In this document: positions 1-64,000 of the stretch, piece by piece
How positions within the stretch are numbered: position 1 is the first letter of the stretch
Layout: every line of letters begins with the position of its first letter
Assembly (NCBI RefSeq): GCF_021590045.1
Contig: NZ_CP062221.1
Span: 1,922,001 to 1,986,000, forward strand
DNA: 64,000 nucleotides
Source of the DNA: Cellulomonas palmilytica
Lineage (GTDB): Bacteria; Actinomycetota; Actinomycetes; Actinomycetales; Cellulomonadaceae
Direction of reading: 5' to 3'
Position numbers and translations under genes: made by a program
Notes under the pieces: generated by a model
Told to the model about the DNA's origin: nothing
The model's input: only the letters and a program-made list of their open reading frames with translations
The model's database searches: none

Positions 1-149
1 GGGCGGTCGCCCCGCCCGCGCGCGTGACGCCGGGTGAGCCGGACCCGCCGCCGGAACGACCGGGAGCGGGCGTGCTGTGGGCGCTCGGCTCGGCGGTGCT
101 GCTCCTGGGCGCGATCGTGCTGCTGCTGTCCGCGGCGTCGACGCGCTGA
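1..149 (+). CDS. C-terminal end of a membrane protein (partial)
   Basis: The frame read from base 3 stays open to a TGA at 147-149 and gives about 48 residues: a proline-rich hydrophilic stretch followed by one hydrophobic helix (from about VLWALGSAVLLLGAIVLLL) and a short SAASTR tail. This looks like the end of a protein anchored by a C-terminal transmembrane segment. The gene begins outside the window, so its function cannot be told. A strong inverted repeat follows directly after the stop, which supports a genuine gene end here. Confidence 0.55.
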   Translation, partial: AVAPPARVTPGEPDPPPERPGAGVLWALGSAVLLLGAIVLLLSAASTR

Positions 150-150
150 G

Positions 151-174
151 CCCGGGGAGCGGGTGCTCCCCGGG
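151..174. terminator. Bidirectional hairpin terminator
   Basis: A perfect 10-bp inverted repeat (CCCGGGGAGC / GCTCCCCGGG) with loop GGGT lies between two convergent genes, 1 base after the stop of the upstream plus-strand gene and 9 bases beyond the stop of poxB on the other strand. There is no T-tract, as is common in high-GC actinobacteria. Confidence 0.7.
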
Positions 175-183
175 CCCCGGGCG

Positions 184-1905
184 TCAGAAGACCTGGCGCA
201 GGTTGGCGCGCGTGAGGTCGAGCAGCTCGTCGCCGCGCCCCGACAGCAGGGTGCGCAGCGCGTAGAGCGCGAAGCCCTTGGCCTGCTCGAGCTTGACCGA
301 CGGCGGGATCGTGAGCTCCTGCCGCTCGGTGACCACGTCGACGAACGCCGGGCCGTCGTACGCGAACGCCTGCTCGAGCGCCTTGCGCAGGTCCTTGGAC
401 CGCTCGACGCGGAACGCCTTGAGCCCGGCGGCCTCGGCGATCGCCGCGAGCGACGGGTTCTCCAGGTCGGTCGCGCTGGTGACGAAGCCCGCGGCCTTCA
501 TCTCGAGCTCGACGAAGTTCAGCGACGCGTTGTTGAACACGACGATCTTCACCGGGAGCTTGTTCTGCGTGAACGTCAGCAGCTCGCCGAGCAGCATCGC
601 GACGCCGCCGTCGCCCGACATGGCCACGACCTGACGGCCGGGGTGCGACGCCGCGACCCCCACGGCCTGCGGCAGCGCGTTCGCCATGGAGCCGTGGATG
701 AACGAGCCGATGACCCGGCGCTTGCCGTTCATCGTGAGGTAGCGCGCGGCCCAGATGACCGGCGAGCCGACGTCGGGGATGAACACGGCGTCGTCGGACG
801 CGATCTCGTCGATCAGCCTCGCGACGTACTGCGGGTGCAGCGGCTGGTCTCCCTTGCGAGGGGTCGCGAGGTCGTCGAGCTTGGTGCGCGTCTTGGCGTA
901 GTGCGCGAGCGCGTCCTCGAGGTGGTCGCGGTCGTCGTGCCGGCGCAGGAGCGGCTGCAGGCCGAGCAGCGTCTCGCGGACGTCACCGACGAGGCCGAGC
1001 TCGAGGTGCGCACGGCGGCCGAGGCGCTCGCCGCGGATGTCGACCTGGATGACCTTCGCCTTGTCGGGCAGGAACGGCTGGTACGGGAAGTCCGTGCCGA
1101 GCATGAGGAGCGTGTCGCACGACTCCATGGCCTTGTAGCCGGACGCGAAGCCGAGCAGGCCGGTCATGCCGACGTCGAACGGGTTGTCGTGCTCGACGAA
1201 GTGCTTGGAGCGCAGCGTGTGCACGATCGGCGCACCGAGCGTGTCGGCGAGCGCGATGAGCTCGGCGTGCGCACCCTCGGTGCCCGCACCGGCGAGGATC
1301 GTCACGCGCTTGGCGTCGTTCAGGAGCTGCGCGGCCTGCGCGAGCTCGTCGTCGGACGGGATGACGCGCGGCTTCGACGCGCGGACCGCGGTGGCGGTCT
1401 CGTCGAGCGCGTCGGCGAGCGCGACGTCACCGGGGATGACGACGACGGCGACGCCCTTCTTCTCGACCGCGGCCTGCATCGCGGCGCGCATGACGCGCGG
1501 CATCTGCACGGGCGACGCCGCGTACTCCACGTAGACCGAGCACTCGCGGAACAGCTCCTGCGGGTGGGTCTCCTGGAAGTAGCCGGAGCCGATCTCCGAG
1601 GTGGGGATGTGCGCCGCGATCGCCAGCACGGGGACGCCCGAGCGCTGCGCGTCGAACAGGCCGTTGATGAGGTGCAGGTTGCCCGGGCCGCACGAGCCGA
1701 CGCAGACGGCGATCTCGCCGGTGAGCGCCGCCTCGGCGCCGGCTGCGAACGCCGCGGCCTCCTCGTGGCGCACGTGCACCCATTCGATCCCTGAGCCTCG
1801 CAGGGCGTCGGTGAAGCCGTTGAGCGAGTCGCCCGGGATACCGTAGACGCGCTTGACGCCTGAGGCGACGAGCGTGTCGACCATGTTCTTCGCGACGGTG
1901 GTCAT
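184..1905 (-). CDS. poxB: Pyruvate oxidase / pyruvate dehydrogenase (quinone)
   Basis: 573 residues, close to the usual 572 of PoxB. The family uses thiamine diphosphate and FAD to decarboxylate pyruvate to acetate and CO2, passing electrons to the membrane quinone pool. Seen: the N-terminal TPP-binding HEE motif (residues 48-50), the TPP/Mg motif GDGG at 431-434 ending in FNN at 457-459, and a C-terminal tail (SGRGDELLDL and onward) matching the lipid-activated membrane-binding tail of PoxB, which argues against acetolactate synthase. The ATG at 1903-1905 is chosen because GAGGAG lies just upstream and the protein begins at the family start. The start overlaps the stop of the upstream TetR gene (ATGA), so the two are probably translated together and controlled by that repressor. 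Confidence 0.93.
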   Translation of the reverse strand: MTTVAKNMVDTLVASGVKRVYGIPGDSLNGFTDALRGSGIEWVHVRHEEAAAFAAGAEAALTGEIAVCVGSCGPGNLHLINGLFDAQRSGVPVLAIAAHIPTSEIGSGYFQETHPQELFRECSVYVEYAASPVQMPRVMRAAMQAAVEKKGVAVVVIPGDVALADALDETATAVRASKPRVIPSDDELAQAAQLLNDAKRVTILAGAGTEGAHAELIALADTLGAPIVHTLRSKHFVEHDNPFDVGMTGLLGFASGYKAMESCDTLLMLGTDFPYQPFLPDKAKVIQVDIRGERLGRRAHLELGLVGDVRETLLGLQPLLRRHDDRDHLEDALAHYAKTRTKLDDLATPRKGDQPLHPQYVARLIDEIASDDAVFIPDVGSPVIWAARYLTMNGKRRVIGSFIHGSMANALPQAVGVAASHPGRQVVAMSGDGGVAMLLGELLTFTQNKLPVKIVVFNNASLNFVELEMKAAGFVTSATDLENPSLAAIAEAAGLKAFRVERSKDLRKALEQAFAYDGPAFVDVVTERQELTIPPSVKLEQAKGFALYALRTLLSGRGDELLDLTRANLRQVF

Positions 1906-2564
1906 GCGTGATCTCCTCGGTCTGGAGCCGGTGGTGCGGCGGGGTCTGCCGCGGGTCGTGGGGTGGCGACGGCGATCGCGGGCCAGACGAGGGTGCACAC
2001 GGTCTCGGCGAGGTCGTCGTCGAGCGGGGCGTGCCCCCACACCAGCCTGTGGTACGCGGGCGCGAACAGCGCGTCGACGACGAGGTCCGCGTCCGCGTCG
2101 GGACGGATCTCACCGGCGGCGACGCCGCGCTCGAGGTGGTGCAGGGCCGCCTGGCGGCGGGGCTCCATCCACTGGTCGAGCAGCGCGGTGGCGGTCCCGG
2201 CGTCGGCCATCGAGGCCGCCATGAGCTGGCGGATCAGACCTCCGGCGGGGGTGTCGCGCAGCAGTCGCACGAGCGCGTCGACCTGGGCGGTCAGCGCTTC
2301 GCGCACGGGCATCGCGTCGTCGAACTCGATGCTCGCGTGGAACCGCTCGAGGAGCCCTTCGAGCAGCACGGCGGCGGCGGACGGCCACCACTTGTAGAGC
2401 GTGGTGCGGGAGACGCCGGCCCGCGTGGCGATCGCGTCGACGGTGGGGAGCGAGGCGCTCGAGAGTGCGAGCTCCGCCGCCGCGTCCAGGACGGCCCGTC
2501 GTCGTTCGACGGACCGCGGGCGGCCGCGCCGGGACGACGGAGAATTTGTGGACACGTCGTTCAC
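1902..2564 (-). CDS. TetR/AcrR family transcriptional regulator
   Basis: 220 residues. The N-terminal helix-turn-helix (about residues 20-70, with VSRTTLYKWW as recognition helix) is typical of TetR repressors; the C-terminal part is a ligand-binding/dimerisation domain of unknown ligand. A GTG start at 2562-2564 with AGGGA a few bases upstream is used. Its TGA overlaps the ATG of poxB by 4 bases, so it sits at the head of a two-gene unit and most likely controls both itself and pyruvate oxidase. The AT-richer stretch around 2540-2572 upstream and over the start is the natural place for an operator, but I cannot define a clean palindrome there. Confidence 0.85.
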   Translation of the reverse strand: MNDVSTNSPSSRRGRPRSVERRRAVLDAAAELALSSASLPTVDAIATRAGVSRTTLYKWWPSAAAVLLEGLLERFHASIEFDDAMPVREALTAQVDALVRLLRDTPAGGLIRQLMAASMADAGTATALLDQWMEPRRQAALHHLERGVAAGEIRPDADADLVVDALFAPAYHRLVWGHAPLDDDLAETVCTLVWPAIAVATPRPAADPAAPPAPDRGDHA

Positions 2565-2606
2565 TATATCCCTGCGGTGCGCGCGATGCCGGCCGCACGC
2601 CGGCGG

Positions 2607-3614
2607 TCACCAGCGCTGGGTGACGTCCTCCGCGGAGCCCAGGACGTCACGGACCTCCAGCCGCGTGCCGTCGTCGAGCGCGACCCACCCGGACCAGTGG
2701 CCGAAGCACTGGTGGGTCGACGAGCGCACGACGCGCAGGTCGGTGTGGGAGACCCGGTCGTGGAACGGCGTGAACGTCAGGTCCGCGCACGTGCCGCGCA
2801 CCGTCCACGGGTCGGTCCAGCGGCCGTCCGCCCACGTCCAGGTCAGGTCCTCGCGCAGCTTGTGGAGACGACCGTCGACGACGACCGCGTTCTCGGTCGA
2901 CCCCGTGCCGTCGGTCCACCGCCCGCCGAGCTGCAGCCCGACGACGCGCCCGTCGACCACGCCCGCACCGAACCCCCAGCTCCACGACAGCTCGCGCGGC
3001 CAGTACCCGCGCCCGTGGTCCAGCACCGCGAACGACCCCGCCGGGACCTCGTACGTCACGCCGTCGACCTCGAGCCGCCCGGTCACGGGCCGGGCGACGT
3101 CCTTGACCGTGTACTGGAACGTCCGGTCGTCCCACGGGACGACGACGCCGAGCCGCTCGTGACCGGCCGGCAGCGCGGCGGTCACGTCGAGCCGCACGCG
3201 GGCGGTGCGGGCGCGCAGGCGGGTGCCGCGCTCGTCGTCGTCGAACCTGGCGTTCACGGCGCGCGTCGACACGGTGGCCGGTCCGCCGCCCAGCGTGCCG
3301 GGCAGGTGCGTGCCGATCGCGAACGGCACGATCGCGACCGCGTCGACCTCCTCGCCCGTCGCACGGTCCAGCACCCACACCTGCGCGAGCCCCGCGTAGT
3401 CGAGCGACGAGATCGTCACGCCGACGACGTGCGTCGGCGTCAGGACCGCCCAGTACTCCCACCGCTTGGCCCGGCCCCAGCGCCGCGCCCAGCGACCGAC
3501 GCGGTCGGTGCCGTGCAGGGGAGTGCGGGTCCAGCCCACCGCGTCCGGGTTGAGCCGCCCCGACGACAGCTGGAGCGGGACGGGGCGGGTGATCTCCTGC
3601 GCGTCGACGAGCAC
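2607..3614 (-). CDS. DUF2804 domain-containing protein
   Basis: 335 residues. The sequence fits the DUF2804 family: an N-terminal EITRPVPL...G.LNP....GW start, KRWEYW and DYAG motifs, and many conserved tryptophans giving a probable all-beta fold. No biochemical role is established for the family. No signal peptide or membrane segment is seen, so it is probably cytoplasmic. A GTG start at 3612-3614 fits the family N-terminus, but no good ribosome-binding site precedes it. It lies 51 bases downstream of the GH13 gene on the same strand and may be the third gene of that unit. Confidence 0.75.
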   Translation of the reverse strand: MLVDAQEITRPVPLQLSSGRLNPDAVGWTRTPLHGTDRVGRWARRWGRAKRWEYWAVLTPTHVVGVTISSLDYAGLAQVWVLDRATGEEVDAVAIVPFAIGTHLPGTLGGGPATVSTRAVNARFDDDERGTRLRARTARVRLDVTAALPAGHERLGVVVPWDDRTFQYTVKDVARPVTGRLEVDGVTYEVPAGSFAVLDHGRGYWPRELSWSWGFGAGVVDGRVVGLQLGGRWTDGTGSTENAVVVDGRLHKLREDLTWTWADGRWTDPWTVRGTCADLTFTPFHDRVSHTDLRVVRSSTHQCFGHWSGWVALDDGTRLEVRDVLGSAEDVTQRW

Positions 3615-3665
3615 GGCGGGATCGTCGCAGACGAGCGAGGACCCACGCCGACGGCACGCAGGGGC

Positions 3666-5369
3666 CTAGACCAACCTGCGCTCCGTCTCGTGGACGACGC
3701 GCAGCCAGCGGTAGCCGAACCCCGGCAGCTCGAGCTCGACGCGGCCGCGCTCGTCGACGACGGTCTCGGCCGTCTCCAGCAGGTCGACGAGCCGCACCGG
3801 CGCACCCTCGCCCGAGCAGTCGTGCAGCTCGAGCGGCACGACCACGGGCTCGGGCGCGAGGTTGTGCAGCGCGACCATCGACCCGTCGTCCCACGTCGAG
3901 CGGTGCGCCAGCACCGCGTCGTGCGGCTGGTCGAGGATCTCGACCTCCCGTGCCCAGCCGAGCTCGGGGCTCTCCCGGTACCGCCGCACCAGGAGCCGGA
4001 CGAACGCCAGCAGCGAGTCGGGGTCGAGCCGCTGCGCCGCGACGTTGACGTGCGCGGGACCGTACCCGTCCTCGACCACCGGTCCGGGCAGGCGCGACGG
4101 TGCCGCGCGGCTGAACCCGCCGTTGCGCTCGTCCGTCCACTGCATCGGTGTGCGCACCGCCAAGCGGCCCTCGGCGGCGAGGTTCTCGCCCATGCCGATC
4201 TCCTCGCCGTAGAACAGCACGGGCGTGCCGGGCAGCGAGAACAGCAGCGAGTAGACCATCCGGACGCGGCGCGGGTCGCCGTCGAGCATCGTCGGCAGCC
4301 GGCGTCGCAGGCCGCGGCCGTACAGCTGCATGTCCTCGTCGGGACCGAACGCCGCGAACACCTCCGCACGCTCGTCGTCGGACAGCTTGTCGAGCGTCAG
4401 CTCGTCGTGGTTGCGCACGAACGTCGCCCACTGCGCGTCGCGCGGGATCGTCGGGCGTGCGGCGAGCGTCGCTGCCAGGGGGCGGGCGTCGCGCCGCGCG
4501 AGAGACAGGTAGAGCTGCTGCATCGCGACGAAGTCGAACTGCAGCGTGAGCTCGGTCCCGTCGGCGGTGCCGTCGCCGTCGTCGTCGCCGAAGAACAGAC
4601 GCTGCTGGTCGTACGGCAGGTTCACCTCGCCCATGAGCACCGCGTCGCCCGACCGCCGCGACAGGAACGAGCGCAGGTCGCGCAGGTAGTCGTGGGGGTC
4701 CTGCAGGTCGTCGCCCGGATGCTTGGCGGTGTCCTCCAGGAAGAACGGCACCGCGTCGACGCGGAAGCCCGACAGGCCCAGCTGCATCCAGTAGCCGACG
4801 ACCTTCGCGATCTCGTCGCGCACCCGCGGGTTCGCGGTGTTGAGATCCGGCTGGTGCCGGTAGAAGCGGTGGCGGTACCACTCGCCGGTCGCCTCGTCGA
4901 GCGTCCAGATCCCCGACTCCTGGTCGGGGAACACCACCTGGTCGCTCGTGTCCGGCGGCTTCGTCGCGCTCCAGACGTAGTAGTCGCGGTACGGGGAGTC
5001 CTTGCTGCGCCGGGCGGAACGGAACCACGGGTGGCGGTCGCTCGTGTGGTTCACGACGAGGTCGGCGATGACCCGGATGCCGCGGTCGCGCGCGGTGCGG
5101 ATCATCCGCACGAGGTCGCCGACGTCGCCGAGGCGCGGGTCGACACCGAGGAAGTCGGTGATGTCGTAGCCGTCGTCGCGGTCGGCCGTCGGGTAGAACG
5201 GCATGAGCCACAGGCACGTCACGCCCAGGTCCGCGAGGTGGTCGATGCGCTGCGTCAGGCCCTGCAGGTCACCGACGCCGTCGTCGTCCCAGTCCATGAA
5301 CGTCTCGACGTCCAGGCAGTAGATCACCGCGGTCTTCCACCACAGGTCCCCGGTCTCGCGGATCCTCAC
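3666..5369 (-). CDS. GH13 alpha-amylase / trehalose synthase-like enzyme
   Basis: 567 residues, cytoplasmic (no signal peptide). The four GH13 regions are visible: D103...NH107-108 (region I), GFRVDAV with the nucleophile Asp205, acid/base Glu248 in LMGEVN, and NHD at 320-322. The N-terminus (WWKTAVIYCLDVETFMDWDD) resembles trehalose synthase/amylase proteins of actinobacteria, and the C-terminus looks like a maltogenic-amylase beta domain. It would act on alpha-glucans, maltose or trehalose; the sequence does not fix the substrate. The acidic insert GDDDGDGTADGTE (about 261-273) could bind calcium. The GTG start at 5369 overlaps the stop of the oxidoreductase gene (GTGA), so the frame extension further upstream is ignored. 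Confidence 0.85.
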   Translation of the reverse strand: MRIRETGDLWWKTAVIYCLDVETFMDWDDDGVGDLQGLTQRIDHLADLGVTCLWLMPFYPTADRDDGYDITDFLGVDPRLGDVGDLVRMIRTARDRGIRVIADLVVNHTSDRHPWFRSARRSKDSPYRDYYVWSATKPPDTSDQVVFPDQESGIWTLDEATGEWYRHRFYRHQPDLNTANPRVRDEIAKVVGYWMQLGLSGFRVDAVPFFLEDTAKHPGDDLQDPHDYLRDLRSFLSRRSGDAVLMGEVNLPYDQQRLFFGDDDGDGTADGTELTLQFDFVAMQQLYLSLARRDARPLAATLAARPTIPRDAQWATFVRNHDELTLDKLSDDERAEVFAAFGPDEDMQLYGRGLRRRLPTMLDGDPRRVRMVYSLLFSLPGTPVLFYGEEIGMGENLAAEGRLAVRTPMQWTDERNGGFSRAAPSRLPGPVVEDGYGPAHVNVAAQRLDPDSLLAFVRLLVRRYRESPELGWAREVEILDQPHDAVLAHRSTWDDGSMVALHNLAPEPVVVPLELHDCSGEGAPVRLVDLLETAETVVDERGRVELELPGFGYRWLRVVHETERRLV

Positions 5370-6397
5370 GCCGACACCTCCCGCAGCATCGGCAGCAGGT
5401 GCTCGCCGGCCATGTCGAGGAACCGGTCCAGCGTCGCGTCGCGCGGCGTCGCCGTCGCGTCCGCGCTCGGGTGCTTGTCGTCCGACGGGCGCGGGTCGGT
5501 GGCCACCTGGTGCACGTACACGGCGTCGAACCCGATCCCGACGAGCGCGGCCAGCCGCTCGGCGAGGCGAGCCGGGTCGTGCTCGACGAGCACGCTCGCG
5601 CGCACCGCGTCGTCGGACACGTGCGGCGCGAGCGAGTCGAACGCCTCCGGGGTGTCCAGGTCCCACGCGAGCGGCGGGCCGAACACCTGCACGCCCCACT
5701 GCTCGCGCGCCACCGCGAGCGCCTCCGCCGGGTCGGGCGACCAGCTCACGTGCACCTGCAGCGCCACAGTCCCGCGCCCGCCCGCGTCCCGGTACGCGCC
5801 GACGACCTCGCGCAGCCGGTCCGGCGGCTGGTTCACCGTCACCAGGCCGTCCGCCCACCGCGCGTGCGCCGCGGCCGTCGCGGGGGAGACCGCCGGACCG
5901 ATCAGCGCGGGCGGCTCGTCGGGCAGCGTCCACAGCTTCGCGCGGTCCACGCGGACCAGACCGTCGTGCGACACCTCCTCGCCCGCGAGCAGCGCCCGGA
6001 TCACCGCAACCGACTCCCGCAGCCGTGCGTCGCGCTCGTGCTTGGGCGGCCACCGGTCGCCCGTGACGTGCTCGTTGACATTCTCACCCGACCCGAGCGC
6101 GACCCAGAACCGGCCCGGGAACATCGCGGCGAGCGTCGCCGCCGCCTGCGCCACGATCACCGGGTGGTACCGCTGACCCGGCGCGTTCACCACGCCGAAC
6201 GGCAGGCTCGTCGTCGCGAGCGCGGCACCCAGCCACGACCACGCGAAACCCGAGTGCCCCTGCGTCGCGCTCCACGGAGCGACGTGGTCGGAGCACATCC
6301 CCGCGTCGAAGCCGACCTCCTGCGCGCGCTGCGCAGCGGAGAGCAGCCGTCCGGGATGGACCTGCTCGTGCGAGTGATGGAACCCGATCGTCACCAT
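5366..6397 (-). CDS. LLM-class flavin-dependent oxidoreductase (TIGR03885-like)
   Basis: 343 residues of a bacterial-luciferase-like TIM barrel. The MVTIGFHHSHEQ start, the SDHVAPW segment and the GSGENVNEHVTG segment place it in the LLM superfamily, and it resembles the subgroup described as FMN- rather than F420-dependent. Its substrate is not known. The ATG at 6395-6397 is chosen from the family N-terminus and an AGGA sequence upstream; the frame stays open further upstream. The 4-base overlap with the GH13 gene indicates translational coupling, a pairing that suggests a shared but undefined role. Confidence 0.8.
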   Translation of the reverse strand: MVTIGFHHSHEQVHPGRLLSAAQRAQEVGFDAGMCSDHVAPWSATQGHSGFAWSWLGAALATTSLPFGVVNAPGQRYHPVIVAQAAATLAAMFPGRFWVALGSGENVNEHVTGDRWPPKHERDARLRESVAVIRALLAGEEVSHDGLVRVDRAKLWTLPDEPPALIGPAVSPATAAAHARWADGLVTVNQPPDRLREVVGAYRDAGGRGTVALQVHVSWSPDPAEALAVAREQWGVQVFGPPLAWDLDTPEAFDSLAPHVSDDAVRASVLVEHDPARLAERLAALVGIGFDAVYVHQVATDPRPSDDKHPSADATATPRDATLDRFLDMAGEHLLPMLREVSA

Positions 6398-6479
6398 GGT
6401 CGTCGTTCCTACCTGCACTCGTCCGGTTTCGCGCGTCGAGAGCGTCCCGGTCGCGGCCGCACGGCCCGGGACGCACGAT

Positions 6480-6524
6480 GGACCCCACCCGGACGGACCC
6501 AACCCAGATGGACCCACCCACGGG
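6480..6524. repeat. Three imperfect 15-bp tandem repeats
   Basis: Units at 6480-6494, 6495-6509 and 6510-6524 each begin GGACCC and share a CCCAAC/CCCACC-like core. They lie in the 152-base gap between divergent genes, just before the SRPBCC gene. They could be binding sites for a regulator or simple slippage repeats. Confidence 0.5.
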
Positions 6525-6549
6525 CACCGGCGGCGACGAAGGGGGAACG

Positions 6550-6993
6550 ATGATCACGGTCGTACGACGCATGGACTGCGCACCCGCCGCGGTGCTCGAC
6601 GTCCTCGCCGACGGCTGGAGCTACGTCGCATGGGTCGTCGGGGCGTCCCGGATCCGGTCGGTCAGCCCCGACTGGCCCGCGGAGGGTGCGCGGATCGAGC
6701 ACTCCGTCGGGCTGTGGCCCGCGCTGCTCGACGACGTGACCGACGTGAAGGCGTGGGACCCCGAGAACGGCATCGACCTCGTCGCGCGCGGCTGGCCCGC
6801 CGGCGAGGCGGCCGTGTCGATCCGGGTCAAGGCACGGCCCGACGGGTGCGTCGTCCGCATCGACGAAGACGTCGTCGCCGGCCCCGGCACCCTCGTCCCG
6901 CGTCCCCTGCGCGCCGCGGTGCTGCGCGCCCGTAACACCGAGACCCTGCGGCGCCTGTCGTACCTCGCCGAGCGCCGCACCTCGTCGGACTAG
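6550..6993 (+). CDS. SRPBCC family protein
   Basis: 147 residues beginning MITVVRRMDCAPAAVLDVLADGWSY, the usual start of small START/Bet v1-like (SRPBCC) lipid- or ligand-binding proteins; AWVVGASRIRSV follows as in the polyketide-cyclase-like branch. No enzyme motif is seen and the ligand is unknown. The ATG at 6550 is preferred over an in-frame ATG at 6478 because GAAGGGGGA directly precedes it and the upstream part is a repetitive non-family sequence. Confidence 0.75.
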   Translation: MITVVRRMDCAPAAVLDVLADGWSYVAWVVGASRIRSVSPDWPAEGARIEHSVGLWPALLDDVTDVKAWDPENGIDLVARGWPAGEAAVSIRVKARPDGCVVRIDEDVVAGPGTLVPRPLRAAVLRARNTETLRRLSYLAERRTSSD

Positions 6994-7095
6994 CACGTCC
7001 GTCGCGACGAATCACGACAACTGTCGCGCATCGGTTGGGCTGCTGGGCCAGACTGGCTCGCATCCGGCGGGGTGGCACGGGCGAGGGGACGGCGC

Positions 7096-8580
7096 ATGAG
7101 CTTGCTGCGGACGAAGACGATCGAGCAGTCGCTGGCCGACGCGGACGAGCCGGAGTACCAGCTCAAGAAGTCGCTCGGCGCGCTCGACCTCGTCGTGTTC
7201 GGTGTCGGCGTCGTCATCGGCGCGGGGATCTTCACGCTCACGGGCCGCGCGGCGCACGAGACCGCCGGACCGGCGATCGTCCTGTCGTTCGTCGTCGCGG
7301 CGGTCTGCTGCGGGCTCGCCGCCATGTGCTACGCCGAGTTCGCTTCGACCGTGCCGGTGTCCGGGTCGGCGTACACGTTCAGCTACGCGAGCCTCGGCGA
7401 GCTGCTCGCGTGGATCGTCGGGTGGGACCTGCTGCTCGAGATGTTCCTCGGCGCGAGCGTGGTCGCGCAGGGGTGGAGCGCCTACCTCGGGACGTTCCTG
7501 TCGCAGGTCGGGTACGACATCCCGGAGTCGATCGCGTACGGCGGGGTGGTCGACGTGCCGGCCGTGCTGCTGATCCTCGTGCTCGGCGGGCTCATCACGA
7601 TCGGCATCAAGGAGTCCATGCGGGTCAACCTCGTGCTCGTCGGGATCAAGCTGTTCATCGTGCTGTTCGTGATCTTCGCGGGCATCCAGTTCGTCTCGAC
7701 GGCCAACTACGACCCGTTCATCCCGGAGTCGCAGGCCACCGAGTCGACGTCGGGCCTCACGCAGCCGCTGCTGCAGGCGATGCTCGGCATCGAGCCTGCG
7801 GCGTTCGGCGTGGGCGGGATCTTCGCGGGCGCGGCGCTCGTGTTCTTCGCGTACATCGGGTTCGACGTGGTCGCGACGACCGCGGAGGAGACGCGCAACC
7901 CCAAGCGGGACCTCCCGATCGGGATCATCGGCTCGCTGCTCATCTGCACGGTCCTGTACTGCGCGGTCGCGCTCGTCGTCACCGGGATGGTGCCGTACGA
8001 CGAGCTGTCGCCCGAGGCGGCGCTGGCGAACGCGTTCGAGGTGCACGGGCAGAACTGGATGGCCACGGTCATCTCGGCCGGTGCGGTCGCGGGCCTGACG
8101 ACCGTCGTGCTGACGCTCATGATCGGCGCGTCCCGCGTGATGTTCGCCATGAGCCGCGACCACCTGCTGCCGCCCGGTCTCGCGAAGGTCCACACCACGT
8201 TCCGCACGCCGTGGGTCATCACGGCCGTCGTCACGGCGGTGTGTGCGGTCGTCGCCGGGCTGACGCCCGTGGGCGTCCTCGAGGAGATGGTCAACATCGG
8301 GACGCTGTCCGCGTTCGTCCTGGTGAGCATCGGCGTGATCGTCCTGCGGCGGACGCGGCCGGACCTGCCCCGGGCGTTCCGGGTGCCGTGGGTCCCCGTG
8401 CTGCCGATCGCCTCGGCCGCGATCTGCCTCTACCTCGCGCTCAACCTGCCGGTCGAGACCTGGCTCCGGTTCGTGGTCTGGCTGGCGATCGGGTTCGTCA
8501 TCTACTTCGCGTACTCGCGCGGCCACTCGCGGGTGGGGAAGGCCGCCGCATCGGCGGACACGCCGGTTCGCCCGGGCTGA
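7096..8580 (+). CDS. APC-family amino-acid permease
   Basis: 494 residues with about 12 transmembrane helices. The first helix has GVVIGAGIFTLTGRAA, the substrate-binding motif of APC transporters, and a loop carries EETRNPKRDLP, typical of the cationic amino-acid (CAT/YfnA) branch. It should import amino acids by proton coupling across the cell membrane; the exact substrate is not shown. The ATG at 7096 is chosen from GAGGGGACGGCGC upstream and from family alignment; an upstream GTG in frame gives an unlikely Arg-rich extension. It stands alone, followed by a promoter-containing gap. Confidence 0.88.
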   Translation: MSLLRTKTIEQSLADADEPEYQLKKSLGALDLVVFGVGVVIGAGIFTLTGRAAHETAGPAIVLSFVVAAVCCGLAAMCYAEFASTVPVSGSAYTFSYASLGELLAWIVGWDLLLEMFLGASVVAQGWSAYLGTFLSQVGYDIPESIAYGGVVDVPAVLLILVLGGLITIGIKESMRVNLVLVGIKLFIVLFVIFAGIQFVSTANYDPFIPESQATESTSGLTQPLLQAMLGIEPAAFGVGGIFAGAALVFFAYIGFDVVATTAEETRNPKRDLPIGIIGSLLICTVLYCAVALVVTGMVPYDELSPEAALANAFEVHGQNWMATVISAGAVAGLTTVVLTLMIGASRVMFAMSRDHLLPPGLAKVHTTFRTPWVITAVVTAVCAVVAGLTPVGVLEEMVNIGTLSAFVLVSIGVIVLRRTRPDLPRAFRVPWVPVLPIASAAICLYLALNLPVETWLRFVVWLAIGFVIYFAYSRGHSRVGKAAASADTPVRPG

Positions 8581-8589
8581 CCTGGCCAT

Positions 8590-8618
8590 TTGATGGGATG
8601 AATCGGGCGACGTACACT
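8590..8618 (+). promoter_or_regulatory. Putative sigma-70 promoter of the symporter leader
   Basis: TTGATG at 8590-8595 and TACACT at 8613-8618 are separated by exactly 17 bases, each matching 4 of 6 consensus bases. Transcription from here would give a leader of roughly 360 bases before the symporter start, including the small ORF at 8708-8794. A short inverted repeat (GAGTTC-TCGAC-GAACTC, 8667-8683) lies in the leader. Confidence 0.5.
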
Positions 8619-8707
8619 CGTCAGGCGCTGTCAATCCCGACAGGGATGACGACGCGCAGTCCCGACGAGTTCTCGACGAACTCCCGTCCCCCGAGGAGCT
8701 GCTCCGC

Positions 8708-8794
8708 GTGAGCGCGTGGAACCTGACCGAGCGCCGTGCCGTCGACCTGTCCCTGGTCGCCAGCGCGCTCTGTCGCCGCGCCCGGAGCTGTTGA
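8708..8794 (+). CDS. Cysteine-type leader peptide (28 residues)
   Basis: A GTG at 8708, preceded by GAGGAG at 8693-8698, opens a 28-codon ORF ending TGA at 8792. The peptide contains RRAVDLSLVASALCRR and ends in a Cys codon directly before the stop. The VDL..V.SALCRR pattern resembles the short actinobacterial leader peptides that sit upstream of sulfur and cysteine genes and are thought to sense cysteinyl-tRNA by ribosome stalling. Here it lies 192 bases before a DAACS symporter. Inference: translation of the two Cys codons controls expression of the transporter. It is too short for normal ORF calling; the alternative is a chance ORF. Confidence 0.6.
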   Translation: MSAWNLTERRAVDLSLVASALCRRARSC

Positions 8795-8948
8795 GCCGTC
8801 CCGGCTCCCTCGTCCGCGCGCCGGCCTGACGTCGCGCCGCAGGACCGCGCCGACCCCGTCGGCTGACCGTCGTCCGCCGTGCCCTCGCACGGCCTCCGCA
8901 CCCTCGTCGGGCCCCCTCCCGCCCCGGGTGACGTCCCCCTGATCGCGT

Positions 8949-8967
8949 CACGACGCGCGTCGTCGTG
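8949..8967 (+). promoter_or_regulatory. Hairpin just upstream of the symporter ribosome-binding site
   Basis: CACGAC (8949-8954) and GTCGTG (8962-8967) form a 6-bp stem with a 7-base loop, ending 11 bases before the AAAGG ribosome-binding site of the gene at 8987. Together with the leader peptide this is a candidate for a translation- or transcription-attenuation element; a longer alternative fold cannot be tested by eye. Confidence 0.35.
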
Positions 8968-8986
8968 CGCCCTCGAAAGGTCACAC

Positions 8987-10420
8987 GTGTCCGACACGAC
9001 CATCCAGCAGCCCGCACGCAAGCGGCTGCGGTTCCCGTCCTTCACCGTCCAGGTGGTGCTCGGCCTCGCGCTCGGCGTGCTGCTCGGCTGGATCGCCCTG
9101 CAGGTGGGCCCCGTCGCGGACGGGTCCGCGAACTGGCTGACGACCACGCTCGAGACCATCGGCTCGTCGTTCGTCACCCTGCTCAAGGCGATCGTCCCGC
9201 CGCTCGTGTTCCTCGCGATCGTCGCGTCCATCGCGAACCTGCGGCACGTCACCAACGCCGCGCGCCTCGCCGGGCAGACGCTGCTGTGGTTCGCCATCAC
9301 CGCGGCGATCTCCGTGGCCGTCGGCATCGGGCTCGGTCTGCTGTTCCAGCCGGGCTCTCGCTCCACGCTCGACCCGGCCACCGGCTCCGAGCCCGCCAAG
9401 ACCGGCTCCTGGATCGACTTCCTCAACGGCCTGATCCCCGGCAACTTCCTCGGCCTCGGCGCCTCCACGCAGGTCGAGGACGGCGCAGCGACCACGTCGA
9501 TCTCGTTCAACGTCCTCCAGATCGTCGTCGTCGCGCTCGTCGTCGGGATCGCCGCCCTGCGCTCCGGGAAGGCCGCCGAGCCGTTCCTCGCGTTCAACCG
9601 CTCCGCGCTCGCCGTCGTCCAGAAGGTGCTGTGGTGGGTCATCCGCCTCGCACCGCTCGGCACGCTCGGCCTCATCGGCAAGGCCGTCGCCACCTACGGG
9701 TGGGACCTGCTCTCGCCGCTCGCGACCTACGCCGCCGCGATCTACACCGGCCTGCTCGTCGTGCTGCTCGTCGTGTACCCCGTGATCCTGCGCGCCCACG
9801 GCCTGCACGTCCTGTCGTTCTTCCGCGGCGCCTGGCCCGCCATCCAGCTCGCGTTCGTCTCGCGGTCCTCGGTCGGGACGCTCCCCGTGACGCAGCGCGT
9901 CACCGAGCGGAACCTCGGCGTGCCGTCGTCCTACGCCTCGTTCGCCGTGCCGCTCGGCGCGACCACGAAGATGGACGGTTGCGCCTCGATCTACCCGGCC
10001 ATCTCCGCGATCTTCGTCGCGCAGATCTTCGGGGTCGACCTCTCGGTCACCGACTACCTGCTCATCGCGTTCGTGTCCGTCGTCGGGTCCGCCGCGACCG
10101 CCGGGCTCACGGGGGCCGTCGTGATGCTCACGCTGACGCTCTCGACGCTCGGCCTGCCGCTCGCCGGGGTCGGCCTGCTGCTCGCGATCGACCCGATCCT
10201 CGACATGGGCCGCACCGCGGTGAACGTCGCCGGGCAGGCGCTCGTGCCGACCGTCGTCGCCCGGCGGGAGGGGATCCTCGACCTCGAGCGGTACCGGTCC
10301 GCGTCGGTGGAGGACCTGTTCTCCGACGACGAGCCCGCGTCGGTGGCCTCGGCGCCCGTCGAGGCGTCCGTCGACGCCGAGTCGACCCGTGCGTCGCGGG
10401 AGCCGGTCGCCGTGGCCTGA
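8987..10420 (+). CDS. DAACS (SLC1-type) amino-acid/dicarboxylate:cation symporter, possibly for cystine
   Basis: 477 residues with the DAACS fold: the HP1 motif SRSSVGTLPVT, the TM7 signature region TTKMDGCASIYPA and the TM8 signature DPILDMGRTAVNVAG. The usual NMDGT of glutamate/aspartate carriers reads KMDGC; the GCAxIYPA form resembles TcyP-type cystine symporters, and the Lys replaces an Asn near a sodium site, so ion coupling may differ. The C-terminal ~40 residues are acidic and Ala/Val-rich. The GTG at 8987 is used because AAAGG precedes it. With the cysteine-type leader peptide upstream, cystine/cysteine uptake is the favoured but unproven role. A strong terminator follows. Confidence 0.82.
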   Translation: MSDTTIQQPARKRLRFPSFTVQVVLGLALGVLLGWIALQVGPVADGSANWLTTTLETIGSSFVTLLKAIVPPLVFLAIVASIANLRHVTNAARLAGQTLLWFAITAAISVAVGIGLGLLFQPGSRSTLDPATGSEPAKTGSWIDFLNGLIPGNFLGLGASTQVEDGAATTSISFNVLQIVVVALVVGIAALRSGKAAEPFLAFNRSALAVVQKVLWWVIRLAPLGTLGLIGKAVATYGWDLLSPLATYAAAIYTGLLVVLLVVYPVILRAHGLHVLSFFRGAWPAIQLAFVSRSSVGTLPVTQRVTERNLGVPSSYASFAVPLGATTKMDGCASIYPAISAIFVAQIFGVDLSVTDYLLIAFVSVVGSAATAGLTGAVVMLTLTLSTLGLPLAGVGLLLAIDPILDMGRTAVNVAGQALVPTVVARREGILDLERYRSASVEDLFSDDEPASVASAPVEASVDAESTRASREPVAVA

Positions 10421-10441
10421 CCTCGCCACGGTCTCTCCCGA

Positions 10442-10479
10442 CGAGGGCCCCGATCGCATCCGTGCGGTCGGGGCCCTCG
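10442..10479 (+). terminator. Hairpin terminator after the symporter gene
   Basis: A perfect 12-bp inverted repeat (CGAGGGCCCCGA at 10442-10453, TCGGGGCCCTCG at 10468-10479) with a 14-base loop lies 21 bases after the symporter stop codon. Confidence 0.8.
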
Positions 10480-10554
10480 CGCATACCGGGGTGACGCCTG
10501 GTGAAACCGGTCATCCACAGATGTCGCAGGGGGCCTTGCGTGACTGCTTGACGA

Positions 10555-10570
10555 TGGAACACTTGTTCGA
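10555..10570 (+). promoter_or_regulatory. Putative LexA (SOS) box of the DUF222/HNH gene
   Basis: TGGAACACTTGTTCGA matches the actinobacterial SOS-box pattern TCGAAC-N4-GTTCGA at 11 of 12 defined positions. It follows a possible -35 element TTGACG (10548-10553) and lies 30 bases before the start codon. In Mycobacterium tuberculosis several genes of this same nuclease family carry SOS boxes, which supports the assignment. Confidence 0.6.
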
Positions 10571-10600
10571 GTCCAGTCGGAGTCGAGGGTGGTGGGGTGG

Positions 10601-12025
10601 ATGGGTGTCGTGCTGGAAGCGCCCACGCGCGTGCTCGGCCCCGGGCGGACGCTCGTCGAGTGGCCGTTCCACCCGCCTCGGTTCCCGCGGGCCGGTGCGA
10701 CCGCCTCCGAGCTCGCGGTGCTCCTCGACGCCGCTCCCGTCGGCGACGCCGACGACGTGGACCTGCTCGAGCAGGTCGTCGGGTGGCAACAGCTGATCGG
10801 GGTGGCGCTCGCCGCCCAGGCGCGTGCCGTGCGCGAGCTCGTCGCGCGCGGCCACGACGCGATGGGGTCGCTCTCCGACGAGATCGCCGCCGTGCTCGCC
10901 AGCAGCCGCACCGCGGCGCAGGTGCTCGTGTCCCGGGCTGCTGGACTCGGCGAGCTGCCCGCCGTCGAGACCGCGCTGCGTGACGGCGCGATGGACACCC
11001 GAAAGGTCGACGTGGTGCTCGACGAGCTCGCCTCGCTCGTCGTCGGGACGGATGCGCTGCCCGATCGCGACGCCGTCGACGCCGCCGCCGGCGCGGTGGC
11101 GCAGGTCGCTGCGGAACAGGCCGGCGACCTGACCCCGACGCAGCTGCGGCGGCTCGTGCGCCGCGAGATCATCGCAGCCGACCCCGCCGCCTCACGCGAA
11201 CGGGCGCGGCGCGCGCTCGAGCAGCGACGAGTCGAGACCGGATGGGCGCCCGACGGCATGGCGTGGGTCTCCGCCTTCCTGCCCGCTCCCGACGCCATGC
11301 TCGTGCGCGCCGTGCTCGACGCGGCGACCGAGGGCGGGGACGCGCACGACCAGCGGTCGCGTGACCAGCGGCGAGCCGACGTGTTCGTCTCCGTGTTCCG
11401 CACGATCGCCGACCAGGGCTCGCTGCCGTGCGGCGCGCTCGTGCCCGCCAGGCGAGGCGCCGTGCCCCATGTCCAGGTCACGGTCGCCGCCTCGACGCTG
11501 CTGGGCCTCGACGAGAACCCCGCCGAGCTCGCCGGCTACGGGCCGCTGCCCGCCGACATCGCCCGGCACGTGGCCGAGGACGCCACCTGGCGACGCCTGC
11601 TGACCGACCCCGTCGACGGCACGCTCGTCGAACGGTCCACCCGCGCCTACCGCCCGGGCCGCGTGCTCGGCGGCCACGTGTCGGCTCGGGACCAGACGTG
11701 CACGTTCCCCGGGTGCGTCCGGCCGGCCTCGACGTGCGAGCTCGACCACGTCGAGCCATGGCGCGGGTCTCGGGGCGACGCCCCGCCGAGCGGAGACCCG
11801 CCCCCCACACGCGCCGACAACCTCCAGCCGCTGTGCAAAGGCCATCACGACCTCAAGACGCAGGGGCTGTGGAAAGCGCGACGCGACCTCGACGGCGGTG
11901 GGGTGGAGTGGACCTCCCACCTGGGCGTCCGCTACCTCGTCCGCCCGCAGCCCGTCCTCCCGGAGGCGCGGGACCCCGGTGACGGAAGGCGCCGGCTCGG
12001 ACACGGCGGGGCCTCGCCCGACTAG
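10601..12025 (+). CDS. DUF222 and HNH endonuclease domain protein (13E12 family)
   Basis: 474 residues. The N-terminal and central part is the helical DUF222 region (about 40-330). The C-terminus holds an HNH nuclease domain: CTFPGCVRPASTCELDHVEPW, then DNLQPLCKGHHDLK, with the zinc Cys pairs and the catalytic His visible. These genes are multicopy in actinobacteria and are related to the REP13E12 elements of mycobacteria; their job is not established. The ATG at 10601 is used; an in-frame GTG at 10589 is possible. A LexA-like box upstream suggests induction by DNA damage. Its tail (HGGASPD) ends just before a hairpin-repeat cluster. Confidence 0.85.
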   Translation: MGVVLEAPTRVLGPGRTLVEWPFHPPRFPRAGATASELAVLLDAAPVGDADDVDLLEQVVGWQQLIGVALAAQARAVRELVARGHDAMGSLSDEIAAVLASSRTAAQVLVSRAAGLGELPAVETALRDGAMDTRKVDVVLDELASLVVGTDALPDRDAVDAAAGAVAQVAAEQAGDLTPTQLRRLVRREIIAADPAASRERARRALEQRRVETGWAPDGMAWVSAFLPAPDAMLVRAVLDAATEGGDAHDQRSRDQRRADVFVSVFRTIADQGSLPCGALVPARRGAVPHVQVTVAASTLLGLDENPAELAGYGPLPADIARHVAEDATWRRLLTDPVDGTLVERSTRAYRPGRVLGGHVSARDQTCTFPGCVRPASTCELDHVEPWRGSRGDAPPSGDPPPTRADNLQPLCKGHHDLKTQGLWKARRDLDGGGVEWTSHLGVRYLVRPQPVLPEARDPGDGRRRLGHGGASPD

Positions 12026-12060
12026 CGCGGTCGTGTCGCGTACAGGTGGATCGGCCATGG

Positions 12061-12160
12061 CGTCGCGCCGACGTCGCGGGTGCGCGACCACTACGTCGCG
12101 CCGACGTCGCGGGTGCGCGACCCATGCGCCGCGCCGACGACGCGGGGTGCTCGACCTCTG
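12061..12160. repeat. Three tandem 33-bp repeats, two of them able to form a GTCGCGC/GCGCGAC hairpin
   Basis: Units at 12061-12093, 12094-12126 and 12127-12159/60. The first two are identical over 28 bases (CGTCGCGCCGACGTCGCGGG and the following TGCGCGAC); the third is degenerate. In the first two, GTCGCGC near the start is complementary to GCGCGAC near the end, giving a 7-bp stem. They lie between two convergent nuclease genes, so they may serve as terminators or be REP-like elements. No CRISPR-like unique spacers are present. Confidence 0.75.
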
Positions 12161-12162
12161 CG

Positions 12163-13160
12163 TCAGGTGGAGGCGACGAGATCCTTCCAGCGGCGTCGGG
12201 AGGACTCGTGGTGCTCGGCGAGCAGGTCCGTCGACGGTCGGAGGTCGACCGGGACCTGCACGGGTGCGGCATCCAGGCGACCGAGCCCGGGGTACCGCTC
12301 GAGGAGCGGCGGCGCCACGACGGATCGCCACGTCAGCGGGTCGATCGTCACCAGGAGACGGTCGAACAACCGGTGCACGTCCGCGCGGAGGAGCAGGCCC
12401 CCGTCGACGTGGTGCTCGCCCCGGTCGGCATACGAGTACAGGTGTGCGGCGTCGAGGATCTCCCGCGGCTGCTCCCCGGTGACGGCGCAGGTGGTGCCGA
12501 ACCGCGCGAACATCGCGTCGCGGAAGCGCGCCTGACCGACCCGCTGCCGCACGACCACGTCGACGTGCCCGCCCGGCAGCTCGACGTCCGACGCGAGCAG
12601 CTCGAGCTGGAGCATCCCCTCGACATCGCTGTGGAACGCGAGCATCTCGACCGCGCGCACGGGGTCGAGTCGGCGGATCGCGTTCTGTCGATCCCGGCCC
12701 TGGTAGACGCTCTCGAGTGCGCGGACGGGAGCGGTCGAGGCGAGGGGTGACCACCAGGCTCCGTAGCTCGCGGAGAAGACCGTGACCTCCTTCAGCTCCG
12801 TCCGGGGCTCGTCGAACTCTGCCTTGCAGTCGTTGCACCGGTATCGCGGGAGTGCTCGCTTGCGTTCCGAGAGGTCGGCCGAACGGCATCGGACGCAGCG
12901 CCGCATCGGCTTCTGGTCCGCGCGCGTCGTGATCTCGTCCTCGATCCCGATCCCAGGACCAGGTGCCCGTCGCGCAGGACGAGCACGTCACCGACCGACA
13001 CCTGCGTGCTGTTCACGACGTGGGAGTCGTACTCGTACCGCGTGCCCAGGACGTCGCCGTAGAGGTTGGCCAGGGGGTCCGTGGCCCGTGTGAAGCAGCT
13101 CCAGAAGCTCCGGTCGGGTGACCCGAGGAGCTCGGCGAGGTGTGACGGGGCGGCTGCCAC
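12163..13160 (-). pseudogene. HNH endonuclease gene interrupted by an apparent frameshift
   Basis: The N-terminal part starts at a GTG at 13158-13160 and reads MAAAPSHLAELLG...LYGDVLGTRYEYDSHVVNSTQVSVGDVLVLRDGHLVLG, which looks like genuine family sequence. It then turns into Arg/Ser-rich nonsense near 12950. The matching continuation (IEDEITTRADQKPMRRCVRC) lies in the next frame and runs to 12163. That half contains a zinc ribbon (CVRC ... CNDC) and an HNH-type nuclease domain (CAVTGEQPREILDAAHLYSY ... LLRADVHRLFDRLL). Adding one base in the repeated GGATCGGGATCG around 12943-12955 would restore one protein of about 330 residues. This is either a true inactivating deletion by slippage or a sequencing error; the remainder of both halves is undamaged, so a recent or artefactual event is likely. 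Confidence 0.7.
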
Positions 13161-13421
13161 GTGTCGAGCTCAGCACGCGCGGGCGACGCCGGCAAGGAAC
13201 GGCGCGGCGCTTCACCCGACGCGATGTCGGACCTGTCCGGGAACATCCGGTGCGTGCGAGGAGTTGAGCAGGTGTCGGCGTCGGTCGCGCATGCGTGTGA
13301 CCGGCGTCGCGGCCGTTCCGATGGCGGTGCGGCGGCGAGCGCGTACTCTCGCAGCGGCCGTGACCGTGGTCGACGGCGAGAGGACCTGGCCCTGGGGGCC
13401 GACGACGGACGAGGAGACGAT

Positions 13422-13760
13422 GTGGTCGCTGCGGGAGAGATCCGCGTCGAGGCCGAGCCCGGTCTCACGGTCGTCCGGATGGTCGGGGAGATCGACGTCG
13501 CGCTGCGTGAGCAGGCGAGCAGTTCGATGGTCGCGGCGCTCACGGGCGACGGGGCGATCGTCGTCGACGCGTCGGACGTGACGTTCATCGACTCGTCCGG
13601 CCTGGCGTTCGTCATGCAGCTGCTGCGCGCCGCGCGCGAGGCGGGCATCGCGGTGTCGCTGCGCGACCCGAGCCGCGCGGTGCGCGACGTGCTGGAGATC
13701 GTGGGGGCGGCGTCGCTCCTTCCTGAGTCCGACGACGAGGTTGCCGCGCCCGTCGGCTGA
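13422..13760 (+). CDS. STAS-domain anti-sigma factor antagonist-like protein
   Basis: 112 residues forming one STAS domain: VVRMVGEIDVALREQ at about 17-31 and VVDASDVTFIDSSGL at 47-61, with the phosphorylatable Ser in DSSG. Such proteins bind anti-sigma kinases or act as switch modules. No anti-sigma factor kinase or sigma factor lies nearby, so the partner is elsewhere. The GTG at 13422 is chosen because GAGGAG lies 5 bases upstream; a possible -10 (TACTCT, 13344-13349) would give a roughly 65-base untranslated leader. Confidence 0.8.
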   Translation: MVAAGEIRVEAEPGLTVVRMVGEIDVALREQASSSMVAALTGDGAIVVDASDVTFIDSSGLAFVMQLLRAAREAGIAVSLRDPSRAVRDVLEIVGAASLLPESDDEVAAPVG

Positions 13761-13889
13761 GCGCCGGCCGAGTTCGCGCCCGTTCGGCTCCGTGCTCACG
13801 GGGCGGGTGGCGCGAGTCGGGCGATCGCGGCCCGCTCGACCTGGTGCGCTTGTCGCGTGCGCGACATCCCAGGTCGTGGAGTCGAATCG

Positions 13890-13920
13890 TTGCGACAATA
13901 GCGGTCGCGGGCGCTAGGAT
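13890..13920 (+). promoter_or_regulatory. Putative promoter of the MATE gene
   Basis: TTGCGA at 13890-13895 and TAGGAT at 13915-13920 are separated by 19 bases, slightly longer than ideal. A perfect palindrome GTCGCGTGCGCGAC (13852-13865) lies 24 bases before it and could be an operator. The rest of the 265-base gap 13761-14025 shows no further gene. Confidence 0.35.
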
Positions 13921-14025
13921 CACGCCGGTCGAATCGATCCGATCCTGCTCGACGGTCGCGCGGGACGGGATCGCGCCGACCCAGCCCTCGCCCGCACGAC
14001 TCACACCCCGGAGCGCTGTTCTCCC

Positions 14026-15507
14026 ATGGCCAAGGTCCTCACGACCGGCCGCCCCTGGCGCGTCATCCTCGTCTTCTGCATCCCGCTGCTGATCGGCAAC
14101 GTCGTCCAGCAGCTCTACCAGGTCGCCGACGCCCTCGTCGTGGGGCGCACGCTCGGCGTCGACTCGCTCGCGTCCGTCGGGGCGGTGGGCGGCCTGCTGT
14201 TCCTGCTGTTCGGTCTCGCGTGGGGCATGACCTCGGGGTTCGCGATCCCCACCGCGCAGGCGTTCGGCGCCGGCGACCCGGCCGCGGTCCGTCGCTCGGT
14301 CGCCACGGGGACCGTGCTGACCGCGGTCGCGAGCGTCGTGATCTCGGTCGCCGCCCTGCTCCTGGCGGGCCCGGCGCTGCGACTCCTGCAGACGCCGCCC
14401 GAGCTGTACGACGAGGCGTACACGTTCGCGTGGGTGAGCTTCGCCGGCGCCGCGTCGACGATGTTCTACAACTACCTCGCCTCGGTGATCCGTGCGATCG
14501 GCGACTCGCGCACGCCGCTCGCGTTCCTCGCGCTGAGCTGCGGGCTCAACATCGTCCTCGTCCTCGTGCTCGTCGGGCTCGCCGGCCGGGGCGTCGGCGG
14601 TGCCGCGCTCGCGACCGTCATCTCGCAGGCCGTGTCCGTGGTGCTCTGCCTCAGCTACGTCCGCCGGCGCGTCCCTGTGCTGCACGTCGGCCGGGCGGAC
14701 TTCCGGCTGCGGCGCACCGACGTGACCGAGCACCTGCGGCTGGGGATCCCGCTGGGCTTCCAGTCGTCGGTCATCGCGATCGGGACGCTCGTGGTGCAGC
14801 TGCGCCTCAACGAGCTCGGCGCGGACGCCGTCGCCGCGTACACGACCGCGGCCCGGGTCGACGGGCTCGCGGTCGCCCTTCTCGCGTCGCTCGGCCTCGC
14901 GGTGTCGACGTTCGCCGCGCAGAACCTCGGCGCCGGACGGGGCGACCGGATCCGTCGCGGCGTCGTCCAGGGCGTGTGGATGTCGCTGGCCGGCGCGCTC
15001 GTGCTGGCGGTCGTGCTCATCGCGTTCGGGGCGCAGCTCGTCGAGCTGTTCGTCGGACCCGGCGAGCACGAGGTCGTGGAGATGGCGGCGCTGTTCCTCA
15101 CGGTCAACGGCGGGATGTACGTCGTGCTCGGGGTCCTGTTCGTGCTGCGTGGCGCGCTGCAGGGGATCGGGCAGGCCGCGGTCCCGACGCTCACGGGCGT
15201 GGTCGAGCTCGTCATGCGTGTCGGCGCCGCGCTCGCCCTCGGGGCGACCTTCGGGTACGCGGGCGTGGTGTGGAGCAACCCGCTCGCGTGGCTCGGGGCT
15301 GTGCTCCTGCTGATCCCCGCGTACATGAAGGCGCACCGGGCGTTGGCAGCCGTCGTACCGGCAGCATCGTCGGGCGGGGCCCCCGACGTCGAGCCCGTCC
15401 TGGTGGAGGGGCCCGCGGAGGGGTCGCTCGTCGTGGAGGCCGTCCTCCCGCTCCCACGCGCACCCGAGCAGGACGCGTCCGACGACGTCCCGCTGCCCAT
15501 GCGCTAG
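14026..15507 (+). CDS. MATE-family efflux transporter
   Basis: 493 residues with about 12 transmembrane helices arranged as two homologous halves, starting RVILVFCIPLLIGNVVQQLYQVADALVVGR, the hallmark start of MATE exporters (NorM/DinF type). It should expel cationic drugs or metabolites by proton or sodium exchange across the cell membrane; the substrate is not predictable. The C-terminal 45 residues are acidic and cytoplasmic. The ATG at 14026 fits the family start; the ribosome-binding site (GGAG) is weak and distant. It converges on the ABC-F gene, and the pair may both relate to antibiotic exposure. Confidence 0.9.
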   Translation: MAKVLTTGRPWRVILVFCIPLLIGNVVQQLYQVADALVVGRTLGVDSLASVGAVGGLLFLLFGLAWGMTSGFAIPTAQAFGAGDPAAVRRSVATGTVLTAVASVVISVAALLLAGPALRLLQTPPELYDEAYTFAWVSFAGAASTMFYNYLASVIRAIGDSRTPLAFLALSCGLNIVLVLVLVGLAGRGVGGAALATVISQAVSVVLCLSYVRRRVPVLHVGRADFRLRRTDVTEHLRLGIPLGFQSSVIAIGTLVVQLRLNELGADAVAAYTTAARVDGLAVALLASLGLAVSTFAAQNLGAGRGDRIRRGVVQGVWMSLAGALVLAVVLIAFGAQLVELFVGPGEHEVVEMAALFLTVNGGMYVVLGVLFVLRGALQGIGQAAVPTLTGVVELVMRVGAALALGATFGYAGVVWSNPLAWLGAVLLLIPAYMKAHRALAAVVPAASSGGAPDVEPVLVEGPAEGSLVVEAVLPLPRAPEQDASDDVPLPMR

Positions 15508-15532
15508 CGGTCGGGGCAGCGGGACGGCGCGG

Positions 15533-17188
15533 TCACGACGACAGGGCGACCTCGCGCAGCGCGCCGTCACGCCCGAGCTCAAGCACGCGGTCCAGGCCGA
15601 GCCGGCCGAGGAAGTGCTCGTCGTGGCTCACGACGAGCAGCGCTCCGCGGTACGCGCCGAGCGCGCCGACGAGCTGGTCGACCGTGGTGAGGTCGAGGTC
15701 GTTCGTCGGCTCGTCGAGGACGAGCAGCTGCGGCGTGGGGTCGGCGAGCAGCAGCCGTGCGAGCGCGACCCGGAACCGCTCGCCCCCGGAGAGCGTCCCG
15801 ACCGGCCGGTGCACGGTGTCCCCGCGCAGCAGCAGCCGCGCGAGGCGGTTGCGCAGCTCGCGGTCGGGCACGGCGGGGGCCGCCGCGCCGACGAGCGTCA
15901 GGGCGCTCTCGTCGTCGTCCAGGTGCCACGACCGTTGCGGCAGGTAGCCGACGAGGTGCGTGAACCGGCGCACGCGCTCGGGGTCGACCGGCACGCCGGG
16001 CCGGTCCACCGCGGTGCCGACGAGCAGCTCGAGCAGCGTCGTCTTGCCCACGCCGTTCGCACCGACGATGCCGAGCCGCTCGGGTCCCTGCACCCGCACG
16101 ACACCCCCCGCGACCTCGGGCGCACCGGGCAGCTCGGCGATGCGCCGACCGCGCGGCACGTCCGGGTCGGGGAGGTCGAGATGCACGGCCTCGTCGTCAC
16201 GCAGCCGGGCCGCGGCCGCGTCCGCCGCCGCGCGGCTCGTCGCGAGACGTTCGTCCATCGTCCGCCGGTGGCGGCCGGCCGTGACCTCGGACTTCGCGGC
16301 CCACGCGTTGAGGACGATCGGCGCCGCCTTCGCGTTGGCTGCCATCGTCCTGCCCTGCCGTGCCCGGCGCGCGAGCTTCGTCTCGGCCTCGACGCGCTGC
16401 CGCTTCTCGACCTTGACCTGCTGCTCTGCGGCACGCACGGCGCGCGCCGCCGCGGCCTGCTCGGTCTCGAGCCGGGACCGCCACGACGAGTACGACCCGC
16501 CGTGCACGGACAGCCGGTGCGCGTAGAGCTCGGCGATCTCGTCCATCTCGTCGAGCAGCGCGACGTCGTGGGACACCACGACGAGCGCGCCGGGCCACGT
16601 GCGCAGCTGCTCGCGCAGCGCCGCACGCGCGTCGCGGTCGAGGTTGTTGGTCGGCTCGTCGAGCAGCGTGACCGCCGCCCGCCGCAGGCGCAGACCGGCG
16701 ACCGCGACGAGCACGGCCTCGCCGCCCGATAGCGACGCGGACGCCCGGTCCAGGTCGCGGGCCTCGAGCCCGATCGGGTGCAGGGCGTCGGCCGCGCGGG
16801 ACTCCACGTCCCACGCGTCGCCGACCGTCTCGAAGTGCTGCTCGGCGGTGTCGCCGGACTCGATCGCGCGCAGCGCGGCGAGCGGCGGGCCGACGCCCAG
16901 CAGGTCGGCGACGGTCGACGTGGTGTCGAGCGCGACGTGCTGCGGGAGGTACGCGACGTCGCCCGCGACGACGACCGTGCCTGCGGTCGGCGTGAGGCGG
17001 CCCGCCGCCAAACGCAGCAGGGTCGACTTGCCGGAGCCGTTGGCGCCGAGCAGACCCGTGCGGCCGGGGCCGAACGACCCCGTGACGTCGTCGAGCGTGA
17101 CCGCGCCGTCCGGGTGGACGAACCTGACGTCGGTGAACGTGACGCTGGAGCGCGCGTGGGCGCGCGCGGAGGTGGTGGGCGTGGACAT
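15533..17188 (-). CDS. ABC-F family ATP-binding protein
   Basis: 551 residues with two ATPase domains and no membrane part, the ABC-F layout. Domain 1: Walker A GANGSGKST (about 47-55), signature LSGGE, Walker B LLDEPTNNLD. An Arg/Lys/Ala-rich linker of about 80 residues forms the helical hairpin that in this family reaches the ribosomal P/E site. Domain 2: GANGVGKTT, LSGGERFR, LVLDEPTNDLD. ABC-F proteins either protect ribosomes from antibiotics or tune translation. A short leader ORF with a strong ribosome-binding site lies upstream (17255-17293), which favours an antibiotic-responsive, resistance-type member. The ATG at 17186-17188 begins MSTPTTSA. Confidence 0.88.
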   Translation of the reverse strand: MSTPTTSARAHARSSVTFTDVRFVHPDGAVTLDDVTGSFGPGRTGLLGANGSGKSTLLRLAAGRLTPTAGTVVVAGDVAYLPQHVALDTTSTVADLLGVGPPLAALRAIESGDTAEQHFETVGDAWDVESRAADALHPIGLEARDLDRASASLSGGEAVLVAVAGLRLRRAAVTLLDEPTNNLDRDARAALREQLRTWPGALVVVSHDVALLDEMDEIAELYAHRLSVHGGSYSSWRSRLETEQAAAARAVRAAEQQVKVEKRQRVEAETKLARRARQGRTMAANAKAAPIVLNAWAAKSEVTAGRHRRTMDERLATSRAAADAAAARLRDDEAVHLDLPDPDVPRGRRIAELPGAPEVAGGVVRVQGPERLGIVGANGVGKTTLLELLVGTAVDRPGVPVDPERVRRFTHLVGYLPQRSWHLDDDESALTLVGAAAPAVPDRELRNRLARLLLRGDTVHRPVGTLSGGERFRVALARLLLADPTPQLLVLDEPTNDLDLTTVDQLVGALGAYRGALLVVSHDEHFLGRLGLDRVLELGRDGALREVALSS

Positions 17189-17254
17189 ACGAGCTCCCGG
17201 GGTTCGACGTGTGCGCGAACCCGGTGCCCTCGCCGACGCGGCGGGGCCCTCGGG

Positions 17255-17293
17255 TCAGCGCGGCTGGTGCGGCGCGAACCGGGTGCCCGTCAT
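17255..17293 (-). CDS. Putative 12-residue leader peptide of the ABC-F gene
   Basis: An ATG at 17291-17293, directly preceded by AGGTGGTGATC, opens a 12-codon ORF (MTGTRFAPHQPR) ending at 17255, 66 bases before the ABC-F start. Between its stop and the gene lies a stem (CCCCGCCG / CGGCGAGG, about 17229-17248, one mismatch). A 17-base segment inside the ORF is nearly repeated after it (17273-17289 and 17215-17231, one difference). This layout fits ribosome-mediated attenuation by translation inhibitors, as known for several ABC-F genes, but the peptide itself is not one I recognise. Confidence 0.5.
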   Translation of the reverse strand: MTGTRFAPHQPR

Positions 17294-17397
17294 GATCACC
17301 ACCTAGGTCGACGACAAGGACGGCCGAGGCTCGCACGAGCGGGACACCGCGGGCCAGCGAATAACTCGAACCATGGCGGCGTCCGTCGCGAGCCGCC

Positions 17398-18420
17398 TTA
17401 CTCGCAGGCGATCCCGTCGCCGTCGCCGTCGAGCCCGGCGCGGTAGCCCGGGTCGCCCGCGTGCAGGGGCGCGGCGCCCGCAGCGCGTGCCTCCGCGCAG
17501 CTCGCGAAGGGACCCTCGGGCGCGACCGTCGCGGCGGGGAGAGGGCTCGGCCCGGGGGTCCGCCGCGGCGTGACCGTGCTGACCGGCGGGAGGGGCTCGT
17601 CGGGGCACGTGTGCAGCACGCGCGCGATGGCGTCCCGCTCCGCCGTGGTCACCCACAGCCCGTACGCGTGCTTCACCGCGACCTGCCGCGCCACGTACGC
17701 GCAGCGGTACCCGCGGGCGGGTGGCAGCCAGGTGGCCGCGTCGCCCGAGCCCTTCGCGGAGTTCAGCCCGCCGTCGACGGCCAGCAGGTTGAGCGGGTCG
17801 TTGGCGAACGCCTGACGCGTCTCCTCGTCCCAGCGCTGCGCGCCCTTCTGCCACGCGTCGGCGAGCGCGACGACGTGGTCGACCTGCACCGCGGCGGACG
17901 TCGCCGCGCCTCGCTCGAACGGGATCGTCGCGCCGGAGTACGGGTCGACGAGGGTGCCCGCGCGCACCACGCACCCGCCGGGGCGCAGCACCGCGTCGTT
18001 GAGGTCGCGGCGCAGGATGTCATTGCGCGTGTCGCAGCCGTTGCGGTCCGCGTCGACGGCCCGGTAGCCGAACTCGTCGCGGTCGTAGCCGGTCAGGGGT
18101 GCGCGGCCCTTGACGGCGAGTGCGTCGAGGGCGGCGAGTGCTGTGTCGTGGTTCGCCGGCTGGGTGGCGGTCGACTGGGTGGCGGTCGGGTCGGTGGCGG
18201 CGGGGTCGGCCGTGGCAGGGTTGGTGGGCGCTGGATCGGCGGTCGCTGTCGCGACGGTCGGCGTCGGCGTGCTCGTGGCGGCATCCGGTGCGCCCGGGTG
18301 GGACCCGGCGAGCCCGACGTCGGCACACCCGGCGGCGGTGACCGCGGCGAGCAGCGCTCCGACGAGCAGACCCGTGGCGGCCCGCGCGCGCGACGTCCGC
18401 CCTGCCCTCCTGCCGCGCAC
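17398..18420 (-). CDS. Secreted HNH (DUF1524-type) nuclease lipoprotein with Excalibur domain
   Basis: 340 residues. A signal peptide ends in the lipobox VTAAGC (Cys32), so it is probably anchored outside the membrane. A Thr/Ala/Pro linker with short repeats (about 45-90) leads to an HNH domain of the GmrSD C-terminal (DUF1524) type: PYSGATIPFER, VQVDHVVALADAWQKGA, then NDPLNLLAVDGGLNSAKG. The C-terminus is an Excalibur calcium-binding motif (FASCAEA...DGDGDGIACE). It likely degrades extracellular DNA, but no target is shown. A GTG start at 18420 is used. It lies 55 bases after dinB on the same strand. Confidence 0.82.
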   Translation of the reverse strand: MRGRRAGRTSRARAATGLLVGALLAAVTAAGCADVGLAGSHPGAPDAATSTPTPTVATATADPAPTNPATADPAATDPTATQSTATQPANHDTALAALDALAVKGRAPLTGYDRDEFGYRAVDADRNGCDTRNDILRRDLNDAVLRPGGCVVRAGTLVDPYSGATIPFERGAATSAAVQVDHVVALADAWQKGAQRWDEETRQAFANDPLNLLAVDGGLNSAKGSGDAATWLPPARGYRCAYVARQVAVKHAYGLWVTTAERDAIARVLHTCPDEPLPPVSTVTPRRTPGPSPLPAATVAPEGPFASCAEARAAGAAPLHAGDPGYRAGLDGDGDGIACE

Positions 18421-18475
18421 CCGTCCCCGACCTCTCGACGCCCGGCGCGCTCACGCCCGCGCGCCACCCACCAGA

Positions 18476-19720
18476 TCATCGACGCCGCCGCCCACCGTCG
18501 TGAGCAGGCGCGCGCGCCGACCTCGTCACGTCGTCCAGCTGAGGCGCCTCGAAGCCGTCGCCGACGACGAGCAGGCTCGCGCGCCGCACGGCGCGTGAGC
18601 CGAACCGGTCCGCGAGCGAGTCGACGGCGCGGTCGAGGGAGTCGTGCGCGGGACCGAGCGGCAGCGGCGGCTGCACGACGGCGTCGCCGGCCAGGCCGGT
18701 GAGCGCGACCCCGACGAGCGTGATCCCGCGCGTCGAGACGAGGTCCCGCGCGGCCTCCAGCAGCCCGAGCGCCGCGTCGCGCAGCTCGTCGCCCGACGCG
18801 GTGCCGAACGCGAGCGTGCGGGACCGCGTCGCACGAGTGAAGTCCGCGAAGCGCAGCCGCAGCACGACGGTCCGTGCGGTGAGGTGCCCCGCGCGCAGCC
18901 GACGGCACACGCGGTCGACGAGGCCGAGCAGCGCGGCGCGGACGGCGTCGGGGGAGTGCGGACCGCGCCCGAGGGCGCGCTGGGCGCCGACCGAGCCGCG
19001 CGTCCGGTCGGTGACGACGCGCGCCGGTGTCCGGCCGTGCACGACGGCGAACAGGTGCGACCCGGCCGCGGGTCCGAGCAGGCCGCGCAGCACGCGCTCG
19101 TCGAGCGCCGCGACGTCGCCGGCCGTGCGCAGCCCGTACCCGCGCAGCTTCGTCGCGGTGCTCTCGCCGACGCCCCACAGGGTCTCGACGGGCAGCGGCG
19201 CGAGGAACGCGTCCTCCGCGTCGGGCTCGACGAGCAGCAGCCCGTCGGGCTTGGCGACCCGGCTGGCGACCTTCGCGAGGAACGGCGTGCGCGCGACGCC
19301 GACGGTGATCGGCAGCCCCACCTCGTCGCGGACCCGGGCCCGCACGCGCGCGGCGTGCTCGACGGGTGTGGTCGTGTCGGCGCGCCGCAGCCCGCGCACG
19401 TCGAGGAAGGCCTCGTCGATCGACACGCCCTGCACCTGCGGCGTCACGTCCCGGAAGATCGCGAACACGTCGCGGCTCGCCTCGACGTACGCGTCGAACC
19501 GCGGCCGGACGACGATCAGGTCGGGGCACAGGCCGCGCGCCTGGCGACCGCCCATCGCGGTGCGCACGCCGCGCCGCTTCGCCTCGTAGGACGCGGCGAG
19601 CACGACCCCGCCACCGACGGCGACCGGCCGGCCCCGCAGGCGCGGGTCGTCGCGCTGCTCGACCGACGCGTAGAACGCGTCGAGGTCGGCGTGCAGGATC
19701 GTCGCGCACCCTGTGTCCAC
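18476..19720 (-). CDS. dinB: DNA polymerase IV (Y-family)
   Basis: 414 residues. The palm motifs are present: HADLDAFYASVEQ with the first catalytic Asp near the N-terminus and GVSIDEAFLDV with the second Asp/Glu pair; the little-finger domain fills the C-terminal third. It carries out error-prone translesion synthesis. The GTG at 19718-19720 is chosen because the conserved region begins about 10 residues later and because a LexA box ends on this codon; a longer frame upstream exists but would run through the box. If the GAACAT inside the box acts as -10, the mRNA would start at the GTG without a leader. No beta-clamp motif could be assigned with certainty. Confidence 0.9.
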   Translation of the reverse strand: MDTGCATILHADLDAFYASVEQRDDPRLRGRPVAVGGGVVLAASYEAKRRGVRTAMGGRQARGLCPDLIVVRPRFDAYVEASRDVFAIFRDVTPQVQGVSIDEAFLDVRGLRRADTTTPVEHAARVRARVRDEVGLPITVGVARTPFLAKVASRVAKPDGLLLVEPDAEDAFLAPLPVETLWGVGESTATKLRGYGLRTAGDVAALDERVLRGLLGPAAGSHLFAVVHGRTPARVVTDRTRGSVGAQRALGRGPHSPDAVRAALLGLVDRVCRRLRAGHLTARTVVLRLRFADFTRATRSRTLAFGTASGDELRDAALGLLEAARDLVSTRGITLVGVALTGLAGDAVVQPPLPLGPAHDSLDRAVDSLADRFGSRAVRRASLLVVGDGFEAPQLDDVTRSARAPAHDGGRRRR

Positions 19721-19734
19721 GAACGCATGTTCGA
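19719..19734 (-). promoter_or_regulatory. LexA (SOS) box at the dinB start
   Basis: Read on the minus strand, TCGAACATGCGTTCGT matches TCGAAC-N4-GTTCGA at 11 of 12 defined positions. It overlaps the first base of the dinB GTG codon, so LexA bound here would cover both promoter and start site. Confidence 0.8.
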
Positions 19735-19823
19735 CCCGACCGCCCACACGCGCCAGGGGCAGGTCGGGCAGAGCGAGGTGGCGGCGGGGGACACGTCGAT
19801 GGACCCCGCCGCCACCCCGGGTC

Positions 19824-21752
19824 TCAGAGGTGCATCGGCGTGAGCGCCTCGTAGTCCTCGACCGAGCCGTCCTTGAGCACCACGTCGATGATCGCCCGGC
19901 CGAGCGGGTCGAGGTCGTCGGTGAGGTACTGCTCGAGCTCGGAGCGGAAGAACGCCGAGATGATGCGCGCACCCTCGTCGTACGCCTCGACGCCCACCTG
20001 GGACTGCATCTCGGGTGCGAGCCACGTGGGCCGCACGAGCTGCCCGTCGAGCTTCATCTCGCGCAGCGTGTAGCCGAACAGCGGGCAGCGCGCGGGCGTG
20101 AGCTGGTCGCGCCGCACCCGGCCACCGCCGCGACGGGCGAGGTACTCGCGCGTCATCCACTCGGCCGCGAAGCCGACCTGGTAGGCGCCGATGTGCTGGT
20201 TCGGCGTGAGGACGTACCGCGTGCGGTGCGCGTCGACGAGCTGACGCAGCAGCAGGTTCGCAGCCTCGACCTTGGTGCCGGTCGAGAACGGCCAGTACGA
20301 CCCGACGCCCTCGGACACCATGCCGCCGTGCTTGATGGTCTTGCGCTCGGACGCGGACTCGCCGATCGACGGGTTCTTGTCGCCGCGCGGCGCGATGAGG
20401 CGCCACACCCACGCGAGGGCCGGCGGGACGAAGTGCGTGACGCCCATGATCCCGTAGGTCGGGTTCTCGCGGGTGCACGCGGGCATCCGGACGCCGAACG
20501 TGCGGACGTCGACGTGCTCGGGCTTCGACACGACGTTGCGGATCATCGAGCGGTCGATCACGACGCGCGGGTTGGGGCACGGCTTGCCGTTCGAGTCGAG
20601 CGTGTGCTCCCACGGCAGGACGGTCGAGTCGGGCACGCCCGCGATGTTGAAGAACACGAGCGGCTTGTCGGGGTGGATGCAGGCACGCTCGAAGTTCGGG
20701 TCCTCGCCGTACGCGCGCATGTTGTCGACGCGCACGAACCAGCCGGCCTCGGCGTCGGCGATGACGAGCCGCCCGTCGTTGTCCTGCAGCGACGAGTGGC
20801 ACAGCGTCATGTCGTCGGTGACGGGGGCGAGCGCGCTCGACTCGGCGAGCGTGATGACGTACGGCTCATTGGTGACGACGTTGGTGCCGAGCAGGATGCG
20901 ACCGTCCTCCTGGCGGCGGAACTCCTGGCACATCTCGGACTTGCCGCCGCCCGAGGCGCCCTCGTGCATGACGACGGTCTCGTTGTCGTACGGCGTGGTG
21001 ACCCGCACCGACGAGGCGTGCGCGGTGATCCAGCCCTCGCGCTCGCCGATGTCGAGCAGCACGGAGAACACGCCCTTCTTGGCGCTCGGCCCCGGGTAGA
21101 GGTTGTACGCGAAGACCTCGTGCAGGTCGGGCGTGCGGTCGTGCACGACGACCTGGCGGCCGTGGAACGCGGTGTGCCGGAACGGCGGCGCGACGTACAG
21201 GATCGAGCGCGGGGCGAACTCGCCGTGCTGCTCCGTCAGCTCCTCGAACGTGACCCAGCCCTGCAGGTCGACGAGCGCGAGCGCGAAGAACGCGGCGTTG
21301 ACGGGGACGAGCGCGAGGGACGGGTAGCCGAACGTGGGGCCGCCGGCCTTGAAGGGGACGACGACGAGGTCCTGGCGGCCGAGCCACTCGAGCGTCGCGG
21401 ACTTGGTCGGTGCGAACTCCTCGCCGAAGACGTCGCGGTAGCGCGGCTTGTCGGTGGGCAGGTCGTCGGCGATGCGCATGCAGTCGGGGTCGCGCCGACG
21501 CATGTAGTCCTCGGGGTAGTTCACCGCGATGCCGTTGCGGCAGCGCGTGACCGTGGCCTCGACGATCCTGCGCACGCCCTCGTCGGTCTCGACGTCGTAG
21601 GCGACCTCGTGGATCGGCCCGCCCACGGGACCGAGCGTGAGCCGGTACAGCTCCTCGCGCGTCTGCGGGACGAGCACGCGCGGGCTCGCGTCGAGCGCGG
21701 CGCGCACGGCGGGCGGCAGGTGGACGGCGGACAGGGCCGAGAGGGTGTCCAC
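19824..21752 (-). CDS. DUF4914 family protein with PEPCK/HPr-kinase-like P-loop
   Basis: 642 residues. The family fit rests on the SRYTLYVAPPFRHT-like block (here SILYVAPPFRHTAFHG, about 183-198), VNAAFFALALVDLQG and the kinase-type loop EGASGGGKSEM (Walker A at 265-272). The fold class is that of PEP carboxykinases and related nucleotide-binding enzymes, but it lacks the signature blocks of GTP- or ATP-dependent PEPCK, so I do not call it pckG. Substrate unknown; cytoplasmic. The GTG at 21752 has AAGGGAG upstream. It is unusually well conserved-looking and long for an unknown, and stands alone between dinB and a divergent GH32 gene. Confidence 0.65.
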   Translation of the reverse strand: MDTLSALSAVHLPPAVRAALDASPRVLVPQTREELYRLTLGPVGGPIHEVAYDVETDEGVRRIVEATVTRCRNGIAVNYPEDYMRRRDPDCMRIADDLPTDKPRYRDVFGEEFAPTKSATLEWLGRQDLVVVPFKAGGPTFGYPSLALVPVNAAFFALALVDLQGWVTFEELTEQHGEFAPRSILYVAPPFRHTAFHGRQVVVHDRTPDLHEVFAYNLYPGPSAKKGVFSVLLDIGEREGWITAHASSVRVTTPYDNETVVMHEGASGGGKSEMCQEFRRQEDGRILLGTNVVTNEPYVITLAESSALAPVTDDMTLCHSSLQDNDGRLVIADAEAGWFVRVDNMRAYGEDPNFERACIHPDKPLVFFNIAGVPDSTVLPWEHTLDSNGKPCPNPRVVIDRSMIRNVVSKPEHVDVRTFGVRMPACTRENPTYGIMGVTHFVPPALAWVWRLIAPRGDKNPSIGESASERKTIKHGGMVSEGVGSYWPFSTGTKVEAANLLLRQLVDAHRTRYVLTPNQHIGAYQVGFAAEWMTREYLARRGGGRVRRDQLTPARCPLFGYTLREMKLDGQLVRPTWLAPEMQSQVGVEAYDEGARIISAFFRSELEQYLTDDLDPLGRAIIDVVLKDGSVEDYEALTPMHL

Positions 21753-21965
21753 GGGTGCTCCCTTCGTCGAGGACCGCCCGGGGAGCCCGACGAGGTCGGG
21801 CGCGACAACACCGGTACACGGTCCGCACTTGACTCGGAGATTACGTGGCGCGGATCGGGGCGAAGTGGGACCTGGGTCACAGGCGCGCCCGTTCCCGCAG
21901 GTCGGCCTACTGTGACTCGCAGCGGCACCGCCGGCGGACGCCGTCCACGAGAGGGGGTGGCGACG

Positions 21966-23324
21966 ATGCCCTGGCCCGTCGCGCACTTCACCACCGGTCG
22001 GACCTGGATGAACGACCCCAACGGGCTGGTCCACCGCGACGGCGTGTGGCACCTGTTCCTGCAGCACAACCCGCACGGCGACGACTGGGGCTCGATCGGG
22101 TGGGGGCACGCCACGTCGCGCGACCTCGTGACGTGGCGGTGGGAGGGGCACCCGCTGCCCGCGACCGCGGACGCCATGGCGTTCAGCGGGTGCGTCGTGT
22201 CCGACCCGCTCGACACCGCCGGGTTCGCGCGGGACGACGACGGGCCCTGCGGGCCGATGGTCGCCGTGTTCACGAGCCACCACGAGCCCGGCTCGCCGCG
22301 GGCGGGCACCGAGACGCAGTCGCTCGCGGTCAGCCACGACGAGGGGCGGACGTTCACGCGGTGGTCCGGCAACCCCGTGATCGACGTGGGCCGCCAGGAC
22401 TCGCGCGACCCCCAGGTCCGCTGGGACGCCGACGCCGGGCACTGGCGCATGGCGCTCGCGGACCCGCGCGGGCGGCGCGTCGAGCTGTGGACCTCGCCGG
22501 ACCTGCGCACGTGGGAGATGGTGTCGACGTTCGGGCCGCAGGGCTCGGTCGAGGGGCAGTGGGAGTGCCCGGACCTGGTGCGGATGCCCGTGGCGGGCGC
22601 GGGCGGCGACGGGACGGCGTGGGTGCTGCTCGTCAACGTCGACCGCGGCGGACCCGCAGGAGGGGGCTCCGCGACGCAGTACATGGTCGGCGACTTCGAC
22701 GGCACCACGTTCACCGCGGCGCACGACGAGGTGCGCTGGCTCGACCACGGGCACGACCACTACGCCGCCGTGACGTTCGCCGACGCCCCCGGCGGCCGCG
22801 CGGTGTCGCTCGGCTGGGCCGGGTCGTGGCTGTACGCGCGCGACCTGCGCGACGAGCCCTGGGGCGCGACCATGACCCTCGCGCGCGACCTCGAGCTCGT
22901 CCCGGCGGACCCGGGGTCCGAGGTGCGCTCGCCGGCCGACCTCGTCGTGCGCTCGACCCCGGTGCTACCCGCCGGCCCGCTGCCCGCAGGCCCTCTGCCC
23001 GGCGTGGCGGTCCACCGCGTGGACGTCGCGGCCGGGAGCGCCCGCGAGCTCGCGCTGCACGCCGCCGGCGACCCCGCGTTGCGCCTCGAGCTGCGGGTCG
23101 AGCGGGATGCGGGGCAGCGCGTGCTCGTCGTCGACCGCGCGCGCTGCTCCCCGGCCGCGATCCCGCCCGCGTACCACCGCACGGTCGTCGCGCTGCCCGA
23201 CCGGGACGTCGACCTGCTCGTCGTCGCGGACGCGGGCCTCGTCGAGGTGTTCGCCGACGAGGGGCGTGTCGCGGTGACGGAGCAGGTGACGCGCCGGGCG
23301 GTGCTGAGCGAGCTCGCGGGCTGA
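21966..23324 (+). CDS. GH32 beta-fructosidase (levanase/sucrose hydrolase type)
   Basis: 452 residues. All three GH32 acidic residues are seen: nucleophile Asp17 in WMNDPNG, transition-state stabiliser Asp148 in RDP, and acid/base Glu200 in ECPDL. A five-bladed propeller is followed by a C-terminal beta-sandwich ending VEVFADEGRVAVTEQV. It hydrolyses terminal fructose from sucrose, inulin or levan. There is no signal peptide, so it probably works inside the cell on imported oligosaccharides. GAGGGGGTGG lies just before the ATG at 21966. No fructose transporter or regulator is adjacent. Confidence 0.92.
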   Translation: MPWPVAHFTTGRTWMNDPNGLVHRDGVWHLFLQHNPHGDDWGSIGWGHATSRDLVTWRWEGHPLPATADAMAFSGCVVSDPLDTAGFARDDDGPCGPMVAVFTSHHEPGSPRAGTETQSLAVSHDEGRTFTRWSGNPVIDVGRQDSRDPQVRWDADAGHWRMALADPRGRRVELWTSPDLRTWEMVSTFGPQGSVEGQWECPDLVRMPVAGAGGDGTAWVLLVNVDRGGPAGGGSATQYMVGDFDGTTFTAAHDEVRWLDHGHDHYAAVTFADAPGGRAVSLGWAGSWLYARDLRDEPWGATMTLARDLELVPADPGSEVRSPADLVVRSTPVLPAGPLPAGPLPGVAVHRVDVAAGSARELALHAAGDPALRLELRVERDAGQRVLVVDRARCSPAAIPPAYHRTVVALPDRDVDLLVVADAGLVEVFADEGRVAVTEQVTRRAVLSELAG

Positions 23325-23334
23325 CGCCCATTCC

Positions 23335-25002
23335 TCACCCGTCGGCGGGTCCCACCGTGTCCGCGCGGACGCCGAGGAACGTCGGCCCACCCTTCTCCGG
23401 GACCAGGACGGCCACCGCGAGCACCTGGTGCAGGTCCAGCGAGCCGTGCCGGCCAGGCTGCCCGACCGCACGCGCGAACGCCTCGTCGCTGAACGCGAGC
23501 GTCGCTCCGACGTCCGTCGCCGCGTGCGTGTAGTCGACGCTGTACGTCGCGGTGACGAGCACGCCGCCGTCGACCGCCGCGACCTTCGGCGCGCCGTCAC
23601 CCGGGTCGCTCGGGTCGTCGCCCGACCCGACCGCGCGGACCGCCGCGTGGATGAGCCGGGAGGTCTCGCCGTCGCCGACGATCTGCTCGCGCAGCTCCTG
23701 GAGGTCCTCGGGCACGGTGAGGTCGCCCTTCTCGCCGGTCTCGAGGTAGGCCGCCACCTGGTCCGACACCGCCTGCGCCCGCTTGACCTGCGCGGGGGTC
23801 GGCTGCGACGCCGCCCCGGGTGCGAGCGCGTGGAGCTCGGCGTCCTCGAGCGTGAGGTGCGTGCTCATGCGCCACGGGTCGAGCACGCCGTCCCGTTCGT
23901 ACACGAGCAGCGCGCGCTGCGGCTTCTTCGCGTCGGCCTCGGCGAGCGTGCCGGTGACCGCGAACCACATGGGGTACTGCGTGAAGGCGGGCGCGACGAG
24001 CGAGTCCTTCTCGGGCGTCGTCGTCAGGGCCGTGCCCGGGGCCTTCGGCTCGCCGCTCTCCTTCGCGTACCGCGTGTCGTGCAGGTCGGTGCGCAGGATC
24101 ACGCCGCGGTCCGCGGACGCCCAGCCCTTCGGGTCGTGCTCGCGCGACGCGAGGTCGATGGCCGCGTTGTTGCGCTCGTCGTAGGACGCCAGCGCCGCGG
24201 CGAGGTCCTCGCGCTCGATCCCGGGCCGGGTGATCTCCGGTGTCGAGACGCGCTGCGGGATCGCCGCGCAGCCCGCGAGGGCGACGACCGACACGGCGGG
24301 CACGACCCACCGCAGCGGGCGGTGCGCGGTGCGCAGGCGGGCGCCGACGGGCTCGGTCGTCGGCGTCGTGGGCTCGTCCACGGCCGAGGCGGCCCGCGCC
24401 TGCGCCCGCTCGCGCCGACGACGCCGACCGCGCGCGAGGAACGGCAGCGAGAGCAGGGCGAGCCCGACGACCGCCGCGACGACCCCGGCGACGAACGCGT
24501 GCGCGACGACGATCCCGAACGTCACCGAGACGGTCCCGCGCTCGCCCGCGGCGAGCACGACGACGCTCGTCGGCGTCCCGTCGAGCTCGAGCGTGAGCGA
24601 CTGCGGCCCCTTGCCGTGCGCGGAGCGGTCCCAGAAGTCGGCCGACGACGCCGCGGCGGCGGGCTGCGGCGCGCTGCCGCGGACCGTCCCGGTACCGCCG
24701 TCCTGCGGCGTGACCGTCGTGACGCGCAGCTGCCGGGTGTCGGCCAGGTAGCTGTCGACGTCGATCGGGTTCCCGGTGCCGACGAACACCGCGCCGCCCG
24801 AGCTGCGGGCGGTGACACGCAGCGTGGCGTCGCGGTACCCGAGCAGGTCCGGGACGGTCGACGCCGCCCGCACGCCGCTCGGCAGCGAGGTCGCGGGGGC
24901 GTCCGCCGTGTCGTCGGGTCCGAAGACGACGGCGACGGCGGAGCCGACGACGAGGAGCAGGCCGCCGAGCACGGCGGCGAGGACGAGGAGCGTTCGACGC
25001 AT
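23335..25002 (-). CDS. Large membrane protein with an internal lipobox-like segment (unknown)
   Basis: 555 residues. Layout: TM helix 3-26, an extracytoplasmic domain (about 27-160), TM helix 162-190 followed by RGRRRRR, an acidic/Thr-rich cytoplasmic stretch, a third hydrophobic segment at 232-248 containing LAGC (242-245), and a 300-residue C-terminal domain that would lie outside. The segment around 232-250 looks like a lipoprotein signal, so the protein resembles a membrane protein fused to a lipoprotein. I do not recognise the family. ATG at 25002 has AGGGGG upstream. It converges on the GH32 gene with a 10-base gap. Confidence 0.7.
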   Translation of the reverse strand: MRRTLLVLAAVLGGLLLVVGSAVAVVFGPDDTADAPATSLPSGVRAASTVPDLLGYRDATLRVTARSSGGAVFVGTGNPIDVDSYLADTRQLRVTTVTPQDGGTGTVRGSAPQPAAAASSADFWDRSAHGKGPQSLTLELDGTPTSVVVLAAGERGTVSVTFGIVVAHAFVAGVVAAVVGLALLSLPFLARGRRRRRERAQARAASAVDEPTTPTTEPVGARLRTAHRPLRWVVPAVSVVALAGCAAIPQRVSTPEITRPGIEREDLAAALASYDERNNAAIDLASREHDPKGWASADRGVILRTDLHDTRYAKESGEPKAPGTALTTTPEKDSLVAPAFTQYPMWFAVTGTLAEADAKKPQRALLVYERDGVLDPWRMSTHLTLEDAELHALAPGAASQPTPAQVKRAQAVSDQVAAYLETGEKGDLTVPEDLQELREQIVGDGETSRLIHAAVRAVGSGDDPSDPGDGAPKVAAVDGGVLVTATYSVDYTHAATDVGATLAFSDEAFARAVGQPGRHGSLDLHQVLAVAVLVPEKGGPTFLGVRADTVGPADG

Positions 25003-25135
25003 GAGGTTCCCCCTGGTTGATGGTCGACGCCGGACCTTAGCCGGGATGAAAGCCGCGGATCGGGCGTTGTCCACAGGGGTGCGATCGGGACCTTCGGCGC
25101 GTCTCGCCGCCCGGTCCCGGGTCTACGGTCCGGCC

Positions 25136-26611
25136 ATGGCCGATCCCCGTGGGTTCCTGCGCACGCGTGAGCGCGAGCTCCCGTGCGACCGCCCGGTCCC
25201 GGTCCGGATCCTCGACTGGGCGGAGGTGCACCGGCACCCGACGGGCGAGCCTGACGCGCTCGCGGTGCTGCACCGCCAGGCCGGACGGTGCATGGACTGC
25301 GGCGTGCCGTTCTGCCACCACGCGTGCCCGCTGGGGAACCTGGTCCCGGAGTGGAACGACCTCACGTGGCGGGCGCAGTGGCGCGACGCGTCGGACCGCC
25401 TGCACCAGACCAACAACTTCCCGGAGGTCACGGGGCGGGTGTGTCCCGCGCCGTGCGAGTCGGGGTGCGTGCTGGGCATCAACCAGGCGCCCGTGACCAT
25501 CCGGAACGTCGAGCTGTCGATCGTCGAGGAAGCGTTCCACCGTGGCCTCGTCACGCCCGCGGTGCCGCAGCGCATGACCGGTCGCACGGTCGCGGTGGTC
25601 GGCTCGGGTCCCGCGGGGCTCGCCGCGGCGCAGCAGCTCACGCGCGTCGGCCACACCGTCACGGTGTACGAGCGCGCGCCCGCGCCCGGCGGCCTGATGC
25701 GCTTCGGCATCCCGGAGTACAAGCTGCCCGCGGCGGTGCTCGAGCGGCGCTTGGACGTCATGCGCGCCGAGGGCACGGTGTTCCGGTGCGGGGTGGAGGT
25801 CGGCCGCGACATCGGGGGCGACGAGCTGCGGCTGCGGCACGACGCGGTCGTCGTGACCGTGGGCTCGACGGTCCCGCGCGACCTCGACGTCCCGGGACGC
25901 GAGCTGCGCGGCGTGATGCCCGCGATGGACTACCTGGTGCCCGCGAACCACGCGGCCGTGGGCGAGCCGCTGCCGGGTGCGCCCGTCGCGACGGGGCTCG
26001 ACGTCGTGGTCGTCGGCGGTGGCGACACGGGTGCGGACTGCGTCGGGACCGCCGTGCGGCAGGGGGCGCGATCGATCACGCAGCTCGAGATCATGCCGCC
26101 CGCTCCGCACGAGCGCCCGTCGGACCAGCCGTGGCCGACGTACCCGACGGTGTTCAAGATCTCGACGTCGCACGAGGAGGGCGGCGAGCGGCTGTTCGCC
26201 GTGAGCACCACCGAGCTCGTCGGGGACGACGACGGGCGCGTGGCCGGCCTGGCGCTCGTGGACGTGCGACGCGGTGACGACGGCGCGTTCGTCCCGGTGC
26301 CCGGCACGCGGCGCGTGCTGCCCGCGCAGCTCGTGCTGCTGGCGCTCGGTTTCACCGGGCCGGAGCGCGGTTCGCTCGCCGACGAGCTCGGGCTCGAGGT
26401 CGGCCCGCGCGGCGCGTTCGTGCGTGCCGACGACTTCACCACGGGCACGCCCGGCGTGTTCGTCGCCGGGGACTGCGGGCGCGGGCAGTCGCTCGTCGTG
26501 TGGGCGATCGCGGAGGGCCGCGCGGTCGCCGCGTCGGTGGACCGGCACCTGACCGGGAGCACGCAGCTGTCCGCGCCGATCGCGGCGAGCACGGTCGCGA
26601 TGCGCGCCTGA
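25136..26611 (+). CDS. gltD: Glutamate synthase small subunit / GltD-like NAD(P)H oxidoreductase
   Basis: 491 residues. The N-terminal Fe-S region has CMDCGVPFCHHACPLGN and CPAPCESGC; two dinucleotide-binding motifs follow, GSGPAGLAAA for FAD and GGGDTGAD for NAD(P)H, with the C-terminal FAD motif GTPGVFVAGDCGRGQS. In the GOGAT pathway this subunit feeds electrons to the large subunit GltB. No gltB is adjacent, so it either pairs with a distant GltB or serves another acceptor. The ATG at 25136 matches the family start; TACGGT at 25124-25129 six bases before it suggests a leaderless mRNA, since no ribosome-binding site is seen. Confidence 0.87.
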   Translation: MADPRGFLRTRERELPCDRPVPVRILDWAEVHRHPTGEPDALAVLHRQAGRCMDCGVPFCHHACPLGNLVPEWNDLTWRAQWRDASDRLHQTNNFPEVTGRVCPAPCESGCVLGINQAPVTIRNVELSIVEEAFHRGLVTPAVPQRMTGRTVAVVGSGPAGLAAAQQLTRVGHTVTVYERAPAPGGLMRFGIPEYKLPAAVLERRLDVMRAEGTVFRCGVEVGRDIGGDELRLRHDAVVVTVGSTVPRDLDVPGRELRGVMPAMDYLVPANHAAVGEPLPGAPVATGLDVVVVGGGDTGADCVGTAVRQGARSITQLEIMPPAPHERPSDQPWPTYPTVFKISTSHEEGGERLFAVSTTELVGDDDGRVAGLALVDVRRGDDGAFVPVPGTRRVLPAQLVLLALGFTGPERGSLADELGLEVGPRGAFVRADDFTTGTPGVFVAGDCGRGQSLVVWAIAEGRAVAASVDRHLTGSTQLSAPIAASTVAMRA

Positions 26612-26671
26612 CCTGCCCGCGCGGTCGGCCCGGCGCGGTGCGTGTCGGACCCGCGCGGCATGATCGGGGCC

Positions 26672-26992
26672 GTGGACGTCGAGTTCGAGACCCGGTTGCG
26701 TCTGTGGGACGCGCGCAAGCACGACTCGTGGACCTTCGCCGACCTGCCGACCGACGTGGCGGACGACATTGCGGACGTCGTCGAAGGGTCGTCGCGCGGG
26801 TTCGGTTCGGTCCGCGTCGAGGCGACCATCGGGACGACGACGTGGCGCACGTCGATCTTCCCGGGAGCCGAGACGTACGTGCTGCCCGTCAAGGCCGCGG
26901 TGCGGCGCAAGGAGTCCGTCGAGGCGGGTGACCTGGCGCGCATCCACCTGCGGCTCGTCGACGTGGACGGCGCGCCCGACCGGCTGGGCTGA
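26672..26992 (+). CDS. DUF1905 domain-containing protein
   Basis: 106 residues beginning VDVEFETRLRLWDARKHDSWTF, the DUF1905 family pattern, with FGSVRVEATIG and TYVLPVKAAVRR further on. No function is established for the family. The GTG at 26672 is preferred because family members start here; an ATG at 26660 would add four residues. CATGAT seven bases before the GTG could be a -10 for a leaderless transcript, as at other genes in this window. Confidence 0.75.
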   Translation: MDVEFETRLRLWDARKHDSWTFADLPTDVADDIADVVEGSSRGFGSVRVEATIGTTTWRTSIFPGAETYVLPVKAAVRRKESVEAGDLARIHLRLVDVDGAPDRLG

Positions 26993-27046
26993 CCGGGGCG
27001 TCCGCACGCGCATGGCAGGCTGGGGCTCTCGACCCGGAGGTCCGCG

Positions 27047-27808
27047 ATGGCGCTGCTCACCTGCCACTTCTTCTCCGACGCGCTGCGCGTCAGCACGGCG
27101 GTCACCGTCGTCCTCCCGCAGGCCACGCAGGCCCAGATCGGGATGCGAGGCGTCGCGGACGACGCGCCGCCGCCGGTGCTGTACCTCCTGCACGGCCTGA
27201 GCGACGACGAGACGATCTGGACCCGTCGGACGTCGATCGAGCGGTACGCGGCACGTCACGGTGTCGCTGTCGTGATGCCGCGCGGCGGGCGCTCGTTCTA
27301 CGCCGACGAGGTGCACGGCGGCGCGTACTGGACGCACCTGACCGCCGAGCTGCCGGCGGTCGTCGCGTCGTTCTTCCGGGTCTCGACGCGTCGGGAGGAC
27401 ACGTTCGTCGCGGGGCTGTCGATGGGTGGCTACGGCGCGTTCAAGTGGGCGCTGCGCCACCCGGAGCGGTTCGCGGCGGCGGTTTCGCTGTCCGGCGCGC
27501 TGGACGTGGTGAGCGACGCGCACCTGTGGGACGAGGAGGTGCCGCAGGTGTGGGGCGGGCAGGTGCCCGGCCCGGGCGACGACCTGATCGGCCTGGTCGA
27601 GCAGGCCGACCCGGCCACGCTGCCGGCGCTGTACGTCTCGTGCGGCGCCGAGGACTTCCTGCACGGCGCGAACCTCCGCTGGCTGGAGGCCGCGCGTGTG
27701 CGGGGGGTCGAGGTCACCACCGACGTCGACGGTCCCGGCGACCACGACTGGGAGTACTGGGACGCGAAGATCCAGGACGTGCTGGAGTGGCTGCCGTTGC
27801 GGGGCTGA
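27047..27808 (+). CDS. Esterase of the alpha/beta hydrolase fold
   Basis: 253 residues. The nucleophile elbow GLSMGGYG places Ser125, the oxyanion loop is LYLLHGLSDDE (about 45-55), and the catalytic His is in GDHDWEYW near the C-terminus. The sequence belongs to the esterase-D/S-formylglutathione-hydrolase/tributyrin esterase group. It likely cleaves short acyl esters; acetylated sugars would fit a plant-polymer degrader, but this is inference. No signal peptide. CGGAGG lies just upstream of the ATG at 27047. Confidence 0.85.
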   Translation: MALLTCHFFSDALRVSTAVTVVLPQATQAQIGMRGVADDAPPPVLYLLHGLSDDETIWTRRTSIERYAARHGVAVVMPRGGRSFYADEVHGGAYWTHLTAELPAVVASFFRVSTRREDTFVAGLSMGGYGAFKWALRHPERFAAAVSLSGALDVVSDAHLWDEEVPQVWGGQVPGPGDDLIGLVEQADPATLPALYVSCGAEDFLHGANLRWLEAARVRGVEVTTDVDGPGDHDWEYWDAKIQDVLEWLPLRG

Positions 27809-27819
27809 GTCCCTGGGCC

Positions 27820-29658
27820 CTAGGCCGACGGTGACCCGAGCCCGGTCGCGCGCTGCACGCGGCGTCGTACCGCGGCGCGCACGGCGTCCTGCGTCCCGAC
27901 GACACGCAGGTGCTCGCGCGCTCGCGTGACGGCGGTGTAGAGCAGCTCGCGCGTGAGCAGGGGCGAGGTCGCGGGCGGCAGCAGCACGCTCACGCGCGTG
28001 AACTGGCTGCCCTGCCCGCGGTGGACGGTCATCGCGTGCACGCCCTGGACGGGCGGCAGGCGGTGCGTCGGGACGAGCCGGTGCCCGTCGGAGGTCGCGA
28101 ACGCGACGGCGACCCCGTCGGGCGTGGCGACCACGACGCCCGTGTCGCCGTTCGCGAGCCCGGTGGCCCGGTCGTTGCTCGTGACGATGAGCGGCCGGCC
28201 GGGCGGGAACGGCGCACCCGAGCGGCCGCCGGTCTCCTGCGCGACCCACTCCTCGGCGAGCGCCGCCCAGTGCGCGACCCCCGCCGGACCGCGGCGGTGC
28301 GCGAGCAGCAGCCGGTGCTCGCCGAGCGCCGCGAGCGCGCCGTCCGCGTCGCCCGCGCGCGCCGCGGTGACGAGCCGGCGGCCCGTGGTGCGCACGTCCG
28401 CCTCGAGCGTCGCGACCTCGGTGGGCGTGGCGACGTCGCCGACGGTCTCGACCCACTCGACCGACGGCCCGCCCGCGCGCAGGAGCGCGACCGTGCGCTC
28501 GTCGTCGCCGTCGCGGATCGCTCGGGCCAGGTCCGCGAGCGCGCGACCGAACCGGTGCTCGCGGGTCAGCTCGACGACGCCGTGCGGCAGCGACACGACG
28601 AGGTCGCCCAGCACCGCGCCGGCCTCGACGCTCGCGAGCTGGTGCGCGTCGCCGACGAGCACGACGCGCGCCTGCGGGCGCACGGCCTCGAGCAGTCGCG
28701 CCATGAGGGACAGCGACATCATCGACGTCTCGTCGACCACGACCACGTCGTGCGGCAGCCGGTGCCCGGCGTGGTGGCGGAACCGCGTGCTGCTGCCCGG
28801 ACGACGACCGAGCAGGCGGTGCACGGTGCTCGCGCGCAGCTCGCCGACGCGCTCGCGGTCCGCGTCGAGCGCGAGCGCCGCGACCTCGGCGTTGACCGAC
28901 TCCTGCAGGCGTGCGGCGGCCTTGCCCGTGGGCGCTGCGAGCGCGACGCGCAGCCCGGGACCGGCGACGTCCTGCAGCGCCGCGACCAGGCGCGCGACGG
29001 TCGTCGTCTTGCCCGTGCCCGGGCCGCCCGTGAGGACCGTGAGCCGGGACGTCGCCGCGGTCCGCAACGCGGCGCGCTGCCGCTCGTCGTCGGGGGACGG
29101 GAAGAGTCGGTCGACCGCGGCCTCGAGCCGTCCCTCGTCGACCTCGACGCGTGCGAGCCGCTGCGTGACCTGCGAACGGACCTCGACCTCGTCGCGCCAG
29201 TAGCGGTCGAGGTACAGGCGCCCGCCGGCCCACCGCAGCGGGCGGTCGTCGGGGCCGTCCGGGCCGTCGGCGACGGCCGGGCTGGCCCGCACGGCCGTGA
29301 CCCACGCGTCGAGGTCGGGCCACGGCAGGTCGACGAAGGCGGTGGGGGAGACGGCGCCCTCGTCCTGCGTGTCCTCGTCCTGCGCGTCCTCGTCCTGCGC
29401 CGGTTCGACGAGCGTGCGGGCGTCCGCGAGCACGACGCACACCGACCCGGCGCGCAGCGCCCGCACCGCGAGGGCGGCCGCGAGCCGGACGCGGTCGTCG
29501 TCCTCGCCGCACAGGCCCGCGACCCGGCGCGCCACGTGCACGTCCGCCGAGGTGAGCACGCGTGCGGCGACGAACGGCGCGAGCAGGCCGGTGACGCGCC
29601 AGGGCACGTCCGGGCCGGTGTCGGCGCCGGGCGTCACGAGAGTGGTGAGGTCGCTCAT
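27820..29658 (-). CDS. recD: Exodeoxyribonuclease V subunit alpha
   Basis: 612 residues. The helicase domain starts with Walker A TGGPGTGKTT, followed by VVVDETSMMS (motif II), LVGDAHQLASVEAG (motif III) and YTAVTRAREHLRVVG (motif VI) near the end. RecD is the 5'-3' helicase of RecBCD, used in double-strand break repair. The N-terminal region has a short acidic insert of QDED repeats (about residues 87-100) encoded by 15-bp tandem DNA repeats. It is the last gene of recC-recB-recD; its ATG overlaps the recB stop by 4 bases. Confidence 0.93.
   Translation of the reverse strand: MSDLTTLVTPGADTGPDVPWRVTGLLAPFVAARVLTSADVHVARRVAGLCGEDDDRVRLAAALAVRALRAGSVCVVLADARTLVEPAQDEDAQDEDTQDEGAVSPTAFVDLPWPDLDAWVTAVRASPAVADGPDGPDDRPLRWAGGRLYLDRYWRDEVEVRSQVTQRLARVEVDEGRLEAAVDRLFPSPDDERQRAALRTAATSRLTVLTGGPGTGKTTTVARLVAALQDVAGPGLRVALAAPTGKAAARLQESVNAEVAALALDADRERVGELRASTVHRLLGRRPGSSTRFRHHAGHRLPHDVVVVDETSMMSLSLMARLLEAVRPQARVVLVGDAHQLASVEAGAVLGDLVVSLPHGVVELTREHRFGRALADLARAIRDGDDERTVALLRAGGPSVEWVETVGDVATPTEVATLEADVRTTGRRLVTAARAGDADGALAALGEHRLLLAHRRGPAGVAHWAALAEEWVAQETGGRSGAPFPPGRPLIVTSNDRATGLANGDTGVVVATPDGVAVAFATSDGHRLVPTHRLPPVQGVHAMTVHRGQGSQFTRVSVLLPPATSPLLTRELLYTAVTRAREHLRVVGTQDAVRAAVRRRVQRATGLGSPSA
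29359..29403. repeat. 15-bp tandem repeats inside recD
   Basis: Three copies of CTCGTCCTGCGYGTC at 29359-29373, 29374-29388 and 29389-29403 (last one partial) code for a QDEDA/T acidic linker. The unit is a multiple of three, so copy-number change would keep the frame. Confidence 0.75.
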
Positions 29659-32600
29659 CGGGATCCCGCCAGGAGGTCGGACAGCGCGAGCACGAGCGGC
29701 GTCGGGGCACGCCACGCGAGCACGCCCGTGGGGGCCGGGCCGGCCGGGCCGTCGAGCACGGGGGTCTCGGGTCCGAGCATTCCGCGCACGAACAGGTACA
29801 GCCCGCCGCCGAGGTGCGCGTCGGGGTCGTAGCCCGGCACGCGCCAGCGCAGTAAGCGGTGCAGCGCGACCGAGTACAGGACGAGCTGCAGCGGGTAGTG
29901 GTGCTCGACCATCGCCGCCAGCATCGAGGCGGGTCGGTAGTGCCACGCCGACAGCGGCTCCTCCCACGGGCCGAGGCGGTTGGTCTTGTAGTCGACGACG
30001 AGGTAGCGGTGCCCGCCCGGGGCGTCGTCGGACGGGACGCGCAGCACCGCGTCGATGCTGCCCGTGAGGTAGCCGCGCAGCGCGCTCGCCGCGAGCACGG
30101 GGTCCGCGAGCCGGTCGGCGTAGCCGGCGAGCGCGTCGTCGTCGGCCACGTGCGCGCGCCACAGCGCGGCGACGTCCCGCAGCGACGCCGCGGCCGGCGC
30201 GTCGGTGGCGGCCCGCACGCGGTCCCCGCCGGCGAGCGGCAGCTCGAAGTCCAGCTCGGGCAGCCGGTCGGCGGGCGCGACGTCCGCGAGCGTCAGCCCG
30301 TCGGCGAGCGTGCCGAGCGGGGTGCGCAGCGCGGGCAGCAGGCGTGCGGCGAGCTCGTCGGGACCCACCGGCAGCGCGCGGCCCGGGTCGGCCTCCGCGC
30401 AGCGCAGCGCGACCTCGGCGGTCAGGTCAGGGGCGCGCGTGTCGACGTTCTCGAGCACGTGGTGCACGAGCGTGCCGAACGCGGTCCCCGCGGGCAGGTC
30501 CGCCATGGGGGAGCCGAGCCCGCGCAGCGCGGCCTCCTCCGAGCCGTCGTCGGCCTGCGCGGTGTCCGACGACGCGAGCGGTGCGCCCTCGGGCTCGTCC
30601 TGCACGCCCGTCGTCTCGGGCTCCGACGACGGCGCGTGGTGGTGCGCGTCGTACGCCGCGGCCGTGAGACCGGAGTACGAGGTGCGGCGCCACGCGGTGT
30701 CGAGCGCCCGGTCGAACCTCGCGAGCTCGAGCCGCGGTGCCGGCACGGGCGGCGGTGACCACCGGGCCCGCGGCCGGGCCTGCGTGACGAGCTCGTGCAC
30801 GAGCGCCCCGCCGGTGGTCGCGGCGAGGCCGGCGAACGCCTGGGCCGCGTCGTCGTCGGACGGCACCGGCACGACCGCGGCGGGCGTGCCGTCCGCGTCG
30901 CGCGTCGCGAGCAGGAGGCGGGACAGCGGGGAGCGTTCGGAGTTGCGGCTCGGTGCCCACCAGACGACGACCTGGCTGTGCGCACGCGTGAGCGCGACGT
31001 ACGTCAGCCGCAGCTGCTCGCCCGCCTCGTCGTCCTGGTGCGCGCGCAGCCCCTCGGCGTACCCCGGGCTGCCAGGACCGCCCACGTGCAGCGTGCGCGC
31101 GTCGTCGCGGTGGAAGCGCAGCACGGGCGGGTCCGACGGCACCCACGTGTCCCACGCGAACGGCACGAGCGTGACGGGGAACTGCAGGCCCTTGCTCGCG
31201 TGCACCGTGATGACCTGGACGGCGGCGGCGTCCGTCTGCAGGCGGCGGCTGCGCTCCTCGGCGTAGTCGCGCGCGGCCTCGTCGATGCGCGCGCGCAACC
31301 ACTCCAGCAGCGCGGACGCCCCGAGCCCCTCCTGCACCGCGACCGCGTGCAGCGCCTCGCCCACGTGCCGCACGTCGGTCAGCTCGCGCTCGCCGTCGGC
31401 CCGACGCATGACGCGCTCGCGGATCCCCGCGGCGGCGGCGGCCTCGAGCAGCGCGGCGACGCCGTGCGACGCGAGCGTCGCCGACCAGGTGCGCACGCGC
31501 TCGGCGAGCCGGTCGCGAGCCTCGTCGTCGGCCAGCGCGAGGTCGGCCGCGGTCCAGCCCAGGAACGGGGTGAGTGCCGCGCCCGCGGCGAGCCGTGCGT
31601 CGTCGGGTCGCGCGAGCGCGGACAGCAGCGTGAGCCAGTGCTGCGCGGAGCGCGTGCCGAACACGCTCGCGAGCCCCGAGATCACCGCGGGGACGCCCGC
31701 CTCGGCGAGCGTGCGCTGCACGGCCTGCGCGTCGCGGTTGCGGCGCACGAGCACCGCGACGTCGCCCGGCCGCACGGGTCGCTCGCCGTCGTCCTCCACC
31801 ACCCGGTGCGTGCGCAGCGTCTCGACGACCTGCGCCGCGACGTCCGCGTAGAGGAAGTCGCGCACGGCACCGACCGGCGGCGCCTTCGTCGGCGACGTCC
31901 GCAGCGCCTCGCGCGTGACCTGCCGCAGGACGACGGGCGGCCCCCCGCGCAGCCGCCGCCCCGTGCGACGTGCCTGCACCGGGCGCACGACGATGCGCGG
32001 GTCGCCCAGCGCAGCGCCCTCGAGCACCGGGCGCAGGCCGGCGAGCACGTCGGGGTCCGCGCGGTGGTTGTGCGCGAGCGTCGCGCGGCGCGCGTGCTGC
32101 GCCGCGACCAGGTACGTCGCGACGTCGGCGCCGCGGAACGCGTAGATCGCCTGCTTCGGGTCGCCGATCAGGACGAGCGTGCGCTCGCCCGCGAAGGCCG
32201 CCTCGAGGATCTGCCACTGCACCGGGTCGGTGTCCTGGAACTCGTCGACCATGACCACGCGGTACGCGCCGCGCACGCGCTCGCGCGCCGCGGGCCCGGT
32301 CACCGGGTCGGTGAGCGCGTCACGCAGCAGGGTGAGCAGGTCGTCGTAGTCCACGACGCCGGACGCCCGCTTGCGCCGCCGCATCTCGGCGCGCGCGACG
32401 TCGGCGAGCTTGAACCGGTGGAACGCGCGCGTGCCCGGCTCGGCGTCGGTCGGCTCGAGCGCCGCGGCGTGGTCGGAGATCGCCGCGTGCATGAGCTCGC
32501 GCGCCTCCGGGACGGTGACGAGCGGCTCCGCCTGCGCCGCGTACGTGCGCAGGTACAGGTCGTCGACGACGTCCGCCTCGAGGTCCGCGACGTCGGGCAC

Positions 32601-33086
32601 GAGCACCGCGTCGTGGTCCATGTCGGCCGTCGTGCCGAGCATCGCGAGCATCTGCTGGCAGAAGCCGTGCGTCGTCGTGATGGTCGCGGCGTCGAACTCC
32701 GCGACGGCCCGCGCCACGCGCGCGCGGCGCCTTTCGGCCTCGCCGGGCGGCACGTCCGCGAGCAGCGCCACCACCTCGTCCGACGACGAGCGCGCGGTCG
32801 CCGGTGCGCGCAGCGCGCGCTCGACCTCGACGAGACGCGAGCGCACGCGGTCGCGCAGCTCGGTGGTCGCGGCCCGGCCGAACGTCACGAGCATGAGCTC
32901 GGGCAGCCGCACGTCGAGCTCGGCGACGTACCGCACGGCGAGCGACGCGATGGTCCACGTCTTGCCCGTGCCGGCGCTCGCCTCGAGCACGACGGTCTCG
33001 ACGCCGGGCAGCGGGCCGCGTACGTCGAACACCGGCACGTCGAACACCGGGACCTCGACGACGTGCCCGGGAACCGGCTGGCTCAC
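29655..33086 (-). CDS. recB: Exodeoxyribonuclease V subunit beta
   Basis: 1143 residues. Walker A LEASAGTGKTWT lies near the N-terminus (about 25-36), the UvrD-type motifs MVDEFQDTDPVQW and GDPKQAIYAFRGAD follow, and the C-terminal nuclease domain ends with LVVDYKTNRLG carrying the catalytic Asp and Lys. RecB is the 3'-5' helicase and only nuclease of RecBCD. The GTG at 33086 is chosen because it overlaps the recC stop (GTGA); the longer upstream frame has no support. A VPVFDVPVFDV duplication stands just after the start. Confidence 0.93.
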   Translation of the reverse strand: MSQPVPGHVVEVPVFDVPVFDVRGPLPGVETVVLEASAGTGKTWTIASLAVRYVAELDVRLPELMLVTFGRAATTELRDRVRSRLVEVERALRAPATARSSSDEVVALLADVPPGEAERRRARVARAVAEFDAATITTTHGFCQQMLAMLGTTADMDHDAVLVPDVADLEADVVDDLYLRTYAAQAEPLVTVPEARELMHAAISDHAAALEPTDAEPGTRAFHRFKLADVARAEMRRRKRASGVVDYDDLLTLLRDALTDPVTGPAARERVRGAYRVVMVDEFQDTDPVQWQILEAAFAGERTLVLIGDPKQAIYAFRGADVATYLVAAQHARRATLAHNHRADPDVLAGLRPVLEGAALGDPRIVVRPVQARRTGRRLRGGPPVVLRQVTREALRTSPTKAPPVGAVRDFLYADVAAQVVETLRTHRVVEDDGERPVRPGDVAVLVRRNRDAQAVQRTLAEAGVPAVISGLASVFGTRSAQHWLTLLSALARPDDARLAAGAALTPFLGWTAADLALADDEARDRLAERVRTWSATLASHGVAALLEAAAAAGIRERVMRRADGERELTDVRHVGEALHAVAVQEGLGASALLEWLRARIDEAARDYAEERSRRLQTDAAAVQVITVHASKGLQFPVTLVPFAWDTWVPSDPPVLRFHRDDARTLHVGGPGSPGYAEGLRAHQDDEAGEQLRLTYVALTRAHSQVVVWWAPSRNSERSPLSRLLLATRDADGTPAAVVPVPSDDDAAQAFAGLAATTGGALVHELVTQARPRARWSPPPVPAPRLELARFDRALDTAWRRTSYSGLTAAAYDAHHHAPSSEPETTGVQDEPEGAPLASSDTAQADDGSEEAALRGLGSPMADLPAGTAFGTLVHHVLENVDTRAPDLTAEVALRCAEADPGRALPVGPDELAARLLPALRTPLGTLADGLTLADVAPADRLPELDFELPLAGGDRVRAATDAPAAASLRDVAALWRAHVADDDALAGYADRLADPVLAASALRGYLTGSIDAVLRVPSDDAPGGHRYLVVDYKTNRLGPWEEPLSAWHYRPASMLAAMVEHHYPLQLVLYSVALHRLLRWRVPGYDPDAHLGGGLYLFVRGMLGPETPVLDGPAGPAPTGVLAWRAPTPLVLALSDLLAGSR

Positions 33087-36000
33087 ACGGCCTCCTCGAA
33101 GCGCTCGTGCTGCAGCAGCGCGTCCCACACGCGGGTCGCGAGTGCCCCGAACCTCGTGGGTTCGTGCGGGCGCAGCGTCCGGTCGAGCTCGGTGGGTTCA
33201 CCGAGCACGTCGTCGAGCTCGAACCCGTCGCCCCACGCGAGCACGTGGTACGCGTCGACCCGCTCGAACCCGCCGCGGCCGTTCTCGGCGTCGTCCAGGG
33301 AGCCGAGGCATCGGCGCGCCGCGCGCAGCGCGTCGGACGTCGAGCCGCGTTCCCACCGGCTCGTCGCGTACGCGTGGCTCGTGCGCGTGATCAGCGGGAT
33401 CGGCGCGAGCAGCGCCTCGTCGCGCACCGCGACGAGCTCGCTCAGCAACTCGCGCGCGTGCTCGGCCTCGGGGGCGCGCAGCACCGACCGGGCGGCGTCG
33501 CCCCGGCCGCGCCCGATCGTCACCGCACGCCGCACCCGCGCGCCGCTCGCGGCGAGCGCGAGCAGGTGCAGCCAGGACGCGAGCAGGTGCTTGGGCGCGA
33601 GCCGGGAGTACACGACGCGGACCAGGTCCTCCCCGCGCAGCCCGGCCACCGTCCCGGTGACGGCCCGGCCCGCGTGGGGCAGCGCGACGCGCACGTCGCA
33701 CGACGAGGGCTCGGCCGCGAGGTAGGGGGCGGCTGCCTCGAGGATCGGCCGCGCCTCGTCGAGGATCGCCTCGAGCGCCGCGCCGCCGAGCTCGCGCGGT
33801 GGCAGGTGCCCGCGGCGTCGCTCCGCGGCCGCCGCGGCGGCCAGGTCGGCGCCGTCGAGCGCCGCGGTGAGGATCCGGTCGCCGATCGCCCAGCGCGTCA
33901 GGGCGTCGGGCTCGAGCGGCATGCGGTCGTCGAGCTGCGGCTCGTCGCGGGGGAGCGTCGCATCGAGGCGCTGCGTGAAGAACGCGCGAGGCGCGTGCTG
34001 CAGCGCCGCGACGAGGTCGGTGAGGTCGACGTCGGCGCCTGCGTCCTCAGGCACGGGAAGCGGCGACGGGACGAGGACGTCGGACGCGGCGCGCGGGCCG
34101 GTCGCGGCCCGGGCCGCCGCGAGGTCGAGCGCATCGAACCCGAACGGCCCCGGCCGGCCGAGCGCGCCGGGTGTGAACACGCGCGGGTCGACGGGCTGCA
34201 GCGGGTGCTCGACGACGAGCGCGCCGCGCGCCCCGCCGAGCAGCTCGACGGCCTCGTCCACGGCGTCGAGCAGCTCGCCCACGGGCACGCACGGCGGGCG
34301 GTGCGCCCCGGTGCGCTCGTCGGCGCCGGTGTGCAGCACGACGAGGTGCTCGGTCGCCGACGTGACGGCGTCGAGGAACAGCTGGCGGTCCTCCTGCCGG
34401 CGGTCGCGCTCGCCGACGAGCGGGTCGCGCGCGAGCAGGTCGTCGCCGTCGCGGCGTCCGCCGCGCGGGAACGCGCCGTCGTCCATGCCGAGCAGCACGA
34501 CCACGCGGTGCGGGACGGCGCGCATGGGCGCGAGCGAGCAGACCGTCAGCGCACCCGTGCGGAACCCGGCGCGCGTCGGCCGCCCCTCCAGGCGCGGCGC
34601 GAGAAACGCGACCACGTCCGGCAACCGCAGCACGCTCGTGCGGCCCGCGGCGTCGGTGCGCGCGTCGGCGAGCACGCGCTGCGCCTCGGCCTGCTGCCAC
34701 CGGTCGGCCGGAGCCACGTCGGTGAGCAGCAGCAGCGCCCGGTCGATCGCGTCGAACCAGTGCGCGGCGGGGTGCGCGCCGGACAGGTCGGCGAGCACGC
34801 CGGTGAGCCGGTCCAGCAGCTCCGCGACGCGCCCGACCAGCGCGACGTCCGAGGAGCCCACGTCGTCGACCGGCAGCACGGCCCCGACGTACCGCTGGCC
34901 CTCCTCGGCCATCGCGACGCCCAGGAGCAGCCGGTCGAGCGCGGCGGACCACGTGCCCTGCGGGACCGACCCGAGCCGGTAGCGGGCGCGCCGCTCGACG
35001 TCCTCGCCCCAGTGCACGCCGGACTCGAGCGCCCACGCGCGCAGCCGGTCGAGCGCGTCGTCGTCCAGCCCGAACCGCCGCCGGACGGGGGCGGTCTCCG
35101 CGAGGTCCACGACGGCCGACGCGGTGACGCGGGAGCCCGCGAGATCCAGGAGCGTGGTGAGCACCGCGAGCACGGGGTTGGCGCGCGCCGGGGACCGGTC
35201 AGCGATGCGCACGCGCAGCGTGCGGCCCGGGTGCTCGGGCGTGGGGGAGCCGTCGGGCTCGTCGGGCGCCGGCCCGAACACCGCGTGCACGAGCGGCGCG
35301 AACGCCTCGACGTCCGGGCACATGACGAGCACGTCGCGCGGCTCGAGCGTCGGGTCGTCCGCGAGCAGCCCGACGACGACGTCGCGCAGCACCTCGACCT
35401 GCCGCGACCGTCCGTGGCACGCGTGCACCTGCACCGAGCGGTCGGCGGGGTCCGCCGGGACACGCGACGACGAGCCCGGTGGTGCGTCCGCGCGCACGCG
35501 CGCCTGCAGGGCGCCGAGCACGCTCGCGGCGGGCGGGGGAGTCGCGACCTCGTGCACGACCGGGTCGAGCGCCTTGACCCGCGCGGCGAGCTCGGACGCG
35601 TCGTTCGCCATCGAGCGCAGCAGCGGGTGCCGCGCGGGCGAGGTGGTCTTGCGCCGTCGGCGGGTCCCGTGGACCGGTTCGACCGCGCGCCACAGCGCGA
35701 GCGACGGCTGGGGGAGCCACACGTGCACGTCCCGCCGCGCCGCGAGCGCGTCGAGCACCGCGAGGTGCGCGGCGGGCAGCGACGTCGGTCCGAGCACGTG
35801 CAGCCGCTGCGGCAGGTCGACCAGCTCCGGCTGCTCGACGAGCCGGGCGACCGCGTCGTCGACGCGCAGCGCGGGCGGCGGGCCGAGCCGCTCGACGAGC
35901 AGGCGCCACAGCTCCGCCTGCCACGCGAGGTCGTCGGGCAGCGGACCGCCCGCGCCGTCGCCGGCCGGTGCCGAGCCCCAGTCGCGTGCGAGCGACGGCC

Positions 36001-36511
36001 GACGCGCGTCGTACGCCCACAGCAGGCGCGCGACGCGCTGCGCGAGGTGCAGCCGGCGCCCGGCGCGCAGCTCGTCGTCCTCGCCGCTCGTGCCGCTGGC
36101 GTGCGGGTGCGTGCCCAGGTGGTGCGCGACCGTCGCGAGCCACGGCTCGTGCGCGCGGGAGTCCAGCACGTCGAGCACGTCCCACTGCAGCGCCTCGGGT
36201 CGCCACGGGTCGGTGCGGCGGTCGACGCCGGCGACGGCCGCGAGCACGTCGGCGACGACGCGCGAGGGCGGGTCGAACCGCACGTTCGCGCACACGCCGT
36301 CCTCGGCGCCCGAGCCGCCCGCGCCGAGCCGGTGCGCGAGGCGCTGCGCGACCCACCGCTCGACGCCGCGGGTCGGCACCGCCACGAGGTCGGGCGCGAA
36401 CGGGTCCGCGGGCGGCGTCCGGAGCTCGTCGGCCAGCGCCGCGACGAGCGCGTCGGCGCGCTCCGCGACGTGCACGTGCAGACGGCCTGCTGCGCTGCGT
36501 TCGTCGCCCAC
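33083..36511 (-). CDS. recC: Exodeoxyribonuclease V subunit gamma
   Basis: 1142 residues, the RecC size. Features of the family seen: VPTRGVERWVAQRLAHRLG near the N-terminus, MCPDVEAFAPLVHAVFG, LLGMDDGAFPR and RDPLVGERDRRQEDRQLFLDAV in the middle (the dead-helicase/nuclease-like parts that recognise Chi). It is the first gene of the operon and starts with a GTG at 36511, 60 bases from the divergent rlmC start. No SOS box was found in the gap. Confidence 0.92.
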   Translation of the reverse strand: MGDERSAAGRLHVHVAERADALVAALADELRTPPADPFAPDLVAVPTRGVERWVAQRLAHRLGAGGSGAEDGVCANVRFDPPSRVVADVLAAVAGVDRRTDPWRPEALQWDVLDVLDSRAHEPWLATVAHHLGTHPHASGTSGEDDELRAGRRLHLAQRVARLLWAYDARRPSLARDWGSAPAGDGAGGPLPDDLAWQAELWRLLVERLGPPPALRVDDAVARLVEQPELVDLPQRLHVLGPTSLPAAHLAVLDALAARRDVHVWLPQPSLALWRAVEPVHGTRRRRKTTSPARHPLLRSMANDASELAARVKALDPVVHEVATPPPAASVLGALQARVRADAPPGSSSRVPADPADRSVQVHACHGRSRQVEVLRDVVVGLLADDPTLEPRDVLVMCPDVEAFAPLVHAVFGPAPDEPDGSPTPEHPGRTLRVRIADRSPARANPVLAVLTTLLDLAGSRVTASAVVDLAETAPVRRRFGLDDDALDRLRAWALESGVHWGEDVERRARYRLGSVPQGTWSAALDRLLLGVAMAEEGQRYVGAVLPVDDVGSSDVALVGRVAELLDRLTGVLADLSGAHPAAHWFDAIDRALLLLTDVAPADRWQQAEAQRVLADARTDAAGRTSVLRLPDVVAFLAPRLEGRPTRAGFRTGALTVCSLAPMRAVPHRVVVLLGMDDGAFPRGGRRDGDDLLARDPLVGERDRRQEDRQLFLDAVTSATEHLVVLHTGADERTGAHRPPCVPVGELLDAVDEAVELLGGARGALVVEHPLQPVDPRVFTPGALGRPGPFGFDALDLAAARAATGPRAASDVLVPSPLPVPEDAGADVDLTDLVAALQHAPRAFFTQRLDATLPRDEPQLDDRMPLEPDALTRWAIGDRILTAALDGADLAAAAAAERRRGHLPPRELGGAALEAILDEARPILEAAAPYLAAEPSSCDVRVALPHAGRAVTGTVAGLRGEDLVRVVYSRLAPKHLLASWLHLLALAASGARVRRAVTIGRGRGDAARSVLRAPEAEHARELLSELVAVRDEALLAPIPLITRTSHAYATSRWERGSTSDALRAARRCLGSLDDAENGRGGFERVDAYHVLAWGDGFELDDVLGEPTELDRTLRPHEPTRFGALATRVWDALLQHERFEEAV

Positions 36512-36559
36512 GTCCGCACCCTAGCCACCCGGACCGACGGTCGCCGGGACGCGGGCCCG

Positions 36560-36565
36560 TACCCT
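36560..36565 (+). promoter_or_regulatory. -10 element of rlmC (leaderless start)
   Basis: TACCCT ends exactly 6 bases before the GTG at 36572, so transcription should start on or next to the start codon. There is no ribosome-binding site. No clear -35 is seen. Confidence 0.5.
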
Positions 36566-36571
36566 GTGGAC

Positions 36572-37690
36572 GTGCAGTGCTCCTACTTCGACGCGGGGCT
36601 GTGCCGGTCCTGCGGCTGGATGGGACGCCCGTACGACGAGCAGCTCGCCGCCAAGGAGGCCCACGCGCGCGGCCTGCTCGCCGACCACCCCGAGACCCGA
36701 TGGCTCCCTGCGGTCGCGAGCACCGAGTCCGGCTTCCGCAACAAGGCCAAGATGGTCGTCGCGGGCACGGTCGAGCACCCGACGCTGGGCATCCTCGACG
36801 CCGCCGGCCGCGGCGTGGACCTGCAGGGCTGCGGCCTGTACCCCGACGAGCTGCGCGCGGCGTTCCCCGCGGTCGCCCGGTTCGTGACCCGGGCCGCGAT
36901 CGAGCCGTACGACGTGCCGGCCCGGCGCGGCGAGCTCAAGCACGTCCTGCTCACGCGCGCCCCCGACGGACGCCTCATGATGCGCCTGGTGCTGCGCTCG
37001 CAGGAGGCGGTCGCGCGCATCCGCAAGCACCTGCCGAGCCTGCTGGCGGAGCTGCCGTCCCTCGCGGTCGCGAGCGTCAACGTCCTGCCGGAGCACAGGG
37101 CCGTGCTGGAAGGCGACCTGGAGCTGCCGCTCACCGAGCGGCAGGCGCTCACGATGGACGTCGACGGCGTCGCGCTGCACCTGCGCCCGCGCTCGTTCTT
37201 CCAGACGAACACCGAGGTCACCGCCGCGCTGTACCGCCAGGCGGCCGCGTGGGTGCAGGCCGCGGCGCCGACGAGCGTGTGGGACCTGTACTGCGGGGTC
37301 GGCGGGTTCGCGCTGCACGTGCGCGCGCCGCACGTCGTCGGCGTCGAGACGAGCGAGGAGGCGGTCGCGAGCGCGCGCGCCACCGCGGCCGAGCTCGGCC
37401 GGAGCGCGACGTTCGTCGCGGCGGACGCGACCGCGTGGGCGCTCGCGCAGGACGCGCCGCCGGACCTCGTCGTGGTCAACCCGCCGCGGCGCGGTATCGG
37501 TCCGGTGCTCGCGGACTGGCTCGAGGGTTCGGGCGTGCGGCGCGTCGTCTACTCGTCGTGCAACGCGGTCTCGCTCGCGCGCGACCTGGCCGCGATGGGC
37601 TCGTTCGCGGTGCGCGAGGCGCGCGTGTTCGACATGTTCCCGCAGACCACGCACTACGAGGTCGCCGTCCTCCTCGAACGTCGCGCCTGA
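36572..37690 (+). CDS. rlmC: 23S rRNA (uracil-C5)-methyltransferase (RlmC/RumB type)
   Basis: 372 residues. An Fe-S cluster is indicated by CSYFDAGLCRSC at residues 3-14 plus a later GCGLY Cys. The SAM domain has WDLYCGVGGFALH, NPPRRGIG and the catalytic Cys in VVYSSCNAVSLARDL; the final Glu of HYEVAVLLER fits the family. It would methylate U747 of 23S rRNA. The GTG at 36572 is used because Cys3 must be kept and a -10 element lies 6 bases upstream; a GTG at 36566 is the alternative. Actinobacterial members may modify other uracils. Confidence 0.88.
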   Translation: MQCSYFDAGLCRSCGWMGRPYDEQLAAKEAHARGLLADHPETRWLPAVASTESGFRNKAKMVVAGTVEHPTLGILDAAGRGVDLQGCGLYPDELRAAFPAVARFVTRAAIEPYDVPARRGELKHVLLTRAPDGRLMMRLVLRSQEAVARIRKHLPSLLAELPSLAVASVNVLPEHRAVLEGDLELPLTERQALTMDVDGVALHLRPRSFFQTNTEVTAALYRQAAAWVQAAAPTSVWDLYCGVGGFALHVRAPHVVGVETSEEAVASARATAAELGRSATFVAADATAWALAQDAPPDLVVVNPPRRGIGPVLADWLEGSGVRRVVYSSCNAVSLARDLAAMGSFAVREARVFDMFPQTTHYEVAVLLERRA

Positions 37691-37827
37691 GCCGGGACCC
37701 GGACCGGACCTGACCGCCGGGCGGTCGGCCGATCGGGCGTGAACCGGACGAACCGGGCACCCGCGCACGGCTAGGCGGCTACAGTCACGTCGGCACCCGC
37801 CCGCGAGGACGACGAAGGAGCGCGACG

Positions 37828-39813
37828 ATGAGCAGCCCGGACGAGCAGCCCGGCGGGCACCCGTACGCCCAGGGCGGCTACCCGCCGCCGCCCGCCAAGC
37901 GCCCGAGCGCGTTCGCGAGCGTCCCCGTGCGCGACTACCTGACCGACGCCCTCGCGCTTCTCCTGCTGCTCATCAGCCTCGGGCTCGGGTGGGACTACCG
38001 GTACACCGCGGGCGAGCGCATCGAGGTCGTCCTCGTCACGGTCGTCTCGATGCTGTCGCTCTCGCTGTTCTACCTCGCACGGTTCGGGGCGCTGCCGCGC
38101 GGTTGGACCAACCGCACGGTGCTCGGTGCGCGGGCGCTCGCGAACCTGCCGTACGTGCTGCTGGTGGCCGTGTACCTCGTGCTCGACACGGGTGTCGCGT
38201 TCCGCGAGCAGGTCGTGGGGGAGGTCGTCCCCGGCGGCATCGGTCCCGCGGTCGCGGTCGGTCTCGCGGGCGTCGCGGTCGCCGCGGGACCGCGGGTCGC
38301 CGAGCTCGGCAGCGCGCGCACGGTCGAGGCCGTCACGGCCTGGACGCGCCGCGCGCTCGTCGCCCTGCTGGCCGTGGCGGTCGCGCTGCAGGTCCTGAGC
38401 CTCGCCGAGCTCACGACGAACCTCGACCTCCTGCTGCGGGTCGACGGCGGGTGGGGTCTCGCGCTGGCCTCGTTCGTCGGGATCGTGCTGGTGACGGTGG
38501 TCGTGGGGCTGCCCCTCCTGCTCGTCGTGCGGCACTCCGCGCCGTGGCGGTGGGTGCTGCTGGCGGTCGCGATCACCGCCACCGTCTGGTTCGTGTTCTA
38601 CGGCCCGTACCACGGCGAGCAGCCCGGCTCCGGCTTCCACACCGCGGCGTCGGTCGCGTCCGGGCACGTCGGCTACGTCGTGCTTCCCGCCGCTGGCGCG
38701 GTGATCCTGTTCCCCGTGTGGCCGCGGCTCGTGCGGCCCGTCGCGCCGCCCGAGCGCGAGTGGTTCGGCGTGGCCGAGCGGTCGTGGCTGTCCGTCGTCG
38801 CGGTCGCGGCCGGCTCGGCGCTCGTGCAGCTGCTGGTCGTCGTGACGTCCGGGACGACCGGTGCCGGGATCGAGGGCTGGCGCGTGGTGGCCGTCGTCGT
38901 GCTGCTCCTGGCGGGGCTCGCGGCGTTCGTGGCCCGGACCGTGCACACGGGCGACCCGGCCGCGGGCCGACCGGCGGCGATCGTCGCGACCGTCGTGGTC
39001 GCCGCGCTCGGGATCGTGGTCCTCGCGCTCACGGGCGAGGACCACGCGCGCGACATCGGCACGGTCGACCTGACCCTCCTGCTCGTGGCCTTCGGGCTGC
39101 CCGTGCTCGCCGCCGTCGCGCTGCTCGGCCCCGCCCCGGTGCGGGCGTGGTACGCCGTGCACGGCGGGGCCGTGCGCGAGCCGTGGACCGGTGAGTCGCA
39201 GCCGTCGTTCGCGCACCCGGTGCCCACGGGGGTCCCCACGCAGGCGTCCGCGCCGGTGGTACCCGTCGCCGAGCCCACGCCGGTCGCCGAGCCGGTGGCG
39301 GCGCCCGTGCCCGAGCAGGTCGACGAGCTGACGCACCCGCGCTCGACCCCGCCCACGGGGTCGCTGCCCGCGGTCGCGGACCCCGCGGCGCCCGAGCCCA
39401 CCCCGACGGTCCCGCTGCAGCGCACGGAGCCGGACGTCGCGGGCGTCGGAGAGGTCGCCCAGCCCGTGCCCGAGGCGGAGCCCGTGCCCGAGGCGGAGCC
39501 TCTGCCGGAGGAGGAGCCGACCTGGTTCGACGAGTACGCCGACGTCGAGCCGGTGGGGGAGCCGCCGGTGGCCGCGCCCGTCGCCGCGCCTGTCGCCGCC
39601 GTCCCGCCCGTGGCGCCCGCGCACCCGTTCACGGCCGCGCAGGCGAGCGACCCGGCCACGGACCTCGAGGTGCTCGCCGCGATCGCCGCGCAGGCACCCG
39701 AGCTGCGGGTGCACCTCGCGTCGAACCCGTCGACCTATCCCGATCTGCTGGAGTGGCTCGGTCGGCTCGGGGACCCGGCGATCGACGCCGCGCTCGCGAA
39801 CCGGCGCCGCTGA
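37828..39813 (+). CDS. Polytopic membrane protein with C-terminal variant leucine-rich repeat (LRV) domain
   Basis: 661 residues. After a Pro/Gly-rich cytoplasmic N-terminus (1-35) come about 11 hydrophobic helices up to residue 440. A 150-residue Pro/Ala/Val/Glu linker with PVPEAE-like repeats then leads to a C-terminal LRV-type domain (DPATDLEVLAAIAAQAPELR ... LASNPSTYPDLLEWLGRLGDPAI), a module common in actinobacterial proteins of unknown role. No enzyme motif seen. GAAGGAG precedes the ATG at 37828. A perfect GACCGCCGGGCGGTC palindrome lies at 37712-37726 in the upstream gap and may terminate rlmC. Confidence 0.75.
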   Translation: MSSPDEQPGGHPYAQGGYPPPPAKRPSAFASVPVRDYLTDALALLLLLISLGLGWDYRYTAGERIEVVLVTVVSMLSLSLFYLARFGALPRGWTNRTVLGARALANLPYVLLVAVYLVLDTGVAFREQVVGEVVPGGIGPAVAVGLAGVAVAAGPRVAELGSARTVEAVTAWTRRALVALLAVAVALQVLSLAELTTNLDLLLRVDGGWGLALASFVGIVLVTVVVGLPLLLVVRHSAPWRWVLLAVAITATVWFVFYGPYHGEQPGSGFHTAASVASGHVGYVVLPAAGAVILFPVWPRLVRPVAPPEREWFGVAERSWLSVVAVAAGSALVQLLVVVTSGTTGAGIEGWRVVAVVVLLLAGLAAFVARTVHTGDPAAGRPAAIVATVVVAALGIVVLALTGEDHARDIGTVDLTLLLVAFGLPVLAAVALLGPAPVRAWYAVHGGAVREPWTGESQPSFAHPVPTGVPTQASAPVVPVAEPTPVAEPVAAPVPEQVDELTHPRSTPPTGSLPAVADPAAPEPTPTVPLQRTEPDVAGVGEVAQPVPEAEPVPEAEPLPEEEPTWFDEYADVEPVGEPPVAAPVAAPVAAVPPVAPAHPFTAAQASDPATDLEVLAAIAAQAPELRVHLASNPSTYPDLLEWLGRLGDPAIDAALANRRR

Positions 39814-39832
39814 GGCGGCGCCGGTCCGCGAG
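39793..39832. terminator. Bidirectional hairpin terminator overlapping a gene end
   Basis: 18-base arms (39793-39810 and 39815-39832) pair with one mismatch around a TGAG loop. The loop contains the stop codon of the LRV gene, and the right arm lies only 3 bases from the stop of mtnN on the other strand. Confidence 0.75.
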
Positions 39833-39835
39833 CCG

Positions 39836-40573
39836 TCAGGAGTCGGCGGGCAGCGAGCGGAGCAGCTCGCGCACGACGGCCGCGGAACGGTCCGCGGCGT
39901 CGTCGACGTGCGTGGTGAACTCGCCGGCCTCGACGGGGCTGCACAGGTCGCTGATGCCGCGCACGGACAGGAACGGCACGCCGAACAGGTGCGCGACCTG
40001 CGCGAGCGCGGCGGACTCCATGTCGGTCGCCAGCGCCGCGGGGAACGCGGCGCGCACGCCCGCGACCCGCTCGGCGTCGACGAACACGTCGCCCGAGACC
40101 ACGTCGCCGCGCAGCACGCGCACGCCGGGCTCGACCGGCCACGCGGGCAGCGTGCCGGCCGCGGCGAGCGCGCGGTCACGGAGCTCCTCGTCGGCCGGGT
40201 ACGTCGCGGGCATGCCGGGCACCTGGCCGAGCGCGTAGCCGAACGCGCGCGCGTCGGCACCGGAGTGCGTGTGCTCGTCGCCGACGACGACGTCGCCCAC
40301 CCGCACGCCCGCGCCGAGCCCGCCCGCGCTGCCGCCGCTCACGAGCACGCGCGTGCGGTGCGCGGCGAGCGCGACGGCCGCGGCGGACGCGGCGTTGACC
40401 AGCCCGATGCCGGCGCGCACGAGCAGCACCCGCCGTCCGCCGAGCCGCAGCGACGTGTGCTCGCCGCCGCCGGGGGCCAGCATCGAGCCGCCGACCTCGT
40501 CGGCCGCGTCGACGAACGCCTGCGCCTCGACGGGCATCGCGACGACGACGACCGCGTCGAGCCGTGCGCTCAC
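39836..40573 (-). CDS. mtnN: 5'-methylthioadenosine/S-adenosylhomocysteine nucleosidase
   Basis: 245 residues of the nucleoside phosphorylase fold: [12 protein letters not shown] start, VSGGSAGGL, the DVVVGDE strand, [14 protein letters not shown] with the ribose-binding Met-Glu, and the catalytic Asp in VRGISDLCS. It splits adenine from SAH and MTA; with LuxS it forms the two-step recycling of SAH to homocysteine, releasing DPD, the AI-2 precursor. A GTG start at 40573 overlaps the luxS stop (GTGA), so the two are coupled. Confidence 0.88.
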
Positions 40574-41034
40574 GCGGTCACCGTCGACCACTCGGCGCGG
40601 TGCGCGAGAAACTCCCGCGCGGCGTCCTGCGCCCCGCTCAGCGTGTGGTTGGCGCCCCAGCCGCACTGCACCTCGTTGGCGGCGGGCACCTCGGTCGCGT
40701 CCAGGACGTCGCGCAGCGTCGCCTCGACGAGGTCGAGCACCTCGTCGTACTCCCAGCGCCCGGCGAGCGTGAGGTAGAAGCCGGTCTGGCAGCCCATGGG
40801 GGAGAAGTCGATCACCCGGTCCGTGTGGTTGCGCGAGTGCTCGGCGACGAGGTGCTCGAGCGAGTGGATGGTCGGCATCTCGAGGTGCGCGACGTTGGGC
40901 TGCGTGAAGCGCACGTCGTACTTCTCGATGACGTCGCCTGCGGGCAGCACCTTGGTGTCCGCGAGGCGCACGTAGGGCGCCGCGACGGTGCGGTGGTCCA
41001 GGTTGAAGGACTCGACGTTCATGCGGTCGGGCAT
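40570..41034 (-). CDS. luxS: S-ribosylhomocysteine lyase (AI-2 synthesis)
   Basis: 154 residues, the normal LuxS size. Metal ligands are visible as His57 and His61 in HSLEHL and Cys124 in [10 protein letters not shown]; the catalytic Cys82 is in MGCQTGFY and the base Glu60 in HSLEH. It cleaves S-ribosylhomocysteine to homocysteine and DPD. First gene of the luxS-mtnN unit; GGGAG lies before the ATG at 41034. It is divergent from an acyltransferase gene; GACAAT on the minus strand about 40 bases upstream could be its -10. No SAH/SAM riboswitch pattern was recognised. Confidence 0.95.
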
Positions 41035-41140
41035 CGGGGTCTCCCAGGGTCGACGACGGCCGCCATTGTCTCCCGCGCCGACGTGCGGTCCGGCCCCCGC
41101 GGTGCGTCGTCTCACCGTGCGGCACCCCGCCGCGCGGGGC

Positions 41141-41146
41141 TAGGGT
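41141..41146 (+). promoter_or_regulatory. -10 element of the acyltransferase gene (leaderless start)
   Basis: TAGGGT ends 6 bases before the GTG at 41153, the same spacing as at rlmC, the gene at 52792 and the gene at 58627. Confidence 0.45.
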
Positions 41147-41152
41147 CCCCGG

Positions 41153-43273
41153 GTGCCCGCTCCCCAGCCGCTCACGCTCGCCGAGGCCGCCCCGCGCCCG
41201 GCGGTACGCGAGCCTGCCTCACCGGGTGCCCCCGCGGGCGCCCGGCAGGGCTTCCGGCGCGACGTCCAGGGGCTGCGTGCGGTCGCGGTGCTGCTGGTCC
41301 TCGCGTTCCACGCGGGGCTCCCGGTGCCGGGCGGGTTCGTCGGGGTCGACGTGTTCTTCGTCGTCTCGGGCTTCCTCATCACGGGGCTCGTGGCCGACGA
41401 GGTCGCGCGCACGGGCCGCCTGCGGCTCGGGAGGTTCTACGCGCGGCGTGCGCGCCGCCTGCTGCCGGCCGCGGCGCTGACGCTCGTCACCGTCGTCGTC
41501 GCGACCACGGTGTGGCTGCCGGTGACGCGCTGGCGCGACGTCGCGGGTGACGTGGTCGCGACGTCGCTGTACGTCGTCAACTGGCGGCTCGCGGACCGTT
41601 CGGTCGACTACCTCGCGCAGGACGCCGCGGCCAGCCCGGTGCAGCACTTCTGGTCGCTCGCGGTCGAGGAGCAGTTCTACGTCGTGTGGCCCCTGCTCGT
41701 GGTCGCGCTCGTGGCGCTCGCGCGTCTGCGCGGGCGCCCGGCCTCGCGGCGGGGCCTCGTGCTGGGCGTCGCCGCGATCGGTGCGGCGTCGCTCGCGTGG
41801 TCGGTCGCGCTGACCGTGGCGGACCCGTCGCGCGCGTACTTCGTCACGACGACGCGCGCCTGGGAGCTCGCCGCGGGCGCCCTGCTCGCGCTGCTCACGC
41901 ACCGCGTCACGCGCCTGCCGCAGCGCGTGCTCCTGGCCGGCGGATGGTGCGGGCTCGCGCTCGTCGCCGTCGCGGCGTTCACGCTGAACGGCTCGACGCC
42001 GTTCCCCGGGGTCGCGGCGCTCCCGCCGGTCGGCGGGACGGTCCTGGTCCTGGCCGCGGGCCTCGTCGGTCCCGGCCTGCGTCCCCTGACCGCACGCGTG
42101 CTGCAGCCCGTGGGCGCGACGTCCTACTCGCTGTACCTGTGGCACTGGCCCGCGGTCGTGCTCGCGACGAGCCTGACCGACGGACCGCCGCCGACGAGCC
42201 TGCTCGTGGTGGCCGTGGCGCTCTCGGTGCTGCCCGCGGTCGCGTCCTACGTGCTCGTCGAGAAGCCGCTGCACACGTCCGCGCGCCTGCGCGCGAGCGC
42301 GGGACGTTCGGCGGTGCTCGGCGTCGTGTGCACGCTCGTCGGCGTCCTGGCGGCGGGCCTGCTGCTGCGTGCCGTCGCAGCCGCTCCCGACCACTCCGCA
42401 CCCGGAGCCGCGGTCCTGCGGGACGGCACGTGGACCGGACCGGACCAGGCCACCGACCTGCGCAGGCTCGTGCCGGCGCTCGCGGACGCGACGCTCGACG
42501 TCGCCGACCTCTACGCCGGCGACTGCCACCAGAACGCGCTGGGCACCGATCCCGCGGCGTGCACGTTCGGCGACGAGGACGCGAGCACGGTCGTCGCGCT
42601 CGTCGGCGACTCGCACGCGGGGCAGTGGCAGCCGCCGCTCGCCGCGATCGCGCGCGAGCAGGGCTGGCGCCTCGACACGTACACCAAGGGCAGCTGCGCG
42701 CTGACGTCGGCGCCCACGTGGCTCGGCACGGTCGACGGCCCGTACACGCAGTGCACGCAGTGGAACGCCGCGGTGGTCGAGCACCTGCTCGCCGACCCAC
42801 CGGACGTCGTCGTGACGAGCAACAACCAGGTCGAGGTCGCGGCCGACGACGGCTCCCGGCTCACCGGGGCCGCGGGCGACGAGGTCGCGGTCGCCGGTCT
42901 GCAGGACACCTGGCGCACGCTGGCCGACGCGGGGATCACGGTCCTCGTCGTGGGGGACACCCCGTGGGTCGGCATCGACGTGCCCGAGTGCGTCGCTCGG
43001 CACGAGGGCACGTGGGCCACCGAGTGCAGCGTCCCGAGCGACGTGCCCGAGCGACGCTCGGGGCTCGCGCAGCAGCGCGCCGCCGCGGCCGCGGCCGACG
43101 TCCCGCTGCTCGACCTCACCGCGCACGTGTGCCCCGACGGGACGTGCCCCGCGATCGTCGGCGGCGTGCTGGTGTGGCGCGACGTGAGCCACGTGACCGC
43201 GAGCTACGTGCGCACGCTCGAACCCGAGCTCCGTGACTGGCTGCTCCCGCTCGTCCCGACGCCCACGGGGTAG
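41153..43273 (+). CDS. Acyltransferase 3 / SGNH two-domain membrane protein
   Basis: 706 residues. The N-terminal half is an acyltransferase-3 membrane domain (about 10 helices) with RRDVQGLRAVAVLLVLAFHAG (conserved His), FFVVSGFLITG, RFYARRARRLLPA and HFWSLAVEEQFY. The C-terminal third, after a last helix, is an extracytoplasmic SGNH domain with VALVGDSHAGQW (nucleophile Ser) and WRDVSHVTASY (Asp/His). Such OafA-like proteins O-acetylate cell-surface glycans or lipids. No polysaccharide locus surrounds it. The GTG at 41153 is the family-compatible start and sits 6 bases after a -10-like TAGGGT. Confidence 0.88.
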   Translation: MPAPQPLTLAEAAPRPAVREPASPGAPAGARQGFRRDVQGLRAVAVLLVLAFHAGLPVPGGFVGVDVFFVVSGFLITGLVADEVARTGRLRLGRFYARRARRLLPAAALTLVTVVVATTVWLPVTRWRDVAGDVVATSLYVVNWRLADRSVDYLAQDAAASPVQHFWSLAVEEQFYVVWPLLVVALVALARLRGRPASRRGLVLGVAAIGAASLAWSVALTVADPSRAYFVTTTRAWELAAGALLALLTHRVTRLPQRVLLAGGWCGLALVAVAAFTLNGSTPFPGVAALPPVGGTVLVLAAGLVGPGLRPLTARVLQPVGATSYSLYLWHWPAVVLATSLTDGPPPTSLLVVAVALSVLPAVASYVLVEKPLHTSARLRASAGRSAVLGVVCTLVGVLAAGLLLRAVAAAPDHSAPGAAVLRDGTWTGPDQATDLRRLVPALADATLDVADLYAGDCHQNALGTDPAACTFGDEDASTVVALVGDSHAGQWQPPLAAIAREQGWRLDTYTKGSCALTSAPTWLGTVDGPYTQCTQWNAAVVEHLLADPPDVVVTSNNQVEVAADDGSRLTGAAGDEVAVAGLQDTWRTLADAGITVLVVGDTPWVGIDVPECVARHEGTWATECSVPSDVPERRSGLAQQRAAAAAADVPLLDLTAHVCPDGTCPAIVGGVLVWRDVSHVTASYVRTLEPELRDWLLPLVPTPTG

Positions 43274-43332
43274 ACCCGTGAGCGCGCGTGGAGGGGGACA
43301 TCCCGCGCACGTCGTCCGTTACCCTCGCGGGC

Positions 43333-44118
43333 GTGGCTACGGAGGACCTGGCAGGCGTCCTCGCGGACCGGTTCGCGCGGCTGCGGGCCGGCCCGGGGCG
43401 CCGCACGTGGACCGCGGCCGGCGCGGTGCTGCCCGTGACCGCCGTCGCGACGATCGCGGGGTGCTGCGCGGCCGCGGGTCTGGTCCGGGCCCCCGCGCGG
43501 CAGGTCGCGGTCGCGGCCGTCCTCGTCGTCGGCGTCGTGGTCGGTGCGCTGTGGCAGCGGGTCGCGGGCGTCGGCGCGGCGCACGCCCGTGTGGCGTCCG
43601 CGCGCGCCGCGTTCGCGCGGACGTGGCGCGGCGCGGGCCTCGATCCCGACGGTGCCGCCGACCCGCGCGACACGGCACTCGCACTTCCCCGCGGGTGGCA
43701 GGTCGAGGCCGCGCGCGGCAGGCTCCACCTCCCGGTCGCGGGCGTGCCGGTGCGCTGCGAGACGTGGGTGCTGCGCGCGCTGCCGGGGTCGCACCGCGCT
43801 CGTCGGCGCCGCGAGGTCGTCGTCACCCCCGCGCCCACGGGCGCGGCGCGCGTGTGCGTGCCGATCGGCACCGCTGCCGACTCGATGCTCGTGACCCCTG
43901 CGTGGGTCAGCGGTCGCGGGCAGGCCGAACCGGGCTGGCTGCCCGCCGTGCGCGAACGCGTCGCCCGGCATGAGGACCTGCTCGCGGCGCTCAGCGTCGG
44001 TGACGACCGCGTGGTCCTCCTCGCGCTCGACGACCCGAGGCCGGAGACGACGGTCGCGCGTGCCCGACTCGTGCGTGACGTCGCCGCCGTCGTCGGCGCG
44101 GACGGACGCGTCAGCTGA
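43333..44118 (+). CDS. Hypothetical protein with two N-terminal membrane helices
   Basis: 261 residues. Two adjacent hydrophobic helices (about 28-50 and 54-74) precede a basic/Arg-rich soluble region with no recognised motif. The GTG at 43333 follows TACCCT by 7 bases, which suggests a leaderless start; an upstream GTG/ATG extension exists but lacks a ribosome-binding site. The stop overlaps the end of the convergent glycosyltransferase gene by 8 bases. Confidence 0.6.
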   Translation: MATEDLAGVLADRFARLRAGPGRRTWTAAGAVLPVTAVATIAGCCAAAGLVRAPARQVAVAAVLVVGVVVGALWQRVAGVGAAHARVASARAAFARTWRGAGLDPDGAADPRDTALALPRGWQVEAARGRLHLPVAGVPVRCETWVLRALPGSHRARRRREVVVTPAPTGAARVCVPIGTAADSMLVTPAWVSGRGQAEPGWLPAVRERVARHEDLLAALSVGDDRVVLLALDDPRPETTVARARLVRDVAAVVGADGRVS

Positions 44119-45174
44119 ACCAGCGCTCGACGTGCTCGACGACCGCGTGGTCGAACGCGTCGTCGTCGTGGCGTGCGCGCAGCCACTCCTGGAACGAGCC
44201 GCCCGCGGCGTCGTCGAGCTCGCGGCGTACGGCCGCGGTGTCGGTGAGTGCGCGTTCGAGCATCGACTCGGCCTCGGCGGTGGTCCGGTAGAGCAGCGGG
44301 TACGACGAGGGAAGCAGCGCGCGCGCCCAGGGCCGGTCGGGGAACACACCCACCGCGCCCGCGACGAGCGCCTCGACGTACTCGAGGCCGTAGGACTCGT
44401 CGGTCGCGGTCGCGAGGAACGCGGTGGTGTGCGAGAGCGCCTCCCAGTAGTCGTCGCGGCTCGCGGTGAGCGGGCCGAGCCACACCCAGTCGTGCCGAGA
44501 CAGGCGCATGGCCTCCTCGGACACCAGGTGCGACTCGACGAGGCGTGCCTCGACACGCAGCGGCACGCGCTTGTGCACGCGTTCGACGACGTCGACGAAC
44601 ACCTGCGGCTGCTTGCGCTCCGACAGCCAGATCGCGGGGTAGAGGACCACGGGGACCTCGGGCTCGTGCCGCGGGTGCACGTGCTCGAGCCGGATGCCGA
44701 GGTTGACCCACCCGATGCGCGCCTGCTCGGCGAGCTGCTGGACCGTCCACTGCCCGACGATCTCCCGGATCTCCGTCGCGGTGCGCTCGGAGTTGGCGAA
44801 CGTGGGGAACAACGCGCACGACAGGCCGAGGCACGCGCGGTCGACCGGGTGCGTGAACTGCGAGGTGGTCCACCACACGAAGTTCATGACGCGCGGCTCG
44901 GTGCCGGTCCGGGCGGTTCCGGAGCGGGCGAGCGTGCGCCAGACCGCGGCGGAGTCGACGACGTCCATGTTGATGACGACGGTGTCGCTCGCGTCGAGGA
45001 ACTCGAGCGGCAGGACGTCGAACCCGTCGCAGCGGCGGGGCCCGTCGCCCACGAGCACCGAGCCGGGGAACACCCGCAGGAGCCGGCGCACGAGCGTCGC
45101 TCCCGCGTCGTGGCCGGCGACGTGGCCGTCGGGGTCGACGAGGACGTCGCGGTAGCGGACCGCGATGCGCGTGC

Positions 45175-45178
<4 letters not shown>
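44111..45178 (-). CDS. Glycosyltransferase-like protein (family 1 / GT4 type)
   Basis: 355 residues. The C-terminal half has a Rossmann-like region with SERKQPQVFVDVVERVH and, near the end, SHTTAFLATATDESYGLEYVEALVAGAVGVFPDRPWA, the nucleotide-sugar-binding E-x7-E style motif of GT-B enzymes; the N-terminal half is divergent. Donor and acceptor are unknown. No signal or membrane segment. Its ATG overlaps the hppA stop (ATGA), so it is made together with the proton-pumping pyrophosphatase; one plausible link is that PPi from sugar-nucleotide synthesis is consumed by that pump, but this is speculation. Confidence 0.72.
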
Positions 45179-47832
<2,654 letters not shown>

Positions 47833-47948
47833 GTTCTCCCCCGAGAGGTGAGGTGCTCTTGGGGTCGACGCTAGGAGCGCAGGTCAGGCCCGGCGTGAGT
47901 CGAAGGTCACACACACCCGGGTCGTCGCGTGCGATGCGGGTGGAACCA

Positions 47949-47985
47949 CGAGAGCCGCCGCCCGGGGGACGGGCGGCGGCTCTCG
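47949..47985 (-). terminator. Strong hairpin terminator
   Basis: A perfect 15-bp inverted repeat (47949-47963 and 47971-47985, CGAGAGCCGCCGCCC arm) with a 7-base loop lies 26 bases past the stop of the small membrane protein gene and before the hppA promoter region, insulating the two. Confidence 0.8.
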
Positions 47986-48011
47986 GCGCTGGAGGACGTG
48001 CGGGGTGACGG

Positions 48012-48242
48012 TCAGCGGTCCTCGAGGGCCGGCACGATCGTCGTGGGGATGGCGAACGCGAGGCTCACCGCGGCGATGCCGCCGAAGAACACCCAGGCCT
48101 TCGCGGCGTCGGCCACCGAGAACGCGACCGCGAACAGCGCGAGGCCGGCGAAGAACAGCAGGAACGTGAAGAAGACGGTGACCGCACGCTCGGCGGAGCC
48201 GGAACGGTCGTCGTCACGACGCTGCAGGACGGGTTCGCTCAT
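48012..48242 (-). CDS. Small two-helix membrane protein
   Basis: 76 residues: a charged cytoplasmic start (MSEPVLQRRDDDRSGSAERA), helix about 21-44 rich in Phe, and helix 48-68. No family is recognised. The ATG at 48242 and a strong terminator downstream support a real single gene. Confidence 0.65.
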   Translation of the reverse strand: MSEPVLQRRDDDRSGSAERAVTVFFTFLLFFAGLALFAVAFSVADAAKAWVFFGGIAAVSLAFAIPTTIVPALEDR

Positions 48243-48315
48243 GCGGGCCAGCCTACCCGGGACCTTCGTCCCTGGTCGGCGTGTCCGGCAGGCGTGCTCG
48301 GCGCGCGGTTAAGCG

Positions 48316-48326
48316 ATTCGACGAAT
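48316..48326. promoter_or_regulatory. Small palindrome upstream of the esterase gene
   Basis: ATTCGACGAAT is an 11-base palindrome within an AT-richer patch (TTAAGCGATTCGACGAATGTCG) 119 bases before the CE3 esterase start. It may be part of a carbohydrate-responsive operator; it does not match the CebR palindrome TGGGAGCGCTCCCA. Confidence 0.3.
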
Positions 48327-48444
48327 GTCGTTCATCGAAGGAGGTGCGGGAACGTGCCCTGCAGGACCGGACGCGGATGCGGACGCGGCGAGGCGGTTCG
48401 ACGCGACGCCCGCGACGGGGCGGGCCCGACAGCCGGAGGAGACC

Positions 48445-49608
48445 ATGCGAACCACTCGGACGACGACGTCCGCGGCCCCGCGGCGGCTCGCGAGCACGCT
48501 CGCCGCGCTCGCGGTCGGCGCGCTGGCGGCGGTGCTGGGGCTGGTGGCGACCGCACCCGCGGGCAGCGCGGCGGACCCGGTGCGCATCATGGCGCTGGGC
48601 GACTCGATCACCGGGTCGCCGGGCTGCTGGCGCGCGCTGCTGTGGCAGCGGCTGCAGGCCGCGGGGATCACGGACACCGACTTCGTCGGGACACTGCCCG
48701 GTGAGGGCTGCGGCTTCGCGTACGACGGCGAGAACGAGGGCCACGGCGGCTTTCTCGTCACGAACGTCGCCGCGCAGGGGGAGCTCGTCGGCTGGCTCGA
48801 CCAGACCGACCCCGACGTGGTGCTCATGCACTTCGGGACGAACGACGTGTGGTCGAACCGCTCGACGACCGAGATCCTCGCGGCCTACACGACGCTCGTG
48901 GACCAGATGCGCGCGAACAACCCCGACATGGTGGTGCTGGTCGCGCAGATCATCCCCGTGGCGCCCGCGACGTGCGCCGAGTGCCCCGCGCGCACGGTCG
49001 CGTTGAACCAGGCGATCCCGGCCTGGGCGGCGGGCCTGTCGACGTCGCGCTCGCCCGTGACCGTCGTCGACCACTGGACGGGCTGGGACCCGGCGGTCGA
49101 CACGTACGACGGCGTGCACCCCGACGAGGACGGCATCGCGAAGATGGCGGACCGCTGGTACGCGCCGCTCGCCGCGGTGCTGACCGGCAGCACGCCCGAG
49201 CCGACGACGACCACGACGGTCCCGCCGTCGTACGAGCCCACCCCGGCGCCGACGATCTCGGCGCCGAGCACGTCCCCGTCGCCCACGCCGACCGCGACAC
49301 CCACCCCGCCGCCGACGAAGGGCTGCACCGCGACCTGGACGGTGCAGAGCCGCTGGCCCGGCGGGTTCGTCGTCGGCGTGCGCGTGACCGCCGGCTCGTC
49401 GGCCCTCACGTCGTGGACGGTCACGGCGACCCTGCCCGACGGTCAGGTCGCGAACGCGTGGAGCTCGCAGGTGGTCCAGTCCGGTTCGACGGTGACCTTC
49501 ACGCCCGCCGCGTGGAACGCCGGCCTGCCCGCCTCGGCGTCGACGGACGTCGGGTTCCAGGGCACGGGGGCACCCGAGGCGACGTCGGTGACCTGCACGG
49601 GGTCCTGA
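48445..49608 (+). CDS. Secreted CE3-type esterase (acetyl xylan esterase) with CBM2
   Basis: 387 residues. A signal peptide (1-42, cleavage near GSAA/D) is followed by an SGNH/CE3 domain: IMALGDSITGSPGCW with Ser54, GTND at 131-134, and DGVHPDEDG with Asp222 and His225. A Thr/Pro/Ser linker (about 245-293) leads to a C-terminal CBM2 module with CTATW near its start, WPGGFVVGV, VQSGSTVTF, WNAGLPAS and GFQGTG. It would deacetylate xylan while bound to cellulose or xylan outside the cell. GGAGGAGACC precedes the ATG at 48445. A strong AAGGAGG at 48339 further upstream belongs to no convincing ORF. Confidence 0.88.
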   Translation: MRTTRTTTSAAPRRLASTLAALAVGALAAVLGLVATAPAGSAADPVRIMALGDSITGSPGCWRALLWQRLQAAGITDTDFVGTLPGEGCGFAYDGENEGHGGFLVTNVAAQGELVGWLDQTDPDVVLMHFGTNDVWSNRSTTEILAAYTTLVDQMRANNPDMVVLVAQIIPVAPATCAECPARTVALNQAIPAWAAGLSTSRSPVTVVDHWTGWDPAVDTYDGVHPDEDGIAKMADRWYAPLAAVLTGSTPEPTTTTTVPPSYEPTPAPTISAPSTSPSPTPTATPTPPPTKGCTATWTVQSRWPGGFVVGVRVTAGSSALTSWTVTATLPDGQVANAWSSQVVQSGSTVTFTPAAWNAGLPASASTDVGFQGTGAPEATSVTCTGS

Positions 49609-49663
49609 CGCGTCGGCACGCGCCCGGCCTGCCGATCTCGGGGCGGGACGGCAGGCTGGGCGC

Positions 49664-50578
49664 GTGGCAGTGCGCATCGGGATCTCGGGCTGGCGGTACG
49701 CGCCGTGGCGCGGCGTGTTCTACCCGCGCGGCCTGCGGCAGCGCGCGGAGCTGGAGTACGCCGCGCAGCGCATGACGAGCATCGAGGTCAACGGCTCGTT
49801 CTACGCGCTGCAACGCCCCGAGAGCTACCAGGCGTGGGCGCAGCAGGTGCCGGCGGACTTCGTGTTCTCGGTCAAGGGTCCGCGGTTCGTCACGCACCTC
49901 AAGAAGCTCGCGGACGTGCGGACGCCCCTCGCGAACTTCTTCGCCTCGGGCGTGCTGGCGCTCGGGCCGCGGCTCGGTCCCGTCCTGTGGCAGCTCCCGC
50001 CGACCCTCGGCTACGACGCGGACCGGCTCGCGGCGTTCTTCGACCTGCTGCCGCGCAGCACCGAGGCTGCGGCGGCCCTCGCCGCGCAGCACGACGAGCG
50101 GCTCGACGACCGCGCGTGGACGACGACCGACGCCGACCGCCCCGTGCGCCACGTGCTCGAGGTGCGGCACCCGTCGTTCGAGGACCCCGCGTTCGTCGCG
50201 CTGGCCCGCGCGCACGGCATCGGGCTCGTGGTCGCGGACACCGCGGGCCGGTGGCCGGTGATCGAGGACGTCACCGCGGACCTCGTGTACGTGCGGCTGC
50301 ACGGCGACACCGAGCTCTACACGTCGGGGTACGACGACGCCGCGCTCGACCGGTGGGCGCGCCGCGTCCGCACGTGGGCGGCGGGCGGCGAGCCCGACGA
50401 CGCGCGCCGGCTCGGTCCACCGGCGCCGCCCGCGCTCGGCGGGCGGGACGTGTTCGTCTACTTCGACAACGACACCAAGGTCCGCGCGCCGGTCGACGCG
50501 CAGGGGCTCATCGCGCGGCTGCCGGGCCTCGAGCGGGACCTCGAGCGGGGCCTCGCTCGGGACCTCGAGCAGGACTGA
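49664..50578 (+). CDS. DUF72 domain-containing protein
   Basis: 304 residues with the TIM-barrel-like DUF72 pattern: IGISGWRYAPWRGVFYP at the start, YAAQRMTSIEVNGSFYALQRPES, FVFSVKGPRFVTHLKKL, and VYFDNDTKVRAPVDAQGL at the end. Function unknown; cytoplasmic. The GTG at 49664 follows CAGGCT by 6 bases and no ribosome-binding site is seen, again suggesting a leaderless mRNA. Confidence 0.85.
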   Translation: MAVRIGISGWRYAPWRGVFYPRGLRQRAELEYAAQRMTSIEVNGSFYALQRPESYQAWAQQVPADFVFSVKGPRFVTHLKKLADVRTPLANFFASGVLALGPRLGPVLWQLPPTLGYDADRLAAFFDLLPRSTEAAAALAAQHDERLDDRAWTTTDADRPVRHVLEVRHPSFEDPAFVALARAHGIGLVVADTAGRWPVIEDVTADLVYVRLHGDTELYTSGYDDAALDRWARRVRTWAAGGEPDDARRLGPPAPPALGGRDVFVYFDNDTKVRAPVDAQGLIARLPGLERDLERGLARDLEQD

Positions 50579-50585
50579 GTGCGTG

Positions 50586-50960
50586 TCAGGCGCGGCCGCG
50601 CAGGCGGTCGAGCCGGCGACGGTCGCGCTTCGTCGGACGCCCGGCGCCGCGGTCGCGCACCCCGGCCAGCGCGACCTGCGCCTTCGGGACGGGCGCGGGG
50701 GAGCGGTCGAGGTAGCACTCCACGGCGACCGCGGCGCCCACGCGCTTGACGACGGTCCGGCGTACCTCGACGATCCGCTCGCGCTCACCGCCGCGCACGT
50801 GCACCTCGTCGCCCGGCACGACGATCGTCGCGGGCTTCGCGCGCTCGCCGTTGACCCGCACGTGGCCGGCACGGCACGCGGCACCCGCCGCGGACCTCGT
50901 CGGGAACAGGCGCACGGCCCAGCACCACGCGTCGACGCGCGCCCGCACCACCTCCGCCAT
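50586..50960 (-). CDS. S4-domain RNA-binding protein (Hsp15/HslR-like)
   Basis: 124 residues. An S4 domain fills residues 5-60 (RVDAWCWAVRLFPTRSAAGAACRAGHVRVNG), followed by a basic tail rich in Arg/Lys (GRPTKRDRRRLDRLRG). Hsp15-type proteins bind stalled 50S subunits carrying peptidyl-tRNA. The ATG at 50960 follows CAACCT by 6 bases (probable leaderless start); an upstream ATG would add MCQPGD. It converges on the DUF72 gene with a 7-base gap. Confidence 0.82.
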   Translation of the reverse strand: MAEVVRARVDAWCWAVRLFPTRSAAGAACRAGHVRVNGERAKPATIVVPGDEVHVRGGERERIVEVRRTVVKRVGAAVAVECYLDRSPAPVPKAQVALAGVRDRGAGRPTKRDRRRLDRLRGRA

Positions 50961-51068
50961 GTCCCCAGGTTGGCACACGCCGCGGCGTGCCCGGCGCCGG
51001 CACCGGTGGCGCGCCCGTCCCGGGCGCGAGAGGGTGCGCGAGACGGTGCGCGGCGACGGGGAGGTGCC

Positions 51069-51521
51069 ATGGACATCGAGCAGGTCGAGCTCGCGACGGC
51101 GACGCTCGCAGCGGTCCGCGAGCGGGTGCGGATGGACGCGCTCCCGGCGTTCTACGACCGCGCCTTCCGGCAGGTCGCCGAGGCGCTCGGCGCGGCCGGT
51201 GTGACGCCCCTGGGGCCGGCCGTCGGCTGGTTCGCGGACGCGCCGACCGACACGATCGACATCGCCGTGGGGTTCCCCGCGCCGCCGTCGGCGGTGCTTG
51301 ACGGCGTCGAGCTCCTCACCGTGCCGGGCGGACCCGCCGTGGTCGGCACCTACCAGGGGTCCTACGACAGGATGGCGGACGCCTGGGGCGAGGTCGCCGC
51401 GTGGTGCCGCGAGCAGGACGTCCAGGGCCGCGGCGACTTCTGGGAGGAGTACGTCACCGAGCCGAGCCCGGGCGGCGACCCCGAGCAGAACGTGACACGG
51501 CTCGTGTCACCCCTGCTCTGA
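51069..51521 (+). CDS. GyrI-like small-molecule-binding domain protein
   Basis: 150 residues of the GyrI/AraC effector-binding fold: VELATATLAAVRERVRMDALPAFYDRAF, then GWFADAPTDTIDIAVGFPAP and the final WEEYVTEPSPGGDPEQNVTRL, ending with the typical acidic Glu residues. Stand-alone members bind small hydrophobic cations. GGGGAGGTG lies before the ATG at 51069. Confidence 0.8.
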   Translation: MDIEQVELATATLAAVRERVRMDALPAFYDRAFRQVAEALGAAGVTPLGPAVGWFADAPTDTIDIAVGFPAPPSAVLDGVELLTVPGGPAVVGTYQGSYDRMADAWGEVAAWCREQDVQGRGDFWEEYVTEPSPGGDPEQNVTRLVSPLL

Positions 51522-51557
51522 GGCGCCGCCCGGACCCCGTGGGCACGCGCCGAGGGA

Positions 51558-51866
51558 TCAGGCGCGGCGCGTGATGCGCACCGTCCACGCCTCGGGGCCG
51601 TCGACGAGCACCTCGGTGTCGATGTGCGCACGCTCGGCGAGCTGCGCGAGCAGCGGGCGCGGCAGGTGCGGCGCGACGAGCACGAGCGAGCTCCCCGGGG
51701 CGATCGCCTCGAACGCGCCGAAGACGGTCGCGTGCCGGATGGCGTGCGGGATCGCGCGCACGTCCAGGACGGGGTCGGCCTCGTCGTGACCGCCGCAGCC
51801 GCACGAGTGCGGCTCTCCCGCGGGCTCGGGGGCGCTGGGGAGGATGTCGACGTCCTGCGTGGTCAT
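51558..51866 (-). CDS. DUF2249 domain-containing protein
   Basis: 102 residues. An N-terminal segment with HSCGCGGHDEAD (Cys/His cluster at about 20-31) precedes the DUF2249 domain (LDVRAIPHAIRHATVFGAFEAI ... DGPEAWTVRITRR). DUF2249 proteins are often found beside hemerythrin, nitric-oxide and denitrification genes; a redox or metal-handling role is possible. It lies downstream of the Fe-S-type regulator on the same strand, 91 bases away, next to the nirK operon. Confidence 0.75.
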   Translation of the reverse strand: MTTQDVDILPSAPEPAGEPHSCGCGGHDEADPVLDVRAIPHAIRHATVFGAFEAIAPGSSLVLVAPHLPRPLLAQLAERAHIDTEVLVDGPEAWTVRITRRA

Positions 51867-51957
51867 GGCGACCTCCGGGGTGGCGGGAACGGTGTGTCGC
51901 CGACGAGGTTGTCACGGCCTCGGTCGTGGAAAAGGGGACCTACGGCCCTGGTCGACG

Positions 51958-52704
51958 TCAGCGCCTCGGGACGGACCCGTCGGCGCGCCGCAGCTCGAGC
52001 ACGCAGTGCTCCCGGCCGACGAACGGGCGCAGCCGCTCGGCCGTCAGCGGTCCGCCCACCGTGTCGAGGACGCCGCTCGCCAGGCCCAGGTGCACGCTGC
52101 ACACGACGTCCGGGCGCTCGCGCGCGAGCTCGAGGAACGGGCAGCGCCACAGGTCGACGCGCAGCGCCTCGTCGTCGCGCTCGGGGTCGAACCCGAGGCG
52201 GTCGAGGTGGCCCTCGAGCGCGTCGAGCTGCCGCTGCTCGGCGGCGGTCGCGGTCTCGTCGTCGACGTCGGACCCGACGTCGAGGGAAGGTTCCAGGACT
52301 CCTCCGGGAGCGGTGAGCGCGCGACCGGCCGAGCGGGCGGCGTCCCGCGTGGGGCCGAGGTCGCGGCCGAACCCGCTGATCAGCACCTTGGTGAGCGCGA
52401 CGTGCGCGATCGACTCCTCGAGCCGCCCCATCGCGATCGGGTCGCTGCGCGCGTCGTCGGGCGACGCGATGCGGTAGAGCATGCGCGGCCGCCCGCGCAC
52501 GGTGCGGCTCTCGGGCGCGCGCACCGCGTAACCGTCGGCGACGAGACGCGCGAGGTGCTCGCGCGTCGTGTTCTCGTGCAGCCCGGTCGCGGCGGCGAGC
52601 GCGCCGACGGTGTGCGACCCGCCGCGCTGCAGGATGCGCAGCAGGTCGACGCGGCTCGCCGCGGCGAGCGTGCGCTCCGCGGGGGTGCGTCGGGGTGCCG
52701 GCAT
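51958..52704 (-). CDS. Winged-helix regulator with Cys/His redox- or NO-sensing C-terminus
   Basis: 248 residues. The N-terminal winged helix covers about 8-80 (LLRILQRGGSHTVGALAAATGLHENTTREHLARLVADGYAV). The C-terminus carries Cys188, Cys202, His205 and Cys234 in CPFLELARERPDVVCSVHLG and REHCVLEL, a spacing like the Fe-S regulators of the SufR type. It probably binds an iron-sulfur cluster and senses NO, oxygen or iron. It is divergent from the NnrS-like/nirK operon across an 87-base gap, so control of that operon and of itself is the obvious inference. ATG at 52704. Confidence 0.78.
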   Translation of the reverse strand: MPAPRRTPAERTLAAASRVDLLRILQRGGSHTVGALAAATGLHENTTREHLARLVADGYAVRAPESRTVRGRPRMLYRIASPDDARSDPIAMGRLEESIAHVALTKVLISGFGRDLGPTRDAARSAGRALTAPGGVLEPSLDVGSDVDDETATAAEQRQLDALEGHLDRLGFDPERDDEALRVDLWRCPFLELARERPDVVCSVHLGLASGVLDTVGGPLTAERLRPFVGREHCVLELRRADGSVPRR

Positions 52705-52791
52705 GTCGTCAGTATCGGGCCACGCTCCCGGGGGGACGGGCAGGACCTCGGTCCCGCGCGTCCGGGGGAGCGGGTTAACTACGGTCCTGTC
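52705..52791. promoter_or_regulatory. Divergent promoter/operator region of the nirK operon
   Basis: A -10 TACGGT (52780-52785) lies 6 bases before the GTG of the plus-strand operon. Upstream, CGCTCCC (52723-52729) and GGGAGCG (52766-52772) form an inverted repeat spanning the place where a -35 would be, the best candidate for the operator of the divergent regulator. Confidence 0.45.
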
Positions 52792-53988
52792 GTGGAAAAG
52801 ACGTCACGACGCACGGGCCCCGGCGTGCGCCTGGCCCTGCTGCTGCCCGCGGGGGTCGCGATGCTCGCGGGCCTCGACGCCGCGCTCACGCTCCTCGGCC
52901 TGCCCGCGCCCGTCCCGTCCGACCGGCTCGCGGACGTCCACGGTCCGCTCATGGTCCTGGGCTTCGTCGGCACGCTCGTCGCGCTCGAGCGTGCCGTCGC
53001 GCTCGCACCCGGCGGCACCGACGAGCGAGCCCGCCCCTGGGCGTGGGCCGCACCGGGGCTGCTGGGGCTCGGCGGACTCCTGCTCGTCGCGCCCGCACCG
53101 CTCGTGGCCGCCCGCGCGTGCCTCGTCGTCGGGGCCGCCGTGCTGGTCGCGCTGTACGGCGCGGCCTGGCGGCGGCGGGCCGACGCCGCCATCGCGGTGC
53201 AGGGGCTCGGGGCGCTGGGCGCCGTCGGCGCGGCGGTCCTGTGGGCCGCGGACGTGCCCGTGCCCTACCTCGCGCCGTGGCTCGTCGCGTTCCTCGTCCT
53301 CACGGTCGTCGGGGAGCGGCTCGAGCTCATGCGGATCGTCCCTGTGGCGCCGCTCGCCGAGCGCGGCATCGTCGGCGGGGCGTGCGCGCTCGTCGGCGGC
53401 GCGGCGCTCGCGCTCGTCTGGCCGGGTGTCGGCACCGCCGTGCTCGGGGCGGCGCTCGTCGGGATCGTGGCGCTGCTCGCACGGTTCGACGTCGCGCGGC
53501 GGACCGTGCGCGGCACCGGGCTGCCGCGCTACATGGCGGTCGCGATGCTCGCGTCGTTCGCCTGGCTCGCCGTGGCCGGCGGCCTGTGGCTCGTCGCCGG
53601 TCCGACGACGAGCGGGGCGCGCTACGACGCGCTCCTGCACGCCGTGTTCCTCGGGTTCGTCATGTCGATGGTCATGGCGCACGCGCCCGTGATCCTGCCC
53701 GCGGTGCTGCGCCGGCCGCTGCCGTACCGACCCGCGATGTACGCGCCGCTCGCGCTGCTGCACGTGACGCTCGCGCTGCGCGTGGTCGGCGACGCGCGCG
53801 ACGCCGCGGTCGTCGTGCAGGTCGGCGGGGTCGGCAACGTCGTCGCGGTCCTCGCGTTCGTGGTCGTCGCGGTCACGAGCGTGCTGCTCGGCGCACCGGC
53901 CCGGCCGGGTCGCGACCAGCGCGCCGAGCCACCCGCAGCAGCACCCCCGTCGCCCACGGCGGCGAACCGGCTGGAGGTCGTGGCATGA
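52792..53988 (+). CDS. NnrS-like polytopic membrane protein
   Basis: 398 residues with about 11-12 helices. His residues sit in or next to helices in DVHGPLMVLGFVGTLVALERA, LLHAVFLGFVMSMVMAHAP, and PLALLHVTLALRV, a pattern resembling NnrS, the heme/copper membrane protein linked to nitrogen-oxide metabolism. Exact function unknown. The GTG at 52792 is chosen from the -10 six bases upstream; there is no ribosome-binding site. Its stop overlaps the nirK-fusion start (ATGA). Confidence 0.65.
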   Translation: MEKTSRRTGPGVRLALLLPAGVAMLAGLDAALTLLGLPAPVPSDRLADVHGPLMVLGFVGTLVALERAVALAPGGTDERARPWAWAAPGLLGLGGLLLVAPAPLVAARACLVVGAAVLVALYGAAWRRRADAAIAVQGLGALGAVGAAVLWAADVPVPYLAPWLVAFLVLTVVGERLELMRIVPVAPLAERGIVGGACALVGGAALALVWPGVGTAVLGAALVGIVALLARFDVARRTVRGTGLPRYMAVAMLASFAWLAVAGGLWLVAGPTTSGARYDALLHAVFLGFVMSMVMAHAPVILPAVLRRPLPYRPAMYAPLALLHVTLALRVVGDARDAAVVVQVGGVGNVVAVLAFVVVAVTSVLLGAPARPGRDQRAEPPAAAPPSPTAANRLEVVA

Positions 53989-56750
53989 CGCGCGCCACCT
54001 GGCACGTGCGGGCCAACGCCCTGGTCCTCGTCTGGCTCGCCGCGGCCGCGGCGCTCACCGTCGCGCATCGCTGGGTGCCCGCGTCGCAGTGGCTCATGGT
54101 GCACCTGCTGCTGCTCGGCGCCGTGAGCACCGCGATCCTGCTGTGGAGCCAGCACTTCGCCGACACGCTGCTGCGCTCACCCGCGCCCGGCGGCCGGCGC
54201 GGGCTGACCGTGCGGCTCGCGGCGCACACCGTCGGGGCGCTCCTCGTCGTCGCGGGGCTCGCGCTGCCCGCGTTCGCGCTCGTCGTCCCGGGCGGCGTGC
54301 TCGTCGGCGCCGCCGGGCTCACGCAGGCCGTCGTGCTCGTGCGGCAGATGCGCGGCGCGCTGCCCACCCGCTTCCGCCCGCTGGTGCGGTGGTACGTGGC
54401 CGCAGGTCTCACGTTGCCGCTCGGTGTCGCGTGCGGCGTCGTGCTCGCGCGCGGCGCGCTGTCGGACGTCGCGCACGGACGCCTGTACGTCGCGCACGTC
54501 GTCCTCACGCTCGTCGGCTGGGTCGCGACGACCGTGCTCGGCACGCTCATGGTCCTGTGGCCCACGGTGACGCACGCGCGCATCGAGGAGGCCGACGAGC
54601 GTGCCGCGCGCCGTGCGCTGCCCGTGGTGCTCGCCGGGCTCGCGGTGCTCGTGGCCGGGGCGGCGAGCGGGCTGCAGGCCCTCGTGCCCGTCGGGTCCGT
54701 CGCCGTGGCCGTCGGTGCCGCGTTCGTCGGCGCGGTGATGTGGCGGCAGCACCGTCAGGCGGTCCCGGTCGTCGCCGCGAACGCCGCCCGCGACTTCCCC
54801 GTGCGCACGGCACCCGTCTACGTCCCGCCGACGTATGCGCCCGGGTCGCTCGCGGCGTCCGTGCTGTGGCTCGTCGGGTCGCTCGTCGCGTTCGGCGCGG
54901 TCGTCGCGGCCGCACCCGGCTGGGACGTCGCCGCCGACCGCGTGCGCGGGCTCGTCGCGCCGTTCGCCGTCGGGTTCGCCGCGCAGGTGCTGCTCGGCGC
55001 GCTGTCGCACCTGCTGCCCGTCGTGCTGGGCGGTGGCCCGGCGACGGCGCGGCGCACCGCGGCCGAGCTCGAGCGCGGCGGCGTGGTCCGGCTCGTCCTG
55101 GTCAACGGCGGGCTCCTGCTGTTCTGCGCCCCGGTGCCCAGCTCGGTGCGCGTCGTCGTGTCGATGGTCGTGCTGGGCGCGCTCGCCGCGTTCGTCGTGC
55201 TCGCGGTGCGTGCCGTCGTCGTCGCGCGCCGGGCCGCACGCGAACCGTCCGCCGGCTCGCCGTCCGCGAAGGTCGCGTCCGAGGCCGCCGCGCCGGGCCC
55301 TCGCCACCGCTCCGGTGCGCTCGCGGTCGGGGTGGGTGCGCTCGCGCTCGCGCTCGTCGTCGGCGTCGCGACCGACCCGCCCGCGGCCGGAATCCCCACC
55401 GCGGCCGCGGTCGGGGCGGGCTCGGGCGACGTCGTCGCGAGCGGGCGGACGACGACGGTCCGTGTCGAGGCGCACGACATGCGGTTCGTCCCCGCGCGGG
55501 TCGAGGTCCCCGCGGGGGACCGGCTCGTGATCGAGGTGACCAACGTCGACGACGACGTGCACGACCTGGTCGTCGCGAACGGCGCGACGAGCGGGCGGCT
55601 CGCGCCCGGGGAGTCCGCGCGGGTCGACGTGGGCGTCGTCGGGGCCGCGCTCGACGCGTGGTGCTCGGTGGCGGGGCACCGGCTCATGGGCATGACCCTG
55701 GACGTCGTCGTGACCGGTGAGGCCGAGGTCGCGGCTCCGCAGGACGGGCCGCAGGAGATCCCCGCGCACGGCGACCACGGCACGCACGGCGACGACGGCA
55801 CGCACGGCGACGGCACGTACGGCGACGACGCGGGGTCGGGCGCGACGGGCTCGGCCGCGGACCTGCTGGACCTCATGGCGGCGCCTGACGACGGGTTCGT
55901 CGCGCGCGACGCGGCGCTCGAGCCGCTCGGTCCCGACGAGGGGCCGGTGACCCACCACGTCACGCTCACGGTGCAGGAGGTCGTGCGCGAGGTCGCGCCC
56001 GGAGTCCGGCAGCGGCTGTGGACGTTCGGTGGCACGGCGCCGGGACCCGTGCTGCACGGACGCGTCGGGGACCGGTTCGTCGTGACGCTGGTCAACGACG
56101 GCTCGATCGGCCACTCGATCGACTTCCACGCCGGCGCGCTCGCCCCCGACGACGTCATGCGCACCATCCAGCCCGGCGAGTCGCTCACGTACGGGTTCAC
56201 GGCCGAGCGGTCGGGCGTGTGGATGTACCACTGCTCGACCATGCCGATGTCGGTGCACATCGCCAACGGGATGTTCGGCGCGGTCGTCATCGAGCCCGAC
56301 GGGCTCGCGCCGGTCGACGCGCAGTACGCGCTCGTGCAGTCCGAGCTGTACCTCGGCCCGCAGGACGGCGAGGTCGACGCGGCGCGCGTCGCCGAGCAGG
56401 ACCCGGACCTCGTCGTGCTCAACGGCTACGCGAACCAGTACCGGGACCGGCCGCTGACGGCCACCGCGGGGCAGACCGTGCGGTTCTGGGTGCTCGACGC
56501 GGGACCGAACCGGCCCAGCGCGTTCCACGTCGTCGGCGGGCAGTTCCGCACCGTGTTCCGCGAGGGCGAGTACACGCTGCGCGACGGCGGCTCGACCGGC
56601 ACGGGTGGTGCGCAGGTGCTCGCGCTGCAGCCCGCCGAGGGCGGGTTCGTCGAGGTGGCGTTCCCGCAGGCCGGCACGTACCCGTTCGTCACGCACGTGA
56701 TGTCCGACGCGGAGAAGGGCGCGACGGGCCGGGTCGTCGTCACACCCTGA
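53985..56750 (+). CDS. nirK: Membrane-cupredoxin-NirK fusion: copper nitrite reductase
   Basis: 921 residues in three parts. 1) A membrane domain (1-460, about 10-11 helices) with His40, 57, 164, 171, 197 and 342. 2) A cupredoxin (about 485-578) with a full type-1 copper site: His526, Cys560, His565, Met570. 3) After a His/Asp/Gly-rich linker (595-618) a NirK core (about 650-921) with type-1 ligands His710, Cys750, His758, Met763, type-2 ligands His715, His749, His904, and catalytic Asp713 and His848. It reduces nitrite to NO outside the cell membrane; the fused domains probably deliver electrons from quinol or cytochromes. GGAGGTCGTGGC precedes the ATG at 53985. Confidence 0.9.
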   Translation: MTRATWHVRANALVLVWLAAAAALTVAHRWVPASQWLMVHLLLLGAVSTAILLWSQHFADTLLRSPAPGGRRGLTVRLAAHTVGALLVVAGLALPAFALVVPGGVLVGAAGLTQAVVLVRQMRGALPTRFRPLVRWYVAAGLTLPLGVACGVVLARGALSDVAHGRLYVAHVVLTLVGWVATTVLGTLMVLWPTVTHARIEEADERAARRALPVVLAGLAVLVAGAASGLQALVPVGSVAVAVGAAFVGAVMWRQHRQAVPVVAANAARDFPVRTAPVYVPPTYAPGSLAASVLWLVGSLVAFGAVVAAAPGWDVAADRVRGLVAPFAVGFAAQVLLGALSHLLPVVLGGGPATARRTAAELERGGVVRLVLVNGGLLLFCAPVPSSVRVVVSMVVLGALAAFVVLAVRAVVVARRAAREPSAGSPSAKVASEAAAPGPRHRSGALAVGVGALALALVVGVATDPPAAGIPTAAAVGAGSGDVVASGRTTTVRVEAHDMRFVPARVEVPAGDRLVIEVTNVDDDVHDLVVANGATSGRLAPGESARVDVGVVGAALDAWCSVAGHRLMGMTLDVVVTGEAEVAAPQDGPQEIPAHGDHGTHGDDGTHGDGTYGDDAGSGATGSAADLLDLMAAPDDGFVARDAALEPLGPDEGPVTHHVTLTVQEVVREVAPGVRQRLWTFGGTAPGPVLHGRVGDRFVVTLVNDGSIGHSIDFHAGALAPDDVMRTIQPGESLTYGFTAERSGVWMYHCSTMPMSVHIANGMFGAVVIEPDGLAPVDAQYALVQSELYLGPQDGEVDAARVAEQDPDLVVLNGYANQYRDRPLTATAGQTVRFWVLDAGPNRPSAFHVVGGQFRTVFREGEYTLRDGGSTGTGGAQVLALQPAEGGFVEVAFPQAGTYPFVTHVMSDAEKGATGRVVVTP

Positions 56751-56757
56751 ACTGAGC

Positions 56758-56802
56758 AACGGGTGGAGAAGCGCTCGTGAGGTGAGCGCTTCTCCACCCG
56801 TT
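56758..56802. terminator. Bidirectional hairpin terminator between nirK and pgi
   Basis: A perfect 19-bp inverted repeat (56758-56776 and 56784-56802) with a 7-base loop lies 7 bases past the nirK stop and 15 bases past the pgi stop on the other strand. It is the strongest terminator in the window. Confidence 0.9.
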
Positions 56803-56817
56803 CGTGGTGGCGGAACC

Positions 56818-58497
56818 TCAGTCGCGCAGCGAGAGGTACGTCTCGATCAGGTGCTTCGTCGACGGGTCCTGGGACTGCAGGGCCGTGGCGTCACCCTCGA
56901 CCGCCGGGGCGATCTCGAGCGCGAGCTTCTTGCCCAGCTCGACGCCCCACTGGTCGAACGAGTCGATGCCCCAGACCACGCCCTGCACGAACGTGATGTG
57001 CTCGTACAGCGCGATGAGCTGGCCCAGCACCGACGGCGTGAGCGCCGCGGCGAGGATCGACGTCGTCGGGCGGTTCCCGGAGAACACGCGCGCCGGCACG
57101 ATCGCCTCGTCGGTGCCCTCGGCGCGCACCTCGTCGGCCGTCTTGCCGAACGCGAGCGCCTTGGTCTGCGCGAAGAAGTTCGCCAGGAACAGGCCGTGCA
57201 CGTCCGTGCCGCCGTCCTGGAGCGGGTGGGCGGGGTTCGCCACGGCGATGAAGTCCGCCGGGATCAGGCGCGTGCCCTGGTGGATGAGCTGGTAGAACGC
57301 GTGCTGGCCGTTGGTGCCGGGCTCGCCCCAGAACACCTCGCCCGTGTCGGTCGTGACGGGCGCGCCGTCCCAGCGCACCGACTTGCCGTTCGACTCCATG
57401 GTGAGCTGCTGCAGGTACGCCGGGAACCGGTGCAGGTACTGCGCGTACGGGAGGACCGCGTGCGTGTGCGCGCCGAGGAAGTTGACGTACCAGATGTTGA
57501 GCAGGCCCATGAGGACCGGCACGTTCTGCGCGAACGGCGTCGTCGCGACGTGCGTGTCGACCGCGTGGAAGCCCGCGAGGAAGTCGCGGAACGCGTCCGG
57601 GCCGATCGCGATCGCGACCGACGTGCCGATCGCCGAGTCCACCGAGTAGCGCCCGCCGACCCAGTCCCAGAACCCGAACGCGTTGGCCGGGTCGATGCCG
57701 AACGCCGCGACCTTGTCGAGCGCGGTGGACACGGCGACGAAGTGCTGCGCGACGGCGGCGGTGCGCGCCTCGTCGGTGTCCTCGATCGCGCCCGCGGCCG
57801 CGAGCTGCTGCCACAGCCACTCGCGCGCCAGGCGCGCGTTGGTCAGCGTCTCGAGCGTGCCGAACGTCTTGGACGCGACGATGAACAGCGTGGTCGTCGG
57901 GTCGAGGCCCTTGACCTTCTCCGCGAGGTCGGTCGGGTCGATGTTCGAGACGAACCGCACCTCGAGCCCGTCCTGCACGTACGGCTTGAGCGCCTCGTAG
58001 ACCATGACCGGGCCGAGGTCCGAGCCGCCGATGCCGATGTTGACGACCGTCTCGACGCGCTTGCCGGTCACGCCCGTCCACGCACCCGAGCGGACCTTGT
58101 CGGCGAACGCGTAGACCTTCTCGAGCTCGGCCTGCACGTCGGTGTCGACGTCCTGGCCGTCGACGACGAGCGCGGGCGAGGCCCCGGCCGGGCGGCGCAG
58201 CGCGGTGTGCAGCACCGCGCGGTCCTCGGTGACGTTGATGTGCTCGCCGCGCAGCATCGCCTGAAGGCGGTCGGCGACCCCGGTCTCCTCGGCGAGGCGG
58301 ACGAGCAGCGCGAGCGTCTCGTCGGTCACGAGGTTCTTCGACAGGTCGACGTGCAGGTCCGCGAGGCGGAACGTGAGCCGCTGGGCGCGCTGCGGGTCCG
58401 CGGCGAACCAGCCGCGCAGGTCCGGCGTCAGCGTCGACTCGTGCTCCGACAGGTCCTGCCAGGCGCTCGTCGTCGTGGGGTCGATCGGGGTGGTCAC
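56818..58497 (-). CDS. pgi: Glucose-6-phosphate isomerase
   Basis: 559 residues, full length. PGI motifs: [55 protein letters not shown] with the catalytic Glu, and [17 protein letters not shown] near the C-terminus. It interconverts glucose-6-phosphate and fructose-6-phosphate in glycolysis. A GTG start at 58497 follows GGAGGGACCCACC. No zwf/tal neighbours as in some actinobacterial clusters. Confidence 0.97.
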
Positions 58498-58614
58498 GGT
58501 GGGTCCCTCCGGGAAGTTGCGAGGGCTCCCAACCTAGTGCGCGGCCGCAGGCGGCCGCACGGGACGTCCATGGGACCCGCGGGCGCACCCGTGCTCGCGG
58601 CGGTGCGGTCGACG

Positions 58615-58620
58615 TAGGGT
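58615..58620 (+). promoter_or_regulatory. -10 element of the gene at 58627 (leaderless start)
   Basis: TAGGGT ends 6 bases before the GTG at 58627; no ribosome-binding site is present. Confidence 0.45.
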
Positions 58621-58626
58621 CCACGC

Positions 58627-58941
58627 GTGCACCGTCGAGTCCCCGTCGCCGTCCTCGCCGCTCTGTCGCTCGTCGTGTCGTTCGCCGTGGCGCAGCTCAG
58701 CGGCGTCCGGGCGCTGGGGGGAGCGGTGCTGGTGCTCGGCGCCGCGTGGTGCGTGGTGCGCGCGTGGCGTCCGGCCGGGCCGGCGAGGTGCGCGCTGCTC
58801 GTGGTGCTCGGCGCGGTGTGCTTCGTCGCGTCGCACGTGCTCGCGCGCACGGCGCTGGGGCCGTGGGCGTCGGTCGCGCTGGTCGCGGCGGTGCTGGGCG
58901 TCGTCACGTGGTTCGTGGTGGACGCGCGCTCGCGCGCCTGA
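58627..58941 (+). CDS. Small polytopic membrane protein (unknown)
   Basis: 104 residues, almost wholly hydrophobic with about four helices (8-22, 27-45, 54-70, 77-96). No family recognised. It is divergent from pgi. The GTG at 58627 lies 6 bases after TAGGGT, which supports both the start and expression. Confidence 0.6.
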   Translation: MHRRVPVAVLAALSLVVSFAVAQLSGVRALGGAVLVLGAAWCVVRAWRPAGPARCALLVVLGAVCFVASHVLARTALGPWASVALVAAVLGVVTWFVVDARSRA

Positions 58942-59013
58942 GACCCCTGCGCCCGGCCTGGAACCGCCCTCCGCCGCGCGGTGTGAGTCGGGCGGGTGAA
59001 CGGACGGTCACGA

Positions 59014-59029
59014 TGTGATCACAGTCACG
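59014..59029 (+). promoter_or_regulatory. CRP/GlxR-like binding site
   Basis: TGTGATCACAGTCACG matches TGTGA-N6-TCACA at 9 of 10 defined positions and lies 8 bases before the -35 of the ROK-regulator promoter. It suggests cAMP-dependent control of this sugar operon. An embedded palindrome TGTGATCACA is also present. Confidence 0.5.
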
Positions 59030-59037
59030 GCATCCCC

Positions 59038-59068
59038 TTGACCGCGATTAATAAGGAAGGTCTACTAA
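59038..59068 (+). promoter_or_regulatory. Promoter and putative ROK operator of the sugar operon
   Basis: -35 TTGACC (59038-59043) and -10 TCTACT (59061-59066) are 17 bases apart. Inside and overlapping the -10 is an imperfect inverted repeat TTAATA-N9-TACTAA (59048-59068), the most AT-rich patch of the window. Overlap with the promoter fits autorepression by the downstream ROK regulator. Confidence 0.5.
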
Positions 59069-59073
59069 CAAAC

Positions 59074-60240
59074 ATGCCAGCGACCACCACGCAGCCCGGA
59101 GCCCGGGGCCGAGCCCTGCGGCCCACCGCCAAGGTGCTGCCCGGGCACGCGCGCGTGCACAACCGGTCGCTCGTCCTCGCGCACCTGTTCCACACCGGCC
59201 CCTCGTCGCGCGCCGACATCGCGCGCAGCACCGGACTCACGCGCGTGACGGTCTCGACGCTCGTCGGCGACCTCATCGAGGAGGGGCTCGTCGAGGAGCT
59301 CGGCGTCCGGTCCGAGGGCAAGGTCGGCAAGCCCGCGACGCTCGTCGGGATGCGCACCCAGGCGTTCCAGGTGGTCGCGGTCGACCTCACCGACGACGCC
59401 ACGATCCTCGGCGCGGTCCTCACGCTCACCGGCGAGGTCGTCTCGCGCCACGAGGCCCCGCTCGACGGACGCACGGGGGAGGCCGCCGTCGTCGCGCTCG
59501 AGGGCGTGTGCCGCGCGCTCATCGCCGCGGCCGACCAGCCCGTGATCGGCGTCGGCATCGCCTCACCCGGTGTCATCCGCACGGACGGTCACGTCGTGCA
59601 GGCACCCAACCGTGGCTGGTACGACCTCGACCTCGCCGCCCTCCTGCACCAGCGGCTCGGCGTCCCGGTGCACGTCGCGAACGACGCGAACGCCCGCGCG
59701 CTCGGGGAGTTCACGTACGGCAAGGCGTCCGGCTCGGGGTCGATGGTCGTGACCGTCGGGCAGGGCGTCGGCGCCGGCCTCGTCGTCGACGGCGCGCTCG
59801 TGCTCGGCCGCAACAACGCCGCGGGCGAGATCGGCCACGTGACGGTGGTCGACGCGACGACCCCCGGCGAGACACCCGCCGCGTGCGCGTGCGGCCGCGC
59901 CGGCTGCCTCGAGACCGTGCTGAGCGTGCCGGCGCTGCGCCGCCGCGTCGCCGGCCTGTCCCCCCAGGAGTCCGACGCCGCCCTGGCGTCGGTCGGACGG
60001 ATGCTGGGCATCGCCCTCGCACCCGTCGTCAGCGCGCTCGACCTCACGGAGGTCCTGCTCTCCGGCCCCACGGAGCTGCTGGACGGTCCCCTGCGCGAGG
60101 CGGCGCTCACGGCCATCCGGACCCGGACCATGCCCGTCATCGGGCGCGGGCTCACGGTGCGGATGGGTTCGCTCGACGAGGACGGGGCGCTGGCCGGTGC
60201 GGCGGTGCTCGTCCTGTCGGGGCAGCTCGGGGTCACGTGA
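59074..60240 (+). CDS. ROK-family transcriptional regulator
   Basis: 388 residues. The N-terminal winged helix (about 28-80, SRADIARSTGLTRVTVSTLVGDLIEEGLV) is followed by a ROK sugar-kinase-like domain with GVGIASPGVI, VANDANARALGE and the zinc motif ACACGRAGCLE. It should repress or activate the sugar operon behind it in response to a sugar. ATG at 59074; the only purine-rich sequence (AAGGAAGG) is 13 bases upstream, so translation initiation may be weak or the mRNA short-leadered. Confidence 0.88.
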   Translation: MPATTTQPGARGRALRPTAKVLPGHARVHNRSLVLAHLFHTGPSSRADIARSTGLTRVTVSTLVGDLIEEGLVEELGVRSEGKVGKPATLVGMRTQAFQVVAVDLTDDATILGAVLTLTGEVVSRHEAPLDGRTGEAAVVALEGVCRALIAAADQPVIGVGIASPGVIRTDGHVVQAPNRGWYDLDLAALLHQRLGVPVHVANDANARALGEFTYGKASGSGSMVVTVGQGVGAGLVVDGALVLGRNNAAGEIGHVTVVDATTPGETPAACACGRAGCLETVLSVPALRRRVAGLSPQESDAALASVGRMLGIALAPVVSALDLTEVLLSGPTELLDGPLREAALTAIRTRTMPVIGRGLTVRMGSLDEDGALAGAAVLVLSGQLGVT

Positions 60241-60250
60241 CGACCCCGAG
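60226..60250 (+). terminator. Small hairpin at the end of the regulator gene
   Basis: CTCGGGGT (60226-60233) and ACCCCGAG (60243-60250) form an 8-bp stem across the stop codon. It could reduce read-through from the regulator into the transport genes. Confidence 0.45.
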
Positions 60251-60328
60251 CCGCCCCCTTGCAGTGTCACGGCACCACCCGGCGAACGCCGCCCCGGCGC
60301 TCGCCTCGCACTCGGGAGGAACCCCAAC

Positions 60329-61669
60329 GTGAAGATGCTACGGTTCGCGGCCCTCGGCGTGGCGGCGACGCTCGCGCTGACCGCCTGCAGCTCCGACACC
60401 GACGACCCGTCGGGCGCCGCGACGACCGCGGGCGGCGACGGCACCCAGGCCGCCGAGGCGGCCGACATCACCCTGTGGCTGGCGGGCGGCGACACCAACG
60501 CCGACCTGCGCAAGTACCTCGTCGACACGTTCGCCGAGGAGAACCCGGGGTCGACGCTGACCATCGAGGAGGTCGCGTGGGGCGACCTCGTCACCAAGCT
60601 GACGACCGCGCTGCCCGACGCGGCCAACACGCCCGACGTCGTCGAGATCGGCAACACGCAGTCGCCGACCTTCACCACGGTCGGCGCGTTCCGTGACCTC
60701 ACGCCGCTGTACGACGAGCTCGGCGGCGACAAGCTGCTGCCGTCCTTCGTCGACGTCGGCTCGGTCGACGGCAAGAACTACGCGCTGCCGTACTACTTCG
60801 GCTCGCGCTACATGTTCTACCGCAAGGACATCTGGACGGCGGCCGGCGTCGAGGTGCCGAAGACGCTCGCGGAGTTCACCGAGGCGGTCGCGAAGCTCAA
60901 GACGGACACGCAGTCCGGCTTCGCGATGGGCGGCCAGGACTGGCGCAACGGCATCTCGTGGGTGTTCGCCAACGGCGGCGAGCTCGCGACGGTCGACGGC
61001 ACCACCTGGACCTCCACGCTCTCCGACCCGAACACCATCAAGGGTCTCGAGCAGTGGCAGGAGGTCTACCGGACCGCCTCGAACCTGCCCTCGACCGAGC
61101 GTGACGTCGCGTACTGGGACTTCCTCAACGACGGCACGGACGGCACGGGCCCCGACGCGGTGACGATCATGGCGCCGGGCTGGGCGCGCTGGTCGATCGG
61201 TGACATCACCAAGAACGACGCGGGCGAGGAGGTGCGCGACGGCATGGCGGACGACACGAAGTTCGACATCTTCGCGCTCCCGGGCGTCGACGGCGGCATC
61301 GCCCCGGTGTTCGCGGGTGGCTCCAACATCGCCGTCTCGGCGAAGTCGCAGCACCCCGAGCTCGCCGAGAACCTCCTGCGGATCATCTTCTCGGAGGAGT
61401 ACCAGACGATGCTCGGCGGCGCGGGCCTCGGCCCGGGCAACTCCGACTACGTGTCCTCGCTCGGCGACGACAAGTTCGCCCAGACGATGATCGACACGGC
61501 CGCCGCCTCGAAGCTCACCCCGGCCGCGCCCGGCTGGGCCGCGATCGAGGGCGCGTTCGTGTACGAGGAGCTGTTCCAGAAGATCGCCGACGGCGGTGAC
61601 GTGACCGCGCTGGCGAAGGAGTACGACGCCAAGCTCACGCCCATGCTCAACGGCGGCGCCGCGGGCTGA
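60329..61669 (+). CDS. ABC transporter sugar-binding lipoprotein
   Basis: 446 residues. A lipoprotein signal ends TLALTAC with Cys20; the rest is a cluster-B sugar-binding fold (ITLWLAGGDTNADLRKYLVD ... VEIGNTQSPTFTTVGAFRDL ... YALPYYFGSRYMFYRKDIW). It captures a sugar outside the membrane for the two permeases downstream. The layout with a ROK regulator and ROK-like kinase would suit an amino-sugar or chitooligosaccharide, but the substrate is not shown. GTG at 60329 has GGGAGGA upstream. Confidence 0.88.
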   Translation: MKMLRFAALGVAATLALTACSSDTDDPSGAATTAGGDGTQAAEAADITLWLAGGDTNADLRKYLVDTFAEENPGSTLTIEEVAWGDLVTKLTTALPDAANTPDVVEIGNTQSPTFTTVGAFRDLTPLYDELGGDKLLPSFVDVGSVDGKNYALPYYFGSRYMFYRKDIWTAAGVEVPKTLAEFTEAVAKLKTDTQSGFAMGGQDWRNGISWVFANGGELATVDGTTWTSTLSDPNTIKGLEQWQEVYRTASNLPSTERDVAYWDFLNDGTDGTGPDAVTIMAPGWARWSIGDITKNDAGEEVRDGMADDTKFDIFALPGVDGGIAPVFAGGSNIAVSAKSQHPELAENLLRIIFSEEYQTMLGGAGLGPGNSDYVSSLGDDKFAQTMIDTAAASKLTPAAPGWAAIEGAFVYEELFQKIADGGDVTALAKEYDAKLTPMLNGGAAG

Positions 61670-61695
61670 GCCCGCCCCGCCCGAGCCACCGGTCA

Positions 61696-61733
61696 GCCGT
61701 CCGCGGGGGAGCCCCTGCACCCCCGCGGACGGC
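61696..61733 (+). terminator. Intra-operon hairpin after the binding-protein gene
   Basis: A perfect 14-bp inverted repeat (61696-61709 and 61720-61733) with a 10-base loop sits between the binding-protein gene and the permease gene. Such elements often partly terminate or stabilise mRNA so that the binding protein is made in excess. Confidence 0.65.
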
Positions 61734-61783
61734 CCCGGGCCGCGACGCCTCGCGCCCGCGGCCTCGGACCCCAGGAGACCCCC

Positions 61784-62836
61784 ATGTCGAACGACGCCGA
61801 CCTCGGCGTGCCCGCGCACACCGCCGGTGCGCCCACCCCGCCGGCCACTGCGCCGGCCACTGCGCCGGCTACTGGGCCGGCCGCTGCGACCGCCACCGCG
61901 CCCGCCACCGTGCCTGCCACCGTGCCTGCCACTGTGCCCGCGCCGCGCCGGCGCCGGACGCCCTCCGCCCCCTACTTCCTGCTCCTGCCCGCGGTCGTCG
62001 CGCTGCTCGCCGGCCTGGCGTACCCCGTCGGTCGCCAGATCGTCATGTCGATGCAGAAGTACGGGCTCGAGCAGCAGTTCGGTCAGCCCCCGGAGTTCGT
62101 CGGGCTGGACAACTTCACGCGCATCTTCACCGACGACAGCCTGTGGGCGGTCGTGCTGCGGTCGGTCGTGTTCTGCCTCGTGAACGCGCTGCTGACGGTC
62201 GTCATCGGGCTCGCGCTCGCGCTGCTCATGCGTGCCGTGCACACCGCGGTGCGCCTCGCGCTCCAGGTCTGCCTGCTGCTCGCCTGGGCGATGCCCATGG
62301 TCGCGGGCGTCACCGTGTTCAAGTGGCTGTTCGACTACCGCACGGGCGTCGTCAACTGGCTGCTCGTGCGGCTCGGCCTCGACGGCTTCCACAACTTCTC
62401 GTGGCTCTCGCAGCCGTTCACGTTCTTCCTCGTCGCGACGCTCGTGATCGTGTGGATGTCGGTGCCGTTCGTCGCGCTGTCGATCTACGCGGGCCTCACC
62501 GCGGTGCCCGAGGAGGTGCTCGAGGCCGCGCGCATCGACGGCGCCAACGCGCGCCAGCAGCTGTGGCACGTGCTCCTGCCGATGGTCAAGCCCGTGCTGT
62601 CGATCGTCCTGCTGCTGCAGGTCATCTGGGACCTGCGCGTGTTCGCGCAGATCCGCCTGCTGCAGGACGCCGGTGCGCCCGTGTCCGAGACCAACCTGCT
62701 CGGCAACTTCATCTACGAGCTCGGCATGAGCCGCCAGGACTTCGGCGGCGCGGCCGCCGTCTCGATCTTCGTCCTGGTGCTCACGATCCTGCTGAGCTGG
62801 CCGTACGTCCGCAGTCTCCTGAAGGAGGACGCATGA
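61784..62836 (+). CDS. ABC transporter sugar permease 1
   Basis: 350 residues with six helices and the EAA loop (VPEEVLEAARIDGANARQQLWHVLLP). The N-terminal 50 residues are a low-complexity PAT/PATV stretch encoded by 12-base-like repeats at about 61846-61935. It forms the membrane channel with the next gene; an ATPase is not in this operon and is probably shared (MsiK type). AGGAGACCCCC precedes the ATG at 61784. Its stop overlaps the next start (ATGA). Confidence 0.9.
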   Translation: MSNDADLGVPAHTAGAPTPPATAPATAPATGPAAATATAPATVPATVPATVPAPRRRRTPSAPYFLLLPAVVALLAGLAYPVGRQIVMSMQKYGLEQQFGQPPEFVGLDNFTRIFTDDSLWAVVLRSVVFCLVNALLTVVIGLALALLMRAVHTAVRLALQVCLLLAWAMPMVAGVTVFKWLFDYRTGVVNWLLVRLGLDGFHNFSWLSQPFTFFLVATLVIVWMSVPFVALSIYAGLTAVPEEVLEAARIDGANARQQLWHVLLPMVKPVLSIVLLLQVIWDLRVFAQIRLLQDAGAPVSETNLLGNFIYELGMSRQDFGGAAAVSIFVLVLTILLSWPYVRSLLKEDA

Positions 62837-63759
62837 GCGCCGTCGCGCCCGCCCAGCCGTCGCGTCCCGCCCCGGTGGCCGACCGGTCCACCGCCGCCCG
62901 CAAGCCCCACACCCCGGGCCGGACCCGCCGCCGCGTGCGCGCCGTCGCGCTCGGTGCGCTCGGCATCGCCGCCGCGCTCGTCTGGGTGTTCCCCGTGTAC
63001 TGGATGGTGCTGTCGGCGTTCACGCCCGCGGCCTACCTGCGCGCGTCGACGCCCGAGTTCCTCCCGCTGCACGCGACCGGCGTGAACTTCGCCCGCGTGC
63101 TCGAGGGCGGCGGGTTCACCAACGCGCTGAAGATGAGCCTCGCGGTCACGTCGATCACTGTCGTCGCGGTCCTGGCGTTCGCGTTCCTCGGGGCGCTCGC
63201 CATCAGCCGGTGGCGGTTCCGCGGGCGGCGCTCGTTCGTCCTCGCGGTGCTGTTCATCCAGATGCTGCCCGCCGAGGGGCTGTTCATCGCGCAGTACAAG
63301 ATGCTCGCGGGCGTCCACCTGCTCGACTCGGTCATCGGCGTCTCGGTGCTGTACGTCGCGGCGATCATCCCGTTCACGGTCTGGATGCTGCGCGGGTTCG
63401 TCGCGGGCGTGCCCGCCGAGCTCGAGGAGGCCGCGATGGTCGACGGGCTCTCGCGCACGCAGGCGTTCCTGCGCATCACGTTCCCGCTGCTCGCGCCGGG
63501 GCTCGTGGCCTCGGGCGTGTACGCGTTCCTGCAGGCGTGGAACGAGTTCACGGTCGCGCTCGTCGCGCTGCCGTCGCAGTCCAGCCAGACGCTGCCGCTG
63601 TGGCTGCGCGAGTTCCTGTCGGCGTCCGCGAACCGCGGCGTCGACTGGGGGCAGGTCATGGCCGCCTCGACGCTCATCGCCATCCCGGTGATCGTGTTCT
63701 TCCTGGTCGTGCAGGGCCGCATGACGTCGGGTCTGGTCTCCGGCGCGGTCAAGGGCTGA
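62833..63759 (+). CDS. ABC transporter sugar permease 2
   Basis: 308 residues with six helices and the EAA loop (VPAELEEAAMVDGLSRTQAFLRITFPLLAPG), the MalG-type second permease. It pairs with the preceding protein. GAAGGAGG precedes the ATG at 62833 within the end of the upstream gene. Confidence 0.9.
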   Translation: MSAVAPAQPSRPAPVADRSTAARKPHTPGRTRRRVRAVALGALGIAAALVWVFPVYWMVLSAFTPAAYLRASTPEFLPLHATGVNFARVLEGGGFTNALKMSLAVTSITVVAVLAFAFLGALAISRWRFRGRRSFVLAVLFIQMLPAEGLFIAQYKMLAGVHLLDSVIGVSVLYVAAIIPFTVWMLRGFVAGVPAELEEAAMVDGLSRTQAFLRITFPLLAPGLVASGVYAFLQAWNEFTVALVALPSQSSQTLPLWLREFLSASANRGVDWGQVMAASTLIAIPVIVFFLVVQGRMTSGLVSGAVKG

Positions 63760-63763
63760 CGCG

Positions 63764-64000
63764 ATGACGGACCAGACGACGGCCGGCCCCGCCACGGGAC
63801 GGCCCCCGACTCCCGCGCGCCCGTCCGCGCGCCCGTCCGTGGGCGTGGACGTGGGCGGGACGAGCACCGTGACGGTCGTGCTCGACGGCGACGGCCGCGT
63901 GGGCGAGCGTGACACCTCGCCCACGCCGAGCGGCGCCGCCGCGATCGCCGCGCACACGGCGCAGGCCGTCCGGCGCACCGCGGCGCGCGCGGGCCTCGCG
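63764..64000 (+). CDS. ROK-like sugar kinase, N-terminal part (cut by window end)
   Basis: The first 79 residues are visible: a Pro/Ala-rich start, then PSVGVDVGGTSTVTVVLDGDG, the phosphate-1 loop of ROK or BadF-type sugar kinases. It starts 4 bases after the permease gene and continues beyond the window. It would phosphorylate the imported sugar. Whether it is a ROK or a BadF/BadG/N-acetylglucosamine kinase cannot be settled from this piece. Confidence 0.7.
   Translation, partial: MTDQTTAGPATGRPPTPARPSARPSVGVDVGGTSTVTVVLDGDGRVGERDTSPTPSGAAAIAAHTAQAVRRTAARAGLA

What the first reader, a model, noticed from the sequence alone, without database searches (positions are those of the whole stretch)
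53985..56750. Three-part copper nitrite reductase fused to a polyhistidine membrane domain and a second cupredoxin
The sequence shows a complete NirK core with all type-1 and type-2 ligands, plus an extra cupredoxin with its own complete type-1 site (His526, Cys560, His565, Met570), plus about 10 membrane helices with several His, all in one 921-residue chain. This would be a self-contained quinol- or heme-to-nitrite electron path in one polypeptide. The membrane domain is like the separate NnrS-like protein encoded just upstream, suggesting that gene fusion and duplication built the operon.
Basis: partly seen in the sequence, partly recalled or inferred. Interest (0 to 1): 0.85.

Follow-up and report, generated by a model that had tools for sequence, protein, structure and literature searches.

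The report
Nitrite reductase with oxidase-fold membrane domain
A Cellulomonas-like bacterium encodes a single protein that joins a copper nitrite reductase, an extra copper-binding domain and a membrane domain predicted to fold like the core of respiratory oxidases; the membrane domain likely holds one heme that would feed electrons to nitrite, which would explain a published domain of unknown function.

The parts
53985..56750 (+). whole fusion gene (921 aa plus stop)
   Evidence: translation; full-length relatives
53985..55244 (+). membrane domain, residues 1-420, 12 predicted helices, heme-copper oxidase subunit I fold by prediction
   Evidence: AlphaFold2; fold comparison
54102..54104 (+). 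His40 (helix 2), invariant; proposed heme b ligand
   Evidence: 76/76 fused and 139/139 unfused relatives; register with CcoN H339 (prob 1.8% only)
54495..54497 (+). His171 (helix 6), almost invariant; proposed heme b ligand
   Evidence: 76/76 fused and 138/139 unfused relatives; register with CcoN H55 (prob 20%) and H337 (prob 56%)
54153..54155 (+). His57 (inner end of predicted helix 2), near-invariant, role unknown
   Evidence: 71/76 fused and 129/139 unfused relatives; 9 of 19 in an earlier set of unfused loci
55311..55373 (+). predicted helix 13 (residues 443-463) that would place the copper domains outside the membrane
   Evidence: helix; charge pattern of loops
55437..55724 (+). extra cupredoxin, residues about 485-580, type-1 ligands H526 C560 H565 M570
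   Evidence: PF13473; ligands 76/76
55917..56747 (+). NirK catalytic core, residues about 645-921
   Evidence: TIGR02376 (below its cut-off); PDB matches; ligands
52774..53988 (+). upstream membrane protein (start codon uncertain, GTG 52774 or 52789; 12 helices counted by eye); its stop overlaps the fusion's ATG (ATGA)
   Evidence: immediately upstream in 68 of 77 loci
51958..52704 (-). divergent HTH regulator with conserved C188, C202, H205, C234
51558..51866 (-). DUF2249 protein
   Evidence: PF10006; a homologue in 55 of 77 loci

Best explanation
The 921-residue protein carries a complete NirK-type copper nitrite reductase core and an extra type-1 copper cupredoxin, and its N-terminal membrane domain, predicted to adopt the heme-copper oxidase subunit I fold, likely holds one heme b between His40 and His171 that would pass electrons from menaquinol through the cupredoxin copper to nitrite. 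Shown by calls or sequence: the copper ligands, the two (almost) invariant membrane His, the absence of conserved His in the predicted helices 7 and 10, the conserved gene neighbourhood, and stand-alone relatives beside separate nirK genes. Predicted: 12-helix fold, N-terminus inside, copper domains outside. Inferred: heme b as cofactor, its place in the third pore (pseudo-symmetric twin of the oxidase low-spin heme pocket), menaquinol as donor, direction of electron flow, one fusion event in the window's class. The domain would thus be an oxidase-fold protein that lost its oxygen/NO-reducing site and kept an electron-transfer role, which suits Gram-positive cells that tether redox partners to the membrane.
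Against: No Foldseek match reaches E 0.001 (best 1.6e-3). Sequence relation to CcoN is weak: hhalign prob 39% over part of the domain with a small set, about 15% with 118 CcoN sequences, and the H40-H339 pairing scores only 1.8%. Three-fold pseudo-symmetry lets helix registers be matched in more than one rotation, and the scores do not decide. Pfam COX1 matches none of 29 members. A third His, H57, is near-invariant (200/215) and lies 17 residues from H40, so the two-His picture may be incomplete; most unfused relatives also have His at 173 (119/139), which is not among the common residues of the fused ones. No quinol site was identified. 42 of 56 loci are neither fused nor beside a nirK; one has a laccase-like oxidase instead (L113). 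Full-chain pTM is only 0.61, so domain placement is uncertain. In the solved enzyme with the same cupredoxin-NirK order the extra copper is ~24 A from the core type-1 copper (PMC7201279, passages), and PMC4770552 (passages) cites higher activity when that copper site is mutated.
Confidence: 0.45

Rival explanations
1. The membrane domain is a copper- or heme-supply or assembly partner for the copper domains, and carries no catalytic electrons.
For: Stand-alone relatives lie near several kinds of copper protein: NirK, a laccase-like oxidase and cupredoxins. The upstream partner is also a conserved membrane protein.
Against: In the 76 fused proteins no Cys or Met is conserved at 80% and only two His are invariant in residues 1-460, unlike typical copper transporters (recalled). 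The predicted fold is that of an electron-transfer enzyme family.
Confidence: 0.2
2. The membrane domain handles the product: it binds, senses or removes nitric oxide, as a degenerate NO reductase.
Against: FeB/CuB-type ligands are absent: no conserved His in predicted helix 7 and no conserved H-x-H in helix 10, so NO reduction by the known chemistry is unlikely.
Confidence: 0.15
3. The heme exists but is fed by the bcc complex or another cytochrome, not by menaquinol directly.
For: Oxidase-fold relatives such as cbb3 and cNOR take electrons from cytochrome c (recalled). No quinol site was identified here.
Against: None of the six neighbouring proteins scanned is a cytochrome c; the cupredoxin already offers an outward electron port.
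Confidence: 0.12
4. The membrane domain is only an anchor that has kept an ancient fold.
For: Gram-positive NirKs tend to be membrane-tethered (recalled); some actinobacterial NirKs lack the domain altogether (PMC4770552, passages).
Against: A 12-helix domain with two His kept in 215/215 and 214/215 sequences across fused and stand-alone forms is far more than anchoring needs.
Confidence: 0.08

Closest known systems
Propionibacterium (Cutibacterium) acnes and other actinobacterial NirK, about 900 aa (PMC4770552, passages; Ellis 2007, seen only as its reference 20)
   Same: Same order: 400-aa transmembrane domain, cupredoxin with CX4HX4M, NirK core.
   Different: Nothing architectural; the published account calls the membrane domain 'of unknown function' and does not mention the oxidase fold in the passages read.
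Hyphomicrobium denitrificans three-domain NirK (PDB 2dv6, 6tfo)
   Same: N-terminal cupredoxin tethered to a NirK core; best Foldseek matches of the full model.
   Different: No membrane domain; hexamer (PMC7201279 passages).
CcoN (cbb3 oxidase) and NO reductase, heme-copper oxidase superfamily subunit I
   Same: 12-helix fold (predicted); two His in inner helices with spacing like that of heme-ligand His.
   Different: Conserved His of helices 7 and 10 absent; second invariant His in helix 6 in a different register from CcoN's; no Pfam COX1 match.
NnrS (PF05940)
   Same: Multi-helix membrane protein linked to nitrogen-oxide genes (recalled, not tested).
   Different: Pfam NnrS matches 0 of 29 membrane-domain members and 2 of 37 upstream-protein members at best E 0.35.
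Ralstonia pickettii and Thermus scotoductus three-domain NirK
   Same: A redox partner tethered to the NirK core.
   Different: Partner is C-terminal, cytochrome c or cupredoxin (PMC7201279 passages), with no membrane domain.

Membership tests
Copper nitrite reductase (NirK) | type-1 and type-2 copper ligands plus catalytic Asp and His | tested here: met
   H710 C750 H758 M763; H715 H749 H904; D713 H848
Copper nitrite reductase (NirK) | NCBIfam equivalog TIGR02376 curated score | tested here: not met
   154.1 of 296.3 bits. The cut-off also misses a 275-residue piece of the structurally solved Geobacillus NirK (196.9 bits) and L003, L052, L072, L075, so I treat it as a model's cut-off, not a defining feature
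Copper nitrite reductase (NirK) | nitrite reduction | not testable with these tools
   no assay
N-terminally cupredoxin-tethered NirK (Hyphomicrobium type) | type-1 cupredoxin before the NirK core in one chain | tested here: met
Heme-copper oxidase superfamily, subunit I | 12-helix fold | tested here: met
Heme-copper oxidase superfamily, subunit I | six canonical His (helices 2, 6, 7, 7, 10, 10) | tested here: not met
   invariant His only at H40 and H171; none conserved in predicted helix 7, position 342 in helix 10 is His in 15/76 only; so not filed as an oxidase or NO reductase
Heme-copper oxidase superfamily, subunit I | Pfam COX1 (PF00115) match | tested here: not met
   0 of 29 members listed at E up to 10, with HMMER's filters on
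Heme-copper oxidase superfamily, subunit I | bound heme | not testable with these tools
   needs purified protein
NnrS | Pfam NnrS (PF05940) match | tested here: not met
   0 of 29 membrane-domain members; upstream protein 2 of 37 at best E 0.35
Quinol-dependent reductase | quinol binding and oxidation | not testable with these tools
   no assay, no coordinates

The most novel reading that the evidence does not exclude
A branch of the heme-copper oxidase fold has shed its gas-reducing centre, moved its bis-His heme into the pore that oxidases leave empty (or arose by an arc shift of the fold), and become a menaquinol:cupredoxin electron-transfer module that Actinobacteria fused to NirK, making nitrite respiration a one-polypeptide chain from quinol to nitrite.
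Probability: 0.33. Interest if true: 0.8.

Novelty: new variant of a known kind. Interest (0 to 1): 0.6.

Why it matters
To my knowledge actinobacterial denitrifiers have no established electron donor for NirK, and the function of the large membrane domain was left open in print in 2016. A heme-bearing oxidase-fold domain would answer both. It makes the question testable with two point changes (H40, H171) and adds a non-oxidase use of the heme-copper oxidase fold, found in 54 of 396 genomes of the window's phylum.

Tried and rejected
Two homologue searches with the 921-aa protein timed out; stand-alone and CcoN queries worked. NnrS was sought in 100 phylum genomes and rang nowhere, controls included, so that search says nothing. 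Testing circular permutation by rotated and doubled profiles gave no decision: rotations 0, 4 and 8 scored alike (prob 15-16%) and the doubled profile 9%, while CcoN arcs resemble each other far more strongly (prob 93-98%). Only some arc alignments were printed, so what the others pair with H40 and H171 was not seen. The upstream protein shows spacing like the oxidase heme ligands (His at helix 2, His at helix 10), but scores are negligible (prob 0.2 and 2.8%), so I do not claim it. I first counted L113 as nirK-adjacent; searches show a laccase-like oxidase without the NirK residues, so the count is 7, not 8. The exclusion list still holds L113's genome; that genome has a cupredoxin-NirK elsewhere (L094). 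The E 1e-30 limit used there misses the NirK of G097 (E 1e-25, but 294.6 bits to TIGR02376). Neighbours were scanned with Pfam in only 11 of the 56 loci (L115-L124, L126); the rest were searched only with profiles of the fusion's own cupredoxin and NirK. Plasmid search for the membrane domain: no match. NosZ in the own genome: two sub-threshold hits, one of them this protein's cupredoxin. The literature searches (open-access PMC only) listed no account of the fold of this domain that I recognised from titles, abstracts and the passages read.

Full report
What is there. The gene at 53985-56750 (+) encodes 921 residues. Pfam finds a cupredoxin at 486-549 and multicopper-oxidase domains at 663-772, nothing in the first 460 residues. 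TIGR02376 (copper nitrite reductase) matches 652-919 at 154 bits, below its 296-bit cut-off; a 275-residue piece of the solved Geobacillus NirK also falls below it (197 bits), so the cut-off is not decisive. All type-1, type-2 and catalytic residues of NirK and a second complete type-1 site are present. The best full-model fold matches are the three-domain NirKs of Hyphomicrobium, 2dv6 and 6tfo.

How widespread. One scan of the genome collection gave 409 candidate stretches, of which 372 encode a relative; the best 80, the ones kept, match essentially full length and nearly all bear actinobacterial names (one, L050, is labelled 'UNVERIFIED Bacillus'). The closest are Cellulomonas persica, gelida and uda at 80-83% identity. 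The architecture is published: PMC4770552 (passages) describes the ~900-aa P. [quoted passage not shown] It also places a 'Cellvibrio gilvus' NirK in the actinobacterial cluster; I take this strain to be a Cellulomonas (recalled).

The membrane domain. In 76 fused proteins (75 of 80 loci plus the window) only H40 and H171 are His in every sequence; H57 is 71/76, position 114 is His in 65/76 but Gln in the window, H342 is His in only 15/76. In 139 unfused relatives (19 loci and 120 proteins found with L113 as query, so not independent) H40 is 139/139, H171 138/139, H57 129/139, and position 173, where His is not among the commonest residues of the fused ones, is His in 119/139, giving H-x-H in helix 6. 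In the more varied 19 loci alone H57 is only 9/19 while H40 and H171 are 19/19. Twelve predicted helices place H40 near the outer start of helix 2 and H171 near the outer start of helix 6, given an inside N-terminus. Six of seven predicted inner loops carry more Lys+Arg than every outer loop, the loop at 271-283 being the exception, which with helix 13 puts cupredoxin and NirK outside.

The heme proposal. Oxidase subunit I is built of three arcs of four helices. Its low-spin heme is held by a His in helix 2 and the second His of the H-x-H in helix 10 (recalled; the conserved His themselves are seen in 118 CcoN sequences). The spacing of H171 (Gly at +7, Pro at +22) is that of CcoN H55 and H337, and that of H40 (Gly at +5) is that of CcoN H339; the printed profile alignments pair these residues (H171-H55 prob 20%, H171-H337 56%, H40-H339 1.8%). 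By the three-fold pseudo-symmetry a helix-2 His of the second kind and a helix-6 His of the first kind would both face the pore between helices 2 and 6, which oxidases leave empty.

Functional coupling. The membrane family occurs in 54 of 396 phylum genomes. Of 56 loci examined (the window not counted), 7 are fused, all in the window's class, and 7 have a separate nirK adjacent: L111, L112, L114, L130, L166, L179, L181. These seven NirKs fall into two groups by TIGR02376 score (160-174 versus 295-337 bits); in L112, L130 and L179 the cupredoxin-like stretch is C-terminal to NirK. The pairing may thus have arisen more than once. In L113 the neighbour is a laccase-like oxidase with a cupredoxin; in L121 and L167 a cupredoxin lies next to or near the membrane gene, and in L124 a laccase-like oxidase lies about 2.3 kb away. 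The remaining 38 showed none of these nearby, with the limited look told under Tried and rejected; L127 has a nirK about 14 kb off and L122 cupredoxin-like stretches some 3-5 kb off. Genomes with the family have a NirK-like hit (E up to 1e-30) in 27 of 41 cases against 8 of 255; relatedness of the genomes is not corrected for, and two weak family hits (G003, G276) are counted as present. A tree of 85 sampled sequences puts all 26 fused ones in one clade with no unfused member.

The operon. The upstream gene overlaps the fusion by ATGA in the window and is immediately upstream in 68 of 77 loci with enough upstream sequence; a DUF2249 homologue is somewhere in 55 and a regulator homologue in 52 of those loci. 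PMC11218638 (passages) reports DUF2249 genes near nirK and nor in a haloarchaeon, induced under denitrifying conditions. The genome has NarG and a single PF00115 hit; NosZ is not found above its cut-off. So nitrate to NO is the predicted extent of denitrification, with no NO reductase of this superfamily detected.

Verdict. A known actinobacterial NirK architecture whose unexplained membrane half now has a likely identity. The oxidase fold is the strongest new point (my estimate 0.9), the bis-His heme intermediate (0.55), the menaquinol-to-nitrite direction inferred (0.45 for the whole path).

Noticed in passing
window 51958-52704 (-): Divergent HTH regulator with C188 and C202 in 51/51, H205 in 51/51 and C234 in 47/51 aligned homologues (the other 4 have a gap there): looks like an iron-sulfur (SufR/NsrR-like, recalled) sensor, possibly of NO.
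   Followed up: partly
window 51558-51866 (-): DUF2249 protein; a homologue lies in 55 of 77 fusion loci with enough upstream sequence.
   Followed up: partly
L203:1333-2886, L204:147-1577, L205:1183-2856, L206:937-2994, L207:604-2862, L208:1324-3339: CcoN-like proteins (TIGR00780 E 1.9e-57 to 1.4e-27) that lack the six ligand His of CcoN; L206 and L208 continue into a C-terminal stretch with a CxxCH heme c motif. Another set of oxidase-fold proteins without an active site.
   Followed up: no
window 52774-53988 (+): Upstream protein (12 helices counted by eye) with invariant H, ER, ERxE, D and two His near the end; spacing resembles oxidase low-spin heme ligands, but profile scores are negligible.
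   Followed up: partly
L121:8945-9939 (-): Stand-alone membrane-domain relative next to a lone cupredoxin and a DUF2269 membrane protein.
   Followed up: no
window 54324-54326: Position 114 is His in 65 of 76 fused proteins but Gln in the window and ten others.
   Followed up: no
window 54153-54155: His57 at the inner end of predicted helix 2 is kept in 200 of 215 aligned relatives without an assigned role; a quinol or proton site is possible.
   Followed up: no
window 48325-49608 (+): Secreted protein that looks by eye like an SGNH hydrolase with a C-terminal cellulose-binding module.
   Followed up: no
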